From Pseudomonadota bacterium (lineage in GTDB: Bacteria; Pseudomonadota; Alphaproteobacteria; Puniceispirillales; Marisalimonadaceae), in assembly GCA_027625145.1 (NCBI GenBank), contig JAQBXK010000002.1:62001-126000 (forward strand): a stretch of DNA of 64,000 nt. Reading direction: 5' to 3'. The notes under the pieces are model-generated. The model was not told the origin of the DNA and did no database searches. It was given only the letters and a program-made list of their open reading frames with translations. The stretch's first letter is position 1. The number at the start of each line of letters is the position of its first letter. Position numbers and translations under genes: made by a program. Below are positions 1 to 64,000 of the stretch, piece by piece.

Positions 1-320
1 CAGGAAATTCTAGATGTGCCTATACAACTTCAAAACATGCAACAGTTGGAATGACAAAACAATTAGCGATGGATTTAGCTCAATATAACCTTAGAGTTAA
101 TGCTGTTGGTCCAGGTGTAATTAGAACGCCATTAACAGAAAGATATTTTCAAGATGAAGAAACATCTACAAAAATAAAAAATCTTCATGCTATGAAGCGT
201 TGGGGAGAGCCTTCTGAAATATCTAATGCTGTCATGTTTTTAGCTAGTGATGAGGCAAGTTTTTGTACTGGTACAACGTTGATTGTTGATGGCGGATGGA
301 CTGCTGGAAAAGAATTTTAA
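1..320 (+). CDS. SDR-family oxidoreductase, C-terminal part
   Basis: This is the 3' part of a short-chain dehydrogenase/reductase gene; the start lies before the window. The frame is open from base 3. The catalytic YxxxK motif is visible as Y-T-T-S-K at 21-35, followed by the conserved N-A-V-G-P-G-V-I-x-T-P segment and the C-terminal V-D-G-G-W motif typical of classical NAD(P)-dependent SDRs. The cofactor-binding half is missing, so cofactor and substrate cannot be judged. Its stop codon directly abuts the stop codon of the convergent hydrolase gene, with no bases between them. Confidence 0.9.
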   Translation, partial: GNSRCAYTTSKHATVGMTKQLAMDLAQYNLRVNAVGPGVIRTPLTERYFQDEETSTKIKNLHAMKRWGEPSEISNAVMFLASDEASFCTGTTLIVDGGWTAGKEF

Positions 321-1160
321 TTAAATTATTTTATTTAAAACAGGATATAAATATTTTAAAAATTCTTTTGGGTTTTCACTCATAGGAAAGTGACCAACAT
401 TTTTCATTTTTACCATATCTACACCAATAGTATCAGCTAATATTTTTGTCTCTTCTGGAGTTGCTGAATAGTCATACTCTCCAGTTAATAGATATATAGG
501 GCATTTTGAATTATCTATTTGTTTAACTTTATCTCCAATGTTTCCATCAAATTTATAAAAAAATAAATCACCTTTAAATATACCAGGACCTCCTTGCATA
601 TAATGCCACATAGTTTCAAAACGTTCTTCTTCGGGACTTGTTGGTGCCATAAGTCCATAAGCAATAGCTCCACAAATTTCGCCTCCGTGAACATCTTGTC
701 TGTGTAACCAATCTATATCGTAATAGGGGTCCAAGTGACCTGCACTTTGCAAGCCTATTAATGCTCTAAATTTTTCTTTGTGATCACTGGCAAGATGTAA
801 AATAACTCTACCTCCAATAGAGCAACCCATTACAACTGGCTTTATTAATTCCAGTCCATCAATAAAGCCTAATATTTGAGAAACATATGATTTAGTTGAT
901 AATTGATAATGGCCAACTTTAGACCCTTGAGGTGGAGATGATTTGCCATGCCAAGGCATATCATAAACAATAACTCTAAAATTTTTGAGAATTTTTTCAT
1001 CATTTAATAATGCTCTATATTGTCTTCCATCAGACCCTGCAGTATGGAGACATACTAGAGGAATGCCTTCACCGGCTTCTTCCCAATAAATTCTATGATT
1101 AACCCCATCAATATTAAAATTACCATAACGTCCTGTTATGGGTTCCATTTTTATTTTCAT
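321..1160 (-). CDS. alpha/beta hydrolase
   Basis: A 279-residue alpha/beta-hydrolase fold protein. The nucleophile elbow is G-C-S-I-G-G with Ser114. The likely acid is Asp229 (G-E-Y-D-Y) and the base His256 (N-V-G-H-F). An H-T-A-G oxyanion-hole segment lies near residue 39 and a D-M-P-W-H-G-K-S loop near 67. No signal peptide is seen, so it is probably cytoplasmic. Its start overlaps the stop of the upstream SCP2-like gene by one base (TAATG), so the two are probably translationally coupled. The substrate, probably an ester or a ring-cleavage product, cannot be read from the sequence. Confidence 0.88.
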   Translation of the reverse strand: MKIKMEPITGRYGNFNIDGVNHRIYWEEAGEGIPLVCLHTAGSDGRQYRALLNDEKILKNFRVIVYDMPWHGKSSPPQGSKVGHYQLSTKSYVSQILGFIDGLELIKPVVMGCSIGGRVILHLASDHKEKFRALIGLQSAGHLDPYYDIDWLHRQDVHGGEICGAIAYGLMAPTSPEEERFETMWHYMQGGPGIFKGDLFFYKFDGNIGDKVKQIDNSKCPIYLLTGEYDYSATPEETKILADTIGVDMVKMKNVGHFPMSENPKEFLKYLYPVLNKII

Positions 1161-1525
1161 TAAAATTTCTCCGAAGGTCGTAACGAAGCTAACAAAAGTT
1201 TAAAATATAATAAATGAGACATAAGTGGGTGAAGATTTCCATCAATTTGTAGAACTTTTCGTCTTAGTAAAGCTATCAAGTCATGAGATCCAGGAATCGG
1301 AATTACTTTTAAAAATTTATTCCATTCATCCTTTGAAGCGGTTAGTTTAAATTCATAATTTGGCATTACAAATGGTCCAATTTTTACTTCTGCGACAAGA
1401 CCTTGAACAATTTTTATTATATATTCATGATCCATAGTGCTTATCATAAATACAGTGTTAAGGTTTTTGGCCATAATTTGAAGAGAATTTCTAGATTCAC
1501 TATTTTCAGTTAATTTATTAAACAT
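1160..1525 (-). CDS. small SCP2-like (sterol-carrier-like) protein
   Basis: A 121-residue protein resembling the small SCP2/lipid-binding-like proteins encoded next to hydrolases in proteobacteria. The features used are a central L-T-A-S-K-D-E-W stretch, a P-G-S-H-D-L-I-A-L-L-R-R segment, and the I-D-G-N-L-H-P-L-M motif near residue 95. It has no signal peptide or membrane helix. It is the first gene of a two-gene operon with the alpha/beta hydrolase, coupled by a one-base overlap. I infer a role as a hydrophobic-ligand binding partner of the hydrolase. The family call is by pattern only and moderately uncertain. Confidence 0.6.
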   Translation of the reverse strand: MFNKLTENSESRNSLQIMAKNLNTVFMISTMDHEYIIKIVQGLVAEVKIGPFVMPNYEFKLTASKDEWNKFLKVIPIPGSHDLIALLRRKVLQIDGNLHPLMSHLLYFKLLLASLRPSEKF

Positions 1526-1845
1526 AAATTTCTCATATAAAATTTTATAAATAAGTTTTACATATTTTTTTGATAGATCAAGATATTATTAATTATTAAT
1601 TAGTTTTTAAATTAATAAAATTGATATTGAAACATCCATATCATAATTAGTATTGGAGTAATCAAGGTTTTATGTAAATATATGATTGAAAATATTTCTT
1701 AGATTATTCACAATTAAAAACAGAAAATTACTTATAAAGTTAATGTTATAAAAAATTATTAAATAGTATTAATTTATCAATATATGAAAAGCTTTCTAAT
1801 ATTAAATATATTTGATATGTTAACTATAATATATTGGAGGATTTT
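1526..1845. other. AT-rich intergenic region between divergent genes
   Basis: About 320 bases between the minus-strand SCP2-like gene and the plus-strand TPP enzyme gene. It must hold both promoters, but I could not pick a convincing -35/-10 pair in the AT-rich background. No open frame, tRNA-like structure or strong hairpin was seen. The only clear signal is the GGAGG ribosome-binding site at 1836-1840 that belongs to the downstream gene. Confidence 0.5.
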
Positions 1846-3393
1846 ATGAATGGTGCTGAAAGTTTAGTTAGAACCTTATTAAAGGGTAATGTGAATGTTT
1901 GTTTCACTAATCCAGGAACTTCAGAAATGCATTTTGTTGCGGCATTGGATACAAACCACGATATGAGAAGTATTCTGTGTTTGTTTGAAGGTGGAGCAAC
2001 AGGTGCAGCAGATGGTTATTATCGAATGAAAAGATCACCAGCCTCTACCTTATTACATTTAGGTCCAGGTCTAGCAAATGGTCTAGCTAATCTTCATAAT
2101 GCAAAAAAGGCTAATTCTGGTATTGTTAATATAGTTGGTGAACATGCTATAGACCATATTAAACTAAATGCTCCTTTAACTTCTGACATTGAAGGAATTG
2201 CTCGTCCAGTATCTCATTGGGTAAAAACAAGTCTTTCTTCTAAGGATATAGCTAAAGATGGAGCTGAAGCAATAGCCGTTTCCATGACTGCTCCTGGACA
2301 AATTGCCACATTAATTTTGCCAGGAGATACAGCTTGGAATGAAGGAGGAAGTGAAGTAAATGTAAATATTGAGCCTTCTTTAAATAACGTTTCAAGTCAA
2401 GAAATTGAGTTGGCAGCTAAGAAATTGAAAAAATCTAAAAAGCCAATGATTTTAATTGGGGGAAATGCATTAGAAGAGAGCAATTTTTTGAATATAGCTA
2501 AAATAGCAGAAAAAATTGGTTGTCCAATAATGACTGACTGGTTTAATGCTCGTATCGACAAAGGTCAGGGAAGAATAAATGCTCTAAGAATTCCATATGT
2601 TGTTGATAAAGCCGTAAGCGTTTTAAAGGAATTTGATACTATTTTAATTATAGGAGCAAAAAAGCCTGTAGCTTTTTTTGCTTATCCAAATAAGCCAGGT
2701 ATTTTAACTCAAGAATCTACTGAATTTATAGAATTAGCAGAATTGTCAGACGATATTACAGAAGTAATAAATTCATTAGTAGACATATTTGATGCTAATA
2801 AAATAGTGCCATCTACTATTTCACAGCCTCATTTACCTGAAATTCCAAAAGGACAAATTAATACTACTACTATGGGTATGGTGTTGGGTGCATTAATTCC
2901 TGAAAATGCAATAGTCGTAGATGAATCTGTTACAACTGGTAGAGAGTTTTTTGCTCAAACAGCTGGATCTCGTCCACACACATGGTTGAATAACTGTGGA
3001 GGATCTATTGGTTTTGGGCTTCCTTTAGCAACAGGCGCAGCAGTTGCGTGTCCTGATCGAAAGGTTATTGCCCTTGAAGGTGATGGAAGTGCAATGTACA
3101 CAGTTCAATCATTATGGACGATGGCTAGAGAAAATTTGGATATTACTGTTCTTATTTTTGCCAACCAAAGTTATAAAATTTTACAAGGTGAATTAACAAA
3201 TGTAGGAGTTTTAAATCCTGGGAAAGCAGCTCTAGAGATGTTGTCCTTGACCAATCCTTCTCTTAATTGGGTATCATTATCTAAAGGCTTGGGAGTTGAT
3301 GCCGTTCGTGTAGAGAATCTAGAAAGTTTGGTTGAATCCTTCAAATATGGTTTGAAACAAAAAGGTCCATATCTTATTGAAGTTATGATTTAA
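1846..3393 (+). CDS. thiamine-diphosphate-dependent enzyme, acetolactate synthase/decarboxylase-like
   Basis: A ThDP-dependent enzyme of the IlvB/MdlC superfamily, 515 residues from the start used here. The N-terminal PYR domain has the catalytic Glu in F-E-G-G-A-T-G-A-A-D-G, and the C-terminal PP domain has the G-D-G-S-A-M ThDP/Mg2+ signature followed by a downstream Asn (A-N-Q-S-Y). It is shorter than genuine acetolactate synthase, and no regulatory subunit gene follows. A 2-oxoacid decarboxylase or carboligase of unknown substrate is therefore more likely than valine/isoleucine biosynthesis. The ATG at 1846 sits five bases after a perfect GGAGG (1836-1840). A TTG twelve bases upstream would overlap that site and is rejected. 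Confidence 0.85.
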   Translation: MNGAESLVRTLLKGNVNVCFTNPGTSEMHFVAALDTNHDMRSILCLFEGGATGAADGYYRMKRSPASTLLHLGPGLANGLANLHNAKKANSGIVNIVGEHAIDHIKLNAPLTSDIEGIARPVSHWVKTSLSSKDIAKDGAEAIAVSMTAPGQIATLILPGDTAWNEGGSEVNVNIEPSLNNVSSQEIELAAKKLKKSKKPMILIGGNALEESNFLNIAKIAEKIGCPIMTDWFNARIDKGQGRINALRIPYVVDKAVSVLKEFDTILIIGAKKPVAFFAYPNKPGILTQESTEFIELAELSDDITEVINSLVDIFDANKIVPSTISQPHLPEIPKGQINTTTMGMVLGALIPENAIVVDESVTTGREFFAQTAGSRPHTWLNNCGGSIGFGLPLATGAAVACPDRKVIALEGDGSAMYTVQSLWTMARENLDITVLIFANQSYKILQGELTNVGVLNPGKAALEMLSLTNPSLNWVSLSKGLGVDAVRVENLESLVESFKYGLKQKGPYLIEVMI

Positions 3394-3505
3394 TTATAAT
3401 ATTAGTATTGTAATAAAATTTTAATAAATATGGTTTAATTATTACTTGTTTTGGGAAATCGTAAGATATAATGGTTGATGAGATTAAGGTAGACTATTAC
3501 GTTTA

Positions 3506-5650
3506 ATGATACTCAAAACTTTTTTAATTGAGGCTAAATTGTCTTCTAATAATAAAACATCATCCTTATTATATAATAACCAACAAGATCTTAGATATTT
3601 TGATAGAGAATTAAGTTGGCTTTCATTTAATGAGAGAGTTCTTTTAAATGCATATGACAAAAACTTGCCATTAGGTGAACGATTAAGATTTCTAACTATA
3701 TCATCTGATAATCTTGATGAATTTTTTATGGTTAGAGTAGCTGGATTATTACAATTAATAGCTCATAGTTATAAAACCATTCCCGAAACTGGTTCTAGGT
3801 TAGATGAGCTTTTACATGCTGTTTTGAAGGCATCTAGATTATTAAAAAAAAACCAACAAAATTGTCTAAAATTACTATTAGACACCTTCTCTGAGAGCAA
3901 CGTATCAATATTATCTGAAAATGATTGGGATAAAGGAGATTTGATTTGGTTAGAAGAATATTATGAGCAAAATATTCTACCTCTTTTAACTCCTACTACT
4001 TTAGATCCAGCTCATCCTTTTCCTTTCATTCAAAACAGAGGAAAATGTGTTTTAATGGAAATGCAAGGTCCGCAAGGTAATAATGTAAATTGTGTTATTT
4101 TATTACCAGATAATATTGATAGATTTATAAGACTTCCTGGAGAAAATCAAAAATACGTAATGCTAGAGAGTTTGGTAATTAAATTTGTTAACTTAATTTA
4201 TCCAAATTATATACTTTTGAAATCAGGAATGTTTAGAGTTTTAAGAGATTCTGAAATTGAAATAGATGATGAAGCAGATGATCTAATTGGACAGTTTGAG
4301 TCTGCAATAAGGGCAAGAAGAAGAGGTGGAATAGTTTCTTTAGTTTTTTCTCATGATTTATCTAAAACAGCTCAAAAACTACTTACTAGAGAATTACACA
4401 TCCCTGATGACTCTATTTACATAGCTCAAGGTTATGTAGGCATTGGAGATTTTTCTCAACTTTTGAAAAATTTTTCTAAATCATATTTTTACAAACCATT
4501 TAAAGCTAGAATTCCTCAAAGAATTATTGATTTTAAAGGAAATTGTTTTTCAGCTATCCGTAATAAAGATTTGATTGTACATCATCCTTATGAGAGTTTT
4601 GATATTGTTTTAAATTTCTTACAACAAGCTGCTCAAGATGAAAATGTTTTGACATTAAAACAAACCCTTTATCGAACAACTCCAGATTCACCTATAGTTC
4701 AAGCTTTAGTCAAAGCTGCAGAGTCTGGAAAATCAGTTGTAGCTGTAATAGAATTAAAAGCCAGGTTTGACGAAGAAAACAATGTTCAATTAGCAAGAGT
4801 TCTAGAAAAGGCTGGTGCTCAAGTAGCATATGGTTTGGTAGATTTAAAAGTACATGCTAAATTATCATTAATAACTAGAAAAGAAGGATCTAAGCTAGTT
4901 TCTTACGCCCATTGTGGAACAGGAAATTATCATCCACATACTGCAAAAGTTTATACAGATTTTTCATTCTTTACGATGGATAGTAAAATTTGTGAAGATG
5001 CTAGGTCTGTTTTTAATTTTCTCACAAGTTATGTTTTTCCTAAAAAATTAAATAAAATGGTGATTTCTCCAAATATGTCTTTTGATTGGCTTATAGATAA
5101 AATAAATCAAGAGATAGATAATTGTAAAAATGAGTTAAATTCAGGTATTTGGATAAAATGTAACGCAATTACAGATCAAAAACTTATTGAAAAATTGTAT
5201 GAAGCATCTAATGCCGGTGTAAAAATTCACTTAATGGTAAGAGGTATTTGTTGTTTACGACCAAATATAAAAGGGATGTCAGATAATATAAAGGTCAGTG
5301 CTATAATTGGAAGATTTCTAGAGCATGGAAGACTATATGTTTTTGCTAACAAAGGAAAATTTCAATCAGATGAAAATTTAGTTTACATAGCATCAGCTGA
5401 TATTATGCCTCGAAATCTATACCATAGGGTAGAAACTTTTATTCCATTAGAAAATAAAACAATACGAAGTCAGCTTTTAAATCAAGTTTTACCAGCATTA
5501 ATAAATGATAGAAAAAATAGTTGGTTATTAAATGAATTTGGTGAATACTTAAAGTATAATGATGAAAAAGATGAATTCTGTGCCCATAGTTATTTTATGA
5601 ATAATCCTAGTTTATCAGGCCAAGGTAGTTTAGCACATATTAGTAGTTAA
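3506..5650 (+). CDS. ppk: polyphosphate kinase (PPK1)
   Basis: Makes long-chain polyphosphate from ATP and can run in reverse. The 714 residues match the usual PPK1 length. The N-domain begins around residue 30 (Y-F-D-R-E-L-S-W-L-S-F-N) and includes S-S-D-N-L-D-E-F-F. The two phospholipase-D-like catalytic domains carry the key histidines: His450 in K-V-H-A-K, the autophosphorylated residue by family analogy, and His607 in F-L-E-H-G-R. It is followed after four bases by ppx, so synthesis and degradation of polyphosphate are encoded together, as in many proteobacteria. No strong ribosome-binding site lies close to the ATG; an AAGG about a dozen bases upstream is the best candidate. Confidence 0.97.
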   Translation: MILKTFLIEAKLSSNNKTSSLLYNNQQDLRYFDRELSWLSFNERVLLNAYDKNLPLGERLRFLTISSDNLDEFFMVRVAGLLQLIAHSYKTIPETGSRLDELLHAVLKASRLLKKNQQNCLKLLLDTFSESNVSILSENDWDKGDLIWLEEYYEQNILPLLTPTTLDPAHPFPFIQNRGKCVLMEMQGPQGNNVNCVILLPDNIDRFIRLPGENQKYVMLESLVIKFVNLIYPNYILLKSGMFRVLRDSEIEIDDEADDLIGQFESAIRARRRGGIVSLVFSHDLSKTAQKLLTRELHIPDDSIYIAQGYVGIGDFSQLLKNFSKSYFYKPFKARIPQRIIDFKGNCFSAIRNKDLIVHHPYESFDIVLNFLQQAAQDENVLTLKQTLYRTTPDSPIVQALVKAAESGKSVVAVIELKARFDEENNVQLARVLEKAGAQVAYGLVDLKVHAKLSLITRKEGSKLVSYAHCGTGNYHPHTAKVYTDFSFFTMDSKICEDARSVFNFLTSYVFPKKLNKMVISPNMSFDWLIDKINQEIDNCKNELNSGIWIKCNAITDQKLIEKLYEASNAGVKIHLMVRGICCLRPNIKGMSDNIKVSAIIGRFLEHGRLYVFANKGKFQSDENLVYIASADIMPRNLYHRVETFIPLENKTIRSQLLNQVLPALINDRKNSWLLNEFGEYLKYNDEKDEFCAHSYFMNNPSLSGQGSLAHISS

Positions 5651-5654
5651 AATA

Positions 5655-7112
5655 ATGAATGAATTAGCTTTAAAACTAAACCTAAGTGAAAATAAAGGAA
5701 AATTAGCCTTAATAGATATAGGCTCAAATTCTATTCGTTTGGTTATATATCATCAAAATGGAAAATATCCTTTTCCTTTATTTAATGAACGAATTAATTG
5801 TCGACTTGGTGAAGGATTGTCTTTAAACGGAAAAATATCAAGTCAATCAATGTCTAGGGCTTTTTCAGCGTTGCAACGATTTGCTTTTATTATAAAAACC
5901 ATGTCAGTAAAAACCCAAATCATCGTAGCTACTGCTGCCGCAAGGAATTCTAGTAACTCTAAAGAATTTATTCTCCCTGCTGAAAAAATCTTATCTCATA
6001 AAATTAGAATTTTATCTTCTAAAGAAGAGGCTAGATACGCATCTTTAGGTGTTGTTAGTAACATGAAAATAAATAATGGTCTTGTAGCGGATTTAGGTGG
6101 AGGAAGTTTAGAGCTTGTTTTAATAAAAAATGGCAAAAACATTAACTCAACTAGTTTAAATATTGGTCATCTATCAAATTGTACAGAAGGTGATATTAAA
6201 AACAATTTAAAAAAAGTAAAATGGTTATCAAATGCAAAAGACACAAGATTATATGGAACTGGTGGCAGCTTTAGAGCTCTTGGATCAGCGTATATCAAAA
6301 AATATAATTATCCTTTAACACTTTTGCATGGATTAACATTTAAAAAAGAAAAAGCTATCATTTTACTTGATAACATTTCTGAATCAAAAGAGAATTTTCT
6401 AGGAATTCCTTCTAGTAGAACAAGAACCATTTCAAAGGCTGCCGAAATAATGATTAATCTTATTTTACACTCAGAAATAAAAGATGTGATGATAAGCGGA
6501 ACTAGTATTAGAGATGGATTAATAACGGAACTAAATTCAGAAAAAAGAGTAAACCCTGATAAATTTGCATATTATAAAGTGCTTGCGAAAAATCAAAGAT
6601 TTAATGGTATGCAGAGTAAAATTAAAAAAATATTTAAGCCAATTTTTAAAAAAATTGCTAATCAAGATTTAGAAAGAATTTTTAAAATTAGTACAAATCT
6701 TTCAGATATTTCATGGGATGAACAGCCTGATTTGAGAGGATATATTGCAGCAAACAAAATATTATCATTGCCATTGAGGGATTTAACTCATATTGAACGA
6801 ATATGGATTGCTAAAGTTATATATCATCGATATGTAGGCTTAAAAGATAAGCAGGCGATAGAAAATTCAATTATAAATTTATTATCGGAAGACCTAAAAA
6901 AAACATCATATAGTATTGGTTTAGGTTTAAGGTTTATTTATATTTTTAGTGCAGGATTCCCTAAAAATCTTGATTATATAAAGTTTAAAATTAAAAAAAA
7001 TACATTGATTTGTAAAATAAATGCTTTTGGAAGAGTCTTAATGGATAAAGAAAATGAAAGAAGACTTAAAAACTTTGCTAATGCTTGCAATTTGAATTAT
7101 GAAATTATTTAA
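5655..7112 (+). CDS. ppx: exopolyphosphatase / Ppx-GppA phosphatase
   Basis: A 485-residue member of the Ppx/GppA family in the ASKHA fold. The phosphate-1 motif is near residue 20 (A-L-I-D-I-G-S-N-S-I-R) and the phosphate-2 motif near 145 (D-L-G-G-G-S-L-E-L). The region after about residue 310 fits the helical C-terminal domain of longer exopolyphosphatases. The family removes terminal phosphate from polyphosphate or from pppGpp. Position four bases downstream of ppk favours exopolyphosphatase. There is no clear ribosome-binding site in the short gap, so reinitiation after ppk is likely. Confidence 0.93.
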   Translation: MNELALKLNLSENKGKLALIDIGSNSIRLVIYHQNGKYPFPLFNERINCRLGEGLSLNGKISSQSMSRAFSALQRFAFIIKTMSVKTQIIVATAAARNSSNSKEFILPAEKILSHKIRILSSKEEARYASLGVVSNMKINNGLVADLGGGSLELVLIKNGKNINSTSLNIGHLSNCTEGDIKNNLKKVKWLSNAKDTRLYGTGGSFRALGSAYIKKYNYPLTLLHGLTFKKEKAIILLDNISESKENFLGIPSSRTRTISKAAEIMINLILHSEIKDVMISGTSIRDGLITELNSEKRVNPDKFAYYKVLAKNQRFNGMQSKIKKIFKPIFKKIANQDLERIFKISTNLSDISWDEQPDLRGYIAANKILSLPLRDLTHIERIWIAKVIYHRYVGLKDKQAIENSIINLLSEDLKKTSYSIGLGLRFIYIFSAGFPKNLDYIKFKIKKNTLICKINAFGRVLMDKENERRLKNFANACNLNYEII

Positions 7113-7197
7113 TTTTTTAAATCGATTTTAATTTTTTGTTCTATTAATATAGAAATATTATTTTTTATATTAAATTTCTTAACATTAAGGTCTATCT

Positions 7198-8043
7198 ATC
7201 ACTGATACATTCATAATTTTAATTGTTTTATGCGCTGCATTTTTACATGCTTTTTGGAATTTTATTTTAAGAGGTTCTAAGGATAAATTGCTAAGTATGA
7301 CTTCTGTAGTGTTAGGTCATTTCCCTCTAGCTGTAATAGGAATAATTATATTTGGCTTTCCTGATTTAAACGGCCTTAATTACATATTAATTAGCGCATT
7401 TTTACACTTTTTTTATCAAATATTTCTTCTAAACGCATATAAATATGGAGAGTTATCAGAGGTTTATCCGATAGCCCGTGGAGCGTCACCTTTAATTATA
7501 ACTTCAGTAAGTATTTGTTTCTTAAAGGACAATATTTCATTTTTTGAAATACTTGGAATTATTATTATTTCTTTTTCAATTTTAATTTATGGATTAAAAC
7601 AGTATTTAGATAACAAGTCTAACATTAGAGGATTTTATTTAGCCTTAATTACTGGTTGTTTTATAGCGTCTTATTCATTGGTTGATGGGTTTGGAGCACG
7701 AGTTACTCAAAATCCAATAAGCTATTACAGTGTTGTGACATTAGTTAATGGTATTATTTTTACTATTTTTATTAAATTTTATCATCCTGGCATTTTAAGA
7801 CGTGTAGCACATGAAGGTAAAAAATCATTTTTTATTGGAGGAGCTGCTTCATATACAGCATATGCTATTGTAGTCTGGGCATGTTTGTTTCTTCCTATTG
7901 CTGTAGTTTCATCCATTAGAGAAACATCAATAATATTTGCATTATTACTAGGTATTTATTGTTTAAAAGAGAAATTCAACTTGATTAAGTTTATCTTAAT
8001 AGCTGGCTCTTTCTTTGGAATTGTATTAATGAGAATAGGTTAA
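7198..8043 (+). CDS. DMT-superfamily (EamA-like) transporter, non-standard start
   Basis: An integral membrane protein of the drug/metabolite transporter superfamily with about ten hydrophobic helices in two EamA-like repeats. The first standard start codon is TTG 7288, but the same frame upstream encodes the expected first helix and an A-F-L-H-A-F-W-N motif typical of EamA N-termini, back to a TAA at 7186-7188. That stretch has no ATG, GTG, TTG or CTG. An ATC at 7198 lies seven bases after AAGG (7187-7190) and would give 281 residues, close to the usual length. I use 7198 as the best-supported boundary; a sequence error or a truncated TTG 7288 form remain possible. The substrate is unknown. 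Confidence 0.75.
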   Translation: MTDTFIILIVLCAAFLHAFWNFILRGSKDKLLSMTSVVLGHFPLAVIGIIIFGFPDLNGLNYILISAFLHFFYQIFLLNAYKYGELSEVYPIARGASPLIITSVSICFLKDNISFFEILGIIIISFSILIYGLKQYLDNKSNIRGFYLALITGCFIASYSLVDGFGARVTQNPISYYSVVTLVNGIIFTIFIKFYHPGILRRVAHEGKKSFFIGGAASYTAYAIVVWACLFLPIAVVSSIRETSIIFALLLGIYCLKEKFNLIKFILIAGSFFGIVLMRIG

Positions 8044-8154
8044 CTTTATTTCAAAACAATATTTAATTATTTTTTAGCTTTCTCTTAGCTTTACAATATA
8101 TAATAGTAATTATAATTCTTAATATTATAAATATTCTTAAATAAGGCATTAATT

Positions 8155-8925
8155 TTGGATCTTACAAATAATCCTAATGAAATTTTTATTTTAATAGGTT
8201 TTGCTTATTTCATTGCAGGAATCGTTAAAGGGATAATTGGAATTGGTCTGCCTACTACTGCTATTACAATTATGACATTTTTTATATCTCCTCTAGTAGC
8301 GTTGGGTATAAATTTGATTCCAATGACAGTCACTAATATATGGCAATTTAGTAAGGCTGATAATCCAAAAAAAGTAATAAAAGACTATAAATATTTTGCT
8401 TTTTTTTTAATGTTTTTTATTTTGATAGCATCTTTTTTTGCGAATGCTATAGGAGATAACATAGTTAGATTAATTTTTGCATTTGCTGTTTTCATGTTTG
8501 TTGCTATTAATTTTTTTGGATTTAATTTCAAAATGAATCCTAAAAATGATAAATTTTGGCAAAGTGGACTGGGTACTTTAGGTGGTTTAATTGGAGGTGC
8601 AGCTTCAATCTGGGCAGTGCCAGTCACAATATATTTGTTAATGAAAAATGTAAAACCTAAACAATTTGTAGATGTAAGTGGTTTTTTAATAACTATTGGC
8701 TGTATCCCGGTGTCAGTAGGCTATATAGCTACAGGGGTTTTTCAAGCCAATATGTTTGTTTTTGGAGTTTTAGGTTCCGTGACAGCCGTCATCGGTTTCC
8801 AATTAGGAGCAAAGCTGAGGGATAAAATTGATCCTAAGACCTTTAAAAATTTATTACTTTTATTTTTTATTGTAGCTGCTTTTAAAATGATTATTCAATC
8901 ACTTGTAGCATATAATATTTTGTAA
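8155..8925 (+). CDS. TauE/SafE-family membrane exporter
   Basis: A 256-residue polytopic membrane protein of the sulfite exporter TauE/SafE (former DUF81) family. Family features include an N-terminal helix with A-G-I-V-K-G-I-I-G-I-G and a second half with G-T-L-G-G-L-I-G-G-A near residue 145. Members export small anions such as sulfite or sulfoacetate, or serve as uncharacterised permeases. The start is TTG 8155, preceded by AAGG at 8143-8146 with eight bases between. It follows the DMT transporter and converges on the hydratase gene. The substrate cannot be assigned; no taurine or sulfonate genes were recognised nearby. Confidence 0.88.
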   Translation: MDLTNNPNEIFILIGFAYFIAGIVKGIIGIGLPTTAITIMTFFISPLVALGINLIPMTVTNIWQFSKADNPKKVIKDYKYFAFFLMFFILIASFFANAIGDNIVRLIFAFAVFMFVAINFFGFNFKMNPKNDKFWQSGLGTLGGLIGGAASIWAVPVTIYLLMKNVKPKQFVDVSGFLITIGCIPVSVGYIATGVFQANMFVFGVLGSVTAVIGFQLGAKLRDKIDPKTFKNLLLLFFIVAAFKMIIQSLVAYNIL

Positions 8926-8943
8926 ATTACAAGCCTAGTAATA

Positions 8944-9717
8944 CTACGTTATATTTATTTCAACTTTTGATAAACCTCCTACATCATAGATTATTTTGTC
9001 ACCAACTAATGGAGCACGTGTTTTAATTACACTTCCAGTTATAATAATACTATCGGTAGGAATAACTTTCCCTTGTGAAATCATTAGGTTTGCTACCCAT
9101 GATAAAGATTGCAATGGATTTGCATCTCTAATCATAGCATCTTGAGGTATTTCATTATTCCAGTATAGTTTTGATTGGAGTGTGTTTAGATCTAAATCTT
9201 GCCAGTTTGGAATTTCAGATCCAAGTACAATTCCAGAGCACCATGCATTATCAGCTATAATAGTTAAGGGATTTATATTTGAATAATCGGCATTTCTATC
9301 TATTATAAGTTCAAAAGCTGGAGATAGACACTTAATATATTTTCTTATATTATCTTTGTTAAAAATACCCATTTTAGAATTTAATTCTTCAGATAATGTT
9401 ACAGCTATTTCAAACTCTAATCCCAAACCATAATAATCACTTAATTTAAAAGTTGCGGGGCTTGAGATTATTTCATTCGCAAATATTCCACCTGCAATAG
9501 GGTGATCTATTCCACATAACTCCTGTTGTATTTTAGAAGCTAGAGCTATTTTGTATCCACCTAAAACACCTCTTCCTGAATTTTTTTGAAAAATAGATTG
9601 CGCTTTATAAGCCTCGTCTATATTAGCGGGCTTAATGGATTCAGGTAGATTATGAAACTGTACTTTGTTTTGATGTTGATCCAACATATATTTAGAAATT
9701 TTATCTATCTTATCCAT
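8944..9717 (-). CDS. 2-keto-4-pentenoate hydratase-like enzyme (FAH superfamily)
   Basis: A 257-residue protein of the MhpD/DmpH/DmpE type. These Mg2+/Mn2+-dependent enzymes hydrate 2-hydroxydienoates or decarboxylate oxalocrotonate in meta-cleavage of aromatics. The metal-binding acidic residues are seen in G-L-E-F-E-I-A-V (about 100-107) and A-F-E-L-I-I-D, and the G-G-Y-K-I-A segment near residue 53 fits the family. The start is supported by a GGGGAGA site about five bases upstream. It is divergent from the flavin monooxygenase gene, with a perfect palindrome between them. It may supply the hydratase step missing from the ring-cleavage cluster at 52848-57082, but that link is inference. Confidence 0.85.
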   Translation of the reverse strand: MDKIDKISKYMLDQHQNKVQFHNLPESIKPANIDEAYKAQSIFQKNSGRGVLGGYKIALASKIQQELCGIDHPIAGGIFANEIISSPATFKLSDYYGLGLEFEIAVTLSEELNSKMGIFNKDNIRKYIKCLSPAFELIIDRNADYSNINPLTIIADNAWCSGIVLGSEIPNWQDLDLNTLQSKLYWNNEIPQDAMIRDANPLQSLSWVANLMISQGKVIPTDSIIITGSVIKTRAPLVGDKIIYDVGGLSKVEINIT

Positions 9718-9804
9718 TATATTCTCCCCAAATTAAATATTATTTTTTTACATTAACTTATATATCTTAAAAAAAAATTCTATTATTTAATAGTCTTGTT
9801 TGTT

Positions 9805-9820
9805 AATATGTTAACATATT
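9805..9820. promoter_or_regulatory. perfect 16-bp palindrome, candidate operator
   Basis: AATATGTTAACATATT is a perfect inverted repeat in the divergent gap between the hydratase gene and the flavin monooxygenase gene, about 15 bases before the start of the latter. The location suits an operator that blocks initiation. In DNA this AT-rich a few such palindromes are expected by chance in 64 kb, so support is modest. Confidence 0.35.
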
Positions 9821-9835
9821 TTTTGGGAGAAGATA

Positions 9836-11599
9836 TTGTTAGATAATCATGCTGTTAATATAAATCATGAGGTACACGAGTGGCTGATTAGTTTTAATCA
9901 AGCTATATCACCTAAGATAAGCAAAGAAGCTTCTATTGATTTATTATATAAATTATTTTTTAATGATAGTCACTGGAGAGATTTACTCGCTCTTACATGG
10001 AAAATTCAAACAATTTCTGGGAATAAAAATATTATACCTAAAATTTATGAAAGTATTGTGGCTGTTCAAGCCAGATCATTTTCTATTGATATAAAAAGAA
10101 CTCTACCTAGAGAAGTAAAAAGAGCTGATAAAAAAGTTATAGAGGTGATACTAACTTTTGAAACTGAATTTGGGAAATGTGAAGGGATTGTAAGGCTTTA
10201 CAATGATATTGATGGAGATGGAAAGTTAAAGGCTTGGAACTTTTTGACGGCTTTAAATGAATTACAAGATAAAGAAACCAAAGATAAAAATTTATATAAT
10301 CACAATATAAAAGGTCCTAATTGGCTAGATTTAAGAAATGAAGACAAATCATATAATGATAGAGATCCTGAAGTAATAATAGTGGGTTGTGGTCAGGCCG
10401 GATTATCAATAGCTGCAAGATTAAGGCAACAAAATGTTGATACTCTAGTAATAGATAAACATGAAAGAATAGGTGATAACTGGCGTAAGAGATATCATTC
10501 TTTAAAGTTACACAACCAAGTTCATGTAAATCATCTTCCTTATATGCCTTTCCCATCTACTTGGCCAACATACCTTCCTAAAGATAAATTAGCTGGATGG
10601 TTTGAATACTATGCTGAAAGTATGGAGTTAAACGTTTGGACTAGTACCACATTTATAGACGCCGACTATGATGAAATAGAAAGTAAATGGAACGTCAAAA
10701 TAAAAATGTTTGATGGCTCAATTAAAGTAATGAGACCAAAACATATTGTAATGGCTATTGGTGTTAGTTCTGTCCCTAATAGAGCAAAAATCCCAGGAAC
10801 AGATAATTTTAATGGTGAATTAATACATTCATCAGATTATAAAAATGGTAAAAATTATAAAGGAAAAAACGTATTAGTTTTTGGTACAGGAACAAGTGCT
10901 CATGACGTTGCCCAAGATTTATATGTTCATGGTGCTAATGTTAAAATTATTCAACGTTCACCTTCTATGATTGTTAATGTAGAGCCAAGTGCTCAACTAC
11001 CTTATAAATTATATAGTGAAGGACCTAGTACAGAAGATTGTGATTTAATTACTATAACTAGTCCATTAGCTGTTATGAAAAAAACTCATCAATTACTTAC
11101 TGAAGAAACAACAAAACTTGATAAATCATTGCTTGATAAATTAAAAAATGTTGGTTTTAAACTTGATTATGGAGAAGATAATACAGGATGGCAATTTAAG
11201 TATTTAACAAGAGGCGGTGGATATTATTTTAATGTTGGAGCATCTGATTTAATAGCAGATGGTAAAATCAAGGTAATCCAATTTTTAGATATTTCAGATT
11301 TTACAGCTTCTGGAATAAAGATGAAATCAGGTCGTGAGTTTCAAGTAGATTTAATGATTACGGCTACAGGTTACAAAGGCCAAGAGCATATGGTTGAAAA
11401 GTTTTTTGGAAAATTTATTAGCAGTAAAATTGGACCTATATGGGGTTTTGATGAGAATACACAAGAATTAAGAAATATGTGGATGCAAACTAAACAACCA
11501 GGGTTATGGTTTCTTGCAGGAAGTTTAGCGCAATGTAGAATATTTTCTAAATTTTTAGCATTGCAAATAAAAGCATTTCAAAAAGGAATACTTAAATAA
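9836..11599 (+). CDS. flavin-containing monooxygenase with N-terminal NTF2-like domain
   Basis: A 587-residue FAD- and NAD(P)H-binding monooxygenase of the CzcO/YUCCA-like group. Residues 1-150 look like an NTF2/SnoaL-type cone domain. The FAD Rossmann motif G-C-G-Q-A-G is at 184-189, an FMO-type F-N-G-E-L-I-H-S segment at 325-332, and the NADPH Rossmann motif F-G-T-G-T-S-A at 349-355. An A-T-G-Y motif lies near residue 513. The start is TTG 9836 behind a strong GGGAGA at 9825-9830. The family oxygenates soft nucleophiles or carbonyl substrates; the actual substrate is unknown. It is divergent from the MhpD-like gene and may be co-regulated with it. Confidence 0.85.
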   Translation: MLDNHAVNINHEVHEWLISFNQAISPKISKEASIDLLYKLFFNDSHWRDLLALTWKIQTISGNKNIIPKIYESIVAVQARSFSIDIKRTLPREVKRADKKVIEVILTFETEFGKCEGIVRLYNDIDGDGKLKAWNFLTALNELQDKETKDKNLYNHNIKGPNWLDLRNEDKSYNDRDPEVIIVGCGQAGLSIAARLRQQNVDTLVIDKHERIGDNWRKRYHSLKLHNQVHVNHLPYMPFPSTWPTYLPKDKLAGWFEYYAESMELNVWTSTTFIDADYDEIESKWNVKIKMFDGSIKVMRPKHIVMAIGVSSVPNRAKIPGTDNFNGELIHSSDYKNGKNYKGKNVLVFGTGTSAHDVAQDLYVHGANVKIIQRSPSMIVNVEPSAQLPYKLYSEGPSTEDCDLITITSPLAVMKKTHQLLTEETTKLDKSLLDKLKNVGFKLDYGEDNTGWQFKYLTRGGGYYFNVGASDLIADGKIKVIQFLDISDFTASGIKMKSGREFQVDLMITATGYKGQEHMVEKFFGKFISSKIGPIWGFDENTQELRNMWMQTKQPGLWFLAGSLAQCRIFSKFLALQIKAFQKGILK

Positions 11600-11715
11600 A
11601 TTATTTTAATTTTATAAATAAATTTTTAAAAAATTAAAAGCTAAATTTTAAAAACGATTTCCAATAAATCTGAATTATGAATGATCAGTACAAGTAGACT
11701 CTTTTTAATTCTTAA

Positions 11716-12303
11716 TTAGACAATCATTGTGCAACCATTGAGATGTTGTGCTGAATTTTTGATATTTTTTTTCATTGAATTTGAAAAATTATTATCTTCT
11801 ATACAAACCATTTTTAAATTTTTAGAACGAGATAAAAAAGACATAATAATTTCACCTGCATCATCATCAAAATTGCATGCTACTAATCCAAGAGATTGAA
11901 TATGGTCTGGCAAAGAATCTAATATAAATTTTAATCCATAAAGTTTAACTGTTGGATTATAACTAATGCTAAAAGATTTAAGAATTATTTGATTATTTTG
12001 ATGTGTTTTTTTCAAAGAAAATGCAATTAGCTCTGCATCATATATATCAATTTCAGCATTTCTTAAATGAAGGTTATAAAATTTGGATTGATTGTAATTC
12101 TTTACTAATCTGTCAGCTTCTTTTAAACAAACTATTTTTTGTATATTCCTTAAAGCTTTAATAATATATTTTATTTCTTCATAAGGTAATAAATTATATT
12201 CTTTTGCAATTGCTAAATTAGCGGGTATTAAAATAGTTGAAAATAATATTAACACGTCTGATTTTAATAATTTACGTTTATTTAAATTGAAGATTTTTTT
12301 CAT
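11716..12303 (-). CDS. secreted leucine-rich-repeat-like protein, function unknown
   Basis: A 195-residue protein with a probable Sec signal peptide: a basic N-terminus (K-R-K-L-L-K), a hydrophobic stretch, and an A-I-A cleavage site near residue 33. After a helical linker, about four repeats of 28 residues follow (roughly 76-103, 107-134, 135-162, 163-190). Each has an L-x-x-L-x-L-like start and an amphipathic helix, resembling ribonuclease-inhibitor-type LRRs. It has two cysteines in the mature part apart from one near the C-terminus. It stands alone between unrelated genes, with long AT-rich gaps on both sides. A periplasmic or exported binding role is inference; I do not recognise the family. 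Confidence 0.7.
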   Translation of the reverse strand: MKKIFNLNKRKLLKSDVLILFSTILIPANLAIAKEYNLLPYEEIKYIIKALRNIQKIVCLKEADRLVKNYNQSKFYNLHLRNAEIDIYDAELIAFSLKKTHQNNQIILKSFSISYNPTVKLYGLKFILDSLPDHIQSLGLVACNFDDDAGEIIMSFLSRSKNLKMVCIEDNNFSNSMKKNIKNSAQHLNGCTMIV

Positions 12304-12469
12304 AAATAAAATTTAATATTATTAACTATATTAGTAAAGCTTCGTTTTCCTATATAAATAGCTTTAAATATTAAATGTCCTAGACGTTTTGTATTCAAAT
12401 AAATATAGAGGGCAATTTTTTTAAGTGTATTTTAAAATTGAAAAATAACATTAATTTTTATTTAATACC

Positions 12470-12988
12470 TTATTTATCGCCTCTAACTGGGTAATTATTT
12501 TTTTGTGCAAAAGTTAATTTAGATGGGAGAGAACTAATATCAGGTCTAGCAAAAGGCATATTACTAGTGCTAACCATGTATAAAGTACCGTCTGGTTTAA
12601 TTATAAATAATCCAGGCTCACAAAAAATATCGCTTTCAGCTTCTTTTATAGCTTTTGATATATATAAACCCCATTCTCTAGCCTTTTCTTCACTTAATTC
12701 ATAAGCAATATTTAGTTTTGATAAAGTCCATTGTTCTTTAGATTTTAATGCCTTTTGTTTGCTATCCATAGACACAACAATTACGTTAGTGTTTGCTTCT
12801 TCATAATCTTCTAATTGTGATTCTATCAATTTTAAAAAATCTGAACAAATAGGACAATGTAAACCTCTATAAAATACAATCATTGTCATTTTATCATTGA
12901 GATTATTTTCTAATGACCACTCGTTGTTATTAAGTGTATTTATAGTTAAAGAGGGAGTTTTTCTTCCTGGTATAATTTGATTGTTCAT
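12470..12988 (-). CDS. peroxiredoxin-like (AhpC/TSA-type thioredoxin-fold) protein
   Basis: A 172-residue thioredoxin-fold protein of the AhpC/TSA superfamily. The active-site region F-Y-R-G-L-H-C-P-I-C places Cys45 and Cys48 in a C-P-I-C arrangement, unlike the single peroxidatic Cys of classical peroxiredoxins and closer to the 'peroxiredoxin-like' group. A V-V-S-M-D-S segment near 75 and a P-G-L-F-I-I-K-P-D-G-T strand near 125 fit the fold. It has no signal peptide. The start is supported by AAGGA six bases upstream. A likely role is thiol-dependent reduction of peroxides or disulfides in the cytoplasm. Confidence 0.82.
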   Translation of the reverse strand: MNNQIIPGRKTPSLTINTLNNNEWSLENNLNDKMTMIVFYRGLHCPICSDFLKLIESQLEDYEEANTNVIVVSMDSKQKALKSKEQWTLSKLNIAYELSEEKAREWGLYISKAIKEAESDIFCEPGLFIIKPDGTLYMVSTSNMPFARPDISSLPSKLTFAQKNNYPVRGDK

Positions 12989-13133
12989 GTTTAATCCTTA
13001 AAAAAATGATTTTTTTCTTCTCTCAATGTGAATTGTAAGCTTAAATTATTAATTAAATAACTATAAAAATAGATTGTATCATTAAATCAATGAAAATTAA
13101 AAATTAACATTTTAAGTTAATTTAAATTAATTT

Positions 13134-14021
13134 TTATGGTCTAATTTTAACACCAGTTTTACTTTCATAAGAAATAGCAACTTTACTCATATCAGCATCT
13201 ATGCCAAATTCTTCTATTGTTTCATTTAGAAGATTTTGAGCAAGTTTTCCAAGAGGCATATCTATTTTATTTGAATTAGCTATTTGAAGAGCAACGCCGC
13301 TATCTTTTTTCATTAAACCAGTGCTGAAACCTTGAAACATTTTTCCTGAAAGAATATTGTCGGGTAATGTAATTTCTGTTGCGTAATTTCTGCCAGAGCT
13401 TTTTTGAATTATATTAACAGCTTTTTCAGGATCTACTCCATCTTTTACTAACATTGAAATCACCTCGAAAGTAGCCATCCTGCATATTAAATTCAGTAAG
13501 TTATTTCCTGCTTTTATAGCATGTCCAGAACCAATCTCCCCCGCGTAAAATATATTAGAACTTATATCATCCATAATTGGCTTGATAACAGAAAATTGTT
13601 TCTCAGTGCCACCAATCATTATTGCTATGTTTCCTAAACGGGCTCCTTTTGGACCTCCGCTTACAGGGGCATCTATAAAGTTGATATCACGTAATAGGAG
13701 TGTTTTTGAAAGCTCTCTTGTTATGTCAGGTTCGCCAGTAGTCATATCAATAATAAAGCTATTTTGTTTAGCTGTTTTAAGAATACCTTTGTCACCATTA
13801 ATAACTTTTTCAACTATTGAACTAGTTGGCAAACATAAAAACACTCTATCAGTATTTGACGCTACTTCTGAAGGACTTAGACATTTTATTGCACCATGAG
13901 AAATAAAAAAATTTAAATTTTCTTCCTCCAAATCATAAACATATAGTTGATATTTTTTTAATAATCTTTCAGCTAATGGTCTTCCCATATTACCTAAGCC
14001 TATAAATCCAATTTTTTCCAT
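13134..14021 (-). CDS. NAD(P)-dependent 3-hydroxyisobutyrate dehydrogenase-family enzyme
   Basis: A 295-residue beta-hydroxyacid dehydrogenase. The nucleotide-binding motif G-L-G-N-M-G is at 8-13, the substrate-binding D-A-P-V-S-G-G at 118-124, and the catalytic lysine is Lys170 in G-H-A-I-K-A-G-N-N. Relatives include 3-hydroxyisobutyrate dehydrogenase and tartronate semialdehyde reductase; the sequence does not decide between them. An AAGGGAAG site precedes the start. It is the last gene of a minus-strand run with a GST and a NIPSNAP protein, which suggests one small catabolic or detoxifying operon. Confidence 0.88.
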   Translation of the reverse strand: MEKIGFIGLGNMGRPLAERLLKKYQLYVYDLEEENLNFFISHGAIKCLSPSEVASNTDRVFLCLPTSSIVEKVINGDKGILKTAKQNSFIIDMTTGEPDITRELSKTLLLRDINFIDAPVSGGPKGARLGNIAIMIGGTEKQFSVIKPIMDDISSNIFYAGEIGSGHAIKAGNNLLNLICRMATFEVISMLVKDGVDPEKAVNIIQKSSGRNYATEITLPDNILSGKMFQGFSTGLMKKDSGVALQIANSNKIDMPLGKLAQNLLNETIEEFGIDADMSKVAISYESKTGVKIRP

Positions 14022-14051
14022 AAATAGCTTCCCTTAGTTATTTCAGTTAAT

Positions 14052-14669
14052 TTAAGAAAAAGTTCCTTGTATGTTTTTTATAAAGCAATCTCGAGAACTA
14101 ATTCGTTCATACCATTCTTCTAAATTATTTAACTTGGGATGAGTTATTGGAAGAGATGTATATCTATAAGTAGCAACTCCTAATGTAATGTCCGCCATAC
14201 CAAATGTATCGTTGATCATAAATTTACGATCTTTTAAAAAACTATTAAAAATTATAAACTTGTCATTTAGTAGAGTTATATTTTTTTTAATTAAGTCATT
14301 ATTCCTATCCTCTGGAGCAGTTCTTATTAATCCCCAAAAGACAGGTGTCATATTAATTTGTAAATCAGTTGATTGAAACTCCATCCACTGATCAGCAATA
14401 GCAATTTGATCAATGTTGGTGGTTTTAGATATATTAGAATATTTTCTATATAAATGTCTTACTATGCTGTTAGATTGTGAAATAATTATTCCATGGTCAT
14501 TTAAAGTTGGAACTATGAGCTGTGGATTTATTTGTTCATAGTTCTCAACATTAACTTTCCCAATCTGACCATTTTCTTCATGCCACTTAAATTCTAAATT
14601 TAATTCACAAAGAGCCCAAGAAACTTTTTGGACATTAATAGATGTTCTTCTTCCGAATAATTCAATCAA
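14052..14669 (-). CDS. glutathione S-transferase family protein
   Basis: A 205-residue GST-fold protein. The N-terminal thioredoxin-like domain has R-R-T-S-I-N-V-Q-K with a likely catalytic serine near residue 10, the cis-proline V-P-T-L near 54 and a glutathione-contacting Q-S-N-S-I near 66. The helical C-terminal domain has the F-G-M-A-D-I-T-L-G N-capping box near 157. The start is TTG 14669 with AAGG eight bases upstream; no ATG fits. It lies between the NIPSNAP and dehydrogenase genes, 30 bases before the latter, probably co-transcribed. Its likely role is glutathione conjugation or dehalogenation of an unknown compound. Confidence 0.87.
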   Translation of the reverse strand: MIELFGRRTSINVQKVSWALCELNLEFKWHEENGQIGKVNVENYEQINPQLIVPTLNDHGIIISQSNSIVRHLYRKYSNISKTTNIDQIAIADQWMEFQSTDLQINMTPVFWGLIRTAPEDRNNDLIKKNITLLNDKFIIFNSFLKDRKFMINDTFGMADITLGVATYRYTSLPITHPKLNNLEEWYERISSRDCFIKNIQGTFS

Positions 14670-14682
14670 CTAAATTACCTTT

Positions 14683-15060
14683 TTATTTCATAATTGATAA
14701 TTTTGTTGAGCTTAAATTGTGAACTAGAATTGTATTTCTATCAACTAAATTAGCTACTATTGGAGCAATGTCATTTATCCACTCTTTGCTTTCATATACT
14801 GCTTTATATAGCTTTGCTTTTTCTTCTTGGTTTTCAAATCGTCTAATCCAAACGTATGTGTTGCCTTTTATTTCAGAGTTCATAACCCTTTCACCATCTT
14901 CTAAAGCAAACTGGTCAGAGCTATCCATAGTAAAACTTCCGTGAATTACCATCCCATGTTTGACTTGAAATGGCATAATTGTTTCGTTCATAAATGATAA
15001 CCATTCTTCCATCTTGCCAGGAAAAATTTGATAGATTCGTAATTCAAAAAACGCACTCAT
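14683..15060 (-). CDS. NIPSNAP-family protein
   Basis: A 125-residue protein with the NIPSNAP signature: an opening F-F-E-L-R-I-Y followed by P-G-K and later Y-V-W-I-R-R-F, a ferredoxin-like alpha+beta barrel domain. Such proteins often accompany catabolic oxidoreductases; their molecular role is unclear. I use the ATG at 15058-15060 because a GGGG stretch lies six bases upstream of it. The ATG twelve bases further out overlaps that GGGG and has no site of its own. It is the first gene of the run with the GST and the hydroxyisobutyrate-dehydrogenase-like gene, 13 bases before the GST. Confidence 0.83.
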   Translation of the reverse strand: MSAFFELRIYQIFPGKMEEWLSFMNETIMPFQVKHGMVIHGSFTMDSSDQFALEDGERVMNSEIKGNTYVWIRRFENQEEKAKLYKAVYESKEWINDIAPIVANLVDRNTILVHNLSSTKLSIMK

Positions 15061-15219
15061 AAAAAACCCCATAAAATTAATTAATATAATAACTAAATAT
15101 TATATAATAAAAATCAATTATACAAATTTTCATATTTTAAATTATCATTTAAATTAAATTATTGAGTTTGATTTTAAACTGTATACTTTTATTTAATATA
15201 ATTTTGGGGAGAAAAGTGA

Positions 15220-16359
15220 ATGGATTATAGTATTGGATGCTTTGTTGGTCGTATTTGGAATAAAACCAAAAATGGACCGTGTTTAATTACTATTAGAGAC
15301 GAATATATTTACGATATAACATCCAAAGAAATTCCAACAATGAGAGATTTGTTAGAACTAGATAATATAAAAGAATATGTATCAAAATATACAGGAGAGA
15401 AAGTAATCTCAGTAAAAGAATTACTTCTATCTAGTATGAAAAATCAACAAGACAGACATTACTCTCTTCTTGCTCCATGTGATTTTCAAGCAATTAAGGC
15501 TTGTGGTGTAACATTTGCTAAATCTATGGTTGAAAGAGTTATTGAAGAGAGGGCGGCTGGGGATCCTAAAAAAGCTGAGAGTTTACGAAAGCATATTGGT
15601 GGGTTAATAGGAGACAGCCTACAAAATATTGTGCCTGGTTCTGATAAAGCTTTGGAAGTAAAGAAAGCCTTTATTAAAGAAGGTTTATGGTCTCAATATT
15701 TAGAAGTTGGAATCGGAAAAGATGCAGAGGTTTTTACCAAAGCTCAAACTTTATCTTCTGTAGGTTTTGGATCAGAAGTGGGATTGCATCCAATATCTAA
15801 TTGGAACAATCCTGAGCCTGAAATAGTTTTGGCCGTTAATAGTAAAGGAATAATACAAGGGGCAACTCTAGGTAATGATGTAAATCTTAGAGACGTAGAA
15901 GGTAGATCAGCATTGCTCTTAGGCAAAGCTAAAGATAATAACGCGTCTTGTTCAATTGGACCATTTATTAGAATTTTTGATGACAGTTATACTATTGCCA
16001 ATATGAAGTCCGCTCATATTTCTTTAAAAGTAGAGGGTAAAGACGGGTATATATTAAATGGTTCAAGCTCAATGTCTGAAATAAGCAGAGACCCCGAAGA
16101 TCTTGTAGGTCAGACTTGTGGAGATCATCATCAGTATCCAGATGGATTTATGTTGTTTTTAGGAACCTTGTTTGCTCCTACAGAAGATAGAGAGACTCCG
16201 GGCGAAGGTTTTACCCATAAAATTGGAGATAAGGTAACAATTTCTGAGCCACATTTGGGAGATTTAATTAATTATGTAAATTTATCTACCGCATGTCCTA
16301 AGTGGGAATTTGGAATATCTTCTATAATTAAAAACTTAAGTGATAGAGGTCTGTTATAA
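15220..16359 (+). CDS. fumarylacetoacetate hydrolase-family enzyme (2-keto-3-deoxy acid dehydratase-like)
   Basis: A 379-residue protein with an FAH C-terminal domain. The metal-site motif is P-E-P-E-I-V-L near residue 200, followed by G-N-D-V-N-L-R-D and L-L-L-G-K-A-K. The extended N-terminal half and this motif pattern resemble 2-keto-3-deoxy-D-xylonate dehydratase (XylX) and related sugar-acid dehydratases more than true fumarylacetoacetase. The ATG follows a GGGGAGA with a seven-base gap. The CoA-transferase gene starts 19 bases downstream, so the two probably form an operon. The reaction on a 2-keto-3-deoxy acid is inferred from family resemblance. Confidence 0.8.
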   Translation: MDYSIGCFVGRIWNKTKNGPCLITIRDEYIYDITSKEIPTMRDLLELDNIKEYVSKYTGEKVISVKELLLSSMKNQQDRHYSLLAPCDFQAIKACGVTFAKSMVERVIEERAAGDPKKAESLRKHIGGLIGDSLQNIVPGSDKALEVKKAFIKEGLWSQYLEVGIGKDAEVFTKAQTLSSVGFGSEVGLHPISNWNNPEPEIVLAVNSKGIIQGATLGNDVNLRDVEGRSALLLGKAKDNNASCSIGPFIRIFDDSYTIANMKSAHISLKVEGKDGYILNGSSSMSEISRDPEDLVGQTCGDHHQYPDGFMLFLGTLFAPTEDRETPGEGFTHKIGDKVTISEPHLGDLINYVNLSTACPKWEFGISSIIKNLSDRGLL

Positions 16360-16378
16360 AATAAATAAGGAATAAAAT

Positions 16379-17509
16379 ATGAAAGAATTAATCAAAGGAT
16401 CTTTATCAGGTATTAAAGTTCTGGATTTTTCTACTCTTTTACCTGGCCCTCTTGCCACACTTTTTCTTGCAGAAACTGGCGCAGAAGTTATTAAAATAGA
16501 AAAGCCTGAGATTGGTGACGAAATTAGAGATTCTCAGCCAAAATGGGGTAATCAAAGCATTTCTTTTTCCTTACTTAATAGAGGGAAGAAAAGCTTAACG
16601 TTGAATCTTAAAGATCCAGCAAGTTTTGATGTATTAAAACCTTTATTAAAAACCGCAGATATTATTGTGGAACAGTTTAGACCAGGTGTAATGAAAAGAC
16701 TTGGTTTAGATTACGATTCTATTATTAAAATTAATAAAAATATAATTTATGTGTCTATTACAGGATATGGCCAAAATGGCCCTAAAAGTCAAATTGCAGG
16801 TCATGACTTAAACTATATTGGTAACACAGGATTATTAAGTTTAAGTATGGGAAATGGAGATAATCCAGTTGTTCCACCAGCGCTTATCGCTGATATTGCA
16901 GGGGGCTCTTATCCAGCAGTTATTAATATCTTATTAGCATTGAGAAATAGAGACAAAAATAATCAAGGTTCTTATATAGATATATCGATGTCTGATAGCC
17001 TTTTCCCATTTATGTTTTGGGGATTAGGGCCTGGTTTTTATAATAATAATTGGCCAGGTAACTCAGATTCTATGTTATCTGGAGGTTCTCCAAGGTACAA
17101 TATATACAGGACTATTGATAACGGATATGTAGCTGCAGCTCCTTTGGAAGATCGCTTTTGGAATAAGTTTTGCGAAGCAATTGAGTTGCCAGAAATGTAT
17201 ACTAAAATAAACTATAATCAAATCGAAGTTATTCAAAAAGTAAGAGATTTAATTATTTTAAAAACAAAAAAACAATGGTCTAGTATTTTTACTGAAGCTG
17301 ATTGTTGTTGTTCTATTGTAAAGTCTATGGAAGAAGCGATGAGTGATAATCACTTTAAAATTAGAGAAAATTTTTCAAGAAAGTTGTCTAATATAAACGG
17401 TGAACAAATTCCGTCATTACCAATACCTATAAATGATCAATTTAGAAATAGTAAAATTATTGATGAGGCCCCATCTTTAGGAAACAATAATAATGAATTT
17501 ATTAATTAG
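16379..17509 (+). CDS. CaiB/BaiF family (class III) CoA-transferase or acyl-CoA racemase
   Basis: A 376-residue protein of the class III CoA-transferase family. Conserved features are G-I-K-V-L-D-F-S near residue 11, the G-A-E-V-I-K-I-E-K-P CoA-binding segment at 34-43, His142 in A-G-H-D-L-N-Y and Asp172 in I-A-D-I-A-G-G. The His/Asp pair matches the catalytic residues of alpha-methylacyl-CoA racemases, while CoA transferases use only the Asp. Either activity is possible. It is co-directional with and 19 bases after the FAH-family gene, with a TAAGGA site. A role in activating or isomerising an organic acid of that pathway is inference. Confidence 0.87.
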   Translation: MKELIKGSLSGIKVLDFSTLLPGPLATLFLAETGAEVIKIEKPEIGDEIRDSQPKWGNQSISFSLLNRGKKSLTLNLKDPASFDVLKPLLKTADIIVEQFRPGVMKRLGLDYDSIIKINKNIIYVSITGYGQNGPKSQIAGHDLNYIGNTGLLSLSMGNGDNPVVPPALIADIAGGSYPAVINILLALRNRDKNNQGSYIDISMSDSLFPFMFWGLGPGFYNNNWPGNSDSMLSGGSPRYNIYRTIDNGYVAAAPLEDRFWNKFCEAIELPEMYTKINYNQIEVIQKVRDLIILKTKKQWSSIFTEADCCCSIVKSMEEAMSDNHFKIRENFSRKLSNINGEQIPSLPIPINDQFRNSKIIDEAPSLGNNNNEFIN

Positions 17510-17564
17510 AGGGATATATTTTTTATAGTTTTAATAGCCTAAAACTTGACCTTAATTGAACATG

Positions 17565-17575
17565 TTGTCAGACTA
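17565..17575. promoter_or_regulatory. GntR/FadR-like operator candidate upstream of the aminotransferase
   Basis: TTGTCAGACTA fits the TNGTNNNACNA pattern reported for FadR-subfamily GntR regulators. It lies about 57 bases before the aminotransferase start. Only six positions are specified, so chance occurrence is likely and no GntR gene is in the window. Confidence 0.2.
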
Positions 17576-17631
17576 ATAAAATATAAATAGATAAAAGAAT
17601 TTTTACTCATTAATGTGGTTGGAGGCTGATT

Positions 17632-18945
17632 ATGAAAAGACTAAATGATCTAGAATCTTATTGGATGCCATTTACAGCGAATCGTGATTTTAAAAAAGAT
17701 CCGAGAATGGTCGTTTCAGCTGATGGTATGTATTATAAGAGCGAAACTGGCAAAGACATAATGGATAGTGCTGCTGGTTTATGGTGCGTAAATGCGGGGC
17801 ATAATAGACCAGAGATAACAGCAGCTATTTCTCAACAAGCTGCAACTTTAGACTATGCCCCTAGTTTTCAATATGGTCATCCAAAGGCATTTGAATTGGC
17901 TAGTCGCGTTGCTGAGTTATTTCCAGTAGGTTTAGATCATGTTTTTTTTACAAATTCTGGATCTGAAGCTGTTGATAGTGCTTTAAAAATAGCATTAGCT
18001 TATCAAAGAGTTAGAGGAAAAGGTACTAAGACCAGATTAATTGGTCGTGAAAGAGGGTATCATGGGGTAGGATTTGGAGGTATTTCCGTTGGAGGAATGC
18101 CAAGAAATAGGCAGTATTTTGGAACTCTTCTTACCGGAGTAGATCATATATCTCATACTTACCTTCCAGAGAAAAATAGATTTACAAAAGGCTCTCCTCA
18201 ACATGGAGATTATTTGGCAGATACTTTAGAAAATATAGTTGCTCTTCATGACGCGTCAACTATTGCTGCAGTTATTGTTGAACCAATTGCAGGATCAACG
18301 GGGGTATTACCGCCACCTCAAAATTACTTAAAAAAATTAAGAGAAATTTGTGATAAGCATGATATTTTACTAATTTTCGATGAAGTTATTACTGGCTTTG
18401 GAAGACTTGGAACAGCAACGGCTTCAGAGTATTTTGGAGTAACTCCAGATATAATTGCATGTGCTAAAGCGCTAACTAATGGGATAATACCTATGGGAGC
18501 AGCTGTTGTTTCTAATGAAATTTATGAAACTATGATGGACGAAGCTGATATGCCAATAGAACTTTTTCATGGCTATACATATTCAGGACACCCAATTGCA
18601 GCAGCAGCTGGATTAGCTTCTTTAGATATCTATAGAGATGAAGATTTATTTAATAAAGCAGGGAAAACAGCGGTTTATTTGGAAGAAGTAATTCATCAAC
18701 TTAAAAATGATAAAAACGTTATTGATATAAGAAATCTTGGAATGGTAGCTGCTATTGAAATTGCGCCAAGGCCAGGTGCAGTTGGTGCAAGAGGTTATGA
18801 AGCAATGAAAAAATCGTGGCATAAAGGATTAATGTTAAGGGTTACTGCTGATACGTTGGCTTTTTCACCTCCTCTTATTGCAGAGAAACATGACATTGAT
18901 AAAATATTTGAAATTGTTCAGTCTGTTCTAAAAGAATTAGACTAA
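17632..18945 (+). CDS. class III omega-aminotransferase (beta-alanine:pyruvate aminotransferase-like)
   Basis: A 437-residue PLP enzyme. It closely follows the pattern of omega-amino acid:pyruvate aminotransferases: W-M-P-F-T-A-N-R near residue 11, A-A-G-L-W-C-V-N-A-G-H-N at 47-58, F-F-T-N-S-G-S-E-A at 105-113, and G-R-E-R-G-Y-H-G at 138-145. Asp250 in F-D-E-V binds the pyridine nitrogen and Lys279 in C-A-K-A-L-T-N-G forms the Schiff base. Likely donors are beta-alanine, taurine or a related omega-amine, with pyruvate as acceptor. A strong TTGGAGG site precedes the ATG. Its 3' end overlaps the convergent MBL-fold gene by nine bases. Confidence 0.93.
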   Translation: MKRLNDLESYWMPFTANRDFKKDPRMVVSADGMYYKSETGKDIMDSAAGLWCVNAGHNRPEITAAISQQAATLDYAPSFQYGHPKAFELASRVAELFPVGLDHVFFTNSGSEAVDSALKIALAYQRVRGKGTKTRLIGRERGYHGVGFGGISVGGMPRNRQYFGTLLTGVDHISHTYLPEKNRFTKGSPQHGDYLADTLENIVALHDASTIAAVIVEPIAGSTGVLPPPQNYLKKLREICDKHDILLIFDEVITGFGRLGTATASEYFGVTPDIIACAKALTNGIIPMGAAVVSNEIYETMMDEADMPIELFHGYTYSGHPIAAAAGLASLDIYRDEDLFNKAGKTAVYLEEVIHQLKNDKNVIDIRNLGMVAAIEIAPRPGAVGARGYEAMKKSWHKGLMLRVTADTLAFSPPLIAEKHDIDKIFEIVQSVLKELD

Positions 18946-19830
18946 ATTCTTTATAGTATTTAATGGAACCTTAATATATACGCTTCCATTATCCTCAGCT
19001 GGAGGAAGGTTTCCAGCACGCATATTCACTTGAATTGATGGTATGATAAGTTCTGGCATTCCTAGTGTCTTATCTCTTTCTTCTCTGATTTTAACAAATT
19101 CATCTTCATTGGTTTTATTGCTGATATGGATGTTATTAAGTTTTTGTTCACCAACTGTTGTTTCCCAAGATACTTCTCTTGTTTCAGGAGGGTAATCATG
19201 ACAAACAAATAGTTTTGTTTCATCAGGATAGGTAAATATTTTTTGTATTGATTTATAAAGCATACGAGCGTCCCCTCCAGGAAAGTCTGCTCTAGCGCTT
19301 CCTATGTCTGGCATAAATAACGTGTCACCAACAAAGATTGAGTTTTCTATTACATGTGCGGTGCATGCCGGTGTGTGTCCAGGTGTATGTATTACTTTAC
19401 AAACTATTTCACCAAGATTGTATTCATCCCCATCTTTAAAAAGTTTGTCAAATTGGCTTCCATCTCTTTGAAATTCAGTGCCTGCGTTAAATGTTTTTCC
19501 AAAGATATTTTGTATTTCAGATATCTTATTAGAAATACCAATTTTCCCTCCAAGTTTTTTTTGTATATAAGGGGATGCTGAAAGATGGTCAGCATGAACA
19601 TGCGTTTCAATAAGCCATTCAACTATTAAATTTGTTTTTTTAACAAAAGAAATTATTCTATTAGCGTTTGTATATTCAATTGAACCGGATGAGTAATCAA
19701 AATCAAGAACACTATCTATGACTGCACATTTTTTTGATGAATTATCATATACAACATAACTAATTGTAGAGGTCTTTTTATCGTAAAAGCCATTAACTGT
19801 ATGCGAATTTATAGAATTAATATCTATCAT
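18937..19830 (-). CDS. MBL-fold metallohydrolase, persulfide dioxygenase/Blh-like
   Basis: A 297-residue metallo-beta-lactamase fold protein. Metal ligands are H77, H79, D81 and H82 in T-H-V-H-A-D-H, H152 in T-P-G-H-T, and D169 in F-V-G-D-T-L; a later C-H-D-Y supplies a final His. Insertions such as A-R-A-D-F-P-G-G-D-A near 179-188 match the ETHE1/Blh group (glutathione persulfide dioxygenase or sulfur-detoxifying hydrolases) rather than lactonases or glyoxalase II. No rhodanese domain is attached. It converges on the aminotransferase with a nine-base overlap and follows the amidase gene on the same strand by 12 bases. Confidence 0.85.
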   Translation of the reverse strand: MIDINSINSHTVNGFYDKKTSTISYVVYDNSSKKCAVIDSVLDFDYSSGSIEYTNANRIISFVKKTNLIVEWLIETHVHADHLSASPYIQKKLGGKIGISNKISEIQNIFGKTFNAGTEFQRDGSQFDKLFKDGDEYNLGEIVCKVIHTPGHTPACTAHVIENSIFVGDTLFMPDIGSARADFPGGDARMLYKSIQKIFTYPDETKLFVCHDYPPETREVSWETTVGEQKLNNIHISNKTNEDEFVKIREERDKTLGMPELIIPSIQVNMRAGNLPPAEDNGSVYIKVPLNTIKNLV

Positions 19831-19842
19831 TTTTAATTCTCA

Positions 19843-21270
19843 TTATGTTTTATTAATATTTGGAATAGGCCTTTTCGTTTCGTTATTAGACATAAGAATT
19901 ACTTCTAAACTTTTTGCAATTTCAGATAACTGTGCATCTCTTCCTGAAGGTGCAATTAATTGAATTCCAAAAGGCATCTGTTTATGATCTAAGCCACATG
20001 GCAAAGCCCAAGCGCATGGGATAGCCATTGTTGAGGCGTAGCTTAAAGCAAGCCAGCGCATATATGTAGGCATTTTTTCTCCATTAATTTCATCAACAAA
20101 CAGTTGTTCATGAGGGTAAGGAGAAACCGCGGCTGCTGGACAAATTAGAACATCAAATTCATTAAAGAATTTTCTAAAGCTTTTATAAATTTTTGTTTGC
20201 ATTACATGTGCCCATGAAACATCAGCAAGACTGTATTTTAAACCTCTTTCTACGTTGTCTATAACATTCGGCCCAAGAAGATCTTTATTATTTTCAAATT
20301 TTTCTTTATGAGAGGCAACATAGTTAAATCCTCTTATAACCTCAAAGCAGTTATGAATATCTAAGAAATCAGGATGATCTTCATGTGATTGAAAGAAATT
20401 ATGTTTAAAAGTATTTATTTTGTTTTTAAAGACAGATCTGATTTCATTATCTACTGGCGCACAACCTAAATCAGAAGAGAATGCCATTTTAACGTTAGAT
20501 AAGTCTGCGCCTAATAAGGTATCAGGCATTGATAAGGCATCTAAGCTGGAAAAGGGGTCGTTTTGGTTTACATTTATTTGTGCTTGCAAAAGAAGATAAG
20601 TATCAGAGACAGTTCTTCCCATAGGTCCTTGAACTGAAAAAGGATTTAGCGCAACAGCTACTTCAGTTGCAGGAACAAGTCCAGGTGACGGTCTAAAACC
20701 TGTAACTCCGCAAAACCCTGCAGGTGTCCTAAGGCTTCCACCGTAGTCACTTCCATTTGCCAATGGCATCATATTAGTGGCCAATGCTGCGGCGCTTCCA
20801 CCTGATGAGCCGGCTGGAGTTTTATTTAAATCAAATGGGTTGCAGGTCGCTCCGTAAACTTTATTTTTAGTGTTCGCTCCAGCTCCAAATTCTGGAGTAT
20901 TAGTTTTACAAAATACAATTGCTCCTTGATCCCTTATACTTTTTACTACGCTATCATCTTCTTTAGGAATTCTATTTTCATATAACTTTGAACCAGAAGT
21001 TGAACGTAAATTTTTAACTAAATTTAAATCTTTAATACCAACAGGAAGACCATGAAGTATCCCTAACTCATTTCCTGACATAACATCATCTTCTGCTTTT
21101 TGGGCATCTTTTAGAACTTCATCATGATTGATTGCAACAACGGCATTAATTGAAGAATTATGTTTCTCAATTTGCTCAAGGCAACTTTTTGTTAATTCAA
21201 CTGGAGATAATTGTTTGTTACCAATTAAATTCCTTGCCTCAATGGCACTAAGATCACAGGGTTTGGTCAT
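19843..21270 (-). CDS. amidase signature family hydrolase
   Basis: A 475-residue amidase. The Ser-cisSer-Lys triad is Lys80 (V-G-I-K-D), Ser155 (A-G-S-S-G-G) and Ser179 (Y-G-G-S-L-R); the spacing of 75 and 24 residues is exactly that of the signature family. No GatC or GatB gene is adjacent, so a stand-alone amidase acting on small amides is more likely than the GatA subunit of the tRNA amidotransferase. A TAGGAGA site precedes the ATG. The MBL-fold gene lies 12 bases downstream. The gene is divergent from irr. Substrate unknown. Confidence 0.9.
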   Translation of the reverse strand: MTKPCDLSAIEARNLIGNKQLSPVELTKSCLEQIEKHNSSINAVVAINHDEVLKDAQKAEDDVMSGNELGILHGLPVGIKDLNLVKNLRSTSGSKLYENRIPKEDDSVVKSIRDQGAIVFCKTNTPEFGAGANTKNKVYGATCNPFDLNKTPAGSSGGSAAALATNMMPLANGSDYGGSLRTPAGFCGVTGFRPSPGLVPATEVAVALNPFSVQGPMGRTVSDTYLLLQAQINVNQNDPFSSLDALSMPDTLLGADLSNVKMAFSSDLGCAPVDNEIRSVFKNKINTFKHNFFQSHEDHPDFLDIHNCFEVIRGFNYVASHKEKFENNKDLLGPNVIDNVERGLKYSLADVSWAHVMQTKIYKSFRKFFNEFDVLICPAAAVSPYPHEQLFVDEINGEKMPTYMRWLALSYASTMAIPCAWALPCGLDHKQMPFGIQLIAPSGRDAQLSEIAKSLEVILMSNNETKRPIPNINKT

Positions 21271-21401
21271 TTTTTTCTCCTATTCAAATAGTATAATCTC
21301 ATTTTGTTTAAGTTTCGTAAAGTCAGAATAAAAAAACTTTCTTAATAGCAATAAGCTTGACAATATATATACAAAATCTTAGTTGATAATTGTACATTAA
21401 G

Positions 21402-21418
21402 TTTAGAATGGTTTTAAA
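21402..21418. promoter_or_regulatory. Irr-box/iron-control-element-like palindrome upstream of irr
   Basis: TTTAGAATGGTTTTAAA is an imperfect 7-3-7 inverted repeat with one half-site mismatch to TTTAGAA-N3-TTCTAAA, the form reported for Irr boxes in Alphaproteobacteria. It lies nine bases before the irr start codon. It overlaps a possible -10 (TAGAAT, 21404-21409) that pairs with TTGATA at 21383-21388, which suggests autorepression. A nearly identical site with the same TGG centre precedes katG. Confidence 0.6.
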
Positions 21419-21427
21419 GTACAAATT

Positions 21428-21826
21428 ATGGATAATAAAATTAAATTAAGAAATGCTGGGTTAAGGCCAACAAAGCAAAGAATTATAATTGCAGATATTC
21501 TTCTTAATGGTTTCAATCGGCATTTTACTGCTGAAAACCTTCAAAATGAAATTAGTATTTCCGGCAACAAAATGTCTATTGCCACAGTTTATAATTGTTT
21601 AAAGAAATTTAAAAATGCTGGGCTTATAAAGCAAGTTGAAAGTTATACAGATACAGCTATTTTTGATACAAATAATATTTCTCATCATCATTTTTTGAAT
21701 GAAGAAACAGGAGAATTAATTGACATTAACAATAATGAAATCAATCTGGTTAAGCTTCCTGATATTCCTAAGGGCTTTATAAATAGTGGAGTAGATGTAA
21801 TCATAAAACTTAAAAAAAATAATTAA
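21428..21826 (+). CDS. irr: Irr-type Fur-family transcriptional regulator
   Basis: A 132-residue Fur-superfamily regulator. The winged-helix part includes G-L-R-P-T-K-Q-R near residue 11 and the recognition region M-S-I-A-T-V-Y-N at 49-56. It lacks the CxxC zinc motifs of Fur and PerR. It has the H-H-H-F run at 86-89 followed by G-E-L-I-D-I, and a C-terminal V-D-V-I-I-K-L that matches Irr. Irr controls haem and iron genes and responds to haem; the N-terminal haem regulatory Cys-Pro motif of Bradyrhizobium Irr is absent, as in many homologues. katG follows on the same strand, and both genes carry Irr-box-like sites, so Irr probably regulates itself and katG. Confidence 0.88.
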   Translation: MDNKIKLRNAGLRPTKQRIIIADILLNGFNRHFTAENLQNEISISGNKMSIATVYNCLKKFKNAGLIKQVESYTDTAIFDTNNISHHHFLNEETGELIDINNNEINLVKLPDIPKGFINSGVDVIIKLKKNN

Positions 21827-21836
21827 TATTTTTTAC

Positions 21837-21853
21837 TTTAAAATGGTTCTAAA
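21837..21853. promoter_or_regulatory. Irr-box-like palindrome upstream of katG
   Basis: TTTAAAATGGTTCTAAA is a 7-3-7 inverted repeat with one mismatch in the left half-site and a perfect right half-site. Its centre TGG is identical to the site before irr. It ends four bases before the TTGACA -35 box of katG, a position from which a bound regulator could repress or activate. Confidence 0.6.
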
Positions 21854-21857
21854 CTAC

Positions 21858-21884
21858 TTGACATAAACAATTACAATTTATACT
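21858..21884 (+). promoter_or_regulatory. katG promoter
   Basis: A perfect -35 TTGACA at 21858-21863 is followed after 15 bases by TATACT at 21879-21884; TACTTT at 21881-21886 with a 17-base spacer is the alternative -10. It lies about 55 bases before the katG ATG and directly downstream of the Irr-box-like palindrome. Confidence 0.6.
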
Positions 21885-21902
21885 TTCTGTTTATTATATT
21901 AA

Positions 21903-24074
<2,172 letters not shown>

Positions 24075-24113
24075 TTTTAAACTATAATTTTTTACAACTT
24101 TAATATTAATTAA

Positions 24114-24152
24114 AAATAGGCGATCAAAAATTTAAATTTTGATTGCCTATTT
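24114..24152. terminator. bidirectional terminator between katG and xerC
   Basis: A 16-bp stem with one G-T pair (left arm 24114-24129, right arm 24137-24152) and a seven-base loop lies between the convergent katG and xerC stop codons. It has A-rich sequence before it and T-rich sequence after it, so it can serve both strands. Confidence 0.8.
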
Positions 24153-24166
24153 ATTTTAGATAATAA

Positions 24167-25084
24167 TTATGAACGTGGATGAGTTGCTTTATGTAAAGCA
24201 AGAAGTTCAGCTTCGTTTACATCAGTATATCTTTGAGTAGTTGATAAACTAGAATGACCTAAAAGTTGTTGTATCGCTCTTAAATCAGCTCCTCCAGATA
24301 GCAGATGAGTTGCGTAAGCGTGTCTTAAAGCATGAGGTGTAGTATGAGATGGCAAGCCAAGAGTATAACGTAAATTTTCAACTCTTCTTTGAATAATCCT
24401 TGGTGACAATAGGCCACCTCTTTTCCCTAAAAAAAGTGGAGCTTCTTCATTTAAATCAAATGGGCATGCATCCAAGTAATCTTTAACTCCATCACAAATA
24501 ACCGATAATAAAGGAACATCTCTATATTTGTTTCCTTTTCCTAAAACTCTTAACCAGTCGCCATTTGGAGCTTCTTTTTTCTTCAAAGATAAAGCTTCAC
24601 TTATTCTAAGGCCGGCACCATAGAGTAATAACATTACCGCTCTATCACGTAAATTAATCCAAAGTTCATTTTTATTGTCCATTAAGGAGAATAATGCTTT
24701 GGCAGCTAGATCTGGATCTATTGATTTGGGAAAGCTTCTTTTTAATTTGGGACTTTTAAAGATGGATGTATCTAAAGATGATATTTTTTTTTGTTTTAAA
24801 AGGAACTTAAAAAAATTTTTTAAGCATGATATTCGCCTTGCTACAGTTGTTCTTGATAGGTTTCTCTCTGATAAATCAAACAAATAATCTCTTAAAATAT
24901 ATTTGTCAGGTGATAAATTATTATGGTTGTTATTATTACAAAAAAACATAAAGTCAAAAACATCACTTTGGTAGGCGTATAATGTATTAATTCCATATCC
25001 ACGAATAGAACTAAGGTATTCTATCCATCCTTCAATTATATTGGATAATTTTATGTCCAGTTTTGTTTTATCTAATGTTGTCAT
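24167..25084 (-). CDS. xerC: tyrosine recombinase XerC-type
   Basis: A 305-residue tyrosine site-specific recombinase of Xer type, which resolves chromosome dimers at dif together with its partner. The N-terminal SAM-like core-binding domain spans about residues 12-100. The catalytic set is complete: R160 (G-A-G-L-R-I-S-E), K183 (G-K-G-N-K), H251 and R254 (H-A-L-R), H277 (L-L-G-H-S-S-L) and Y286 (T-Q-R-Y-T-D-V). The location beside priA and fsa is usual for xerC in Alphaproteobacteria. It follows fsa by eight bases on the same strand. Assignment as XerC rather than XerD rests mainly on this context. Confidence 0.88.
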   Translation of the reverse strand: MTTLDKTKLDIKLSNIIEGWIEYLSSIRGYGINTLYAYQSDVFDFMFFCNNNNHNNLSPDKYILRDYLFDLSERNLSRTTVARRISCLKNFFKFLLKQKKISSLDTSIFKSPKLKRSFPKSIDPDLAAKALFSLMDNKNELWINLRDRAVMLLLYGAGLRISEALSLKKKEAPNGDWLRVLGKGNKYRDVPLLSVICDGVKDYLDACPFDLNEEAPLFLGKRGGLLSPRIIQRRVENLRYTLGLPSHTTPHALRHAYATHLLSGGADLRAIQQLLGHSSLSTTQRYTDVNEAELLALHKATHPRS

Positions 25085-25092
25085 TAATCACT

Positions 25093-25746
25093 TTATAAAA
25101 TTGATTGACCTGTCTTTTTCCAATCAGCTAAAAAATCAGAAAGTCCTTTATCAGTTAATGGATGATTATACATTGCTTTTAGAAATTTAGGAGGAATAGT
25201 GGCAACATCAGCTCCTAATTTTGCTACATCTACTATATCTTGAACACTTCTTATTGAGGCAGCAAGTACTTTTGTATCAAATCCATATATTTCATATATT
25301 TCAGTTATTTCAGAGATTAAATTAATTCCATCAGCGCCAATATCATCTAGGCGGCCAATAAAGGGAGATATAAAAGTTGCACCTGCTTTAGCAGCAAGAA
25401 GTGCTTGAGCTGCACTAAAACATAAAGTTACATTGACCATAATTCCATCATCTGAAAAAGCTTTGCAAGCACGAAGGCCATCAAATGTAAGGGGAACTTT
25501 TATAGCAACATTTTTAGCAATAGCAGATAGTTTTTTACCTTCTTTTATCATTGTGTCAAAATCTGTTGCAGTTACTTCTGCACTTACTGGGCCAGATACT
25601 TCCGAACAAATTTCTGCAATTGTCTCTATAATATTTCTTCCAGATTGAGCTATTAGCGATGGGTTGGTAGTAACTCCATCAATCAATCCAGTAATATTTA
25701 AAGATTTAATTTCTTCAATTTCTGCAGTATCGATAAATAATTCCAT
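25093..25746 (-). CDS. fsa: fructose-6-phosphate aldolase / small transaldolase
   Basis: A 217-residue protein of the FSA/TalC small transaldolase family, a TIM barrel enzyme in the cytoplasm. The N-terminal M-E-L-F-I-D-T-A and T-T-N-P-S-L near residue 26 are characteristic. Lys83 in A-I-K-V-P-L-T is the Schiff-base lysine, and S-P-F-I-G-R-L-D-D near 136 binds phosphate. These enzymes either cleave fructose 6-phosphate or act as transaldolase in the pentose phosphate pathway; the sequence does not settle which. AAGGA precedes the ATG. xerC follows eight bases downstream. The gene is divergent from priA. Confidence 0.93.
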
Positions 25747-25875
25747 TATTAATCCTTCATTGGTTTTTCAAAATGATGCTATATAATTGTTTATTCTTTA
25801 ACTATGTTTTTATAATACATTATCTTTATAATGATAACCATAGCTTACATAAATAATATTTCATAAAGATAAGAA

Positions 25876-28110
25876 ATGAAAAGTATTAAATCAAAAGAAG
25901 TTTCAGTATTGTTAATTGGCCCATTTAACGAACCTTTTGATTATTTAATTGAAAATAATATTAACGGTTTAGATGTTGGTCAAATAGTTTTAGCTCCTTT
26001 AGGATCAAGGAAAGTTGTAGGTATAATTGTTAGTGAAGGCTCTAAAAAATATCCAATAGAAAAGTTAAAAAAAATCATAAATGTATATGATATAAATCCA
26101 ATACCAACTTCATCTATAGATTTAGTTTATTTTCTAGCTAGTTGGTATTGCGTCTATACAGGGCTTGTTTTGAAAATGGTTCTTTCACCATTAGAGGCAA
26201 TCACATCTCCAATATTAAATAAAATATATAAAATTAATTTATCTGATTATCCAAATGAAAATTCTATTGATTACAAAAAAATAACATCAAAAAGAAAAGT
26301 AATTTTAGATTATTTATCTAACTTTGATGAAGGAAAAATGATTGAAGATCTAATAAAAGACACTGGAATAACAAAAAATATAATTAGAGATATGTTAAAA
26401 AAAGGTTTTATCAAAGAAGAATTGGTAAAATTAGAAAGCACAATATCTACTGATTTAATTAGTGAGAGTATAAAAAATAATCAGCACTTAAAAATATTGA
26501 ATGAGCATCAAAAAGCTGCAATAGAAACAATAAATGTATCAATAAAGAATAGTAGTCCTGATTGTTTTTTATTAGACGGAGTTCCTGGTTCCGGAAAAAC
26601 TGAAACCTATTTTGATACAGTCCAGACATGTTTGGATGAAAACAAACAAGTGTTAATTCTATTACCTGAAATTGCATTGACTCCAGATTGGCAAAAACGA
26701 TTTTACGATAGATTTAATTTTAATCCATTGGTTTGGCATTCAGATATTACTCAAAAGAAAAGAAAAGAAATATGGTTTGCTGCACTAAATGGAAGCGCTC
26801 CTGTTATAGTAGGTGCTCGCTCAGCATTGTTAATTCCAATTTTAAACTTAGGGCTTATTATAGTTGATGAAGAGCATGAACCTGCTTTTAAGCAGGAAGA
26901 AAGTGTAAGGTATCATGCAAGAGACATGGCTGTTTATAAAGCCCTGAAGTCTTCTGCTCCCATAGTATTGGCATCTGCAACACCGTCTTTAGAAACTTTT
27001 CATAATATGAAGCTTGGAAAATATATTCATCTTATTTTACCTAATAGGGCAACGGGTGCGGAGATGCCTGAAATAAAACTGTTAGATTTAAAGTTACACC
27101 CTCCTATAAAAGGACATTGGATTTCTCCAATATTAGTAGATGAAATTAGAGCTAGATTAATAAAAAAAGAACAATCTTTACTGTTCTTAAATAGAAGAGG
27201 TTATTCTCCTTTAACTTTATGCAGGTCATGTGGCACTAAAGTTAATTGTAAAAACTGCGATACCTGGTTAGTTGAACATAGATCTGATTCAACTTTAGTC
27301 TGTCATCATTGTGGATTTAAAAAAATCATTTCAAACGTTTGTGAATTTTGTGGGGAGAAAAATAAAATGCAATCCTGTGGTCCTGGTGTTGAAAGGATCA
27401 CGGAAGAAGTAAAAAAATATTTTCCTGAAGCAAATTTAATAACCCTTTCAAGCGATACCATGAAAAGTCAAAGCATACTCACGGATGCAATAAATAAGAT
27501 TAAAAATGGTGAAGTTGATATTATGATAGGAACTCAAATGATAGCTAAGGGACACGATTTTCCAAATTTAAAATTAGTAGGGATTATTGATAGTGACATA
27601 GGTCTTTCTGGAGGAGATTTAAGGGCTTCAGAAAGAAGTTTTCAGCTTCTTCAACAAGTATCTGGAAGGTCAGGCAGGCATGCCTTGAATAAAGATGATA
27701 AAGGTCTTGTTATTTTACAAACTTTTGATCCAGAAAATACAATTATAAAAGCAATTGCTAAAAATATACGAAATGATTTTTTTGAAAAAGAGTTGATATC
27801 AAGAAAAAATGCTGGAATGCCTCCGTTTGGAAGATTAGCTGCGATTATTTTGTCATGTAAATCTGAAAAACATTTAGATATTTTTGCTTCAAAATTATCA
27901 AGAGAAATTCCATCATTTGATAACGTAAAGTTTTTTGGCCCAGCTCCAGCTCCATTACACTTTTTAAGAGGAAGCTTTAGAAAAAGGTTTTTAATTAAAT
28001 CTCATAAAACAGTAAATTTACAGCAAGTTTTACTTGATTGGGTTAAAAAAGTTAAAACACCAGCTAATATAAAATTAATTATAGATATTGATCCTTTTTC
28101 TTTTATGTAA
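25876..28110 (+). CDS. priA: primosomal protein N' (replication restart helicase PriA)
   Basis: A 744-residue 3'-5' DNA helicase that reloads the replisome at stalled forks. The N-terminal DNA-binding part spans about 1-200. Walker A is G-V-P-G-S-G-K-T near 235 and Walker B is V-D-E-E-H near 333. The zinc-binding insertion has eight cysteines as four CxxC pairs (C-R-S-C, C-K-N-C, C-H-H-C, C-E-F-C). Helicase motif V-VI (G-T-Q-M-I-A-K-G-H-D-F, later Q-V-S-G-R-S-G-R) is intact. It is divergent from fsa, and the atp operon follows after about 100 bases. The ribosome-binding site is weak. Confidence 0.96.
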   Translation: MKSIKSKEVSVLLIGPFNEPFDYLIENNINGLDVGQIVLAPLGSRKVVGIIVSEGSKKYPIEKLKKIINVYDINPIPTSSIDLVYFLASWYCVYTGLVLKMVLSPLEAITSPILNKIYKINLSDYPNENSIDYKKITSKRKVILDYLSNFDEGKMIEDLIKDTGITKNIIRDMLKKGFIKEELVKLESTISTDLISESIKNNQHLKILNEHQKAAIETINVSIKNSSPDCFLLDGVPGSGKTETYFDTVQTCLDENKQVLILLPEIALTPDWQKRFYDRFNFNPLVWHSDITQKKRKEIWFAALNGSAPVIVGARSALLIPILNLGLIIVDEEHEPAFKQEESVRYHARDMAVYKALKSSAPIVLASATPSLETFHNMKLGKYIHLILPNRATGAEMPEIKLLDLKLHPPIKGHWISPILVDEIRARLIKKEQSLLFLNRRGYSPLTLCRSCGTKVNCKNCDTWLVEHRSDSTLVCHHCGFKKIISNVCEFCGEKNKMQSCGPGVERITEEVKKYFPEANLITLSSDTMKSQSILTDAINKIKNGEVDIMIGTQMIAKGHDFPNLKLVGIIDSDIGLSGGDLRASERSFQLLQQVSGRSGRHALNKDDKGLVILQTFDPENTIIKAIAKNIRNDFFEKELISRKNAGMPPFGRLAAIILSCKSEKHLDIFASKLSREIPSFDNVKFFGPAPAPLHFLRGSFRKRFLIKSHKTVNLQQVLLDWVKKVKTPANIKLIIDIDPFSFM

Positions 28111-28212
28111 AAATTATTTAATATTGAGTACTTGAGTTGCTTGCATTGAACTTAATGCTGTGCTAGCAATCGATATATTTTAACTAAAATTAGACTATAA
28201 GGAAGTTTTAAG

Positions 28213-28776
28213 ATGAGCAGTTCATCCGGTAAACCATCTGGATTAACAGGAAGATATGCAAAAGCATTATATGAATTAGCTAACGAAAAAAAAATAGTTG
28301 CTAAAATAGTTGATGACTTTGTTGAAATTAAATCACTAATAAAATCAAATAATGAATTATTAGATTTAATTAAGTCTCCTGCTATATCAAAAAATGATAA
28401 GCAATCTGCTTTAATAGCCATTTTAAAAAAGGCTAAAGCAAACAATTTAACAATACAATTTTGTGGAACTCTTGCTGGTAATGGAAGATTGTTTTATATA
28501 GATCAAATTATTGACGTTTTTCTTTTGGAAGTATCAAGGCAGAATGGAGAGGTTAACGCTGAAGTTACCTCTGCTATTGAATTAGATAAATCTCAACGTC
28601 AAGAAGTTGAAAAATCAATTTCTGAAGTTGTTGGAGGTAATAAAATTTCACTATCAATGAAAGTTGATGAGTCTTTAATTGGAGGCCTCATTGTAAGAAT
28701 CGGTTCTAAAATGATTGATAGTTCAATAAAAACTAAACTTAATCGACTTGAAATAGCCATGAGAGGTGTAAATTAA
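28213..28776 (+). CDS. atpH: ATP synthase F1 subunit delta
   Basis: The 187-residue delta subunit of F1, linking the catalytic head to the peripheral stalk. The N-terminal helical domain opens with [11 protein letters not shown], and the C-terminal domain has the conserved [13 protein letters not shown] motif near residue 156. GGAAG precedes the ATG. It is the first gene of atpHAGDC and overlaps atpA by one base (TAATG), so the pair is translationally coupled. The ~100-base gap after priA presumably carries the operon promoter, but no clear box was identified there. Confidence 0.96.
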
Positions 28777-30311
28777 TGGACATTCGCGCAGCAGAAATTT
28801 CAGCAATATTAAAAGACCAAATTTCTAATTTTGGATCAGAGGCAGAAATCACAGAGATAGGAAAAGTTTTATCAGTAGGTGATGGTATAGCTCGTGTTCA
28901 TGGCTTAGATGAAGTTAAAGCGGGAGAAATGGTTGAGTTCTCTGGTGGAATAGCTGGTATGGCTCTTAACCTAGAACGAGACAATGTTGGTGTTGTTATT
29001 TTTGGAAGCGATAAAACTATTAAAGAAGGCGATATAGTTAAGAGAACAGGTTCTATTGTTGATGTTCCTGTTGGTAAGGGTTTGCTTGGAAGAGTGGTTG
29101 ACGCTCTTGGGAACCCTATTGATGGTAAAGGCGCTCTAAAAAATGTAAAACGTACAAGGGTTGAAGCTAAGGCGCCAGGAATTATGCCTAGGCAATCAGT
29201 CCATGAACCAATGCAAACTGGTTTGAAAGCAATTGACTCTCTTATTCCTATTGGAAGAGGGCAGAGAGAGCTAATTATTGGTGATAGACAGACAGGTAAA
29301 ACAGCGATAGCAATTGATACTTTTTTAAATCAAAAAAGTACTAATGATAGCGCTGGAAAAGATGATGCAAAGAAACTTTTCTGTATATATGTAGCTGTTG
29401 GACAAAAAAGATCAACTGTAGCGCAGATAGTAAAAACCCTGGAAGAAAGAGGAGCTCTAGAATATTCTATTATAGTTGCTGCTACAGCATCAGATCCAGC
29501 TCCAATGCAATTTTTAGCTCCTTATGCGGCAGCAGCAATGGGTGAGTATTTTCGTGATAACGGTATGCACGCGGTTGTTGTTTACGATGATTTATCAAAA
29601 CAGGCTGTTGCCTACAGACAAATGTCACTATTATTAAGAAGACCTCCCGGAAGAGAAGCTTACCCAGGTGACGTTTTCTATCTTCATTCACGTTTGCTTG
29701 AAAGAGCCGCTAAAATGAATAAAGACAATGGATCTGGTTCGCTTACAGCTTTACCAATAATTGAGACACAAGGTGGAGACGTTTCAGCGTTTATTCCTAC
29801 AAATGTTATTTCTATTACTGATGGTCAAATTTTTCTTGAAACAGAATTATTTTATAAAGGTATCAGACCTGCGGTTAACGTTGGTTTATCAGTTTCAAGA
29901 GTTGGTTCTGCTGCTCAAATTAAAGCTATGAAACAAGTGGCAGGAACAATCAAGTTGGATTTGGCACAATACAGAGAAATGGCTGCTTTCGCTCAATTTG
30001 CTTCAGATATGGATGCTTCTACTAGACAGCTTTTATCAAGAGGTGAAAGGTTAACTGAGTTATTAAAGCAATCGCAGTATTCTCCTATGAAAGTTGAAGA
30101 ACAAGTAGCTGTTATCTTTGCTGGTGTAAAAGGGTATTTGGATAAAATTCCTACACAAAGTATAGGTGATTTTGAGAAGGCTTTACTTCAAAAATTAAAA
30201 GCCAAGGGTTCTTCAATACTTAAGGATATCAGTAAGGATAAATCGATATCAGATTCGACTGATAAAGCTCTAAGGGAAACATTAGATCAATTAGTAAAAA
30301 GCTACGCTTAA
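28776..30311 (+). CDS. atpA: ATP synthase F1 subunit alpha
   Basis: The 511-residue non-catalytic nucleotide-binding alpha subunit. Walker A is G-D-R-Q-T-G-K-T at 169-176. The signature [14 protein letters not shown] includes the arginine finger that contacts the beta catalytic site. Length and domain order (beta-barrel, nucleotide-binding domain, helical bundle) are normal. It starts within the atpH stop codon. The operon holds only F1 genes; the F0 genes must lie elsewhere, as is normal in Alphaproteobacteria. Confidence 0.98.
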
Positions 30312-30342
30312 TATTTATAAAAATTAAATAGGATAGGTTAAT

Positions 30343-31215
30343 ATGCCTTCTTTGAAAGATCTAAAAAATAGAATTGGTTCTGTAAAGTCCACTCAAAAAA
30401 TCACTTCAGCAATGAAGATGGTTGCTGCAGCAAAGCTAAGAAAAGCTCAAGATCAAGCTATGGCATCTAGGCCTTATACCTCTTTAATGGATAATATTGT
30501 GTCTAAACTAGTGTCTAATTCTAGTGGTGGTTCTGTAGATCTGTTAACTGGGAAAGAAGATAATAAGACTCAATTATTAGTAGTTTTTTCTGCAGATAGA
30601 GGGCTTTGTGGAGGTTTCAATGGTTCTATAACTAGAGCTGTTCGTAAAGAAGTAAAGTTATTAACTGACAAAGGAATTAAAGTAAAGTTGTTGATGGTAG
30701 GAAAGAAATCAGCAGTCGCTTTAAATAGAGAATTTGGAGATCTTTATATTGAGAGAATAGAAGGTAAATCAGGAAAACCAAATTTTTCAGATGCAGAAAT
30801 ACTAGCAAGAAAAATTATTACATTATTTGAAAACAATGAATTTGGAAATTGTAGAGTAATATATAATAAATTTATTTCTGCAATTGCTCAAGAAGTAACG
30901 TATAGATCGCTTATACCCGTTGAAGTTAAAGAAGGTAAAACAGAAGAAAATGTTTCTAATTCTGTATTTGAGTTTGAACCAAGTGAAGAAGAAATACTAA
31001 ATGATTTGTTGCCGCGTAATTTAGCTACGCAATTGTTTAGTTCACAAATTGAAAGCACTGCTAGTGAATTGGCTGCTAGAATGACTGCAATGGATAACGC
31101 TACTAGAAATGCTGGAGAAATGATAGATAAGCTAACTTTGCAATATAATAGAACTAGACAGGCGGTTATTACGAGCGAGTTAATTGAGATTATATCAGGC
31201 GCAGAAGCTTTATAA
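30343..31215 (+). CDS. atpG: ATP synthase F1 subunit gamma
   Basis: The 290-residue gamma subunit, the rotating central shaft. The N-terminal coiled-coil helix starts P-S-L-K-D-L-K-N-R-I-G-S and includes I-T-S-A-M-K-M-V-A-A-A-K. The Rossmann-like domain has S-A-D-R-G-L-C-G-G-F-N near residue 84, and the C-terminal helix ends with N-R-T-R-Q-A-V-I-T-S-E-L-I-E-I, the family signature. It lies 31 bases after atpA with an AGG-type site and 36 bases before atpD. Nothing unusual is seen. Confidence 0.97.
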   Translation: MPSLKDLKNRIGSVKSTQKITSAMKMVAAAKLRKAQDQAMASRPYTSLMDNIVSKLVSNSSGGSVDLLTGKEDNKTQLLVVFSADRGLCGGFNGSITRAVRKEVKLLTDKGIKVKLLMVGKKSAVALNREFGDLYIERIEGKSGKPNFSDAEILARKIITLFENNEFGNCRVIYNKFISAIAQEVTYRSLIPVEVKEGKTEENVSNSVFEFEPSEEEILNDLLPRNLATQLFSSQIESTASELAARMTAMDNATRNAGEMIDKLTLQYNRTRQAVITSELIEIISGAEAL

Positions 31216-32688
<1,473 letters not shown>

Positions 32689-32719
32689 TTAATATGAATT
32701 TATTTCACAAGAGGTAAAA

Positions 32720-33118
32720 ATGGCAGAAACAACTAATTTGGAAATAGTAACTCCATCCAAGGTTATTGTTTCAGAACCAGCAGAGATGGTTGTCATTCCT
32801 GGTTCTGATGGATACATAGGTGCATTACCAAGGCACTCTCATTTAATGTCTACTCTTGATAGAGGTGTTATTGATATTTATAATGACAATAAAATTATAA
32901 CAAGAGTTATGATAGACGGTGGGATTGCTGAAATTAATGAAAACTCTGTTGTCATTTTAGCAGAAAGAGCTGAAAAGCTTGATAAATCTAGCAAACAAAT
33001 GCTTGAAGAGAGACTTATTCAATTTAAATCTGAAGAAAGTAACTCTGATAAAACTATTGCAGAATTAGCATCAAAAAATGCTTTATTTATTCAAGCTGTA
33101 ATAGAGCAAATAAATTAA
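32720..33118 (+). CDS. atpC: ATP synthase F1 subunit epsilon
   Basis: The 132-residue epsilon subunit, which binds gamma and modulates ATPase activity. The N-terminal beta-sandwich has the family's P-G-S-D-G-Y-I-G-A-L-P-R-H-S-H motif near residue 27 and a later D-G-G-I-A-E-I. The short helical C-terminal part is present (about 88-132). An AGAGG site precedes the ATG. It ends the operon and converges on an amidase gene with 16 bases between the stop codons. Confidence 0.95.
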   Translation: MAETTNLEIVTPSKVIVSEPAEMVVIPGSDGYIGALPRHSHLMSTLDRGVIDIYNDNKIITRVMIDGGIAEINENSVVILAERAEKLDKSSKQMLEERLIQFKSEESNSDKTIAELASKNALFIQAVIEQIN

Positions 33119-33134
33119 TTATAAATAAATATAT

Positions 33135-34421
33135 TTATGATTTTAGTATTGTTTCTACTATTGACCCTATTTCCAAAAGATTATGATCCATATTTGTTGC
33201 AGCGTTTAACATAATACCCATTGTGGTTTTGTTGTGTGAAAAAGGAAGTGATATACTGCAACCATTCATGAAATTTGCAAGTGTAGTATTTTTAAGTGAT
33301 ATCAAATTAGCCTCATCATAATATTCAGGGTCCTCGCATTTTTTAAGCAATGGTGGCTTTGCTGTTACAGTTGGAAGTAGTAAGAAATTATTTTCTAATT
33401 GCAGGTTAAACACTTTTATCATTTCTTGTCTTACTTTTAATAATAATTTGTATTCTACAGCTCTAACTTCATTAGCTCTATCCATTCTTTTAAATATATT
33501 GGGATCAATTAATTTAGATTTTTCCTTATAAGCATCAAAATACTCTGCTTGACATTCTACAGCTGCGAATTGCCATAATGGAATATTCTTGTAACTATCT
33601 AAGATAGGTAAATTCTTTTCAATTACATTAATGCCGCTATCAATTATTTTTTGTTTAGCTATATCAAATGATATTTGAATTTCTTTCTCAATATTATCAA
33701 ATCCAAAGTTACTAGGTATAATCATAGTAAAATTTTTATTGAGAACATTAATATTATTAAACTTAGGTTTACTAATCATCACATCGTAAACTAATTTACA
33801 AAGTGAGATGTTTTTTCCCATTATTCCTACACTGTCTAATGTATTAGATAGTGATAAAGAACCTTCTCTAGAAATTGTGTCTTGTGTAGGTTTGAAGCCT
33901 GTTATACCTGTAAAAGCAGCTGGTATTCGAGTTGATCCACCGGTGTCTGTTCCAATTGTTACGTCAGAGATATCAAGCGCAACCGAAACGGCTCCGCCAG
34001 ATGTTGATCCACCAGGAACGGATCCTTTATATATTGGATTTTCAGGTGTCCCATAATGGGGGTTAATACCAAGTCCTGAATAGGCAAGTTCAGTCATATT
34101 AGTATGACCAAGTAATAAAGCTCCTGCATTTCTTAATAAAGAAATACAATCAGCATCTTTTGTGGAAGGCAATGGATTTAAAAAAATTGATCCACCACGA
34201 GTTTTATACCCTTTAACATCAAATAAATCTTTAATAGAAATTATTAAACCTTTTAATGAACCATTATTTAATTCTTCAATAAAAGTTAGCTGGGATTTAA
34301 AGTCTTTATCAAAAAGTTCAGTAAATATATGTTTAAAATTATTAGGTTTACTCTCTATTAACTCTAAAATATTTTCTACTCTATTTACGAAATCGATATA
34401 ATTAAAACCTTGTTTATACAT
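33135..34421 (-). CDS. amidase signature family hydrolase
   Basis: A second amidase, 428 residues. The triad is Lys64 (I-S-I-K-D), Ser139 (P-G-G-S-T-S-G-G) and Ser163 (D-T-G-G-S-T-R), with the family's exact 75/24 spacing. It shares little beyond the core with the amidase at 19843 and is not next to gatB or gatC, so it is probably a stand-alone hydrolase of a small amide. The ATG has AAGG eight bases upstream. It is 17 bases downstream of rppH on the same strand and may be read from the same transcript. Confidence 0.88.
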   Translation of the reverse strand: MYKQGFNYIDFVNRVENILELIESKPNNFKHIFTELFDKDFKSQLTFIEELNNGSLKGLIISIKDLFDVKGYKTRGGSIFLNPLPSTKDADCISLLRNAGALLLGHTNMTELAYSGLGINPHYGTPENPIYKGSVPGGSTSGGAVSVALDISDVTIGTDTGGSTRIPAAFTGITGFKPTQDTISREGSLSLSNTLDSVGIMGKNISLCKLVYDVMISKPKFNNINVLNKNFTMIIPSNFGFDNIEKEIQISFDIAKQKIIDSGINVIEKNLPILDSYKNIPLWQFAAVECQAEYFDAYKEKSKLIDPNIFKRMDRANEVRAVEYKLLLKVRQEMIKVFNLQLENNFLLLPTVTAKPPLLKKCEDPEYYDEANLISLKNTTLANFMNGCSISLPFSHNKTTMGIMLNAATNMDHNLLEIGSIVETILKS

Positions 34422-34438
34422 TTCATTCGCCTTTGTTT

Positions 34439-34945
34439 CTATTTACTACTATTAAAATTATTTATAATTGGGATGAATGCTTTATTTATCATGGAATAAA
34501 TTTCTTGTTTAAAAGATATAGCTTTTAGGGGTAATTGCGATGGGTTTATCCACTCCCAGTTTTTAAATTCTGGATGGGAGGTATTGATATTTATCTCATT
34601 ATCAATGCCAGTGAATGAAAAAAGAAGCCATCTTTGGGTTTGTCCTCTAAATTTTCCCTTCCATAAAGCATTTGCAAGGGGTAAAGGAATATCATAATTT
34701 AACCATTCAGGATATTCACTAACAAATTCAACATTAACTATACTTGTTTCTTCTTTTAACTCACGAAAGCCAGCTTCAATAGGTGTTTCTCCTTCGTCTA
34801 TCCCACCTTGGGGCAATTGCCAGGCTTCAGCTTTATTATCAAGTCTTTGTCCGCAAAAGACCTGACCAATTTTATTAAAAACCATTAACCCTACACAAGA
34901 TCTATAAGGTCTTTTTAACAGCGGCATATTGTTAGACATATTCAT
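34439..34945 (-). CDS. rppH: RNA pyrophosphohydrolase (Nudix) RppH
   Basis: A 168-residue Nudix hydrolase that removes pyrophosphate from the 5' end of transcripts and starts mRNA decay. The N-terminal Y-R-S-C-V-G-L-M-V-F-N and W-Q-L-P-Q-G-G-I are typical of RppH. The Nudix box is G-G-I-D-E-G-E through R-E-L-K-E-E-T-S-I, with Ser where Gly is usual near the end. It lies 31 bases downstream of ctpA, a common pairing in Alphaproteobacteria. It has no signal peptide. Confidence 0.92.
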   Translation of the reverse strand: MNMSNNMPLLKRPYRSCVGLMVFNKIGQVFCGQRLDNKAEAWQLPQGGIDEGETPIEAGFRELKEETSIVNVEFVSEYPEWLNYDIPLPLANALWKGKFRGQTQRWLLFSFTGIDNEININTSHPEFKNWEWINPSQLPLKAISFKQEIYSMINKAFIPIINNFNSSK

Positions 34946-34976
34946 TATTTATCACTATTTATTTTTTTGAGTTTAA

Positions 34977-36308
34977 TTAGTTTTTGGAAATATTATTAAT
35001 TTTATTGTTAAATAGACTTATCCCTCTAATAAGGTCAATAGCTCTTGATACTTGGTTGTCTTGTATTAATTTTTCAGTGACCGTTAATTTAATCTTAGGT
35101 TCTGGATTTTCATCTTTTGACTTTGTAGTTTTATTATCTAATGAGCCTTTTAGGTTCTCTTCGCGCCTATTTTTCTTCTTATCTTTATTAGCTTCAGTGA
35201 TACCTGCCTCAACTATAATATCAGGTTGTATGCCTTTTGCCTGAATTGATATTCCACTAGGCGTATAGTACCTTGCTGTTGTTAGTCTCATAGCTCCGTT
35301 ACCAGCAAGTGGAATGATTGACTGAACTGATCCTTTACCAAAACTTCTTGTTCCAATAATAATAGCTCTGGAATGATCTTTTAAAGCTCCGGCTACAATC
35401 TCACTTGCAGAAGCTGATCCACTATTAATTAACACTATCAGCGGTTTGCCGTTGATTATATCACCTTTTTTAGCAAATACTCTTGATGCATCATCATTTT
35501 TGCGTCCTTTAGTTGATACAATCTCTCCTTGATTAAGAAAAGCATCTGATACAGAAATTGATTGATTAAGAAGACCGCCTGGATTGTTTCTAAGATCTAA
35601 GATTAAACCTAGAAAGTTATCGCCTATTTCTTTTTTTATTTTTTCAACAGCAGTTTTTAATCCTTCTGTAGTAGTTTCTGAAAAAGTAGTTAGGCGAACA
35701 TATCCAACATTATTTATAATATTGTGTTTAACTGACTTAATCTTAATAACATCCCTTTTTATTTCTAGTTCAAATGGTTCTTCTTCATTACGAACGACTG
35801 TAATTTTAATTGAACTTCCTATAGGCCCTCTTAGTTGGGACACAGCTTCATTTATTGATAGGCCTCTTAATGATTCACCGTTTACTGCTATAATTAGGTC
35901 ACCAGATTGCATTCCAGCTAAAGCTGCCGGTGTATCATCGATAGGTGATATCACTTTAACAAATCCACCTTCCATAGTGATTTCAATTCCTAGGCCCCCA
36001 AACGTTCCTTTTGTTTTAACTTGCATATCATCATATGATTCTGCATTTAAATATGAAGAATGAGGGTCAAGCGATTGAAGCATGCCAGATATAGCTGATT
36101 CAATTAATTCTTTGTCAGTGACTTCTTCTACGTATTGTTCTTGAACCCTTTGAAAAACATCTCCAAAAAGGTTAAGTTGTTTATATGTTTCTTGGCGGTT
36201 TGATTGTGCATTAAGAATGTTATTTGGAAAAAATCCTAATATTATTAGAAATGAAGAAAATATAATTAAAAATATAAATGTTTTATTTTTAAATAAATTA
36301 TGAATCAT
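34977..36308 (-). CDS. ctpA: carboxyl-terminal processing peptidase CtpA (S41A)
   Basis: A 443-residue S41 protease acting in the periplasm, anchored or exported by the hydrophobic segment at 10-27. A PDZ domain spans about 95-175 (G-L-G-I-E-I and D-L-I-I-A-V-N-G). The catalytic dyad is Ser300 in S-A-S-A-S-E and Lys325 in F-G-K-G-S-V-Q, 25 residues apart as in Tsp. The C-terminal tail after about 365 is charged and low-complexity. It lies between gpmI and rppH. The EnvC-like peptidase gene often found between gpmI and ctpA in Alphaproteobacteria is absent here. Confidence 0.95.
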   Translation of the reverse strand: MIHNLFKNKTFIFLIIFSSFLIILGFFPNNILNAQSNRQETYKQLNLFGDVFQRVQEQYVEEVTDKELIESAISGMLQSLDPHSSYLNAESYDDMQVKTKGTFGGLGIEITMEGGFVKVISPIDDTPAALAGMQSGDLIIAVNGESLRGLSINEAVSQLRGPIGSSIKITVVRNEEEPFELEIKRDVIKIKSVKHNIINNVGYVRLTTFSETTTEGLKTAVEKIKKEIGDNFLGLILDLRNNPGGLLNQSISVSDAFLNQGEIVSTKGRKNDDASRVFAKKGDIINGKPLIVLINSGSASASEIVAGALKDHSRAIIIGTRSFGKGSVQSIIPLAGNGAMRLTTARYYTPSGISIQAKGIQPDIIVEAGITEANKDKKKNRREENLKGSLDNKTTKSKDENPEPKIKLTVTEKLIQDNQVSRAIDLIRGISLFNNKINNISKN

Positions 36309-36415
36309 TTTTTAATTTCCTAAAAGTTGTAATAATCAAATTTTTATAATAATTAAATAATATAGAACAAAATTAATCTAGCAAGTTTTGATAAAAATTT
36401 ATAACAAACTATTTA

Positions 36416-37945
36416 TTAAAATAGCAATGATTTACCATTCATAGATACTGGCTTTTCTATCTTTAAAAGATCTAGAATAGTAGGCGCAATATCAGCTAAT
36501 TTACCATTGTTTAATTTTAAATTGTTATTTTTTGAAATTAAAATTAATGGAACTTTGTTACATGTATGGGCTGTGTGAGGTGTTTTGGTTTTCTCGTGTA
36601 TCATTACTTCACAATTTCCATGATCAGCAGTTAGTAACATTATGCCATTTGTTTGATCTAACGCTTTTTTTACATTACCTATTGCTTTGTCTATTGTTTC
36701 AACTGCAATAATAGCTGCATTAAGATTCCCAGTATGGCCTACCATATCTGGGTTTGCAAAATTGATTATAATTAAATCATAAATTTCAAGTTCAATAGCT
36801 TTAATTAATTCAGCTTCAACGTGATGAGCCGACATTTCTGGTTTTTGATCGTATGTTGATACTTTAGGAGAAGGTATCATTACTCTTGTTTCACCAGGAA
36901 AAACAGTTTCTTTACCACCATTAAAAAAAAATGTTACATGTGGATATTTTTCTGTTTCAGCTAATCTTAGCTGTTTTAGATTATTTTTAGATATAATTTC
37001 ACCCAACGTATCTTGAATTTTATTACTTGAAAAAATACTTTTCATATATGAAGAAAGTTTTTCAGAATATTCTGTCATGCCTAAAGAATTAGAAAAATAG
37101 GGAGTATTTGATCTTTTTTCAAACTCGTTAAAATCAGGATCTAGAAAAGAAGTTAAAAGCTCTCTAACTCTATCTGATCTGAAGTTAACCATGAGTAAAC
37201 TATCACCATTTTGAATACCAGAATAATCTCCTATAGCTGTAGGAGAAATAAATTCGTCTGTTTCACTGTTTTCATATGCTAATTTAATAGCTGAAGATAT
37301 ATTTTCTGACCTTCTGTCATGAGTACCATAGGTAATGAGATCAAAAGATTTTTTTATTCTATCCCACCTGTTATCTCTATCCATTGAAAAATATCTTCCA
37401 ATAAGGCTAACAATTTTTATTGACTTAGGTAAAGATTTTTCAAATTGTTTAATAATATCTCCAATTTGTAATGGAGAACTATCTCTTCCATCTGAGAAAA
37501 TATGGATTACTGTTTTAATGTTTTTTGCATCTAATAGTTTAGCAATAGAAATGATATGGTTCATATGAGAATGGACACCTCCATCACTGCATAATCCGAG
37601 TAAATGGACAGTGTTGTTTTGATTATGTATTTTAGTAAATTCATTAAAATTTTTATTTAATTTGATCTCATTATTTTTGAATGCTTGATTAATTCTTGGA
37701 AGAGTTTGCATTACAACTCTTCCTGAGCCTAAGTTCATATGTCCTACTTCAGAGTTTCCAACTTGACCAACTGGTAACCCTACATGTTCCCCGGATGCTT
37801 CAAGTGTAGAAAAAGGATATAATTTTGATAGGTTATCAACATTTGGTGTTTTTGCTTGAGCCACAGCATTATAATTTATATTTTTGTTTATTCCCCATCC
37901 ATCCATTATACACAATATTATTGGGGCTTTTTTCTTATTTTTCAT
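36416..37945 (-). CDS. gpmI: 2,3-bisphosphoglycerate-independent phosphoglycerate mutase
   Basis: A 509-residue Mn2+-dependent glycolytic enzyme interconverting 3- and 2-phosphoglycerate. The alkaline-phosphatase-like domain begins with C-I-M-D-G-W-G (Asp15) and the catalytic serine is Ser65 in V-G-N-S-E-V-G-H. The phosphotransferase insertion has S-D-G-G-V-H-S-H near 122 and S-D-G-R-D. Late metal ligands are in T-A-D-H-G-N and H-T-A-H-T. Length is normal. It lies in the order rlmH-gpmI-ctpA, and the gap to ctpA is about 107 bases. Confidence 0.96.
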   Translation of the reverse strand: MKNKKKAPIILCIMDGWGINKNINYNAVAQAKTPNVDNLSKLYPFSTLEASGEHVGLPVGQVGNSEVGHMNLGSGRVVMQTLPRINQAFKNNEIKLNKNFNEFTKIHNQNNTVHLLGLCSDGGVHSHMNHIISIAKLLDAKNIKTVIHIFSDGRDSSPLQIGDIIKQFEKSLPKSIKIVSLIGRYFSMDRDNRWDRIKKSFDLITYGTHDRRSENISSAIKLAYENSETDEFISPTAIGDYSGIQNGDSLLMVNFRSDRVRELLTSFLDPDFNEFEKRSNTPYFSNSLGMTEYSEKLSSYMKSIFSSNKIQDTLGEIISKNNLKQLRLAETEKYPHVTFFFNGGKETVFPGETRVMIPSPKVSTYDQKPEMSAHHVEAELIKAIELEIYDLIIINFANPDMVGHTGNLNAAIIAVETIDKAIGNVKKALDQTNGIMLLTADHGNCEVMIHEKTKTPHTAHTCNKVPLILISKNNNLKLNNGKLADIAPTILDLLKIEKPVSMNGKSLLF

Positions 37946-37971
37946 TTTAGATATTCCCTAATTATATACAT

Positions 37972-38022
37972 TTATTTATGATAAGGATGACCTCTTAAAA
38001 TAGTTTCAACTCTATAAATTTG
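37972..38022 (-). pseudogene. rlmH: detached C-terminal codons of rlmH
   Basis: Directly after the rlmH stop codon (38023-38025) the same frame continues for 16 codons, Q-I-Y-R-V-E-T-I-L-R-G-H-P-Y-H-K, and ends at TAA 37972-37974. This is the conserved RlmH C-terminus (EQ-x-YRA...G-x-PYHR). The stop replaces an expected Glu codon; a single G-to-T change in GAA would produce it. Whether these codons are ever translated is unknown. Confidence 0.8.
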
Positions 38023-38421
38023 TTAAGCGAGCATTATCTTAACCATTTGGTGAGGCCATGTTTGACGTCCAAAAGCAATCATTTTATCAGCAGTTTTTTT
38101 TATTTGAACGCCATTTCCGTATGGACCTCCAATTGCAAAATTTATAGCTGATATACTACTTTCTTTCCAATCCAATACTAATTTAGCGAGCTCCTTACTT
38201 GATAAATTTTCTCCTTGTTCATCAAGTAATATTAATTTAGCATTTAACGGTGTTGATTTTATTAATTTAGTGCCTTCTTCTATTATTTTTAATTTAACGT
38301 TATTTGTTTTTGCTTCATATTGGTTTAATTCAACATTATTTAATCTTTTTAAATATTTTTGAGTAATTTTTTCTTCATCAGATTTTGAAGATTTGCCTAT
38401 ATATGAAATAATGTATTTCAT
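38023..38421 (-). CDS. rlmH: 23S rRNA (pseudouridine1915-N3)-methyltransferase RlmH, truncated by an in-frame stop
   Basis: RlmH is a small SPOUT methyltransferase that methylates pseudouridine 1915 in helix 69 of 23S rRNA. The 132 residues contain the family's L-L-D-E-Q-G near residue 67, the SAM-binding F-A-I-G-G-P-Y-G near 96 and L-P-H-like W-P-H-Q-M near 122. It ends at M-L-A, where relatives continue with E-Q-x-Y-R-A and a final P-Y-H-R needed for the trefoil-knot active site. That tail follows in frame after the TAA. So this is a nonsense variant, a readthrough case or a sequence error. It is three bases downstream of rsfS, with gpmI next. Confidence 0.88.
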   Translation of the reverse strand: MKYIISYIGKSSKSDEEKITQKYLKRLNNVELNQYEAKTNNVKLKIIEEGTKLIKSTPLNAKLILLDEQGENLSSKELAKLVLDWKESSISAINFAIGGPYGNGVQIKKTADKMIAFGRQTWPHQMVKIMLA

Positions 38422-38424
38422 TAT

Positions 38425-38799
38425 TTATTTTTCATTTGAAGCAATAAGCTCATCTTTTTCATTCTTAAGCCACATTTTTTCTAGGCTATAAAAATCTCTT
38501 ACCTCAGGGCGGAATATATGGATTAAAATATCACTTGCATCAATCAGAACCCAATCGCCATTTGACATACCCTCAGGAGACGGAACACGAATACCAATAT
38601 CTTTAAATTTTTTTATTAAATTATTTCCCATTGAGGCAACTTGTCTTGTTGAATTTCCACTGGCAACTATCATAAAATCGGCAATACTACTTCTTCCAAT
38701 AAGATTGATACTTATAACATCAATCGCTTTATCGTCTTCCAAAGATTCTAAAGCTAATTTTAATAACTGTTTAGAAGAATTGGATTTATTGTTTTTCAT
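38425..38799 (-). CDS. rsfS: ribosome silencing factor RsfS
   Basis: A 124-residue RsfS/Iojap-family protein that binds ribosomal protein L14 and blocks subunit joining during slow growth. Family features are D-F-M-I-V-A-S-G-N-S-T-R-Q-V near residue 40, G-D-W-V-L-I-D near 82 and a following I-H-I-F-R-P-E-V-R-D-F-Y. It lies between nadD (six bases upstream) and rlmH (three bases downstream), the standard arrangement. Confidence 0.95.
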   Translation of the reverse strand: MKNNKSNSSKQLLKLALESLEDDKAIDVISINLIGRSSIADFMIVASGNSTRQVASMGNNLIKKFKDIGIRVPSPEGMSNGDWVLIDASDILIHIFRPEVRDFYSLEKMWLKNEKDELIASNEK

Positions 38800-38805
38800 G
38801 TTTTT

Positions 38806-39465
38806 TTAACCTTTTTGATTTTTAGACTTTAAATATCTTATTTCTGTAGATGAAATAGACACTAATTTTTTTTTGATAAAAACCCAAGAAGGATTTTTAT
38901 TCAAATATAGTAGTTTGCTTTTAGATGGTTTTATTTTTTTTCCAAGCAAGAATGTTTCTTTACTATTCATTACAGAATAAGAATAACCGGGTCTCTCAAT
39001 TACTGCAACAGGCATTTTTTTTGAAATTTGTGATGGTTTAATCCATTTGCCAAAACTTTTTAGTATATCACTTCCCATTAACCAAATAAATTTTACTTTT
39101 GTTGACTTTTTTGTTAAAAAATTAACTGTCTCATAAGAAATAAAAAGATTATTTTTTTTTTCTAAATCTATTACTTTTATGAAGTTATTTTTTTTTGTTA
39201 AAGATCTTGCTTGATTTAATCTTTTACTAAAATCTTCCATATCTATGCTGAGTTTAAGCCTGTTTTGAGGAGCAACAAGCCACCAAACTTCATCCAATCT
39301 GAGTGTCCTTTTAGCTATTTCACTAATATGTACATGGCCTAAATGAGCAGGGTTAAAAGATCCGCCTAATATTCCAATTTTTCTTTTTCTTGAGTAAGAA
39401 AAGCATGTTGCTATATTATTTTTAAAATCTTTAGTTTCAATATGATTTTCACCGTTGTTAATCAC
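38806..39465 (-). CDS. nadD: nicotinate-nucleotide adenylyltransferase NadD
   Basis: A 219-residue nucleotidyltransferase that makes nicotinate adenine dinucleotide in NAD synthesis. The G-G-S-F-N-P-A-H-L-G-H motif at 34-44 contains the HxGH signature (His41, His44), and I-S-S-T-E-I-R near residue 207 is the second nucleotide-binding motif. The N-terminal 25 residues before the core are longer than usual and may be a start-site artefact. Its start overlaps the end of proA by eight bases, so it is probably coupled to it. Confidence 0.93.
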   Translation of the reverse strand: MINNGENHIETKDFKNNIATCFSYSRKRKIGILGGSFNPAHLGHVHISEIAKRTLRLDEVWWLVAPQNRLKLSIDMEDFSKRLNQARSLTKKNNFIKVIDLEKKNNLFISYETVNFLTKKSTKVKFIWLMGSDILKSFGKWIKPSQISKKMPVAVIERPGYSYSVMNSKETFLLGKKIKPSKSKLLYLNKNPSWVFIKKKLVSISSTEIRYLKSKNQKG

Positions 39466-40726
39466 GAATTTGATCTTTACCTCTAACTATATATTTAAAA
39501 CTAGTTAACTGCGCCGCTCCTACTGGGCCTCTAGCATGAATTCTTCCAGTTGAAATTCCTATTTCAGCTCCCATGCCAAATTCACCTCCATCTGCAAACT
39601 GAGTTGAGGCGTTATGCATAACTATAGCGCTATCTACCTTAGACAAAAATATATCGGCAGTATGTTTATTCTCAGTTATGATGGATTCAGTATGATGCGA
39701 AGAATACTCCTCTATATGCTTAATGGCTCCATTTACACCGTCAACTATTTTGATAGATAAAATAGCATCAAGATATTCAGTTTTCCAATCTACATCAAAT
39801 GCTAAATCAATATTTTTATCAATTATAGTTGTTTCTTTGTCCCCTTTTAATTGGCATCCTTCCGCTCTTAATTTATCGGCTAAAATAGGTATTACATTTT
39901 TGCTTATTTTCTTGTCAATCAGAAGTGTTTCTAATGCACCACATATTCCAGTTCTTCTCATCTTAGAGTTTACAACAATTTTTATTGCTTTTTCTATATC
40001 GGCTTCACTATCAATATACACATGACATATCCCCTCAAGGTGTGCAAAAACAGGAACTCTTGCCTCTTTTTGTACTTTTTCTACTAAAGATTTTCCGCCT
40101 CTAGGAATAATAACATCTATTTCTCCAACTGCTTGGAGCATTGCGCTTACAGCTTCCCTATTTGTGTTGTCAACCATTTGAACAGCGTCTGGGGGTAAAT
40201 TAGCAGATAATAGGCCTTCACGAAGAAACTTTGTAAAGATTCTTGAAGTATGAATGGAATCAGATCCCCCCCTAAGTATAACGGTATTTCCTGATTTAAT
40301 ACATAAACTGCCAGCATCAACTGTTACATTTGGACGAGATTCATATATTATTCCAATAACTCCAAGAGGAACTGATACTCTTGAAATATCTAAACCATTA
40401 GGTTGTTTCCATCTTGCTAACTCACAACCTAAAGGGTCATCCATTTTACTGATATTAATTAACCCAAGAATAATATTATTGATTCTATCGGCATTTAACA
40501 TGAGTCTATCAATGAATGCGTTATTTAATTTTTTGTCTTTAGCGTTATTTATATCTATTTCATTTGCCGCTAGTATATTATTAATATTAGTTTTAATAAT
40601 TTCAGCTGTATTTAAAATAGCTAAATTTCGATCATTAGAATTGCTTAAAGAAATAATTTTAAAAGCAGCTTTAGATTTTTTATTTATAAGACTTACATCT
40701 TTATAGATATTAATATGATTATTCAT
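39458..40726 (-). CDS. proA: glutamate-5-semialdehyde dehydrogenase (gamma-glutamyl phosphate reductase)
   Basis: The second enzyme of proline synthesis, 422 residues, NADPH-dependent reduction of glutamyl 5-phosphate. Y-E-S-R-P-N-V-T-V-D near 128-137 and I-L-R-G-G-S-D are family motifs. The catalytic cysteine is Cys262 in T-G-I-C-G-A-L-E, and the C-terminal G-A-E-I-G-I-S-T-G-R-I-H-A-R-G-P is intact. It lies 12 bases after proB and overlaps nadD by eight bases. Confidence 0.96.
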   Translation of the reverse strand: MNNHINIYKDVSLINKKSKAAFKIISLSNSNDRNLAILNTAEIIKTNINNILAANEIDINNAKDKKLNNAFIDRLMLNADRINNIILGLINISKMDDPLGCELARWKQPNGLDISRVSVPLGVIGIIYESRPNVTVDAGSLCIKSGNTVILRGGSDSIHTSRIFTKFLREGLLSANLPPDAVQMVDNTNREAVSAMLQAVGEIDVIIPRGGKSLVEKVQKEARVPVFAHLEGICHVYIDSEADIEKAIKIVVNSKMRRTGICGALETLLIDKKISKNVIPILADKLRAEGCQLKGDKETTIIDKNIDLAFDVDWKTEYLDAILSIKIVDGVNGAIKHIEEYSSHHTESIITENKHTADIFLSKVDSAIVMHNASTQFADGGEFGMGAEIGISTGRIHARGPVGAAQLTSFKYIVRGKDQIRD

Positions 40727-40738
40727 TTTGTTTTGCTC

Positions 40739-41866
40739 TTAATAATTTTCTAATACAAAGTCGTCTCTATGAACAACTTCGTCCTTACCTCTATATCCTA
40801 ATATTACTTCAATGTTTTCGCTTTTAAACCCTTTTATTAAATTAACTTCTGAGTTATTGAAGTGAATAAGCCCTTTTCCAATAATTTTTTTATTTTCATC
40901 CAGGACTCTGATTAAATCACCTTTTTCATAAGTTCCTTCTGTTCCAATTATGCCTGCAGCCAAAATTGAGTTTCCTTTAGTTACTGCCTTAAAGGCTCCT
41001 TTATCAATTATAATTTGTCCTTTAATATGAAGGCCTCCAGAAATCCATTGTTTACGAGCATTAATAGGCTTTTCAGTTGCTAAAAACCAGCTGAAAACAG
41101 AGTTATTTTTTTGTAAATTTAAAAGTGGGTTTTCTAGTCGACCATCACAAATTATCATATGACAACCAGCTTTAGTTGCTATTTTAGCAGCTTCAATTTT
41201 TGTAATCATGCCTCCAGAAGAAATTCCATTAATAGGAGGCCCTGCCATTTGTTCAACTTCATTAGTTATTTCAGTGATTGTTTCTATGAAAGAGGCATCT
41301 TTATTTTTATTGGGATCAGATGAATATAAGCCGTTTATATCAGATAATAGAATTAATAAATCAGCACTACACATTTGTGCAACTCTTGATGCAAGTCTAT
41401 CATTATCACCAAATCTAATTTCTTCCGTGGCAACTGTATCATTTTCATTTATTACAGGAATTACATTTAGTTCAATTAGTTTTATTAATGTAGCTCGAGC
41501 ATTTAAGTGTTTTCTTCTAGTTTCAGTATCATCAGGAGCCAATAAAATTTGAGCAACTTTTAAGTCATAATTGCCTAAATATTCGCTCCATGCATGAGCC
41601 AATGTGATTTGGCCTGTAGCTGCTGCAGCTTGTTTTTCATCTAACGATAAATTGTTACTTAAGTTTAATTGCTTTTTTCCTAATGCTATAGATCCAGAGG
41701 AGACTAATAAAATTTCTTTTCCTGATTTAACAAAATTTTTAATGTCAAATGCAAGAGATTCAAGCCATTTTTTTTTAAGTTTTCCTGTATCTTTATCAAT
41801 CAATAAAGCAGAGCCAACCTTGATTACTATTCTTTTTGAATCTTTAATTAAATCTTGTTTTTTCAT
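40739..41866 (-). CDS. proB: glutamate 5-kinase with PUA domain
   Basis: The first, feedback-regulated enzyme of proline synthesis, 375 residues. The amino-acid kinase domain has K-V-G-S-A-L near residue 16, V-S-S-G-S-I-A-L-G near 55, and I-N-E-N-D-T-V-A near 140. A G-T-G/G-M-I-T-K-I-E-A-A segment near 215 binds ATP. The C-terminal PUA domain (about 280-370) is present, as in most long proteobacterial ProB. It lies 16 bases after obgE and 12 bases before proA on the minus strand. Confidence 0.96.
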   Translation of the reverse strand: MKKQDLIKDSKRIVIKVGSALLIDKDTGKLKKKWLESLAFDIKNFVKSGKEILLVSSGSIALGKKQLNLSNNLSLDEKQAAAATGQITLAHAWSEYLGNYDLKVAQILLAPDDTETRRKHLNARATLIKLIELNVIPVINENDTVATEEIRFGDNDRLASRVAQMCSADLLILLSDINGLYSSDPNKNKDASFIETITEITNEVEQMAGPPINGISSGGMITKIEAAKIATKAGCHMIICDGRLENPLLNLQKNNSVFSWFLATEKPINARKQWISGGLHIKGQIIIDKGAFKAVTKGNSILAAGIIGTEGTYEKGDLIRVLDENKKIIGKGLIHFNNSEVNLIKGFKSENIEVILGYRGKDEVVHRDDFVLENY

Positions 41867-41882
41867 CTTCTTATTCTCTGGA

Positions 41883-42926
41883 TTATGGAGCCCATGATTT
41901 AACAGTTTCTTGTTTATTTTCTATATTGTCATCTTGGTTATTTGAGGACACTAGATCTTGAAGTTTTCTAATTAACGTTACAATATTATTTCCAGATACA
42001 GCGGATATCCCTAAGACATTGTTTATTTTTAATTTCTTTAATTCTTTTTTTGCAGCATCAATCTGATCATTATCACAAGCATCACATTTTGTAAGAACTA
42101 TGATCTGTTTCTTTTTAGCTAGTTCAGTGTCATAAGCTTTAAGTTCATTTATAATTGTTAAATAATCTTTTTTAATATTATTACTTGTAACGTCTATGAG
42201 ATGCAGAAGCGCTTTACAACGTTCAACATGGCCTAAAAACCTATGACCTAACCCTGATCCTTCATGAGCTCCTTCAATTAAGCCAGGGATATCAGCAATA
42301 ACAAATTCTTTATCATCTTGATTAACTACACCAAGGTTGGGATGTAATGTTGTAAAAGGATAATCCGCTATTTTAGGCTTTGCCGCGGTTATTCTAGATA
42401 ATAAAGTACTCTTTCCTGCATTAGGTAGACCAACTAATCCGATATCTGCTATAAGTTTTAACCTTAACCAAATCCATTTATCCTCTAGATCACCACCTGG
42501 TTGTGATTTTCTTGGTGCTTGATTTATAGAGCTTTTAAAAAAAGCATTTCCTTTTCCACCTTCTCCACCTTTAGCAAGAATTACTTTTTGACCAATTCTA
42601 GTCATATCAGCTAAAATAAAGGTATTAGTTTCGTCTAATACTTGTGTTCCTATAGGAAGGCGTAATATTAAATCTTTGCCACTAATTCCGCTTCTATCTC
42701 TACCTTTGCCTCCATCTCCTGGCCTAGCTTTGAAATGTTGTTGGTACCTAAAATCTATCAAAGTATTAAGACCATCGGTACACTCAGCAATTACATCGCC
42801 GCCTCTTCCTCCATTCCCTCCGTCAGGGCCGCCAAAAGGAACATGAGCCTCTCTTCTAAAAGATATTGAACCAGAGCCACCATGCCCACTAGCTATATAG
42901 ATTTTAGCTTGATCTAAAAACTTCAT
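41883..42926 (-). CDS. obgE: Obg-family GTPase ObgE/CgtA
   Basis: A 347-residue ribosome-associated GTPase in 50S maturation and stress response. The glycine-rich Obg domain covers about 1-158 (G-G-P-D-G-G-N-G-G-R-G-G). The G domain has G1 G-L-P-N-A-G-K-S-T at 166-174, G3 D-I-P-G at 212-215 and G4 T-K-C-D at 279-282. The C-terminal OCT domain is missing, as in many short Obg proteins. A terminator downstream of rpmA separates it from the ribosomal protein genes, so it probably has its own promoter in the ~50 bases before the start. Confidence 0.96.
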   Translation of the reverse strand: MKFLDQAKIYIASGHGGSGSISFRREAHVPFGGPDGGNGGRGGDVIAECTDGLNTLIDFRYQQHFKARPGDGGKGRDRSGISGKDLILRLPIGTQVLDETNTFILADMTRIGQKVILAKGGEGGKGNAFFKSSINQAPRKSQPGGDLEDKWIWLRLKLIADIGLVGLPNAGKSTLLSRITAAKPKIADYPFTTLHPNLGVVNQDDKEFVIADIPGLIEGAHEGSGLGHRFLGHVERCKALLHLIDVTSNNIKKDYLTIINELKAYDTELAKKKQIIVLTKCDACDNDQIDAAKKELKKLKINNVLGISAVSGNNIVTLIRKLQDLVSSNNQDDNIENKQETVKSWAP

Positions 42927-42974
42927 TATAAATAACTCTGTAATAAAATATTAATTAAGAATAGGACTTAAAAG

Positions 42975-43006
42975 CAAAAAAGGGAATAACCTTTAAGTTA
43001 TTCCCT
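42975..43006 (-). terminator. intrinsic terminator downstream of rpmA
   Basis: A 10-bp perfect stem AGGGAATAAC/GTTATTCCCT (42981-42990 and 42997-43006) has a six-base loop. On the minus strand it is followed by a run of six T (42975-42980) and further T-rich sequence. It ends the rplU-rpmA transcript 23 bases after the rpmA stop. Confidence 0.85.
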
Positions 43007-43028
43007 AAATATTTTTTTTTTGTAAATT

Positions 43029-43298
43029 TTATTCAGCAGCTTGTTGTGAAGGTTCCACAGAAACAAACATTTTCTTGCCTTTTAATTCTTTAAATCTAAC
43101 ATGCCCATCAACTAGAGCAAAAATCGTATGATCTTTTCCCATGCCAACGTTAGATCCTGGATGAAACTTTGTTCCTCTTTGACGTATTATAATATTACCT
43201 GGAACAACTAATTCACTTCCAAATTTTTTAACTCCAAGACGTCTGCCCGCAGAGTCTCTTCCATTTCGTGAACTACCACCTGCTTTTTTATGTGCCAT
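43029..43298 (-). CDS. rpmA: 50S ribosomal protein L27
   Basis: An 89-residue L27 protein with the canonical start [16 protein letters not shown]. The N-terminal tail reaches the peptidyl-transferase centre. The R-L-G-V-K-K-F-G and G-N-I-I[11 protein letters not shown] motifs are complete. It follows rplU by 30 bases and is ended by a strong terminator. The short C-terminal tail Q-Q-A-A-E is unremarkable. Confidence 0.98.
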
Positions 43299-43328
43299 TT
43301 AAGATTTCCTTTGCTTAGTCTTTAGGAT

Positions 43329-43781
43329 TTATTTTTTTTCTTCTTTAATTGCTGTTTTAGCTTTTGTCTCAGCAGGCTTAGCTACTGTTTTAGCTTTTGT
43401 CTCAGCAGGCTTAGCTACTGTTTTAGCTTTTATTTCAGCAGCTTTCTTTGGTTCTAGTTTAGAAGCTCCAGTTTCTGCTATATCAATTATTTTTAGGAGC
43501 GTAAGGTTTTGCTTATGTCCTTGTTTACGACGACTATTCTTTCTACGTCTTTTATAAATGATTGTAATTTTAGGGCCTCTAGTTTGCCTAATAACTTGAG
43601 CCATCACTGCAGCATCATTTACCAATGGACTGCCTACTGTGATTTTTTCACCTTCACCAATCATTAATACATTATCAAGAACAATCTGATCTCCATCATT
43701 TGCACTTAATTTTTCAACAAGTAATACGTCTTCTTTTTCTACGCGATACTGTTTTCCACCGGTTTTTACTACTGCATACAT
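43329..43781 (-). CDS. rplU: 50S ribosomal protein L21 with repetitive Lys/Ala-rich C-terminal extension
   Basis: The first ~103 residues are a normal L21: M-Y-A-V-V-K-T-G-G-K-Q-Y-R-V at the start and K-R-R-R-K-N-S-R-R-K-Q-G-H-K near residue 78. Beyond that a 45-residue basic tail is built from repeats of A-K-T-V-A-K-P-A-E-T-K, encoded by 33-bp DNA repeats. Such tails are common on alphaproteobacterial L21 but vary in length. The gene has a good promoter about 90 bases upstream and is followed by rpmA. Confidence 0.96.
   Translation of the reverse strand: MYAVVKTGGKQYRVEKEDVLLVEKLSANDGDQIVLDNVLMIGEGEKITVGSPLVNDAAVMAQVIRQTRGPKITIIYKRRRKNSRRKQGHKQNLTLLKIIDIAETGASKLEPKKAAEIKAKTVAKPAETKAKTVAKPAETKAKTAIKEEKK
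43353..43418. repeat. 33-bp tandem repeat in the rplU tail
   Basis: Two identical 33-base units (43353-43385 and 43386-43418) are followed by a degenerate third unit from 43419. Each unit encodes eleven residues of the L21 C-terminal extension. Copy number may vary between strains. Confidence 0.9.
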
Positions 43782-43871
43782 TTTTATAATTCCGAATTTG
43801 TTAACCTGAAAAATATTTAATAACTTTAATGATATATTTAAGGTTATTTAATAATGTTAATTAGTAGAGGG

Positions 43872-43899
43872 AATATAGCCTTACAGGATATTCTGTCAA
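43872..43899 (-). promoter_or_regulatory. promoter of rplU-rpmA
   Basis: On the minus strand a perfect TTGACA -35 (43894-43899) is followed after 16 bases by TATATT (43872-43877), 5/6 to the -10 consensus. It lies about 90 bases before the rplU start, leaving room for a leader of roughly 80 bases. Confidence 0.65.
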
Positions 43900-43962
43900 G
43901 CTTTTAGATCATTACGTCTAGATACTATTTTTAATAATTTATTTTGACTTAAGGGTAGAATA

Positions 43963-44823
43963 TTAATTAATTAATAAAGCAGGGTCTAACCGTTGATTAA
44001 ACCAGTTAACTCGCCAATCTAAATGGGGGCCAGTAGATCTACCAGTAGAGCCAACTTCAGCTATTTTTTGCCCTTTAATCACTTTGTCACCAACATTTAT
44101 ATTTATTAAAGATAAATGAGAATAAACAGATGTCACTCCATGTCCGTGATCTAAAATTATAGTACCACCAGTAAAATATAAGTCTTTTTCAGCCATTCTA
44201 ACAATCGAATCAATTGGAGCTATCACCGGAGTTCCTTTTGGAGCAGCTATGTCTATTCCATAATGAGGTCTTCGAGGTTTTCCATTAAGAATTCTTTGGC
44301 TTCCAAAAACTCCTGAAACAATCCCTTTTGTAGGCAATATAAATTCTTGAAAAATAAAATTGACGTCAGTATTTAAATTCCTAATTAATTCAATCGATTT
44401 ATTCTCTTTTTTAATTCTATCATAAAAGGATTTAGGTGGGGTAACCATCTTCTTTTGAAGACCGTTTATATATTGAGTATTATAAGTTTGCTTTTTTATT
44501 TTAAATGATTTTTTTAGCCATTTTTTTTCGCTAATTTTAACTTCTAAATAAGAATCTTCTTTGTAATTTCGTCCGAAGCCAAAAACAAATTTACCATTAG
44601 CGTCTTTAAGAAGAATTTTATCTTCAAACTTTATAACTTTATCAGGAAAAACATTGCCCTTAACCAGTCCACCCTGAATAAAGTTTCCTTGAAGATTAAC
44701 AATAATATTATCAAACTTTAGGATCAAGGGATCTTTTGCAAAACTTTTTTCAGCTATTATAAAAATAATAAATATAATAAATATATTTTTAAAAAATTTA
44801 TTAATATAGAAATTACTATACAT
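43963..44823 (-). CDS. M23-family peptidoglycan peptidase, exported
   Basis: A 286-residue LytM/M23 metallopeptidase. An N-terminal signal peptide ends near S-F-A (residue 29). A beta-rich region (about 30-155) with no recognised domain precedes the M23 domain. Zinc ligands are His187 and Asp191 in P-H-Y-G-I-D and His268 in G-P-H-L-D-W; His236 in Y-S-H-L is the catalytic histidine. All ligands are present, so it is probably an active endopeptidase cutting peptide cross-links in the periplasm, unlike degenerate EnvC activators. It is monocistronic. Confidence 0.9.
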   Translation of the reverse strand: MYSNFYINKFFKNIFIIFIIFIIAEKSFAKDPLILKFDNIIVNLQGNFIQGGLVKGNVFPDKVIKFEDKILLKDANGKFVFGFGRNYKEDSYLEVKISEKKWLKKSFKIKKQTYNTQYINGLQKKMVTPPKSFYDRIKKENKSIELIRNLNTDVNFIFQEFILPTKGIVSGVFGSQRILNGKPRRPHYGIDIAAPKGTPVIAPIDSIVRMAEKDLYFTGGTIILDHGHGVTSVYSHLSLININVGDKVIKGQKIAEVGSTGRSTGPHLDWRVNWFNQRLDPALLIN

Positions 44824-45339
44824 GCAATTTACCTTTTGTCTTACCTAGAACATTATTTATTTTTTACTTAAGAAATGAATCTTTTGATTGAAAAAAATAT
44901 CATTATCAATGATATAAACCATATAAGGAAAGTATAGGTATGGTTTTATCAAACAAGTACTAAAAATAAAATTATTTCAGGTTCACATTTATTTAATTTA
45001 AAAGATATAATAAAAAATTTAATCTTTTCTTTAAGAATGATTTTGATTTTTCGATTCCCATTATTTCAAATTTTAAAATCTCTGATAATATTTTAGACTT
45101 ATGGGTTAGAACTAATAGCTATTTTATTCTCTGTAAAAGAAATCTAATACCAATACAAATAAAAAACTTAGTTTTGACTTTTAAAAATGGTGCTTCAATT
45201 ATGGAGGACAGATTGCTCTTCATTTGGAAGGGAAAGAGTGCAAAAATTTAAAAAATAAACAATATTTTGTGCTATTTCATATTATGAAACAATCAAATTA
45301 AGATTAGTAAATTTAATTACTCTTTTTGATGAGGATAAG
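44824..45339. other. 516-base gap, possible gene remnant, no supported gene
   Basis: A long gap between the M23 peptidase gene and the end of the TRAP large-subunit gene. On the plus strand, one frame is open from about 44998 to a TAA near 45252, some 84 codons containing W-V-R-T-N-S-Y and F-K-N-G-A-S-I-M-E-D. It has no start codon near its beginning, no ribosome-binding site and no recognisable family. A shorter open stretch in another frame precedes it. This could be a decayed gene or chance. No RNA gene or strong hairpin was seen. Confidence 0.4.
45275..45289. promoter_or_regulatory. 7-1-7 perfect palindrome TTTCATATTATGAAA
   Basis: A perfect inverted repeat with a single central base, about 50 bases beyond the stop of the TRAP large-subunit gene. 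Such sites resemble dimeric regulator operators (for example IclR-like), but no intact gene starts beside it. It may be a leftover of a lost promoter region, or chance in AT-rich DNA. Confidence 0.25.
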
Positions 45340-46749
45340 TCATGACATCATTAAATCAGGAAGCCAGGTTATCACAGATGGGAATAACACCAATGCTATA
45401 ATAGTTAATATATCCGCAACAAAAAACAGAGTTACTCCCTTAAAAACGTCTGTTACTGGAATATCTTTTCTAACACCAGCAACAACAAAACAATTTAAAC
45501 CTATTGGTGGTGTTATTAGGCAAACTTCAGCCATTTTAACAACTATTATACCAAACCAAATGCTTACTTGGCTAAAGGTCATTCCAAAAGCGCTTTGATC
45601 AGCAGTAACATCAGGCCCACCATTCAATAAAATAATAGCTGGGTAAACAACTGGAAGAGTTAGAAGCAACAGACCTATAGCATCGATGAACATGCCTAAA
45701 ACAACATATCCCATTAGTATCATAAGAAGAATCATATAAGGATCAAATGGCAGTGATATTATCCAATTAGCAAAACTTTCTGGTAGTCCAGAAAAGCCAA
45801 GAAAACGAACAAAAATTAATACACCCCATATAATAGAAAATATCATGGCTACTAGTTTTGCAGTTTCCATTAATGCAAATTTAAGAGATTCGATTTTAAT
45901 ACCTTTAAATAAGGCAATGATTAAAACAACAAATGCTCCAAGGGCTCCTGCCTCAGTTGGAGTTGCCCATCCTGCATAAATAGCGCTTATAATTACAGAA
46001 ATTACTATTGCTATTGGAAGAACTCCAGGCAGAGTTTTAATCTTCTCGTTTAGAGAATATTTTCTTATTGCCGGTGCTAAGTTAGGGTTCATTTTTGCCC
46101 ATATAATAATAATTCCTGCATAAACTAAAGCAGAAAATATACCAGGTAAAAATCCAGCTAATAATAAAGCTCCGACTGATTCTTCAACAATTATTGCATA
46201 TATAATTAAAATTGCTGATGGCGGTATTAATGATGCTAAAGTTCCTCCCGCAGCAACAACCCCTGCAGCTAATTTTTTATCATATCCTTCTTTTAACATT
46301 TCAGGAATTGCAACTCTAGAAAAAACAGCTGCTGTTGCAGTAGATGCCCCTGATACGGCTGCAAATCCAGCTGTAGCAAAAACTGTAGCAACAGCTAGGC
46401 CTCCTGGAACAAACCCAACCCAAGCTTTAGCTGCTTGAAATAGTTGTTTTGTAATTCCTGCTTGAAAAGCAAGGTAGCCAATTAATATAAAAATAGGTAA
46501 TAAACCCAAAACAAAAGTTACTGATTTAGAAAAAGGAATTGCTCCAACGTTACCAAGGGCAGGCCCTACTCCAATAAGTTCAACAAGTCCAATAATGCCT
46601 GCTAGGCTAGCTGCAAAAACCACTCTAACACCTGACAATACAAGAATAAGTAAAATGCCAGTGCAAATTAAACCTACAGTTATTGGATCAGCATATCCAA
46701 TTCCAAAAATGCTAGCGGCTTCGCCAGAAAATAATTTATCAAAAATCAT
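45340..46749 (-). CDS. TRAP transporter large permease subunit (DctM)
   Basis: A 469-residue membrane protein with about 12 hydrophobic segments, the Na+-coupled transport subunit of a TRAP system. Family motifs include G-A-S-T-A-T-A-A near residue 135, A-A-G-G-T-L-A-S-L-I-P-P-S near 167, G-W-A-T-P-T-E-A-G-A near 260, and L-I-T-P-P-I-G-L-N near 415. It is the last gene of the dctP-dctQ-dctM-ordered operon, one base after the small subunit. The substrate cannot be read from the sequence; a broken Ldh2-family dehydrogenase gene lies beyond dctP. Confidence 0.95.
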   Translation of the reverse strand: MIFDKLFSGEAASIFGIGYADPITVGLICTGILLILVLSGVRVVFAASLAGIIGLVELIGVGPALGNVGAIPFSKSVTFVLGLLPIFILIGYLAFQAGITKQLFQAAKAWVGFVPGGLAVATVFATAGFAAVSGASTATAAVFSRVAIPEMLKEGYDKKLAAGVVAAGGTLASLIPPSAILIIYAIIVEESVGALLLAGFLPGIFSALVYAGIIIIWAKMNPNLAPAIRKYSLNEKIKTLPGVLPIAIVISVIISAIYAGWATPTEAGALGAFVVLIIALFKGIKIESLKFALMETAKLVAMIFSIIWGVLIFVRFLGFSGLPESFANWIISLPFDPYMILLMILMGYVVLGMFIDAIGLLLLTLPVVYPAIILLNGGPDVTADQSAFGMTFSQVSIWFGIIVVKMAEVCLITPPIGLNCFVVAGVRKDIPVTDVFKGVTLFFVADILTIIALVLFPSVITWLPDLMMS

Positions 46750-46750
46750 G

Positions 46751-47317
46751 TTAATCTCTTATTACCTTTATTTCTTCATCAGCTAACTCTTCGGGAGATC
46801 TAATTACTGGAATTGCAATAGGATCAGCATCTATATTTTTTATCATTCTTAAGTAACCAAACAACTCAACAAGCAAACGCATAGCCCATATTGAAAAAGC
46901 TATAGGCACTAAAGCTTTAGCTGGCCAAGTAGGGTAAAGGTAGTTGTATGTAGTATCTCCAATTTGATATGCATCAAGAGCAAACAGGTAACTATATTTA
47001 ATAAGAATTAATATAAGTAAGAAACCGAGTAATGTAGCACAAAATTCAGCAACCCATTTAATTCTTCCTTTTAAACTTCCAACTATTAATTCCATTCTAA
47101 TATGTGCATCTACTCTTTGAGCATATGCAACCCCAAGGAAGGCAAAGATTGAAATAGATAGTTCTGACAATTCAAGATAACCAGGCCATGGATAACCTAA
47201 AACTCTAGAAATAATTTGGAATGAAGTTAAAATCATTACTATAAATATAGATATTCCTGAGAAAAGGATCAGAAAATCTTCTATTTTGGTTAATGTATTA
47301 TTAATAGTTGTAAGCAA
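46751..47317 (-). CDS. TRAP transporter small permease subunit (DctQ)
   Basis: A 188-residue four-helix membrane protein that joins the large permease. Typical features are an early hydrophobic helix (about 15-38) with F-Q-I-I-S-R-V-L-G-Y-P-W-P-G after it, and E-L-S-I-S-I-F-A-F-L-G-V-A near 66. A-H-I-R-M-E near 90 is the family's conserved spot. The start is TTG 47317; no ATG fits near the expected N-terminus. The large-subunit gene starts one base after its stop. Confidence 0.9.
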   Translation of the reverse strand: MLTTINNTLTKIEDFLILFSGISIFIVMILTSFQIISRVLGYPWPGYLELSELSISIFAFLGVAYAQRVDAHIRMELIVGSLKGRIKWVAEFCATLLGFLLILILIKYSYLFALDAYQIGDTTYNYLYPTWPAKALVPIAFSIWAMRLLVELFGYLRMIKNIDADPIAIPVIRSPEELADEEIKVIRD

Positions 47318-47379
47318 TTTTTATTCTGCCTTATGTAGGATGTATGTGCAAATAACATATTTGCACATACGTGTTAAAT

Positions 47380-48405
47380 TTATTTAGCTGTTTCAAAAAC
47401 TAGGTCAACTAGAGCTTGAGCATCAAATTTATCTTTATTTGCTGCCACCCATGCATCCCATACCGGCTTACCAGCTGCTTTTCTAAATTCTGCAAGTGTC
47501 TTTTTATCATATTTTACTTCTATCAATTTAGATCTAAACATTGGCAAGTTTTTGTCATCAGCTTTTTTATATGCAACTTTAACTGATGCAAGAGCTTCTG
47601 GTCTTAGTTTTGCAAGCAAGTCTTGGTATTGAGTAGGCAATTTATCATATGAAGTTTTATTAATAACATATGGACAATCAGATGTACCTGGAGACATATT
47701 AGAAGTGAACCAATCAGCTACCTCGTGAATTTTGTATGACACATGTGCATATGTGTATGGAAAAGAAACAGCGTCTACAGCCCCTCTAGAAATTAATGTA
47801 TAAACTTCTGAGGCTGGAACAGTTTGGCGAGTAGCACCAAGGATTTCCATAGCAGAGCCAACTCCACCACCTGCACGAACTCTCATACCTTTAAAATCAG
47901 ATAAACTAGTTGGAGGCTTGCCTTTACCTAAAAATTCATATTGTGGAAGGTTTGATGTCATATATAACATTGCATTCCATTTAGCTAGCTGACCTTTTAC
48001 AATTGGGTGGTCATATACGGCATGTCTGATTTTAGCGTCTTTGTCAAAATCACCCATTGGAAGAAATGGTAAAGTTAACACCATTAATCCTGGGTTTTTA
48101 CCAGGGTGGTAAAAATTACAAAAAGCAGCCATTTCAAAGGAATTAGCTTTTAATCCATCCAAATTTTCTTTTGCTTTAGAAAGTTGAGCTCCATAAAAAA
48201 TTTTTAATTTAAATTTTCCATCAGTTTCTTCGCTTAGTCTTTGAGCCAAGGTTTCAGCACCTTCAGTAAAGGCTCTTCTTTTTCCCCAAAAACTAAATTT
48301 CCAGAAAACAGCCGGACCGTCTACTTTTGCAAGCACTAAATTTGCGTACACGTTAGAAATTAGAACCATTAAACAAACGGCCATAATTCTTTTAAAACTT
48401 AACAT
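47380..48405 (-). CDS. TRAP transporter substrate-binding protein (DctP)
   Basis: A 341-residue periplasmic binding protein. The signal peptide ends near V-L-A (residue 26). The ligand-carboxylate-binding arginine is expected in K-G-M-R-V-R-A-G-G-G near 170, preceded by an F-L-G-K-G-K-P-P segment. The ATG has a strong GGGAGGAT site. It is the first gene of the first TRAP operon, and its promoter region faces the Ldh2 pseudogene. Substrate unknown; by family, an organic acid. Confidence 0.93.
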   Translation of the reverse strand: MLSFKRIMAVCLMVLISNVYANLVLAKVDGPAVFWKFSFWGKRRAFTEGAETLAQRLSEETDGKFKLKIFYGAQLSKAKENLDGLKANSFEMAAFCNFYHPGKNPGLMVLTLPFLPMGDFDKDAKIRHAVYDHPIVKGQLAKWNAMLYMTSNLPQYEFLGKGKPPTSLSDFKGMRVRAGGGVGSAMEILGATRQTVPASEVYTLISRGAVDAVSFPYTYAHVSYKIHEVADWFTSNMSPGTSDCPYVINKTSYDKLPTQYQDLLAKLRPEALASVKVAYKKADDKNLPMFRSKLIEVKYDKKTLAEFRKAAGKPVWDAWVAANKDKFDAQALVDLVFETAK

Positions 48406-48620
48406 TTATTATCCTCCCAGTATTAATTAACAAGTTTATATAATCGTCTATTTTTAAACAAAGTCAAACCACAAAAGCTTAACAGATTAAATGGTTTTTA
48501 AGTTTTTAACGATTAATATTTTTATCTTTAATAACTTCGTATAATTGTTCAAAATAAAAATATAATGACTTTTAAACCTTTTAAGTAATTAAAAACAAGA
48601 GAAATATTATCAATATAGAA

Positions 48621-49464
48621 AATATTAAAACTGAGGAAACGAATTTAACTGAAATTAAGTAGCTAGTAGTAAACGTTTTTAAAAAACAAGGTTGTGATAT
48701 ATTAAATACAAATACAAATACAATAGGTAACACCATAACTTCTGCAGAAAGATATGGCTCTAGTTCTTATCGATTTTTTAGAGTTCTTGGATATGTTGTA
48801 TCTCTTCAATCAGGAAAAGTGAATGGAAAAGCTTGTTATTATTTTCCGGCACTTTTGCCTGAAACAGAATTTTTAGCTAATAAAAACTTAGTTGGATTAG
48901 CGTGCACTGCATTTAAGCCTTCTGTTGCTCCCGCAGGTTCTGTTTGGTACTAATCCAATTTCTATGGCTTAACCCTAATAAAAAGCATGTGGTTTTTGAT
49001 ATGGCTCCAGCTTCAATGGCAAAAGGAGAGGTTATGATTGCAGCAAGAGACGGTCATATTTTTTCTGTTGGAGTATGGTGAGATGAAAATGTCAATCCAT
49101 CAAATGGCCCTAAAGAAATTTTAAAAGGAGTTTTGTTACCTTTTGGAGGTTATAAAAGCGATGGAATAGCTTTAATGGTTAAATTATTTGCAGCTAGGCT
49201 TGACAGGAGATTTTTTTCTTATCAAGCGGAAGAGAATGATAATGGTGCCCGTCCAAAAAGGGGGAGGGATAGTTTATTATAGCCATAAATCCAGAAATTA
49301 TAGCGGGTACTGATTGGAAGAAGCATTGTGAAATGTTTTTTGAAAAATTATCATCATTTGATGGAGTTAGATTGCCTGGATCTAGAAGACATGAAAACAG
49401 ATTACGAAATAATGTTAGAGACATAAATTTTGAATTGTTAAATAAAATAAAAATTTTTCTTTAA
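48621..49464 (+). pseudogene. decayed Ldh2-family (malate/L-lactate/piperideine-carboxylate reductase-like) dehydrogenase
   Basis: Translating all three plus frames gives in order the landmarks of Ldh2-family NAD(P) dehydrogenases: I-T-S-A-E-R-Y-G near 48740, G-K-V-N-G-K-A near 48820, A-F-K-P-S-V-A-P-A-G near 48920, F-G-T-N-P-I-S-M-A near 48945, V-V-F-D-M-A-P near 48995, P-F-G-G-Y-K-S near 49145, I-I-A-I-N-P near 49280, and G-V-R-L-P-G-S-R-R near 49370. They lie in different frames. At least three in-frame stops (such as TAG near 48660 and TGA near 49080) interrupt them, and about 45 residues with the active-site His are missing after V-N-G-K-A. The gene is clearly non-functional. The start is approximate. 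Confidence 0.85.
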
Positions 49465-49476
49465 CAATTCAAAAAA

Positions 49477-49701
49477 TTATTCTTCTTTTTTTATAAATTC
49501 TAAAAAGTTTATTACCATATCTAATTGTTCATCAGGAATGTCTTTATAACTATGGCCAAATTTATTTTTAATTGTTAGTGCAACGTGAGCATATGGATTT
49601 CTTCCTTTAGGATGACTAGGATGATCAGGAAGTTTTCCAATTAAAAAGTCACCGGTAGATTGAATTAAACTCCATAAATATTTTTTATTTTGATCATTCA
49701 T
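49477..49701 (-). CDS. conserved hypothetical protein, 74 residues
   Basis: A small soluble protein, 74 residues, with a striking central motif G-K-L-P-D-H-P-S-H-P-K-G-R-N-P-Y-A-H. It has no signal peptide or membrane helix. The His/Pro-rich motif looks conserved rather than random, and codon use matches the neighbours, so I take it as real. It lies 11 bases after the large-subunit gene of the second TRAP operon and might belong to that transcript. I do not recognise the family. No strong ribosome-binding site precedes the ATG. Confidence 0.65.
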   Translation of the reverse strand: MNDQNKKYLWSLIQSTGDFLIGKLPDHPSHPKGRNPYAHVALTIKNKFGHSYKDIPDEQLDMVINFLEFIKKEE

Positions 49702-49712
49702 TATTAATAATT

Positions 49713-51029
49713 TTAAAATATTTTTAGAAGAAATAAAGTGATGCTTGGAAAAGAAAATAATAGAATAACGCGTAAAATATCACTTATAAGAAAGGGAAAC
49801 ACTCCTTTAAATGTTTCAGATATTTTGACATCACCCGCCATCTTATTAATTATAAAAACATTTAATCCAACTGGTGGAGTTATTAATCCAACTTCAACAA
49901 CAATTAAGGTTAATATTCCAAACCAAATAGCTGTTTCTTCAGGTGTCATTCCAAAATCTAAAGTCATAATCAAAGGAAAAAAAACTGGGATGGTTAACAA
50001 TATCATTGCAAGACTGTCCATTAGACAACCAAGGAACAGATAAAGAATTAGAATACATGCGACTATTAATAGAGGGGATAAATTATTACTCATAGCAATT
50101 CTTCCAAGTTCGTTTGGTAATTGAGTTAACGCTATAAATGAATTAAAAAATTCCGCTCCTAGAAGAACCAAGAAAATCATAGCTGTTGTTACAGCTGTAC
50201 TTTCGATTACATCGATTAAGTCTTTAAATTTAAAATTGTTATTTAAGAATGCGAGTAAACCTGTTCCTATTGCTCCTATTGCACCCCCTTCAGTTGGAGT
50301 AAACCAACCAAGATAAATTCCTCCAATCATAGTGACGAAAATTAGAATAATTTGCCATATATTTTTAAAAAGTATTAAACGTTCTTTCCAATTAATCCTT
50401 GCTCTTGTTGGTCCAGAATCCTTAACAAATCTAACATATATCGCTATAGTTAATATGTAACCAAGTGCTGCTAAAATACCTGGTATAAAAGCAGCTAAAA
50501 ACATTTTAGCTATATTTTGCTCAGTTAAAATTGAGTAGATTATTAAAATAACTGAAGGAGGTATTAATATACCTAATGTGCCTCCGGCCGCCAATGTTCC
50601 AGTACTTAACGCTCCTGAATAACCAAGTTTTCTAAGTTCAGGAAGAGCAACTTTCCCCATGGTTGCAGCCGTTGCTAAAGATGACCCGCATATTGCTCCA
50701 AAACCTGCACATGCTCCAATTGCGGCCATTGCTACCCCGCCTTTTCTATGACCGAGACATGCACCAGTAAATTTAAATAATGCTTCACTCATACCGGCTT
50801 TCCCAGCAAAATTACCCATAAGTAAAAAAAGAGGTATTACAGACAAAGAATAACTTGAAAAAAGGTGCCAAGCGCTAGTCTTAACTTGAGAAAGTATTGG
50901 AAGCCATCCCGCTATCAATATTGTTCCAGAGCAGCCAACAATTAGCATAGATAGTCCTATTGGAATTCTAAATGCCAATAATGAAAAAAGAATTGGAAAG
51001 GCTATTATACCCAGCGTAAAGCGATCCAT
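49713..51029 (-). CDS. TRAP transporter large permease subunit (DctM), second system
   Basis: A 438-residue large permease with about 12 helices. Motifs: G-S-S-L-A-T-A-A near 115, A-A-G-G-T-L-G-I-L-I-P-P-S near 146, G-W-F-T-P-T-E-G-G-A near 240, and L-I-T-P-P-V-G-L-N near 392. It has AGGAAGAG before the ATG and starts three bases after the small-subunit stop. The operon is divergent from the ring-cleavage genes at 52848, so an aromatic or ring-derived acid is a reasonable guess for the substrate, but this is inference from position. Confidence 0.95.
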   Translation of the reverse strand: MDRFTLGIIAFPILFSLLAFRIPIGLSMLIVGCSGTILIAGWLPILSQVKTSAWHLFSSYSLSVIPLFLLMGNFAGKAGMSEALFKFTGACLGHRKGGVAMAAIGACAGFGAICGSSLATAATMGKVALPELRKLGYSGALSTGTLAAGGTLGILIPPSVILIIYSILTEQNIAKMFLAAFIPGILAALGYILTIAIYVRFVKDSGPTRARINWKERLILFKNIWQIILIFVTMIGGIYLGWFTPTEGGAIGAIGTGLLAFLNNNFKFKDLIDVIESTAVTTAMIFLVLLGAEFFNSFIALTQLPNELGRIAMSNNLSPLLIVACILILYLFLGCLMDSLAMILLTIPVFFPLIMTLDFGMTPEETAIWFGILTLIVVEVGLITPPVGLNVFIINKMAGDVKISETFKGVFPFLISDILRVILLFSFPSITLFLLKIF

Positions 51030-51032
51030 AAT

Positions 51033-51593
51033 CTAATCTCTTCCTAAAATAGCTGATATTTTAAGAATAAAGGTATAAAAACAACACATACTAAGCAGAA
51101 AAAAAGATATGATAACTGGAAGAAATGGTATCCAAATAGGAAAAACTAAGAGCATGGTTTCTTCTCTATATAGATACATGTCTTGAGCTCCAAGTATCAT
51201 TCGACAACTAAAAAAAAGCGCAACAGAACCAAAAATAAAGGAGCTTATGGCGTCTAATATATTAATTTTTCGTTTACTTAATTTTGCCGTTATGAAGTCA
51301 ACGATTACATTGCCATTTTTTAAATGACATAAAGGTAAAAATGATCCAATTGAAACAGCGCATGCTATTTCAACTAATTCAAAATCTCCTAATATAGGAC
51401 TTGAAAAAACAACTCGTCCAAAAATAGATAATAAACTAATTAGTGCAGCGGTTAATAAAACAAACCCACCAAATATAGCTAAAAAGCGAGCAATTTTATT
51501 TAAAATACGCCCAAATTCATTATCTGGGCGTATTTCTGTAGCTAAAAAACTAGCATTAAAATTTAATTTTTTAAAAATAATCATTCTTTTCAA
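51033..51593 (-). CDS. TRAP transporter small permease subunit (DctQ), second system
   Basis: A 186-residue four-helix membrane protein. The first helix spans about 35-60 and is followed by I-F-G-R-V-V-F-S; a helix near 75-95 carries E-I-A-C-A-V-S-I-G-S-F-L-P and then N-G-N-V-I-V-D. It lies between dctP (12 bases) and dctM (3 bases) of the second TRAP operon. The start is either TTG 51593 or the ATG at 51582-51584, three codons inside; neither has a strong ribosome-binding site. Confidence 0.87.
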   Translation of the reverse strand: MKRMIIFKKLNFNASFLATEIRPDNEFGRILNKIARFLAIFGGFVLLTAALISLLSIFGRVVFSSPILGDFELVEIACAVSIGSFLPLCHLKNGNVIVDFITAKLSKRKINILDAISSFIFGSVALFFSCRMILGAQDMYLYREETMLLVFPIWIPFLPVIISFFLLSMCCFYTFILKISAILGRD

Positions 51594-51605
51594 AAAAGTT
51601 ATAAC

Positions 51606-52640
51606 CTAAATAATTTTTTCATATTTTGAAATTAAGGCTTTAGCAGTATCGTATAGTTTTTGTCCATCAAGACCTTTTTTATTAGCACTTTTAATCCAGT
51701 CAGAAACGACTTTGTCTGCAGCCTTTTTGATCTCAATTAAAGGTGCACCTGAAAGTGTATGAAACTCTCCTCCTGCTTTTGCAGCTAAATCACGAGCAGG
51801 ACCTTCAAATTTATCCCATAATTTACCAGCATGTTTTGCTAATGATTTACCTGAATTGTTATCTATTACTTTCTTTTGAGCTGGAGACAAAGATTCATAT
51901 TTTGCTTTATTCATTATAAACAAAAATGGAGTTGTATAAAGTCCTCTTTGACCTGCAACATTAGTATGAGACTTAGTAAGCTCTTGAAGTTTAAAAGAAG
52001 GCATTATTTCCCAAGGAACAACCATACCGTCTATAACTCCTTTTGATAAAGATGGTGCAATTTTAGGGGCTGGCATCCCAACAGGTGTAGCTCCTAATTC
52101 TTTAAGTAAAGCAGTTGCAGATCTTGTTGGGCCTCTCAATTTTAATCCTTTAAAATCATCTAATGATTTTATTAATTTATTTTTAGTGTGTATCATTCCT
52201 GGAGAATGAACATGAACTGCAATAACCTTATAGTCTTTTAAATCTTCTGCACCAACTGTTTCAATGAATTCTTGAACAGCTTGTGCGGTTGCAGTTGCGT
52301 TCGTTGGCAAAAAAGGTAAATCAAAAACAGAAAGTCTTGGGAATCTTCCGGGAGTATATCCGGCAACAGTCCAAATTAAGTCTACAACACCTTCTCTTAC
52401 TTGATCTACTAATTGAGGAGGTTTGCCACCAAGTTGCATTGATGGATACATCTCAGTAATTATTTCTCCATTACTTTCTTTTTTAACTTTATCTGCCCAT
52501 GGTTTTACAAACAAAGCATTAGAGTTAGCAGGCATTGGAACAAAAGTGTGAAACTTTATTATAACTTTATCTGCTGCAGCAGAAAAGGTTATACCTATGC
52601 TTAAAATCAAAGTAGTTAATAAGCTATTTAATTTATTCAT
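51606..52640 (-). CDS. TRAP transporter substrate-binding protein (DctP), second system
   Basis: A 344-residue periplasmic binding protein. The signal peptide ends near S-A-A-A (residue 23). The substrate-carboxylate arginine is expected in G-L-K-L-R-G-P-T-R near residue 170, and F-D-L-P-F-L-P-T-N near 107 is family-typical. GGGGAGA precedes the ATG. It is the first gene of the second TRAP operon. The ~200-base divergent region with a GC-rich palindrome connects it to the extradiol dioxygenase operon. Confidence 0.94.
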   Translation of the reverse strand: MNKLNSLLTTLILSIGITFSAAADKVIIKFHTFVPMPANSNALFVKPWADKVKKESNGEIITEMYPSMQLGGKPPQLVDQVREGVVDLIWTVAGYTPGRFPRLSVFDLPFLPTNATATAQAVQEFIETVGAEDLKDYKVIAVHVHSPGMIHTKNKLIKSLDDFKGLKLRGPTRSATALLKELGATPVGMPAPKIAPSLSKGVIDGMVVPWEIMPSFKLQELTKSHTNVAGQRGLYTTPFLFIMNKAKYESLSPAQKKVIDNNSGKSLAKHAGKLWDKFEGPARDLAAKAGGEFHTLSGAPLIEIKKAADKVVSDWIKSANKKGLDGQKLYDTAKALISKYEKII

Positions 52641-52787
52641 TTATTTTCTCCCCATAAATTTTTTTATTAAAAAGTTTAGTAATAAAGTTAATTAATAAAA
52701 CATAATTATTTTAAAAACACCATAAATTATAAAATCTTATAATATTAATTATTGATTAACTTTTATCTAACAATTAAAAACATTATA

Positions 52788-52802
52788 AGGGATAATATCC
52801 CT
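52788..52802. promoter_or_regulatory. perfect palindrome AGGGATA-A-TATCCCT, candidate operator of the ring-cleavage operon
   Basis: A perfect 7-1-7 inverted repeat with unusually GC-rich half-sites for this DNA. It lies in the divergent region between the TRAP operon and the dioxygenase operon, 45 bases before the dioxygenase start. A possible -10 TATAAG (52784-52789) overlaps its edge, which would suit repression. No regulator gene is adjacent. Confidence 0.5.
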
Positions 52803-52847
52803 AAATATAATTTTAACTTAATGTTAATTTTAAAGGGTTTTGCTAAA

Positions 52848-53819
52848 ATGGCTATAAACGCTCTTAGTTATTTAGGTGTTCATTCTGACAAACTTGAAGA
52901 TTGGAAAGATTTCTCCTGTAAATTATTAGGTATGCAAAGTATTGATCAGGGCAATAAAAACCTAAGTTTTAGAATGGATAATCAAAAGCAAAGGTTTACT
53001 GTTTCTGGAGAGCCAGGAGATACAGTTGCATTTATAGGTTGGGAAGTGGAAAATAACTCAGATCTTGATTTATATGCAGGTAGATTAGATGCAGTTGGCA
53101 TAAAAGTGAATAGAGGTTCTAAAAACTTATCTGATAAAAGATTTGTAGAAGATATAATTTTTTTTAACGACCCATCAGATAATAGAGTTGAATTAGTTTA
53201 TAAACCCATGGTTGATGATAATTCTTTTATTCCTGGAAGACCTATCTCAGGATTTAAAACTGGTGTATGTGGACTTGGTCATGCTGTTTTACACGCTACA
53301 AATATGAAAGTACTGATCTCTTTTTATAAAGACTTATTAGATTTTAAAGTAAGTGATTATAGTATAAATCCGATCCCACTATACTTTTTCCACGTTAATG
53401 GAAGGCATCATAGTTTTGCTTTAGTTGGATCTAATAAAATCGGATTCCATCATTTTATGGTTGAATATAAAAATCTTGATGATGTTGGGCAAGGTTTTGA
53501 TTTAGTTCAACATAAAGAAGACGCTGTTGCTTATACATTAGGACGACATACTAATGATTATATGACATCTTTTTATGCAAACTCACCTTCAGGGTTTTTT
53601 GTTGAAAATGGTTGGGGAGGAAGAATTATTGATCCAGAAACATGGGTTCCTCATGAAATAAATGAAGGCCCTAGTTTTTGGGGACATGAAAGATTGCACT
53701 TGCCAGAGGAACAGAGAAAAATATTTAGAGATAAAAGGTTGGAAACCTCAACCTTAGGGAAACAGGCTCCTCTATTAATAGATTGTCCATGGCTTTATGA
53801 AAAATTAAATAACAAATAA
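52848..53819 (+). CDS. extradiol (catechol 2,3-) dioxygenase, type I, BphC-like
   Basis: A two-domain VOC-fold ring-cleavage dioxygenase, 323 residues from the start used here. The Fe(II) ligands fit His145 (G-L-G-H-A-V-L), His202 (F-H-H-F-M-V-E) and Glu253 (F-V-E-N-G-W-G-G), the 2-His-1-Glu set of biphenyl-2,3-diol dioxygenases. The enzyme cuts a catecholic ring next to the diol (meta cleavage). The ATG at 52848 has AAAGGG about ten bases upstream and gives the usual length; an upstream TTG at 52752 would add 32 AT-encoded residues unlike the family. The next gene overlaps its stop by one base. Confidence 0.88.
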   Translation: MAINALSYLGVHSDKLEDWKDFSCKLLGMQSIDQGNKNLSFRMDNQKQRFTVSGEPGDTVAFIGWEVENNSDLDLYAGRLDAVGIKVNRGSKNLSDKRFVEDIIFFNDPSDNRVELVYKPMVDDNSFIPGRPISGFKTGVCGLGHAVLHATNMKVLISFYKDLLDFKVSDYSINPIPLYFFHVNGRHHSFALVGSNKIGFHHFMVEYKNLDDVGQGFDLVQHKEDAVAYTLGRHTNDYMTSFYANSPSGFFVENGWGGRIIDPETWVPHEINEGPSFWGHERLHLPEEQRKIFRDKRLETSTLGKQAPLLIDCPWLYEKLNNK

Positions 53820-55279
53820 TGATTATTGATTACGACATAGTAATAGTTGGATTAGGTCCAGTTGGAGGTACATTAGCTAATCTTCTTGGATTAAATGGAT
53901 TATCAGTATTAGTTTTAGAAAGAGAAGCGTCATTATATAATCTTCCAAGAGCTGTTCATTTTGATGATGAAATAATGAGAGTTTTTAATACAATAGGTAT
54001 TGCTAATAAAATTTCAAAAAAGCTGATTATAAATAAAGGTACTAAATTTTTAGATGAAAAAGAAAAGTTAATTTTAGATTGGCCTAGGCCTAAAAAAATA
54101 ACTGAAAATGGATTTTATCCAAGCTATAGATTTCATCAGCCTGACTTAGAAAGAAGTCTTAGATTGAAATTAAAAAAAATTGAAAATATTGATATCAAAC
54201 AAAATTCAACTGTTGAAAGAATAACTAATAAAGATGATTTTGTTGAAGTCGGTTATTTGGACACAAATACTAACAAAAAGTATATTACAAATACAAAATA
54301 TGTTGTTGGTTGTGACGGTGGAAGATCATTTGTTCGTGAACATATCAATTCAAAAATGGAAGATCTAGGATTTAGGCAAAAATGGGTTGTGATTGATGTT
54401 ATTTTAAAATCAAATAAAATACATTTACCTGATCGCACTATTCAATACTGCAACTCTGATAGGCCAGCTACTTATTGTAGAAATGTTGGAAAACGAAGAA
54501 GATGGGAAGTTGCTCTTAAAGAAAATGAAAATTATGAAACTTTTTTTAAAGAAGAAAATTTATGGAATTTTTTAAATCAATGGGTAACAAAAGATGAAGT
54601 GGATATTGAAAGAAAGACAATTTATACTTTCCAGTCAGCTATAGCTAAAAAATGGAGACATGGACGTATTTTTCTTGCTGGGGATGCCGCTCATTTAACG
54701 CCACCTTTTATGGGTCAGGGGATGTGTGCTGGGATAAGGGATGTTTCAAATTTAGCATGGAAATTAGCTCTAAGTTGTAAAAATGGCCATAATCAAAAAC
54801 TGTTAGATTCATATCAAACTGAGAGATCTCCTAATGTAAGAGACTATATAAACACAACAATGAAAATGGGTGAATTATTGAATGCTATTGGAAGTACTAA
54901 TGTTTCAGACACTACTTTTATGCAATCAGATGGTACTATAAAAATGGAGACTATTAAGCCTGCATTAGGCAAGGGCCTTGGTTTTAATAAAGATATTAAT
55001 AGAGGTAAAGTTTTCCCATCAGTAATGTCTAAAGATGGTGATCGCTTTGATAAATTTTTTGATAAAGAGACTATTATAATTGCTGATCAAAATATTATTG
55101 AGACAATAAAAGATATTAATATTCCTATATTTAGCTCTATTGATTTTCCAGAATTAAAAAGAATATTAGATTTTTTTAAAAGCAAAGCCTTAATTATAAG
55201 GCCTGACAGATATATACTTGGAAGTTTAAATAACTTTGACAACAAAAAATATATAGAAAAAGTGATTGAATGTTTGTAA
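53819..55279 (+). CDS. FAD-dependent aromatic hydroxylase (MhpA/PheA-like)
   Basis: A 486-residue class A flavoprotein monooxygenase. The N-terminal FAD motif G-L-G-P-V-G-G is near residue 11, the D-G motif is in V-G-C-D-G-G-R-S-F-V-R near 160, and the second FAD motif G-D-A-A-H-L-T-P-P-F-M-G-Q-G near 287 is complete. A C-terminal R-P-D-R-Y near 460 is also typical. Relatives hydroxylate phenolic acids to catechols. That is the substrate type of the preceding extradiol dioxygenase, to which it is coupled by a one-base overlap. It is somewhat shorter than E. coli MhpA. The exact aromatic substrate is unknown. Confidence 0.9.
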   Translation: MIIDYDIVIVGLGPVGGTLANLLGLNGLSVLVLEREASLYNLPRAVHFDDEIMRVFNTIGIANKISKKLIINKGTKFLDEKEKLILDWPRPKKITENGFYPSYRFHQPDLERSLRLKLKKIENIDIKQNSTVERITNKDDFVEVGYLDTNTNKKYITNTKYVVGCDGGRSFVREHINSKMEDLGFRQKWVVIDVILKSNKIHLPDRTIQYCNSDRPATYCRNVGKRRRWEVALKENENYETFFKEENLWNFLNQWVTKDEVDIERKTIYTFQSAIAKKWRHGRIFLAGDAAHLTPPFMGQGMCAGIRDVSNLAWKLALSCKNGHNQKLLDSYQTERSPNVRDYINTTMKMGELLNAIGSTNVSDTTFMQSDGTIKMETIKPALGKGLGFNKDINRGKVFPSVMSKDGDRFDKFFDKETIIIADQNIIETIKDINIPIFSSIDFPELKRILDFFKSKALIIRPDRYILGSLNNFDNKKYIEKVIECL

Positions 55280-55367
55280 AATTAATTAATTTAAAATTAT
55301 AAGATAAAATCTCTTTGCATAAAACATAGATAATTAAATAAAAAAATCATAAACTACAGGAAATTAA

Positions 55368-56210
55368 ATGACATTAAGTGCTGTTCAAGCTGACATTTCT
55401 TTACACCATTTGGCGATTGCAAGTAATAATCCAGACAAATTAGCTAATTTTTATTCAAATGTTATGGGGATGAAATTACAAAAAAAATCAAACAATGAAT
55501 TTTTATGTGAAGGCCCTTTGAGAAAAATAATTATAACTAAGGGTGAAGATAAAGGATTAAATTATGTTGGGATGGCTTGTAGGCATGACAGTAATTTAAA
55601 AAAATTTAAAGAATTTTTGTTAGATAAAAAAATTAAAGTTTCTGAATTTCAATCAGTTTATTTTGACGCTGGATCGTTCTCAGTAATAGACCCTGATCAA
55701 AATATTATTTGTTTTGGCATACCTAAAGAAAGTTATAAGAATACTTCAACCGGCATCAATGGGCCATTGCAACATATAACTTTTGCATCTTTGGATGTTG
55801 AAGCGTTTCAAAATTTTTATCATAATCAACTTGGATTTGATATAACTGATAGAGTTGTAGCGGTTGATGGAACATTAGCAACGTGTTTTACAACATCAAA
55901 TCATGAACATCATACTATAGCATGCTTTAAATCTGATAGAAAAGGAATGGATCACCATTCGTATGAAGCTGGTGAATGGAATTATATTAAAGATTGGTGT
56001 GATCATTTTGCGTCAAATCATATTCAATTGATGTGGGGGCCTGGTAGGCATGGCCCAGGCAATAACCTTTTTGTTTTTATTGAGGATATTGATGGTAATT
56101 GGATTGAAGTGTCTGCAGAATTGGAAACGGTACATGGCCGACCGACAAAGAACTGGCCACAATCAGAAAGAACTCTTAATCTGTGGGGAAAAGCAATTTT
56201 GAGATCATAA
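55368..56210 (+). CDS. VOC-family (glyoxalase/extradiol dioxygenase-like) protein
   Basis: A 280-residue protein with two VOC modules. Candidate metal ligands are His13 or His14 near the start (L-H-H-L-A), His in H-H-T-I-A near residue 184 and H-H-S-Y near 199, and Glu in W-I-E-V-S-A-E near 245. This resembles 2,3-dihydroxy-aromatic dioxygenases and related isomerases. It may be a second ring-cleaving enzyme or act on a downstream intermediate; it differs clearly from the dioxygenase at 52848. CAGGA precedes the ATG. It lies 88 bases after the hydroxylase and 14 bases before the FAH hydrolase gene. Confidence 0.8.
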   Translation: MTLSAVQADISLHHLAIASNNPDKLANFYSNVMGMKLQKKSNNEFLCEGPLRKIIITKGEDKGLNYVGMACRHDSNLKKFKEFLLDKKIKVSEFQSVYFDAGSFSVIDPDQNIICFGIPKESYKNTSTGINGPLQHITFASLDVEAFQNFYHNQLGFDITDRVVAVDGTLATCFTTSNHEHHTIACFKSDRKGMDHHSYEAGEWNYIKDWCDHFASNHIQLMWGPGRHGPGNNLFVFIEDIDGNWIEVSAELETVHGRPTKNWPQSERTLNLWGKAILRS

Positions 56211-56224
56211 AAAAAGGAAAAAAG

Positions 56225-57082
56225 ATGAAGTTATTAAGTTTTATAAGGCTAGGAAAATCAAGTTTTGGTGCTGTAGTAAATGATGGTGTTATAGATTTAA
56301 CTGGTAAATTAGATCCAGATGTAAATAGTATTAAAGATTTAATATCTTTGGATATGCAAGATCAAGCTGAAGAATATATTGCAGGAAAATCAAAAGATTT
56401 TTCATTATCTGACATTACTTTATTGCCAGTAATACCAGACCCACAAAAAATCATGTGTGTTGGCTTAAATTATATGGAACATAAGAAAGAAACTGGTAGA
56501 CCAGATGTTGATAACCCAACAATTTTTACTAGATTTGCAGATTCTCAGGTGGCTCATTTGCAGCCAATGATTAAACCAGATAAATCAGAACGTTTTGATT
56601 ATGAAGCTGAAATGGCTATTATAATAGGTAAAGGAGGAAGATTTATTTCTGAAAGTGAATCAATGAAGCATATAGCTGGTTACGCTTGCTATAATGATGG
56701 AAGTATAAGGGACTATCAAAGACATACTCACCAATATACTCCTGGAAAAACGTTTCCTGGAACTGGTGGATTTGGACCTTTTATGGTCACTCCTGATGAA
56801 GTAGGGGATTACACTAAACTTCCAATTGAATTAAGGTTAAATGGTAATGTTATGCAGAAGGCAACTCTTGCTGATCTTATCTTTCCAATTCCTAGACTTA
56901 TTAGTTATATTTCAGAATTTACAGCTTTATCAGCAGGTGATGTAATTGTTACTGGAACGCCTGGTGGAGTAGGAGACAAAAGAACTCCTCCGGTTTATAT
57001 GGTTCCAGGAGATGTTGTTGAGGTAGATATTGGAATATTAGGTATTTTAAAAAATCCAATAATTGCTGCTCCTAAGATATAA
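56225..57082 (+). CDS. fumarylacetoacetate hydrolase-family enzyme (acylpyruvate hydrolase/isomerase-like)
   Basis: A 285-residue FAH-family enzyme. The metal-binding Glu/Asp set is visible in F-D-Y-E-A-E-M-A near residue 120 and a later D-G-S-I-R-D-Y-Q near 160; C-V-G-L-N-Y is near 80. Family members hydrolyse acylpyruvates or isomerise 2-hydroxyhepta-dienedioates, both late steps after ring cleavage. The ATG at 56225 has AAGG (about 56214-56217) seven bases upstream; an in-frame GTG at 56183 lies within the preceding gene and is rejected. It is the last catabolic gene of the operon before a DUF445-like membrane protein. Confidence 0.88.
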   Translation: MKLLSFIRLGKSSFGAVVNDGVIDLTGKLDPDVNSIKDLISLDMQDQAEEYIAGKSKDFSLSDITLLPVIPDPQKIMCVGLNYMEHKKETGRPDVDNPTIFTRFADSQVAHLQPMIKPDKSERFDYEAEMAIIIGKGGRFISESESMKHIAGYACYNDGSIRDYQRHTHQYTPGKTFPGTGGFGPFMVTPDEVGDYTKLPIELRLNGNVMQKATLADLIFPIPRLISYISEFTALSAGDVIVTGTPGGVGDKRTPPVYMVPGDVVEVDIGILGILKNPIIAAPKI

Positions 57083-57110
57083 ATTAATATTTTTTAAGTA
57101 TAGGAATAAA

Positions 57111-57803
57111 ATGAATAAATCATTAATAACAAACTTAGTTGCAATATCTATTATTATGATTGGATTTGTTTTTAAGGATAAACATTCGTTTATTCTAATG
57201 ACGGGTATTTTTGCTTTCTCAGGAAGTATTACTAATTGGATTGCAATTCATATGCTTTTTGAGAAAGTACCTTTCTTATATGGTTCAGGTGTCATATTAG
57301 ATAGATTTGAAGATATTAAAATAGGTATAAGAAACCTAATAATTGAAGAGCTGTTTTCTCCTGAACAAATAAATAAATTTTTATTAGAAAGTAAAGATAG
57401 TCTGTCAGAAAATCTAATACATAAAATTGATTTTGATAGAATTTTTCAAGGCCTTGTTGAAGCTATTGAAGGTTCTCAATTAGGTGGAATGCTTGCAATG
57501 GTTGGTGGAAGAAAAGCTTTAGAACCACTTAAAGAACCAATTATTAAAAAGTTAAAGATAATTATTGAAGACATCGTAATTGAAAACTCTAATAAAGATA
57601 AAAACCAAAGTTCTACGAGTAATTTAATAAGCAAAATTGAAAATGTTTTAGATGCGAGATTGGCTGAATTAACTCCTAAAGATATCAAACAAATTATCCA
57701 AAAAATGATTAGAGATCATTTAGGATGGCTTATTGTATGGGGAGGATTTTTTGGAGGATTATTAGGTCTTATATTAAGCCCAATAGCGCTTAACTTATTA
57801 TAA
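57111..57803 (+). CDS. DUF445-family membrane protein
   Basis: A 230-residue protein with hydrophobic segments at both ends (about 5-45 and 205-230) and a long soluble, helical middle. The G-S-I-T-N-W-I-A-I-H-M-L-F motif near residue 40 is the DUF445 hallmark. The ATG at 57111 has TAGGA five bases upstream; an in-frame start 48 bases earlier overlaps the FAH gene and lacks a site. It follows the FAH gene by 28 bases and may be co-transcribed. Function is unknown; a membrane-organising role is speculative. Confidence 0.82.
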   Translation: MNKSLITNLVAISIIMIGFVFKDKHSFILMTGIFAFSGSITNWIAIHMLFEKVPFLYGSGVILDRFEDIKIGIRNLIIEELFSPEQINKFLLESKDSLSENLIHKIDFDRIFQGLVEAIEGSQLGGMLAMVGGRKALEPLKEPIIKKLKIIIEDIVIENSNKDKNQSSTSNLISKIENVLDARLAELTPKDIKQIIQKMIRDHLGWLIVWGGFFGGLLGLILSPIALNLL

Positions 57804-57815
57804 TTTTAATATGGG

Positions 57816-57845
57816 AAGAAGAGAGATTATTTAATCTCTCTTCTT
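57816..57845. terminator. strong hairpin terminator between convergent genes
   Basis: A perfect 13-bp stem AAGAAGAGAGATT/AATCTCTCTTCTT (57816-57828 and 57833-57845) with a four-base loop lies between the DUF445 gene and the convergent SDR gene. Downstream sequence on the plus strand is T-rich only in part. It probably stops the long catabolic transcript. Confidence 0.75.
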
Positions 57846-57854
57846 TAAATTTAT

Positions 57855-58559
57855 TTAAGATAGTAACCATCCACCATCAACATCAATGGTTGTTCCAGTT
57901 ATAAACTCATTTTCAATAGCAAAAATAATACCTTTGGCAACTTCATCTGAAGTTCCCGCTCTTGGTATTAAATTATTCCCTGTTGTATTGTTATAATAAT
58001 CTTCTCTTGCCTTACCTTCTAGGGGGCTCATTGGTGTATCTATAATACCTGGAGAAACTATATTAATTCTTTTGGGAGCGATTTCTGGAGCAATACCTCT
58101 TGCGAAAGCTTCAACAGCTCCTCCAACTGAAGAAATAGCAATTTGTCCAGGCCTACATTTTCTAGCAGGTGAACCACTAACCAGAACTATATTTCCATCA
58201 TTTTTTAAATGTTTTGTGCCATATTTTACAATATTTGTATAACCCCAAAGTTTATCAAATGATGCTTTGTAACCATCTAAATCCATCGAAAGAAAAGGTC
58301 CAACAGCTCGCGATCCTCCGGTTGCTGAATTAATTAAAATATCAAATTCACCTTCTTCATCAAAAAATTTTTCAACAGCTTCTCTATCAAGAACATTAAG
58401 CTTTCTTGTTGTCACATTTTTAGGAAGAGTTTCTAGTTTTTCTGGATTACGGCTAATTGCAATAACATGCGCACCTTTTTCAGATAACATTTTTGTTGCT
58501 GACAGACCTATGCCCGAGGTGCCTCCAAAGACGATAGCTTTTTTCCCGTTAATATTCAT
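57855..58559 (-). CDS. SDR-family protein lacking the YxxxK active site
   Basis: A 234-residue Rossmann-fold SDR. The cofactor motif G-G-T-S-G-I-G at 12-18, I-N-S-A near 76-79 in place of NNAG, V-S-G-S at 127-130 and the C-terminal V-D-G-G-W are present. Where the catalytic Tyr and Lys should be (about residues 141 and 145) it has A-I-S-S-V. It may use other residues, or act as a non-redox isomerase-like or binding protein. TAAGGA precedes the ATG. It converges on the ring-cleavage operon. Confidence 0.85.
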   Translation of the reverse strand: MNINGKKAIVFGGTSGIGLSATKMLSEKGAHVIAISRNPEKLETLPKNVTTRKLNVLDREAVEKFFDEEGEFDILINSATGGSRAVGPFLSMDLDGYKASFDKLWGYTNIVKYGTKHLKNDGNIVLVSGSPARKCRPGQIAISSVGGAVEAFARGIAPEIAPKRINIVSPGIIDTPMSPLEGKAREDYYNNTTGNNLIPRAGTSDEVAKGIIFAIENEFITGTTIDVDGGWLLS

Positions 58560-58669
58560 TGTTATTTAATCCTTATAAATTATAATTAATCATTAAAGAA
58601 TAACACATAATAATTTTTGTTAAAACAGTTGTTATAATAGTTTTATTAAAATTAAAAAAAGGAACGTTA

Positions 58670-59368
58670 ATGACAGTAGAGTTATTTAGGGATGATGCTT
58701 ATATTAAAAATTATAATTCAAGAATAGTTGACATTGTATCTGATGGAATTGTTCTTGATAAAACAATTTTTTATCCAGAAGGGGGAGGTCAGCCAGGGGA
58801 TGTTGGGGTTATAACTATTAATGAAAATGATATAGCGGTTACAGGTACTAGGTATGAAAATAATAGATTAGTTCATTTAATAGAACAACCTAATGCTTTG
58901 AAAATTAATCAAGACATTGGAATCAAGTTAAATTGGAAAAAAAGATATAGCCACATGCAAGTTCACACTTGTCTTCATCTTTTATGTTCGATAATTCCAG
59001 CGCCTGTTACTGGAGGTTCAATTGGAGATTCAAGAGGAAGATTGGACTTTGATCTTGAAACAAAGCCAGATAAAGAAGTAATTTTAAATCAATTAAATGA
59101 ATTGATAAATAAAGATTATTTAATATCTATTTCTGAAATAACAGATCATGAGTTAGATAAAAATCCAGAATTAGTAAGAACTATGTCTGTAAAACCTCCT
59201 CGCGGATCAGGAAAAATAAGAATGGTGTCTATAGGTGATAAAATAGATTATCAACCATGCGGAGGAACTCATGTAAACAAAACATCTGAAATAGGTGAGG
59301 TCATATCTATTAAAATTGAAAATAAAGGTAAAATGAATAAAAGAATAATTATAAATCTGTCACAATAG
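58670..59368 (+). CDS. alanyl-tRNA editing protein AlaX-like
   Basis: A 232-residue stand-alone editing domain homologous to the AlaRS editing module, which hydrolyses Ser-tRNA(Ala) or Gly-tRNA(Ala). The glycine-rich Y-P-E-G-G-G-Q-P-G-D near residue 35 and the zinc ligands H99 and H103 (H-T-C-L-H) with C197 and H201 (C-G-G-T-H) are complete. AAGGA precedes the ATG. It has no functional link to its neighbours and converges on a methyltransferase gene with 15 bases between stops. Confidence 0.92.
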   Translation: MTVELFRDDAYIKNYNSRIVDIVSDGIVLDKTIFYPEGGGQPGDVGVITINENDIAVTGTRYENNRLVHLIEQPNALKINQDIGIKLNWKKRYSHMQVHTCLHLLCSIIPAPVTGGSIGDSRGRLDFDLETKPDKEVILNQLNELINKDYLISISEITDHELDKNPELVRTMSVKPPRGSGKIRMVSIGDKIDYQPCGGTHVNKTSEIGEVISIKIENKGKMNKRIIINLSQ

Positions 59369-59383
59369 ATTAATTCTCAATCA

Positions 59384-60208
59384 TTATTTTTTACATAATA
59401 TTTCAAAAGGTAATGTTCTTTTTTCTTTAATAGATTTTAAAGAGTTTTTAGATCTTTCGATCATGCTAGGTCCACCTATGACATGAATACCTAATGTTGG
59501 AGGTGTTTTGTCATTACTTTGATTAACCAGTTTTTCATAACCAGACATATACTTGTCTCCAGTTTCAATGATTTCTATATCAGTGAAACCTGTTTTTTTT
59601 AATAATAATATTGTTTCTTCTGGAGGCAATAAGTAGCTCATTGATTTAGTGTCCGCCCATGGCAAGGGGAATATAGGGTTGCCTAATGGTCCTAATCCAT
59701 GTTCGGTAAAAGCAAAAAAACTTCCTTTTTTTAATACTCTATAGGCTTCAGAAAAAAACCTATCTCTTTGAGCTACGTTCATAGTAACGTGTTGTGAATA
59801 TGCTCCATTAAAAGTATTATCATCTAACTCTAATATTTCACCATTCCCAACTTTTAAATCAATTTTATTTGACATTGAAGTTAATTGATTAAATTCATTT
59901 CCAAGTTCAATGAAGCTAGGTGTTATATCTATTCCAGTAATGAAGCATTCAAATTTCTTTGCATAATATCTTGCAGGTCCACCAAGTCCGCAACCTATAT
60001 CTAAAATTTTTTCACCCTTTGAGATAGGCATTCTATTACCAAGATCAACTGTAGCTGCTATACCTCGCGCATGATATTGATCAATAGGAAATAAATCTTC
60101 TATTTCTAATTTTTTATCAATTAGATTAGCTTCAATCATTGCTTCACGAACTCTTAAATGTAGATCTCCTCTAGTCCAAAACTGTTCTAAATCATTTGAT
60201 GTGGTCAT
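59384..60208 (-). CDS. SAM-dependent class I methyltransferase
   Basis: A 274-residue methyltransferase. SAM-binding motif I is L-D-I-G-C-G-L-G-G at 69-77, followed by an acidic G-I-D-I-T near 93 and a Q-H-V-T-M-N segment near 135. The pattern resembles small-molecule methyltransferases of the UbiE/sterol or sarcosine-dimethylglycine type; the substrate is not identifiable. AAAGG precedes the ATG. It lies 16 bases after the GMC oxidoreductase gene on the same strand, so they may be one operon acting on related alcohols or amines. Confidence 0.88.
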   Translation of the reverse strand: MTTSNDLEQFWTRGDLHLRVREAMIEANLIDKKLEIEDLFPIDQYHARGIAATVDLGNRMPISKGEKILDIGCGLGGPARYYAKKFECFITGIDITPSFIELGNEFNQLTSMSNKIDLKVGNGEILELDDNTFNGAYSQHVTMNVAQRDRFFSEAYRVLKKGSFFAFTEHGLGPLGNPIFPLPWADTKSMSYLLPPEETILLLKKTGFTDIEIIETGDKYMSGYEKLVNQSNDKTPPTLGIHVIGGPSMIERSKNSLKSIKEKRTLPFEILCKK

Positions 60209-60224
60209 ATAATTTAACCTTTAT

Positions 60225-61823
60225 TTATTGGCTGTTGATTATAAAGTCAGCGCAACGTTCGCCAATCATCATACATGCAGCATTAGTGTTTCCAGAGATT
60301 AATGTAGGCATTATAGATGCGTCTGCAATACGTAACCCTTTAATTCCATGAACTTTAAGGTTTTTATCAACCACTGCATTTTCATCAAATCCCATTTTAC
60401 ATGTTCCAACTGGATGATAAACAGTTTCAGCCTTATCTTTGATATATTGTAAAATATCTTGATCAGAAGAAAATTCCATACCAGGTTGAATTTCATCATC
60501 ACAAAATTCTTTCATAGGCAGGGATTGCATTATTTTTCTTATTAACTTTACTCCTGCAACCAATGTATCTTTATCTAATTGATTAGATAAGAAATTGAAT
60601 TTAATACTTGGATGTTCTTCTGGACTATTAGACTTTATATGAATGCTACCTTTGCTTTCAGGTCTATTTTGATTGATAGTACATGTTATTCCAGGTTCTT
60701 TGCCTAAAGTTCTTTTACCATTATTTAAGACTACTTTATATGGAATAAAGTGAACTTGAATATCTGGTGATGCAAGCTCTTGCCTAGTTTTAAAAAAACC
60801 AACTACCGGAGCTGATGGAAGAGTTAAAAATCCATCTTTTTTAAAAATATAATTAGCAATTTGTTTTAAAAGATTAAACCCTCTAGCTTTATCGTTATAT
60901 GCTACGCCTGGTTTAATAACTTTATAGACAATTCTTGGTGCAAGATGATCGCGTAAATTTTCTCCAACACCCATTAATTTATGAATTGGGGTGATATTAT
61001 TTTCTTCAAGAATTTCTGGATTACCAACTCCTGATAACTCTAAAATTTGAGGAGAGTTTATTGCACCGCCACATAAAATAACTTCTTTTGAAGCATTATA
61101 ACTAAAAATTTTATTTTTATTTTTAACTTCTACTCCAATACAAGTTTTTCCATCAAATAATAATTTTGTTACTAAAGAATTGGAGGATATAGTTAAATTT
61201 TTTCTTGATTTGATAGGTTTTAGATACGCTACTTCAGCGCTCATTCTTTCACCATTAAATATTGTAGTTTGAGTGTAACCTATACCTTCTTGTTCATCGC
61301 CATTATAGTCTTCATTAAAAGGGATACCCAAACTTTCGCTTGATTCAAATAATGCATTATAAATTGGGTTTCTATCACTAACTTCAGAAACTTTAAGTGG
61401 TCCATTATCACCTCTTAATTCAGATTTTTTACCCTGGTAATTTTCCATTTTTTTAAAAAAAGGTAAAACATCATCATAAGACCAACCAGTATTTCCCATT
61501 TGCGCCCAAGTATCATAATCTAATTTTTGACCTCTTACAAAAACCAAACCATTTATAGAACTCGACCCTCCTAATAATTTTCCTCTTGGAACAGGCATTG
61601 CTCTATTGGAAGTGCTTTCTTCGAGTTCAGATCTATATCGCCAATTTACCATTGGATTATCAATGAAAAGAGCAAAGCTAGCTGGTAGTCTTGAAATAGG
61701 ATGAGATGATCTTCCAGCTTCTATTAATAAAACTGTATTTTTATTATTTTCAGAGAGTCTATTAGCAACGGCACAACCAGCTGATCCTGCTCCAACGACA
61801 ATATAATCAAAATCTTTCTTCAT
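60225..61823 (-). CDS. GMC-family FAD oxidoreductase (choline dehydrogenase-like)
   Basis: A 532-residue GMC oxidoreductase. The FAD Rossmann motif is G-A-G-S-A-G at 11-16. Signature 1 is around P-R-G-K-L-L-G-G-S-S-S-I-N-G near 78 and signature 2 is around G-G-A-I-N-S-P-Q-I-L near 252. The active-site His is in Y-H-P-V-G-T-C-K-M-G near 468. BetA-like choline dehydrogenases and alcohol/alkane-diol dehydrogenases share this layout; no betaine aldehyde dehydrogenase gene is adjacent, so the substrate stays open. AGAGGA precedes the ATG. It is the first gene of a pair with the methyltransferase. Confidence 0.93.
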   Translation of the reverse strand: MKKDFDYIVVGAGSAGCAVANRLSENNKNTVLLIEAGRSSHPISRLPASFALFIDNPMVNWRYRSELEESTSNRAMPVPRGKLLGGSSSINGLVFVRGQKLDYDTWAQMGNTGWSYDDVLPFFKKMENYQGKKSELRGDNGPLKVSEVSDRNPIYNALFESSESLGIPFNEDYNGDEQEGIGYTQTTIFNGERMSAEVAYLKPIKSRKNLTISSNSLVTKLLFDGKTCIGVEVKNKNKIFSYNASKEVILCGGAINSPQILELSGVGNPEILEENNITPIHKLMGVGENLRDHLAPRIVYKVIKPGVAYNDKARGFNLLKQIANYIFKKDGFLTLPSAPVVGFFKTRQELASPDIQVHFIPYKVVLNNGKRTLGKEPGITCTINQNRPESKGSIHIKSNSPEEHPSIKFNFLSNQLDKDTLVAGVKLIRKIMQSLPMKEFCDDEIQPGMEFSSDQDILQYIKDKAETVYHPVGTCKMGFDENAVVDKNLKVHGIKGLRIADASIMPTLISGNTNAACMMIGERCADFIINSQ

Positions 61824-61974
61824 TATTCAGTTCCTCTAGAATTTAGTATGAAGACTATTCAATTTTTTATGAATAACAACTTAAATTTAATTTAGTATTT
61901 TGTTAAACCAAAATCAACTGATTGAAAAAAAATAGAAACAATGTTACTTAGGCAAAAACCTAGGGAGATTTGAA

Positions 61975-62577
61975 TTGTTAGACTGGATCCTTGACGTGTC
62001 ACAAATTTTAATTGCAGATATTATTTTGTCTGGTGACAACGCTCTTATAATAGGTATGGCTGCAGCAGCAGTTCCTGAAGCCAGTAGAAAAAAAGTTATT
62101 TTTATTGGATTAATGGCAGCTGCGATTTTAAGAATATTATTTGCTCTTGTTGCTTCTTATTTAATTAGTGTTCCTGGATTATTGTTATTAGGAGGATTGA
62201 TTTTATTTTGGGTTTGTTGGAAATTTTATAAAGATATTAAAGCTTTTTCATCAAAAGATAATGAAATGGATGAAGTTAAAGGATCTGTTTCTGACAAAGG
62301 GATTAAAGCAGCTTTGATTACAATTATAATTGCCGATGTTTCTATGTCGTTAGATAACGTTTTAGCTGTAACAGCTATCGCCAGAGATAACACTTTTTTA
62401 CTAATGTTTGGAATTGGTTTTTCAATATTGTTAATGGCAGTCTTTGCGACTGCCATTGTTAAGTTGTTAACAAAATTTAAATGGCTATCTTATTTCGGTC
62501 TAGTTTTTCTGATTTATTTATCAGCTAATATGACTTTTGATGGATGGAAACAAGTTCATCCATTTTTAACCATTTAA
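61975..62577 (+). CDS. TerC/YjbE-family integral membrane protein
   Basis: A 200-residue membrane protein with about seven helices. Two inverted copies of the family acidic motif are present: I-I-L-S-G-D-N-A-L near residue 18 and V-S-M-S-L-D-N-V-L-A near 124. The YjbE/MeeF subfamily exports Mn2+, often to load secreted or membrane enzymes; others link to tellurite resistance. The start is TTG 61975 with a strong GGGAGA (61963-61968) six bases upstream. A small hairpin in the leader (TAGG/CCTA at about 61950-61963) partly covers that site. It converges on a TRAP gene with nine bases between stops. Confidence 0.88.
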   Translation: MLDWILDVSQILIADIILSGDNALIIGMAAAAVPEASRKKVIFIGLMAAAILRILFALVASYLISVPGLLLLGGLILFWVCWKFYKDIKAFSSKDNEMDEVKGSVSDKGIKAALITIIIADVSMSLDNVLAVTAIARDNTFLLMFGIGFSILLMAVFATAIVKLLTKFKWLSYFGLVFLIYLSANMTFDGWKQVHPFLTI

Positions 62578-62586
62578 ATATTTTGG

Positions 62587-63954
62587 CTATCCATTTAAAA
62601 ATTTGGGAAACCAAAGGGCTATATCTGGGATAAATAGAACAAGCATCATTCCAATAATTTGCAATCCAATAAAAGGAATAACAGCTGCAAATATTTCTTG
62701 TAAAGTTATCTCAGGCGGAGCAACTGATTTTAGCCAGAAACATGCAGGTCCAAATGGAGGGGATAGAAAGTATATTTGAATATTCATTACAAATAATACT
62801 CCAAACCATACAGCAGCCCATTCTGGGTCAAGGCCTAGCTCAGGAGCCATTTTTACTACAACAGGAGCAAAAACTGGCACAGTTATAAAAGCAATGGCAA
62901 TCCACTCCATAAAAGTTCCTAATATAACTAATATAAGCATCATGACAGCAACTACACCAAGTGCAGGCAAGCCAAGATTTTCAAATAATGATCGCATGAA
63001 ATCTGCACCACCAATCAGATTGTATATTCCTACAAAAGCAACCGCTCCAAGTATTAACCAGACAATTGTTCCCACAGTTGACATCGTGCCCGCCAAAGCT
63101 TGTTGAAGTAGGCGCCAACTAAAAGAATTTCTAACCAAAGCAACCACGATTGCGCCAACAACTCCCACCGATGCAGCTTCAGTAACCGATGCAATTCCTC
63201 CATAAATAGAACCCATTACACAAAAGATTAAAAAACAACACATCATTACTGCTGTCTTTTTTTCTTTAGTAAGTTTTATTGCACTTCCACGTTGTGCGTT
63301 AACTTCTTCTGCTGTTGGAGCTAAAGAGTGGTTAAGATAACATCTAGCAAGTGTATATAGCGCATAAAAGCAGGCTAACATTAATCCAGGAACCGCTCCT
63401 CCCATAAATAAGTCTCCAATAGCTACATTCGCTGACAGGCCATAAACAATCATTATGATGCTTGGTGGTATTAATGTTGCTAAAGCTCCTGAAGCACAGA
63501 CAACACCGATGGCTAACTTTCTATCGTAGCCCAACCGTAACATTTGTGGTAAAGCAACTAGTCCTAACATGACGATTTCTCCGCCCATTACTCCTGACAT
63601 GGCAGCTAAAATAACAGCAACAACAATGGTTTGAATAGCAACGCCGCCTCTAAGCTTACCTGCAAATATTTGCATGGCATCAAAAAGGTCTTCTGCAACT
63701 CCTGCTTTTTCTAGAATTGAAGCCATCAAAACAAATAATGGTACAGCAACTAAAGGATAACTTTCTAGAAGACCATAAGCATTTGTAGATACTAGTAGCA
63801 TGCCTGGATAACCATAATAAAAAAGCGCACTAAATATAGATACAAATAGAGTAACAACGCCCAAAGGCATGCCTGTCATCATTAATAAAACCATTGCAGC
63901 TACAATAATAAAACTAGCAGCTCCAATAGATATATCATCCATATCAACATACAA
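62587..63954 (-). CDS. TRAP transporter large permease subunit (DctM), third system; 5' end uncertain
   Basis: A large TRAP permease, 455 residues from TTG 63954, with about 12 helices. Motifs: G-E-I-V-M-L-G near 125, A-S-G-A-L-A-T-L-I-P-P-S near 155, and L-S-P-P-F-G-P-A near 408, in place of the usual T-P-P-x-G, a variant seen in some larger-clade permeases. No ribosome-binding site precedes TTG 63954 or ATG 63942. The frame stays open on the minus strand to the window end (F-Y-S-S-V-G-Y-Y-L-E-P before it), so the true start may lie outside. The other subunits must be beyond the edge. Confidence 0.88.
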   Translation of the reverse strand: MYVDMDDISIGAASFIIVAAMVLLMMTGMPLGVVTLFVSIFSALFYYGYPGMLLVSTNAYGLLESYPLVAVPLFVLMASILEKAGVAEDLFDAMQIFAGKLRGGVAIQTIVVAVILAAMSGVMGGEIVMLGLVALPQMLRLGYDRKLAIGVVCASGALATLIPPSIIMIVYGLSANVAIGDLFMGGAVPGLMLACFYALYTLARCYLNHSLAPTAEEVNAQRGSAIKLTKEKKTAVMMCCFLIFCVMGSIYGGIASVTEAASVGVVGAIVVALVRNSFSWRLLQQALAGTMSTVGTIVWLILGAVAFVGIYNLIGGADFMRSLFENLGLPALGVVAVMMLILVILGTFMEWIAIAFITVPVFAPVVVKMAPELGLDPEWAAVWFGVLFVMNIQIYFLSPPFGPACFWLKSVAPPEITLQEIFAAVIPFIGLQIIGMMLVLFIPDIALWFPKFLNG

Positions 63955-64000
63955 ATTAGGTTCAAGGTAGTATCCAACTGAGCTATAAAACCCATTTATA

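Follow-up and report, generated by a model that had tools for sequence, protein, structure and literature searches.

A private in-frame stop at the catalytic glutamate codon of rlmH in an alphaproteobacterial draft genome

The gene for the 23S rRNA pseudouridine-1915 N3-methyltransferase RlmH is interrupted by one in-frame TAA in the 64,000-nucleotide stretch of DNA analyzed here (the window). The stop falls on the codon for the catalytic Glu and, among the genomes compared, occurs in this one only. A real, recent, strain-level null allele is slightly favored over a sequence error as its explanation, with a probability that we place a little above even. The features concerned, all on the minus strand, are the following:

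37972..38421, minus strand: rlmH, interrupted; the ancestral frame as a whole comprises 149 codons and a stop (full-length PF02590 match with one internal TAA)
38023..38421, minus strand: open portion of rlmH, the 132 aa that would be translated (list of open reading frames)
38023..38025, minus strand: premature TAA at codon 133, Glu in relatives (translation and comparison with relatives)
37975..38022, minus strand: conserved C-terminal tail of rlmH, QIYRVETILRGHPYHK, 16 codons, untranslated; the original TAA comes next, at 37972-37974 (translation and comparison)

Translation of the frame yields 132 sense codons, a TAA, the 16-codon tail, and a second TAA. With the first stop read through, the frame matches positions 1-154 of 154 of PF02590 (E = 1.2e-37, one TAA inside), the profile of the SPOUT methyltransferase family RlmH (YbeA/OrfX), from which the gene differs in carrying an in-frame TAA at the catalytic Glu codon (E138 in E. 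coli numbering). The NCBIfam RlmH models match the first 132 aa, and the tail of the intact relative's RlmH matches solved RlmH proteins, e.g., 1to0 and 4fak. An earlier note on this DNA had described a TAA at a conserved Glu, a single base change away from GAA, with a conserved 16-codon tail continuing in frame to a second TAA; translation and alignment with relatives bear out each of these points, including the one-base route, as the nearest relative (G001) has GAA at that codon. A PF02590 profile search recovered rlmH as a single copy in the 2.27-Mb, 83-contig draft genome, and a second copy was rejected because none exists elsewhere in it. When the gene was compared with that of G001, no further stop or indel was found besides the TAA at 38023-38025. 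The gene should be annotated here as interrupted.

G001 is labeled alpha proteobacterium SCGC AAA536-G10 (FRAM18_bin016), is listed by NCBI as unclassified within Alphaproteobacteria, and shares 95.9% nucleotide identity with the window genome over 20 kb without a gap; the family also includes a contig named as SAR116 cluster. A second genome of the same species was sought and none was found, G001 being the nearest and lacking the stop. Its rlmH frame is open, and apart from the stop, the two proteins are 94% identical. The 20 base differences between the genes comprise the stop, eight amino-acid-changing substitutions, and 11 silent ones. In the tail, a single residue differs (V138 for I), and agreement at 15 of 16 positions is more than chance can account for. 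An error-prone region was rejected, given the gapless 20-kb alignment and an ordinary substitution spectrum.

Across the order, rlmH was found in 117 of 136 genomes, and the window genome is the only one with an in-frame stop. Besides G001, all further relatives compared (21/21) have Glu at the position of codon 133. The earlier note had proposed such a comparison and had raised an error confined to this assembly as the alternative; a private stop among relatives that all have Glu also fits that alternative. As rlmH is present in each of the 43 genomes that are at least 90% complete, its loss is not usual in the order. Of the genomes with no rlmH match, nine (eight from the family and one from the order) were checked. 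None of them has rsfS or gpmI either, a sign of contigs missing from drafts rather than of loss of rlmH. Lineage-wide loss was thus rejected, since these nine drafts miss the whole rsfS-rlmH-gpmI block. In two other genomes, G083 (C34:29196-29655) and G104 (C7:133374-133821), rlmH seems to be split in two within a single contig, the pieces abutting or overlapping as they would after a frameshift, and in G130 the pieces are on two contigs.

The gene order nadD-rsfS-rlmH-gpmI is common to the window and the nearest relative. Upstream of rlmH, rsfS (38425-38799) and nadD (38806-39465) are open and match their own families, as does gpmI downstream (36416-37945); the description of rsfS and gpmI as intact thus holds and extends to nadD. 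A search of the window for RNA elements gave no Rfam hit that reached the gathering threshold. About 10 kb from rlmH lies an eroded pseudogene of the Ldh_2 family (malate/L-lactate dehydrogenase, PF02615; 48663-49464, plus strand), which consists of four open fragments in profile order with stops and frame changes between them and is flanked by TRAP transporter genes for DctP (47380-48405) and DctM (49713-51029). Inactive genes therefore do occur in this genome.

The translated product lacks both the catalytic Glu, codon 133 corresponding to E138 of E. coli RlmH, and the Y-H-R/K tail. In E. coli RlmH, each active site is completed by the C-terminal tail of the partner subunit, and no activity is detectable for the variants E138A, E138Q, Y152F, H153F, and R154A (PMC5430550). 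By these mutant data, the truncated 132-residue RlmH is very probably inactive in this organism as well, as the earlier note had supposed.

The TAA may belong to a living population or only to the consensus. A base-call or assembly error, with an intact rlmH in the living cells, is a serious contender that we rate somewhat short of even. It accords with a stop private to one 83-contig draft assembly, with a single substitution and no other lesion in rlmH, and with retention of the gene in all near-complete relatives. To estimate the rate of broken genes, about 95 orthologous genes from stretches of genome were compared in both directions with the sister genome, G001. The window genome showed one mid-gene stop (rlmH) and one protease that is six residues shorter at its end, and G001 likewise showed one mid-gene stop. 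The stop in G001, which is in frame, interrupts a 169-aa gene (L087 12928-13434) at its codon 49; the window's genome has this gene intact (L099 14654-15163). The shorter protease is of the S41 carboxy-terminal type (34977-36308, minus strand), its frame closing six codons before that of the sister genome owing to a TCA/TAA difference, which is ordinary end variation. With one isolated stop in each genome, lone nonsense changes form a background in these drafts at roughly 1 in 95 genes, a rate that fits errors and real alleles alike. Against an error stand the lack of frameshifts in the compared stretches and a mild excess of amino-acid changes in rlmH, which an error would not predict. On the window lineage, rlmH has five such changes vs 1.7 expected from 17 neighboring genes (p 0.027), some of them at sites that 19 to 21 of the 21 relatives conserve. 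The excess vanishes when the rate of gpmI, which evolves nearly as fast, is used instead (p 0.22); for non-synonymous changes, the excess falls short of significance (p 0.07). The balance leans slightly toward a real, recent null allele, without settling the matter.

Two further readings would leave rlmH with a function. Full-length RlmH made by functional read-through, or by suppression of the TAA, would account for a tail that is still conserved, and one-base mispairing at UAA could insert Gln, Lys, Tyr, Glu, Ser, or Leu. Conservation of the tail is, however, expected anyway after a recent mutation; UAA is also the normal terminator of rlmH, and the stop is found in no relative, whether among the 117 order genomes with rlmH or the 21 that were compared and have Glu. 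Because neither E138Q nor E138A is active in E. coli (PMC5430550), read-through would likely restore activity only where Glu is inserted. No anticodon reading UAA (ochre suppressor) was found among 30 tRNA loci, a list that is incomplete, with several expected tRNAs missing from it. The earlier note had called the product probably inactive unless the stop is read through; that probable inactivity stands, and rescue by read-through is very improbable. That the shortened RlmH has retained or acquired some other function for which the tail is unnecessary is the least probable reading of all, with hardly any chance of being correct. Codons 1 to 132 do form an open, well-conserved frame, but no relative has such a short form ahead of the remaining frame and the neighborhood suggests no new partner. 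We see no evidence of programmed read-through, recoding, or lineage-wide RlmH loss.

The preferred reading, a real null allele, would require a single G-to-T change on the coding strand that converted the catalytic Glu codon to TAA in this genome. The product would end after residue 132, without the catalytic Glu, the part of the last helix that follows it, and the Y-H-K tail by which the partner subunit's active site would be completed, and the 132-residue RlmH should be unable to methylate pseudouridine 1915 of 23S rRNA. The change would be recent and private to the strain or assembly, with the gene carried without further decay. We infer that the stop base is real. Such an allele would be tolerated because model bacteria grow without RlmH, as judged from E. 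coli deletion mutants.

The gene resembles ordinary strain-level nonsense alleles, or young bacterial pseudogenes, in having a single substitution, present in one genome only, with the rest of the gene conserved; no feature was found that distinguishes it from them. A literature search for rlmH with premature stops returned no such case in titles or abstracts. Whether the stop is a sequence error or a private nonsense change in an rRNA-modification gene that cells can do without, it is ordinary and has little significance beyond annotation. It is a tentative and rather doubtful proposition that a free-living marine alphaproteobacterium has truly lost RlmH and manages without the m3-pseudouridine 1915 beside the decoding center, as one of very few such cases in the order. 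If the stop is real, it would give a free-living bacterium a natural null allele of an rRNA-modification gene that is almost universal, which agrees with the known dispensability of RlmH.
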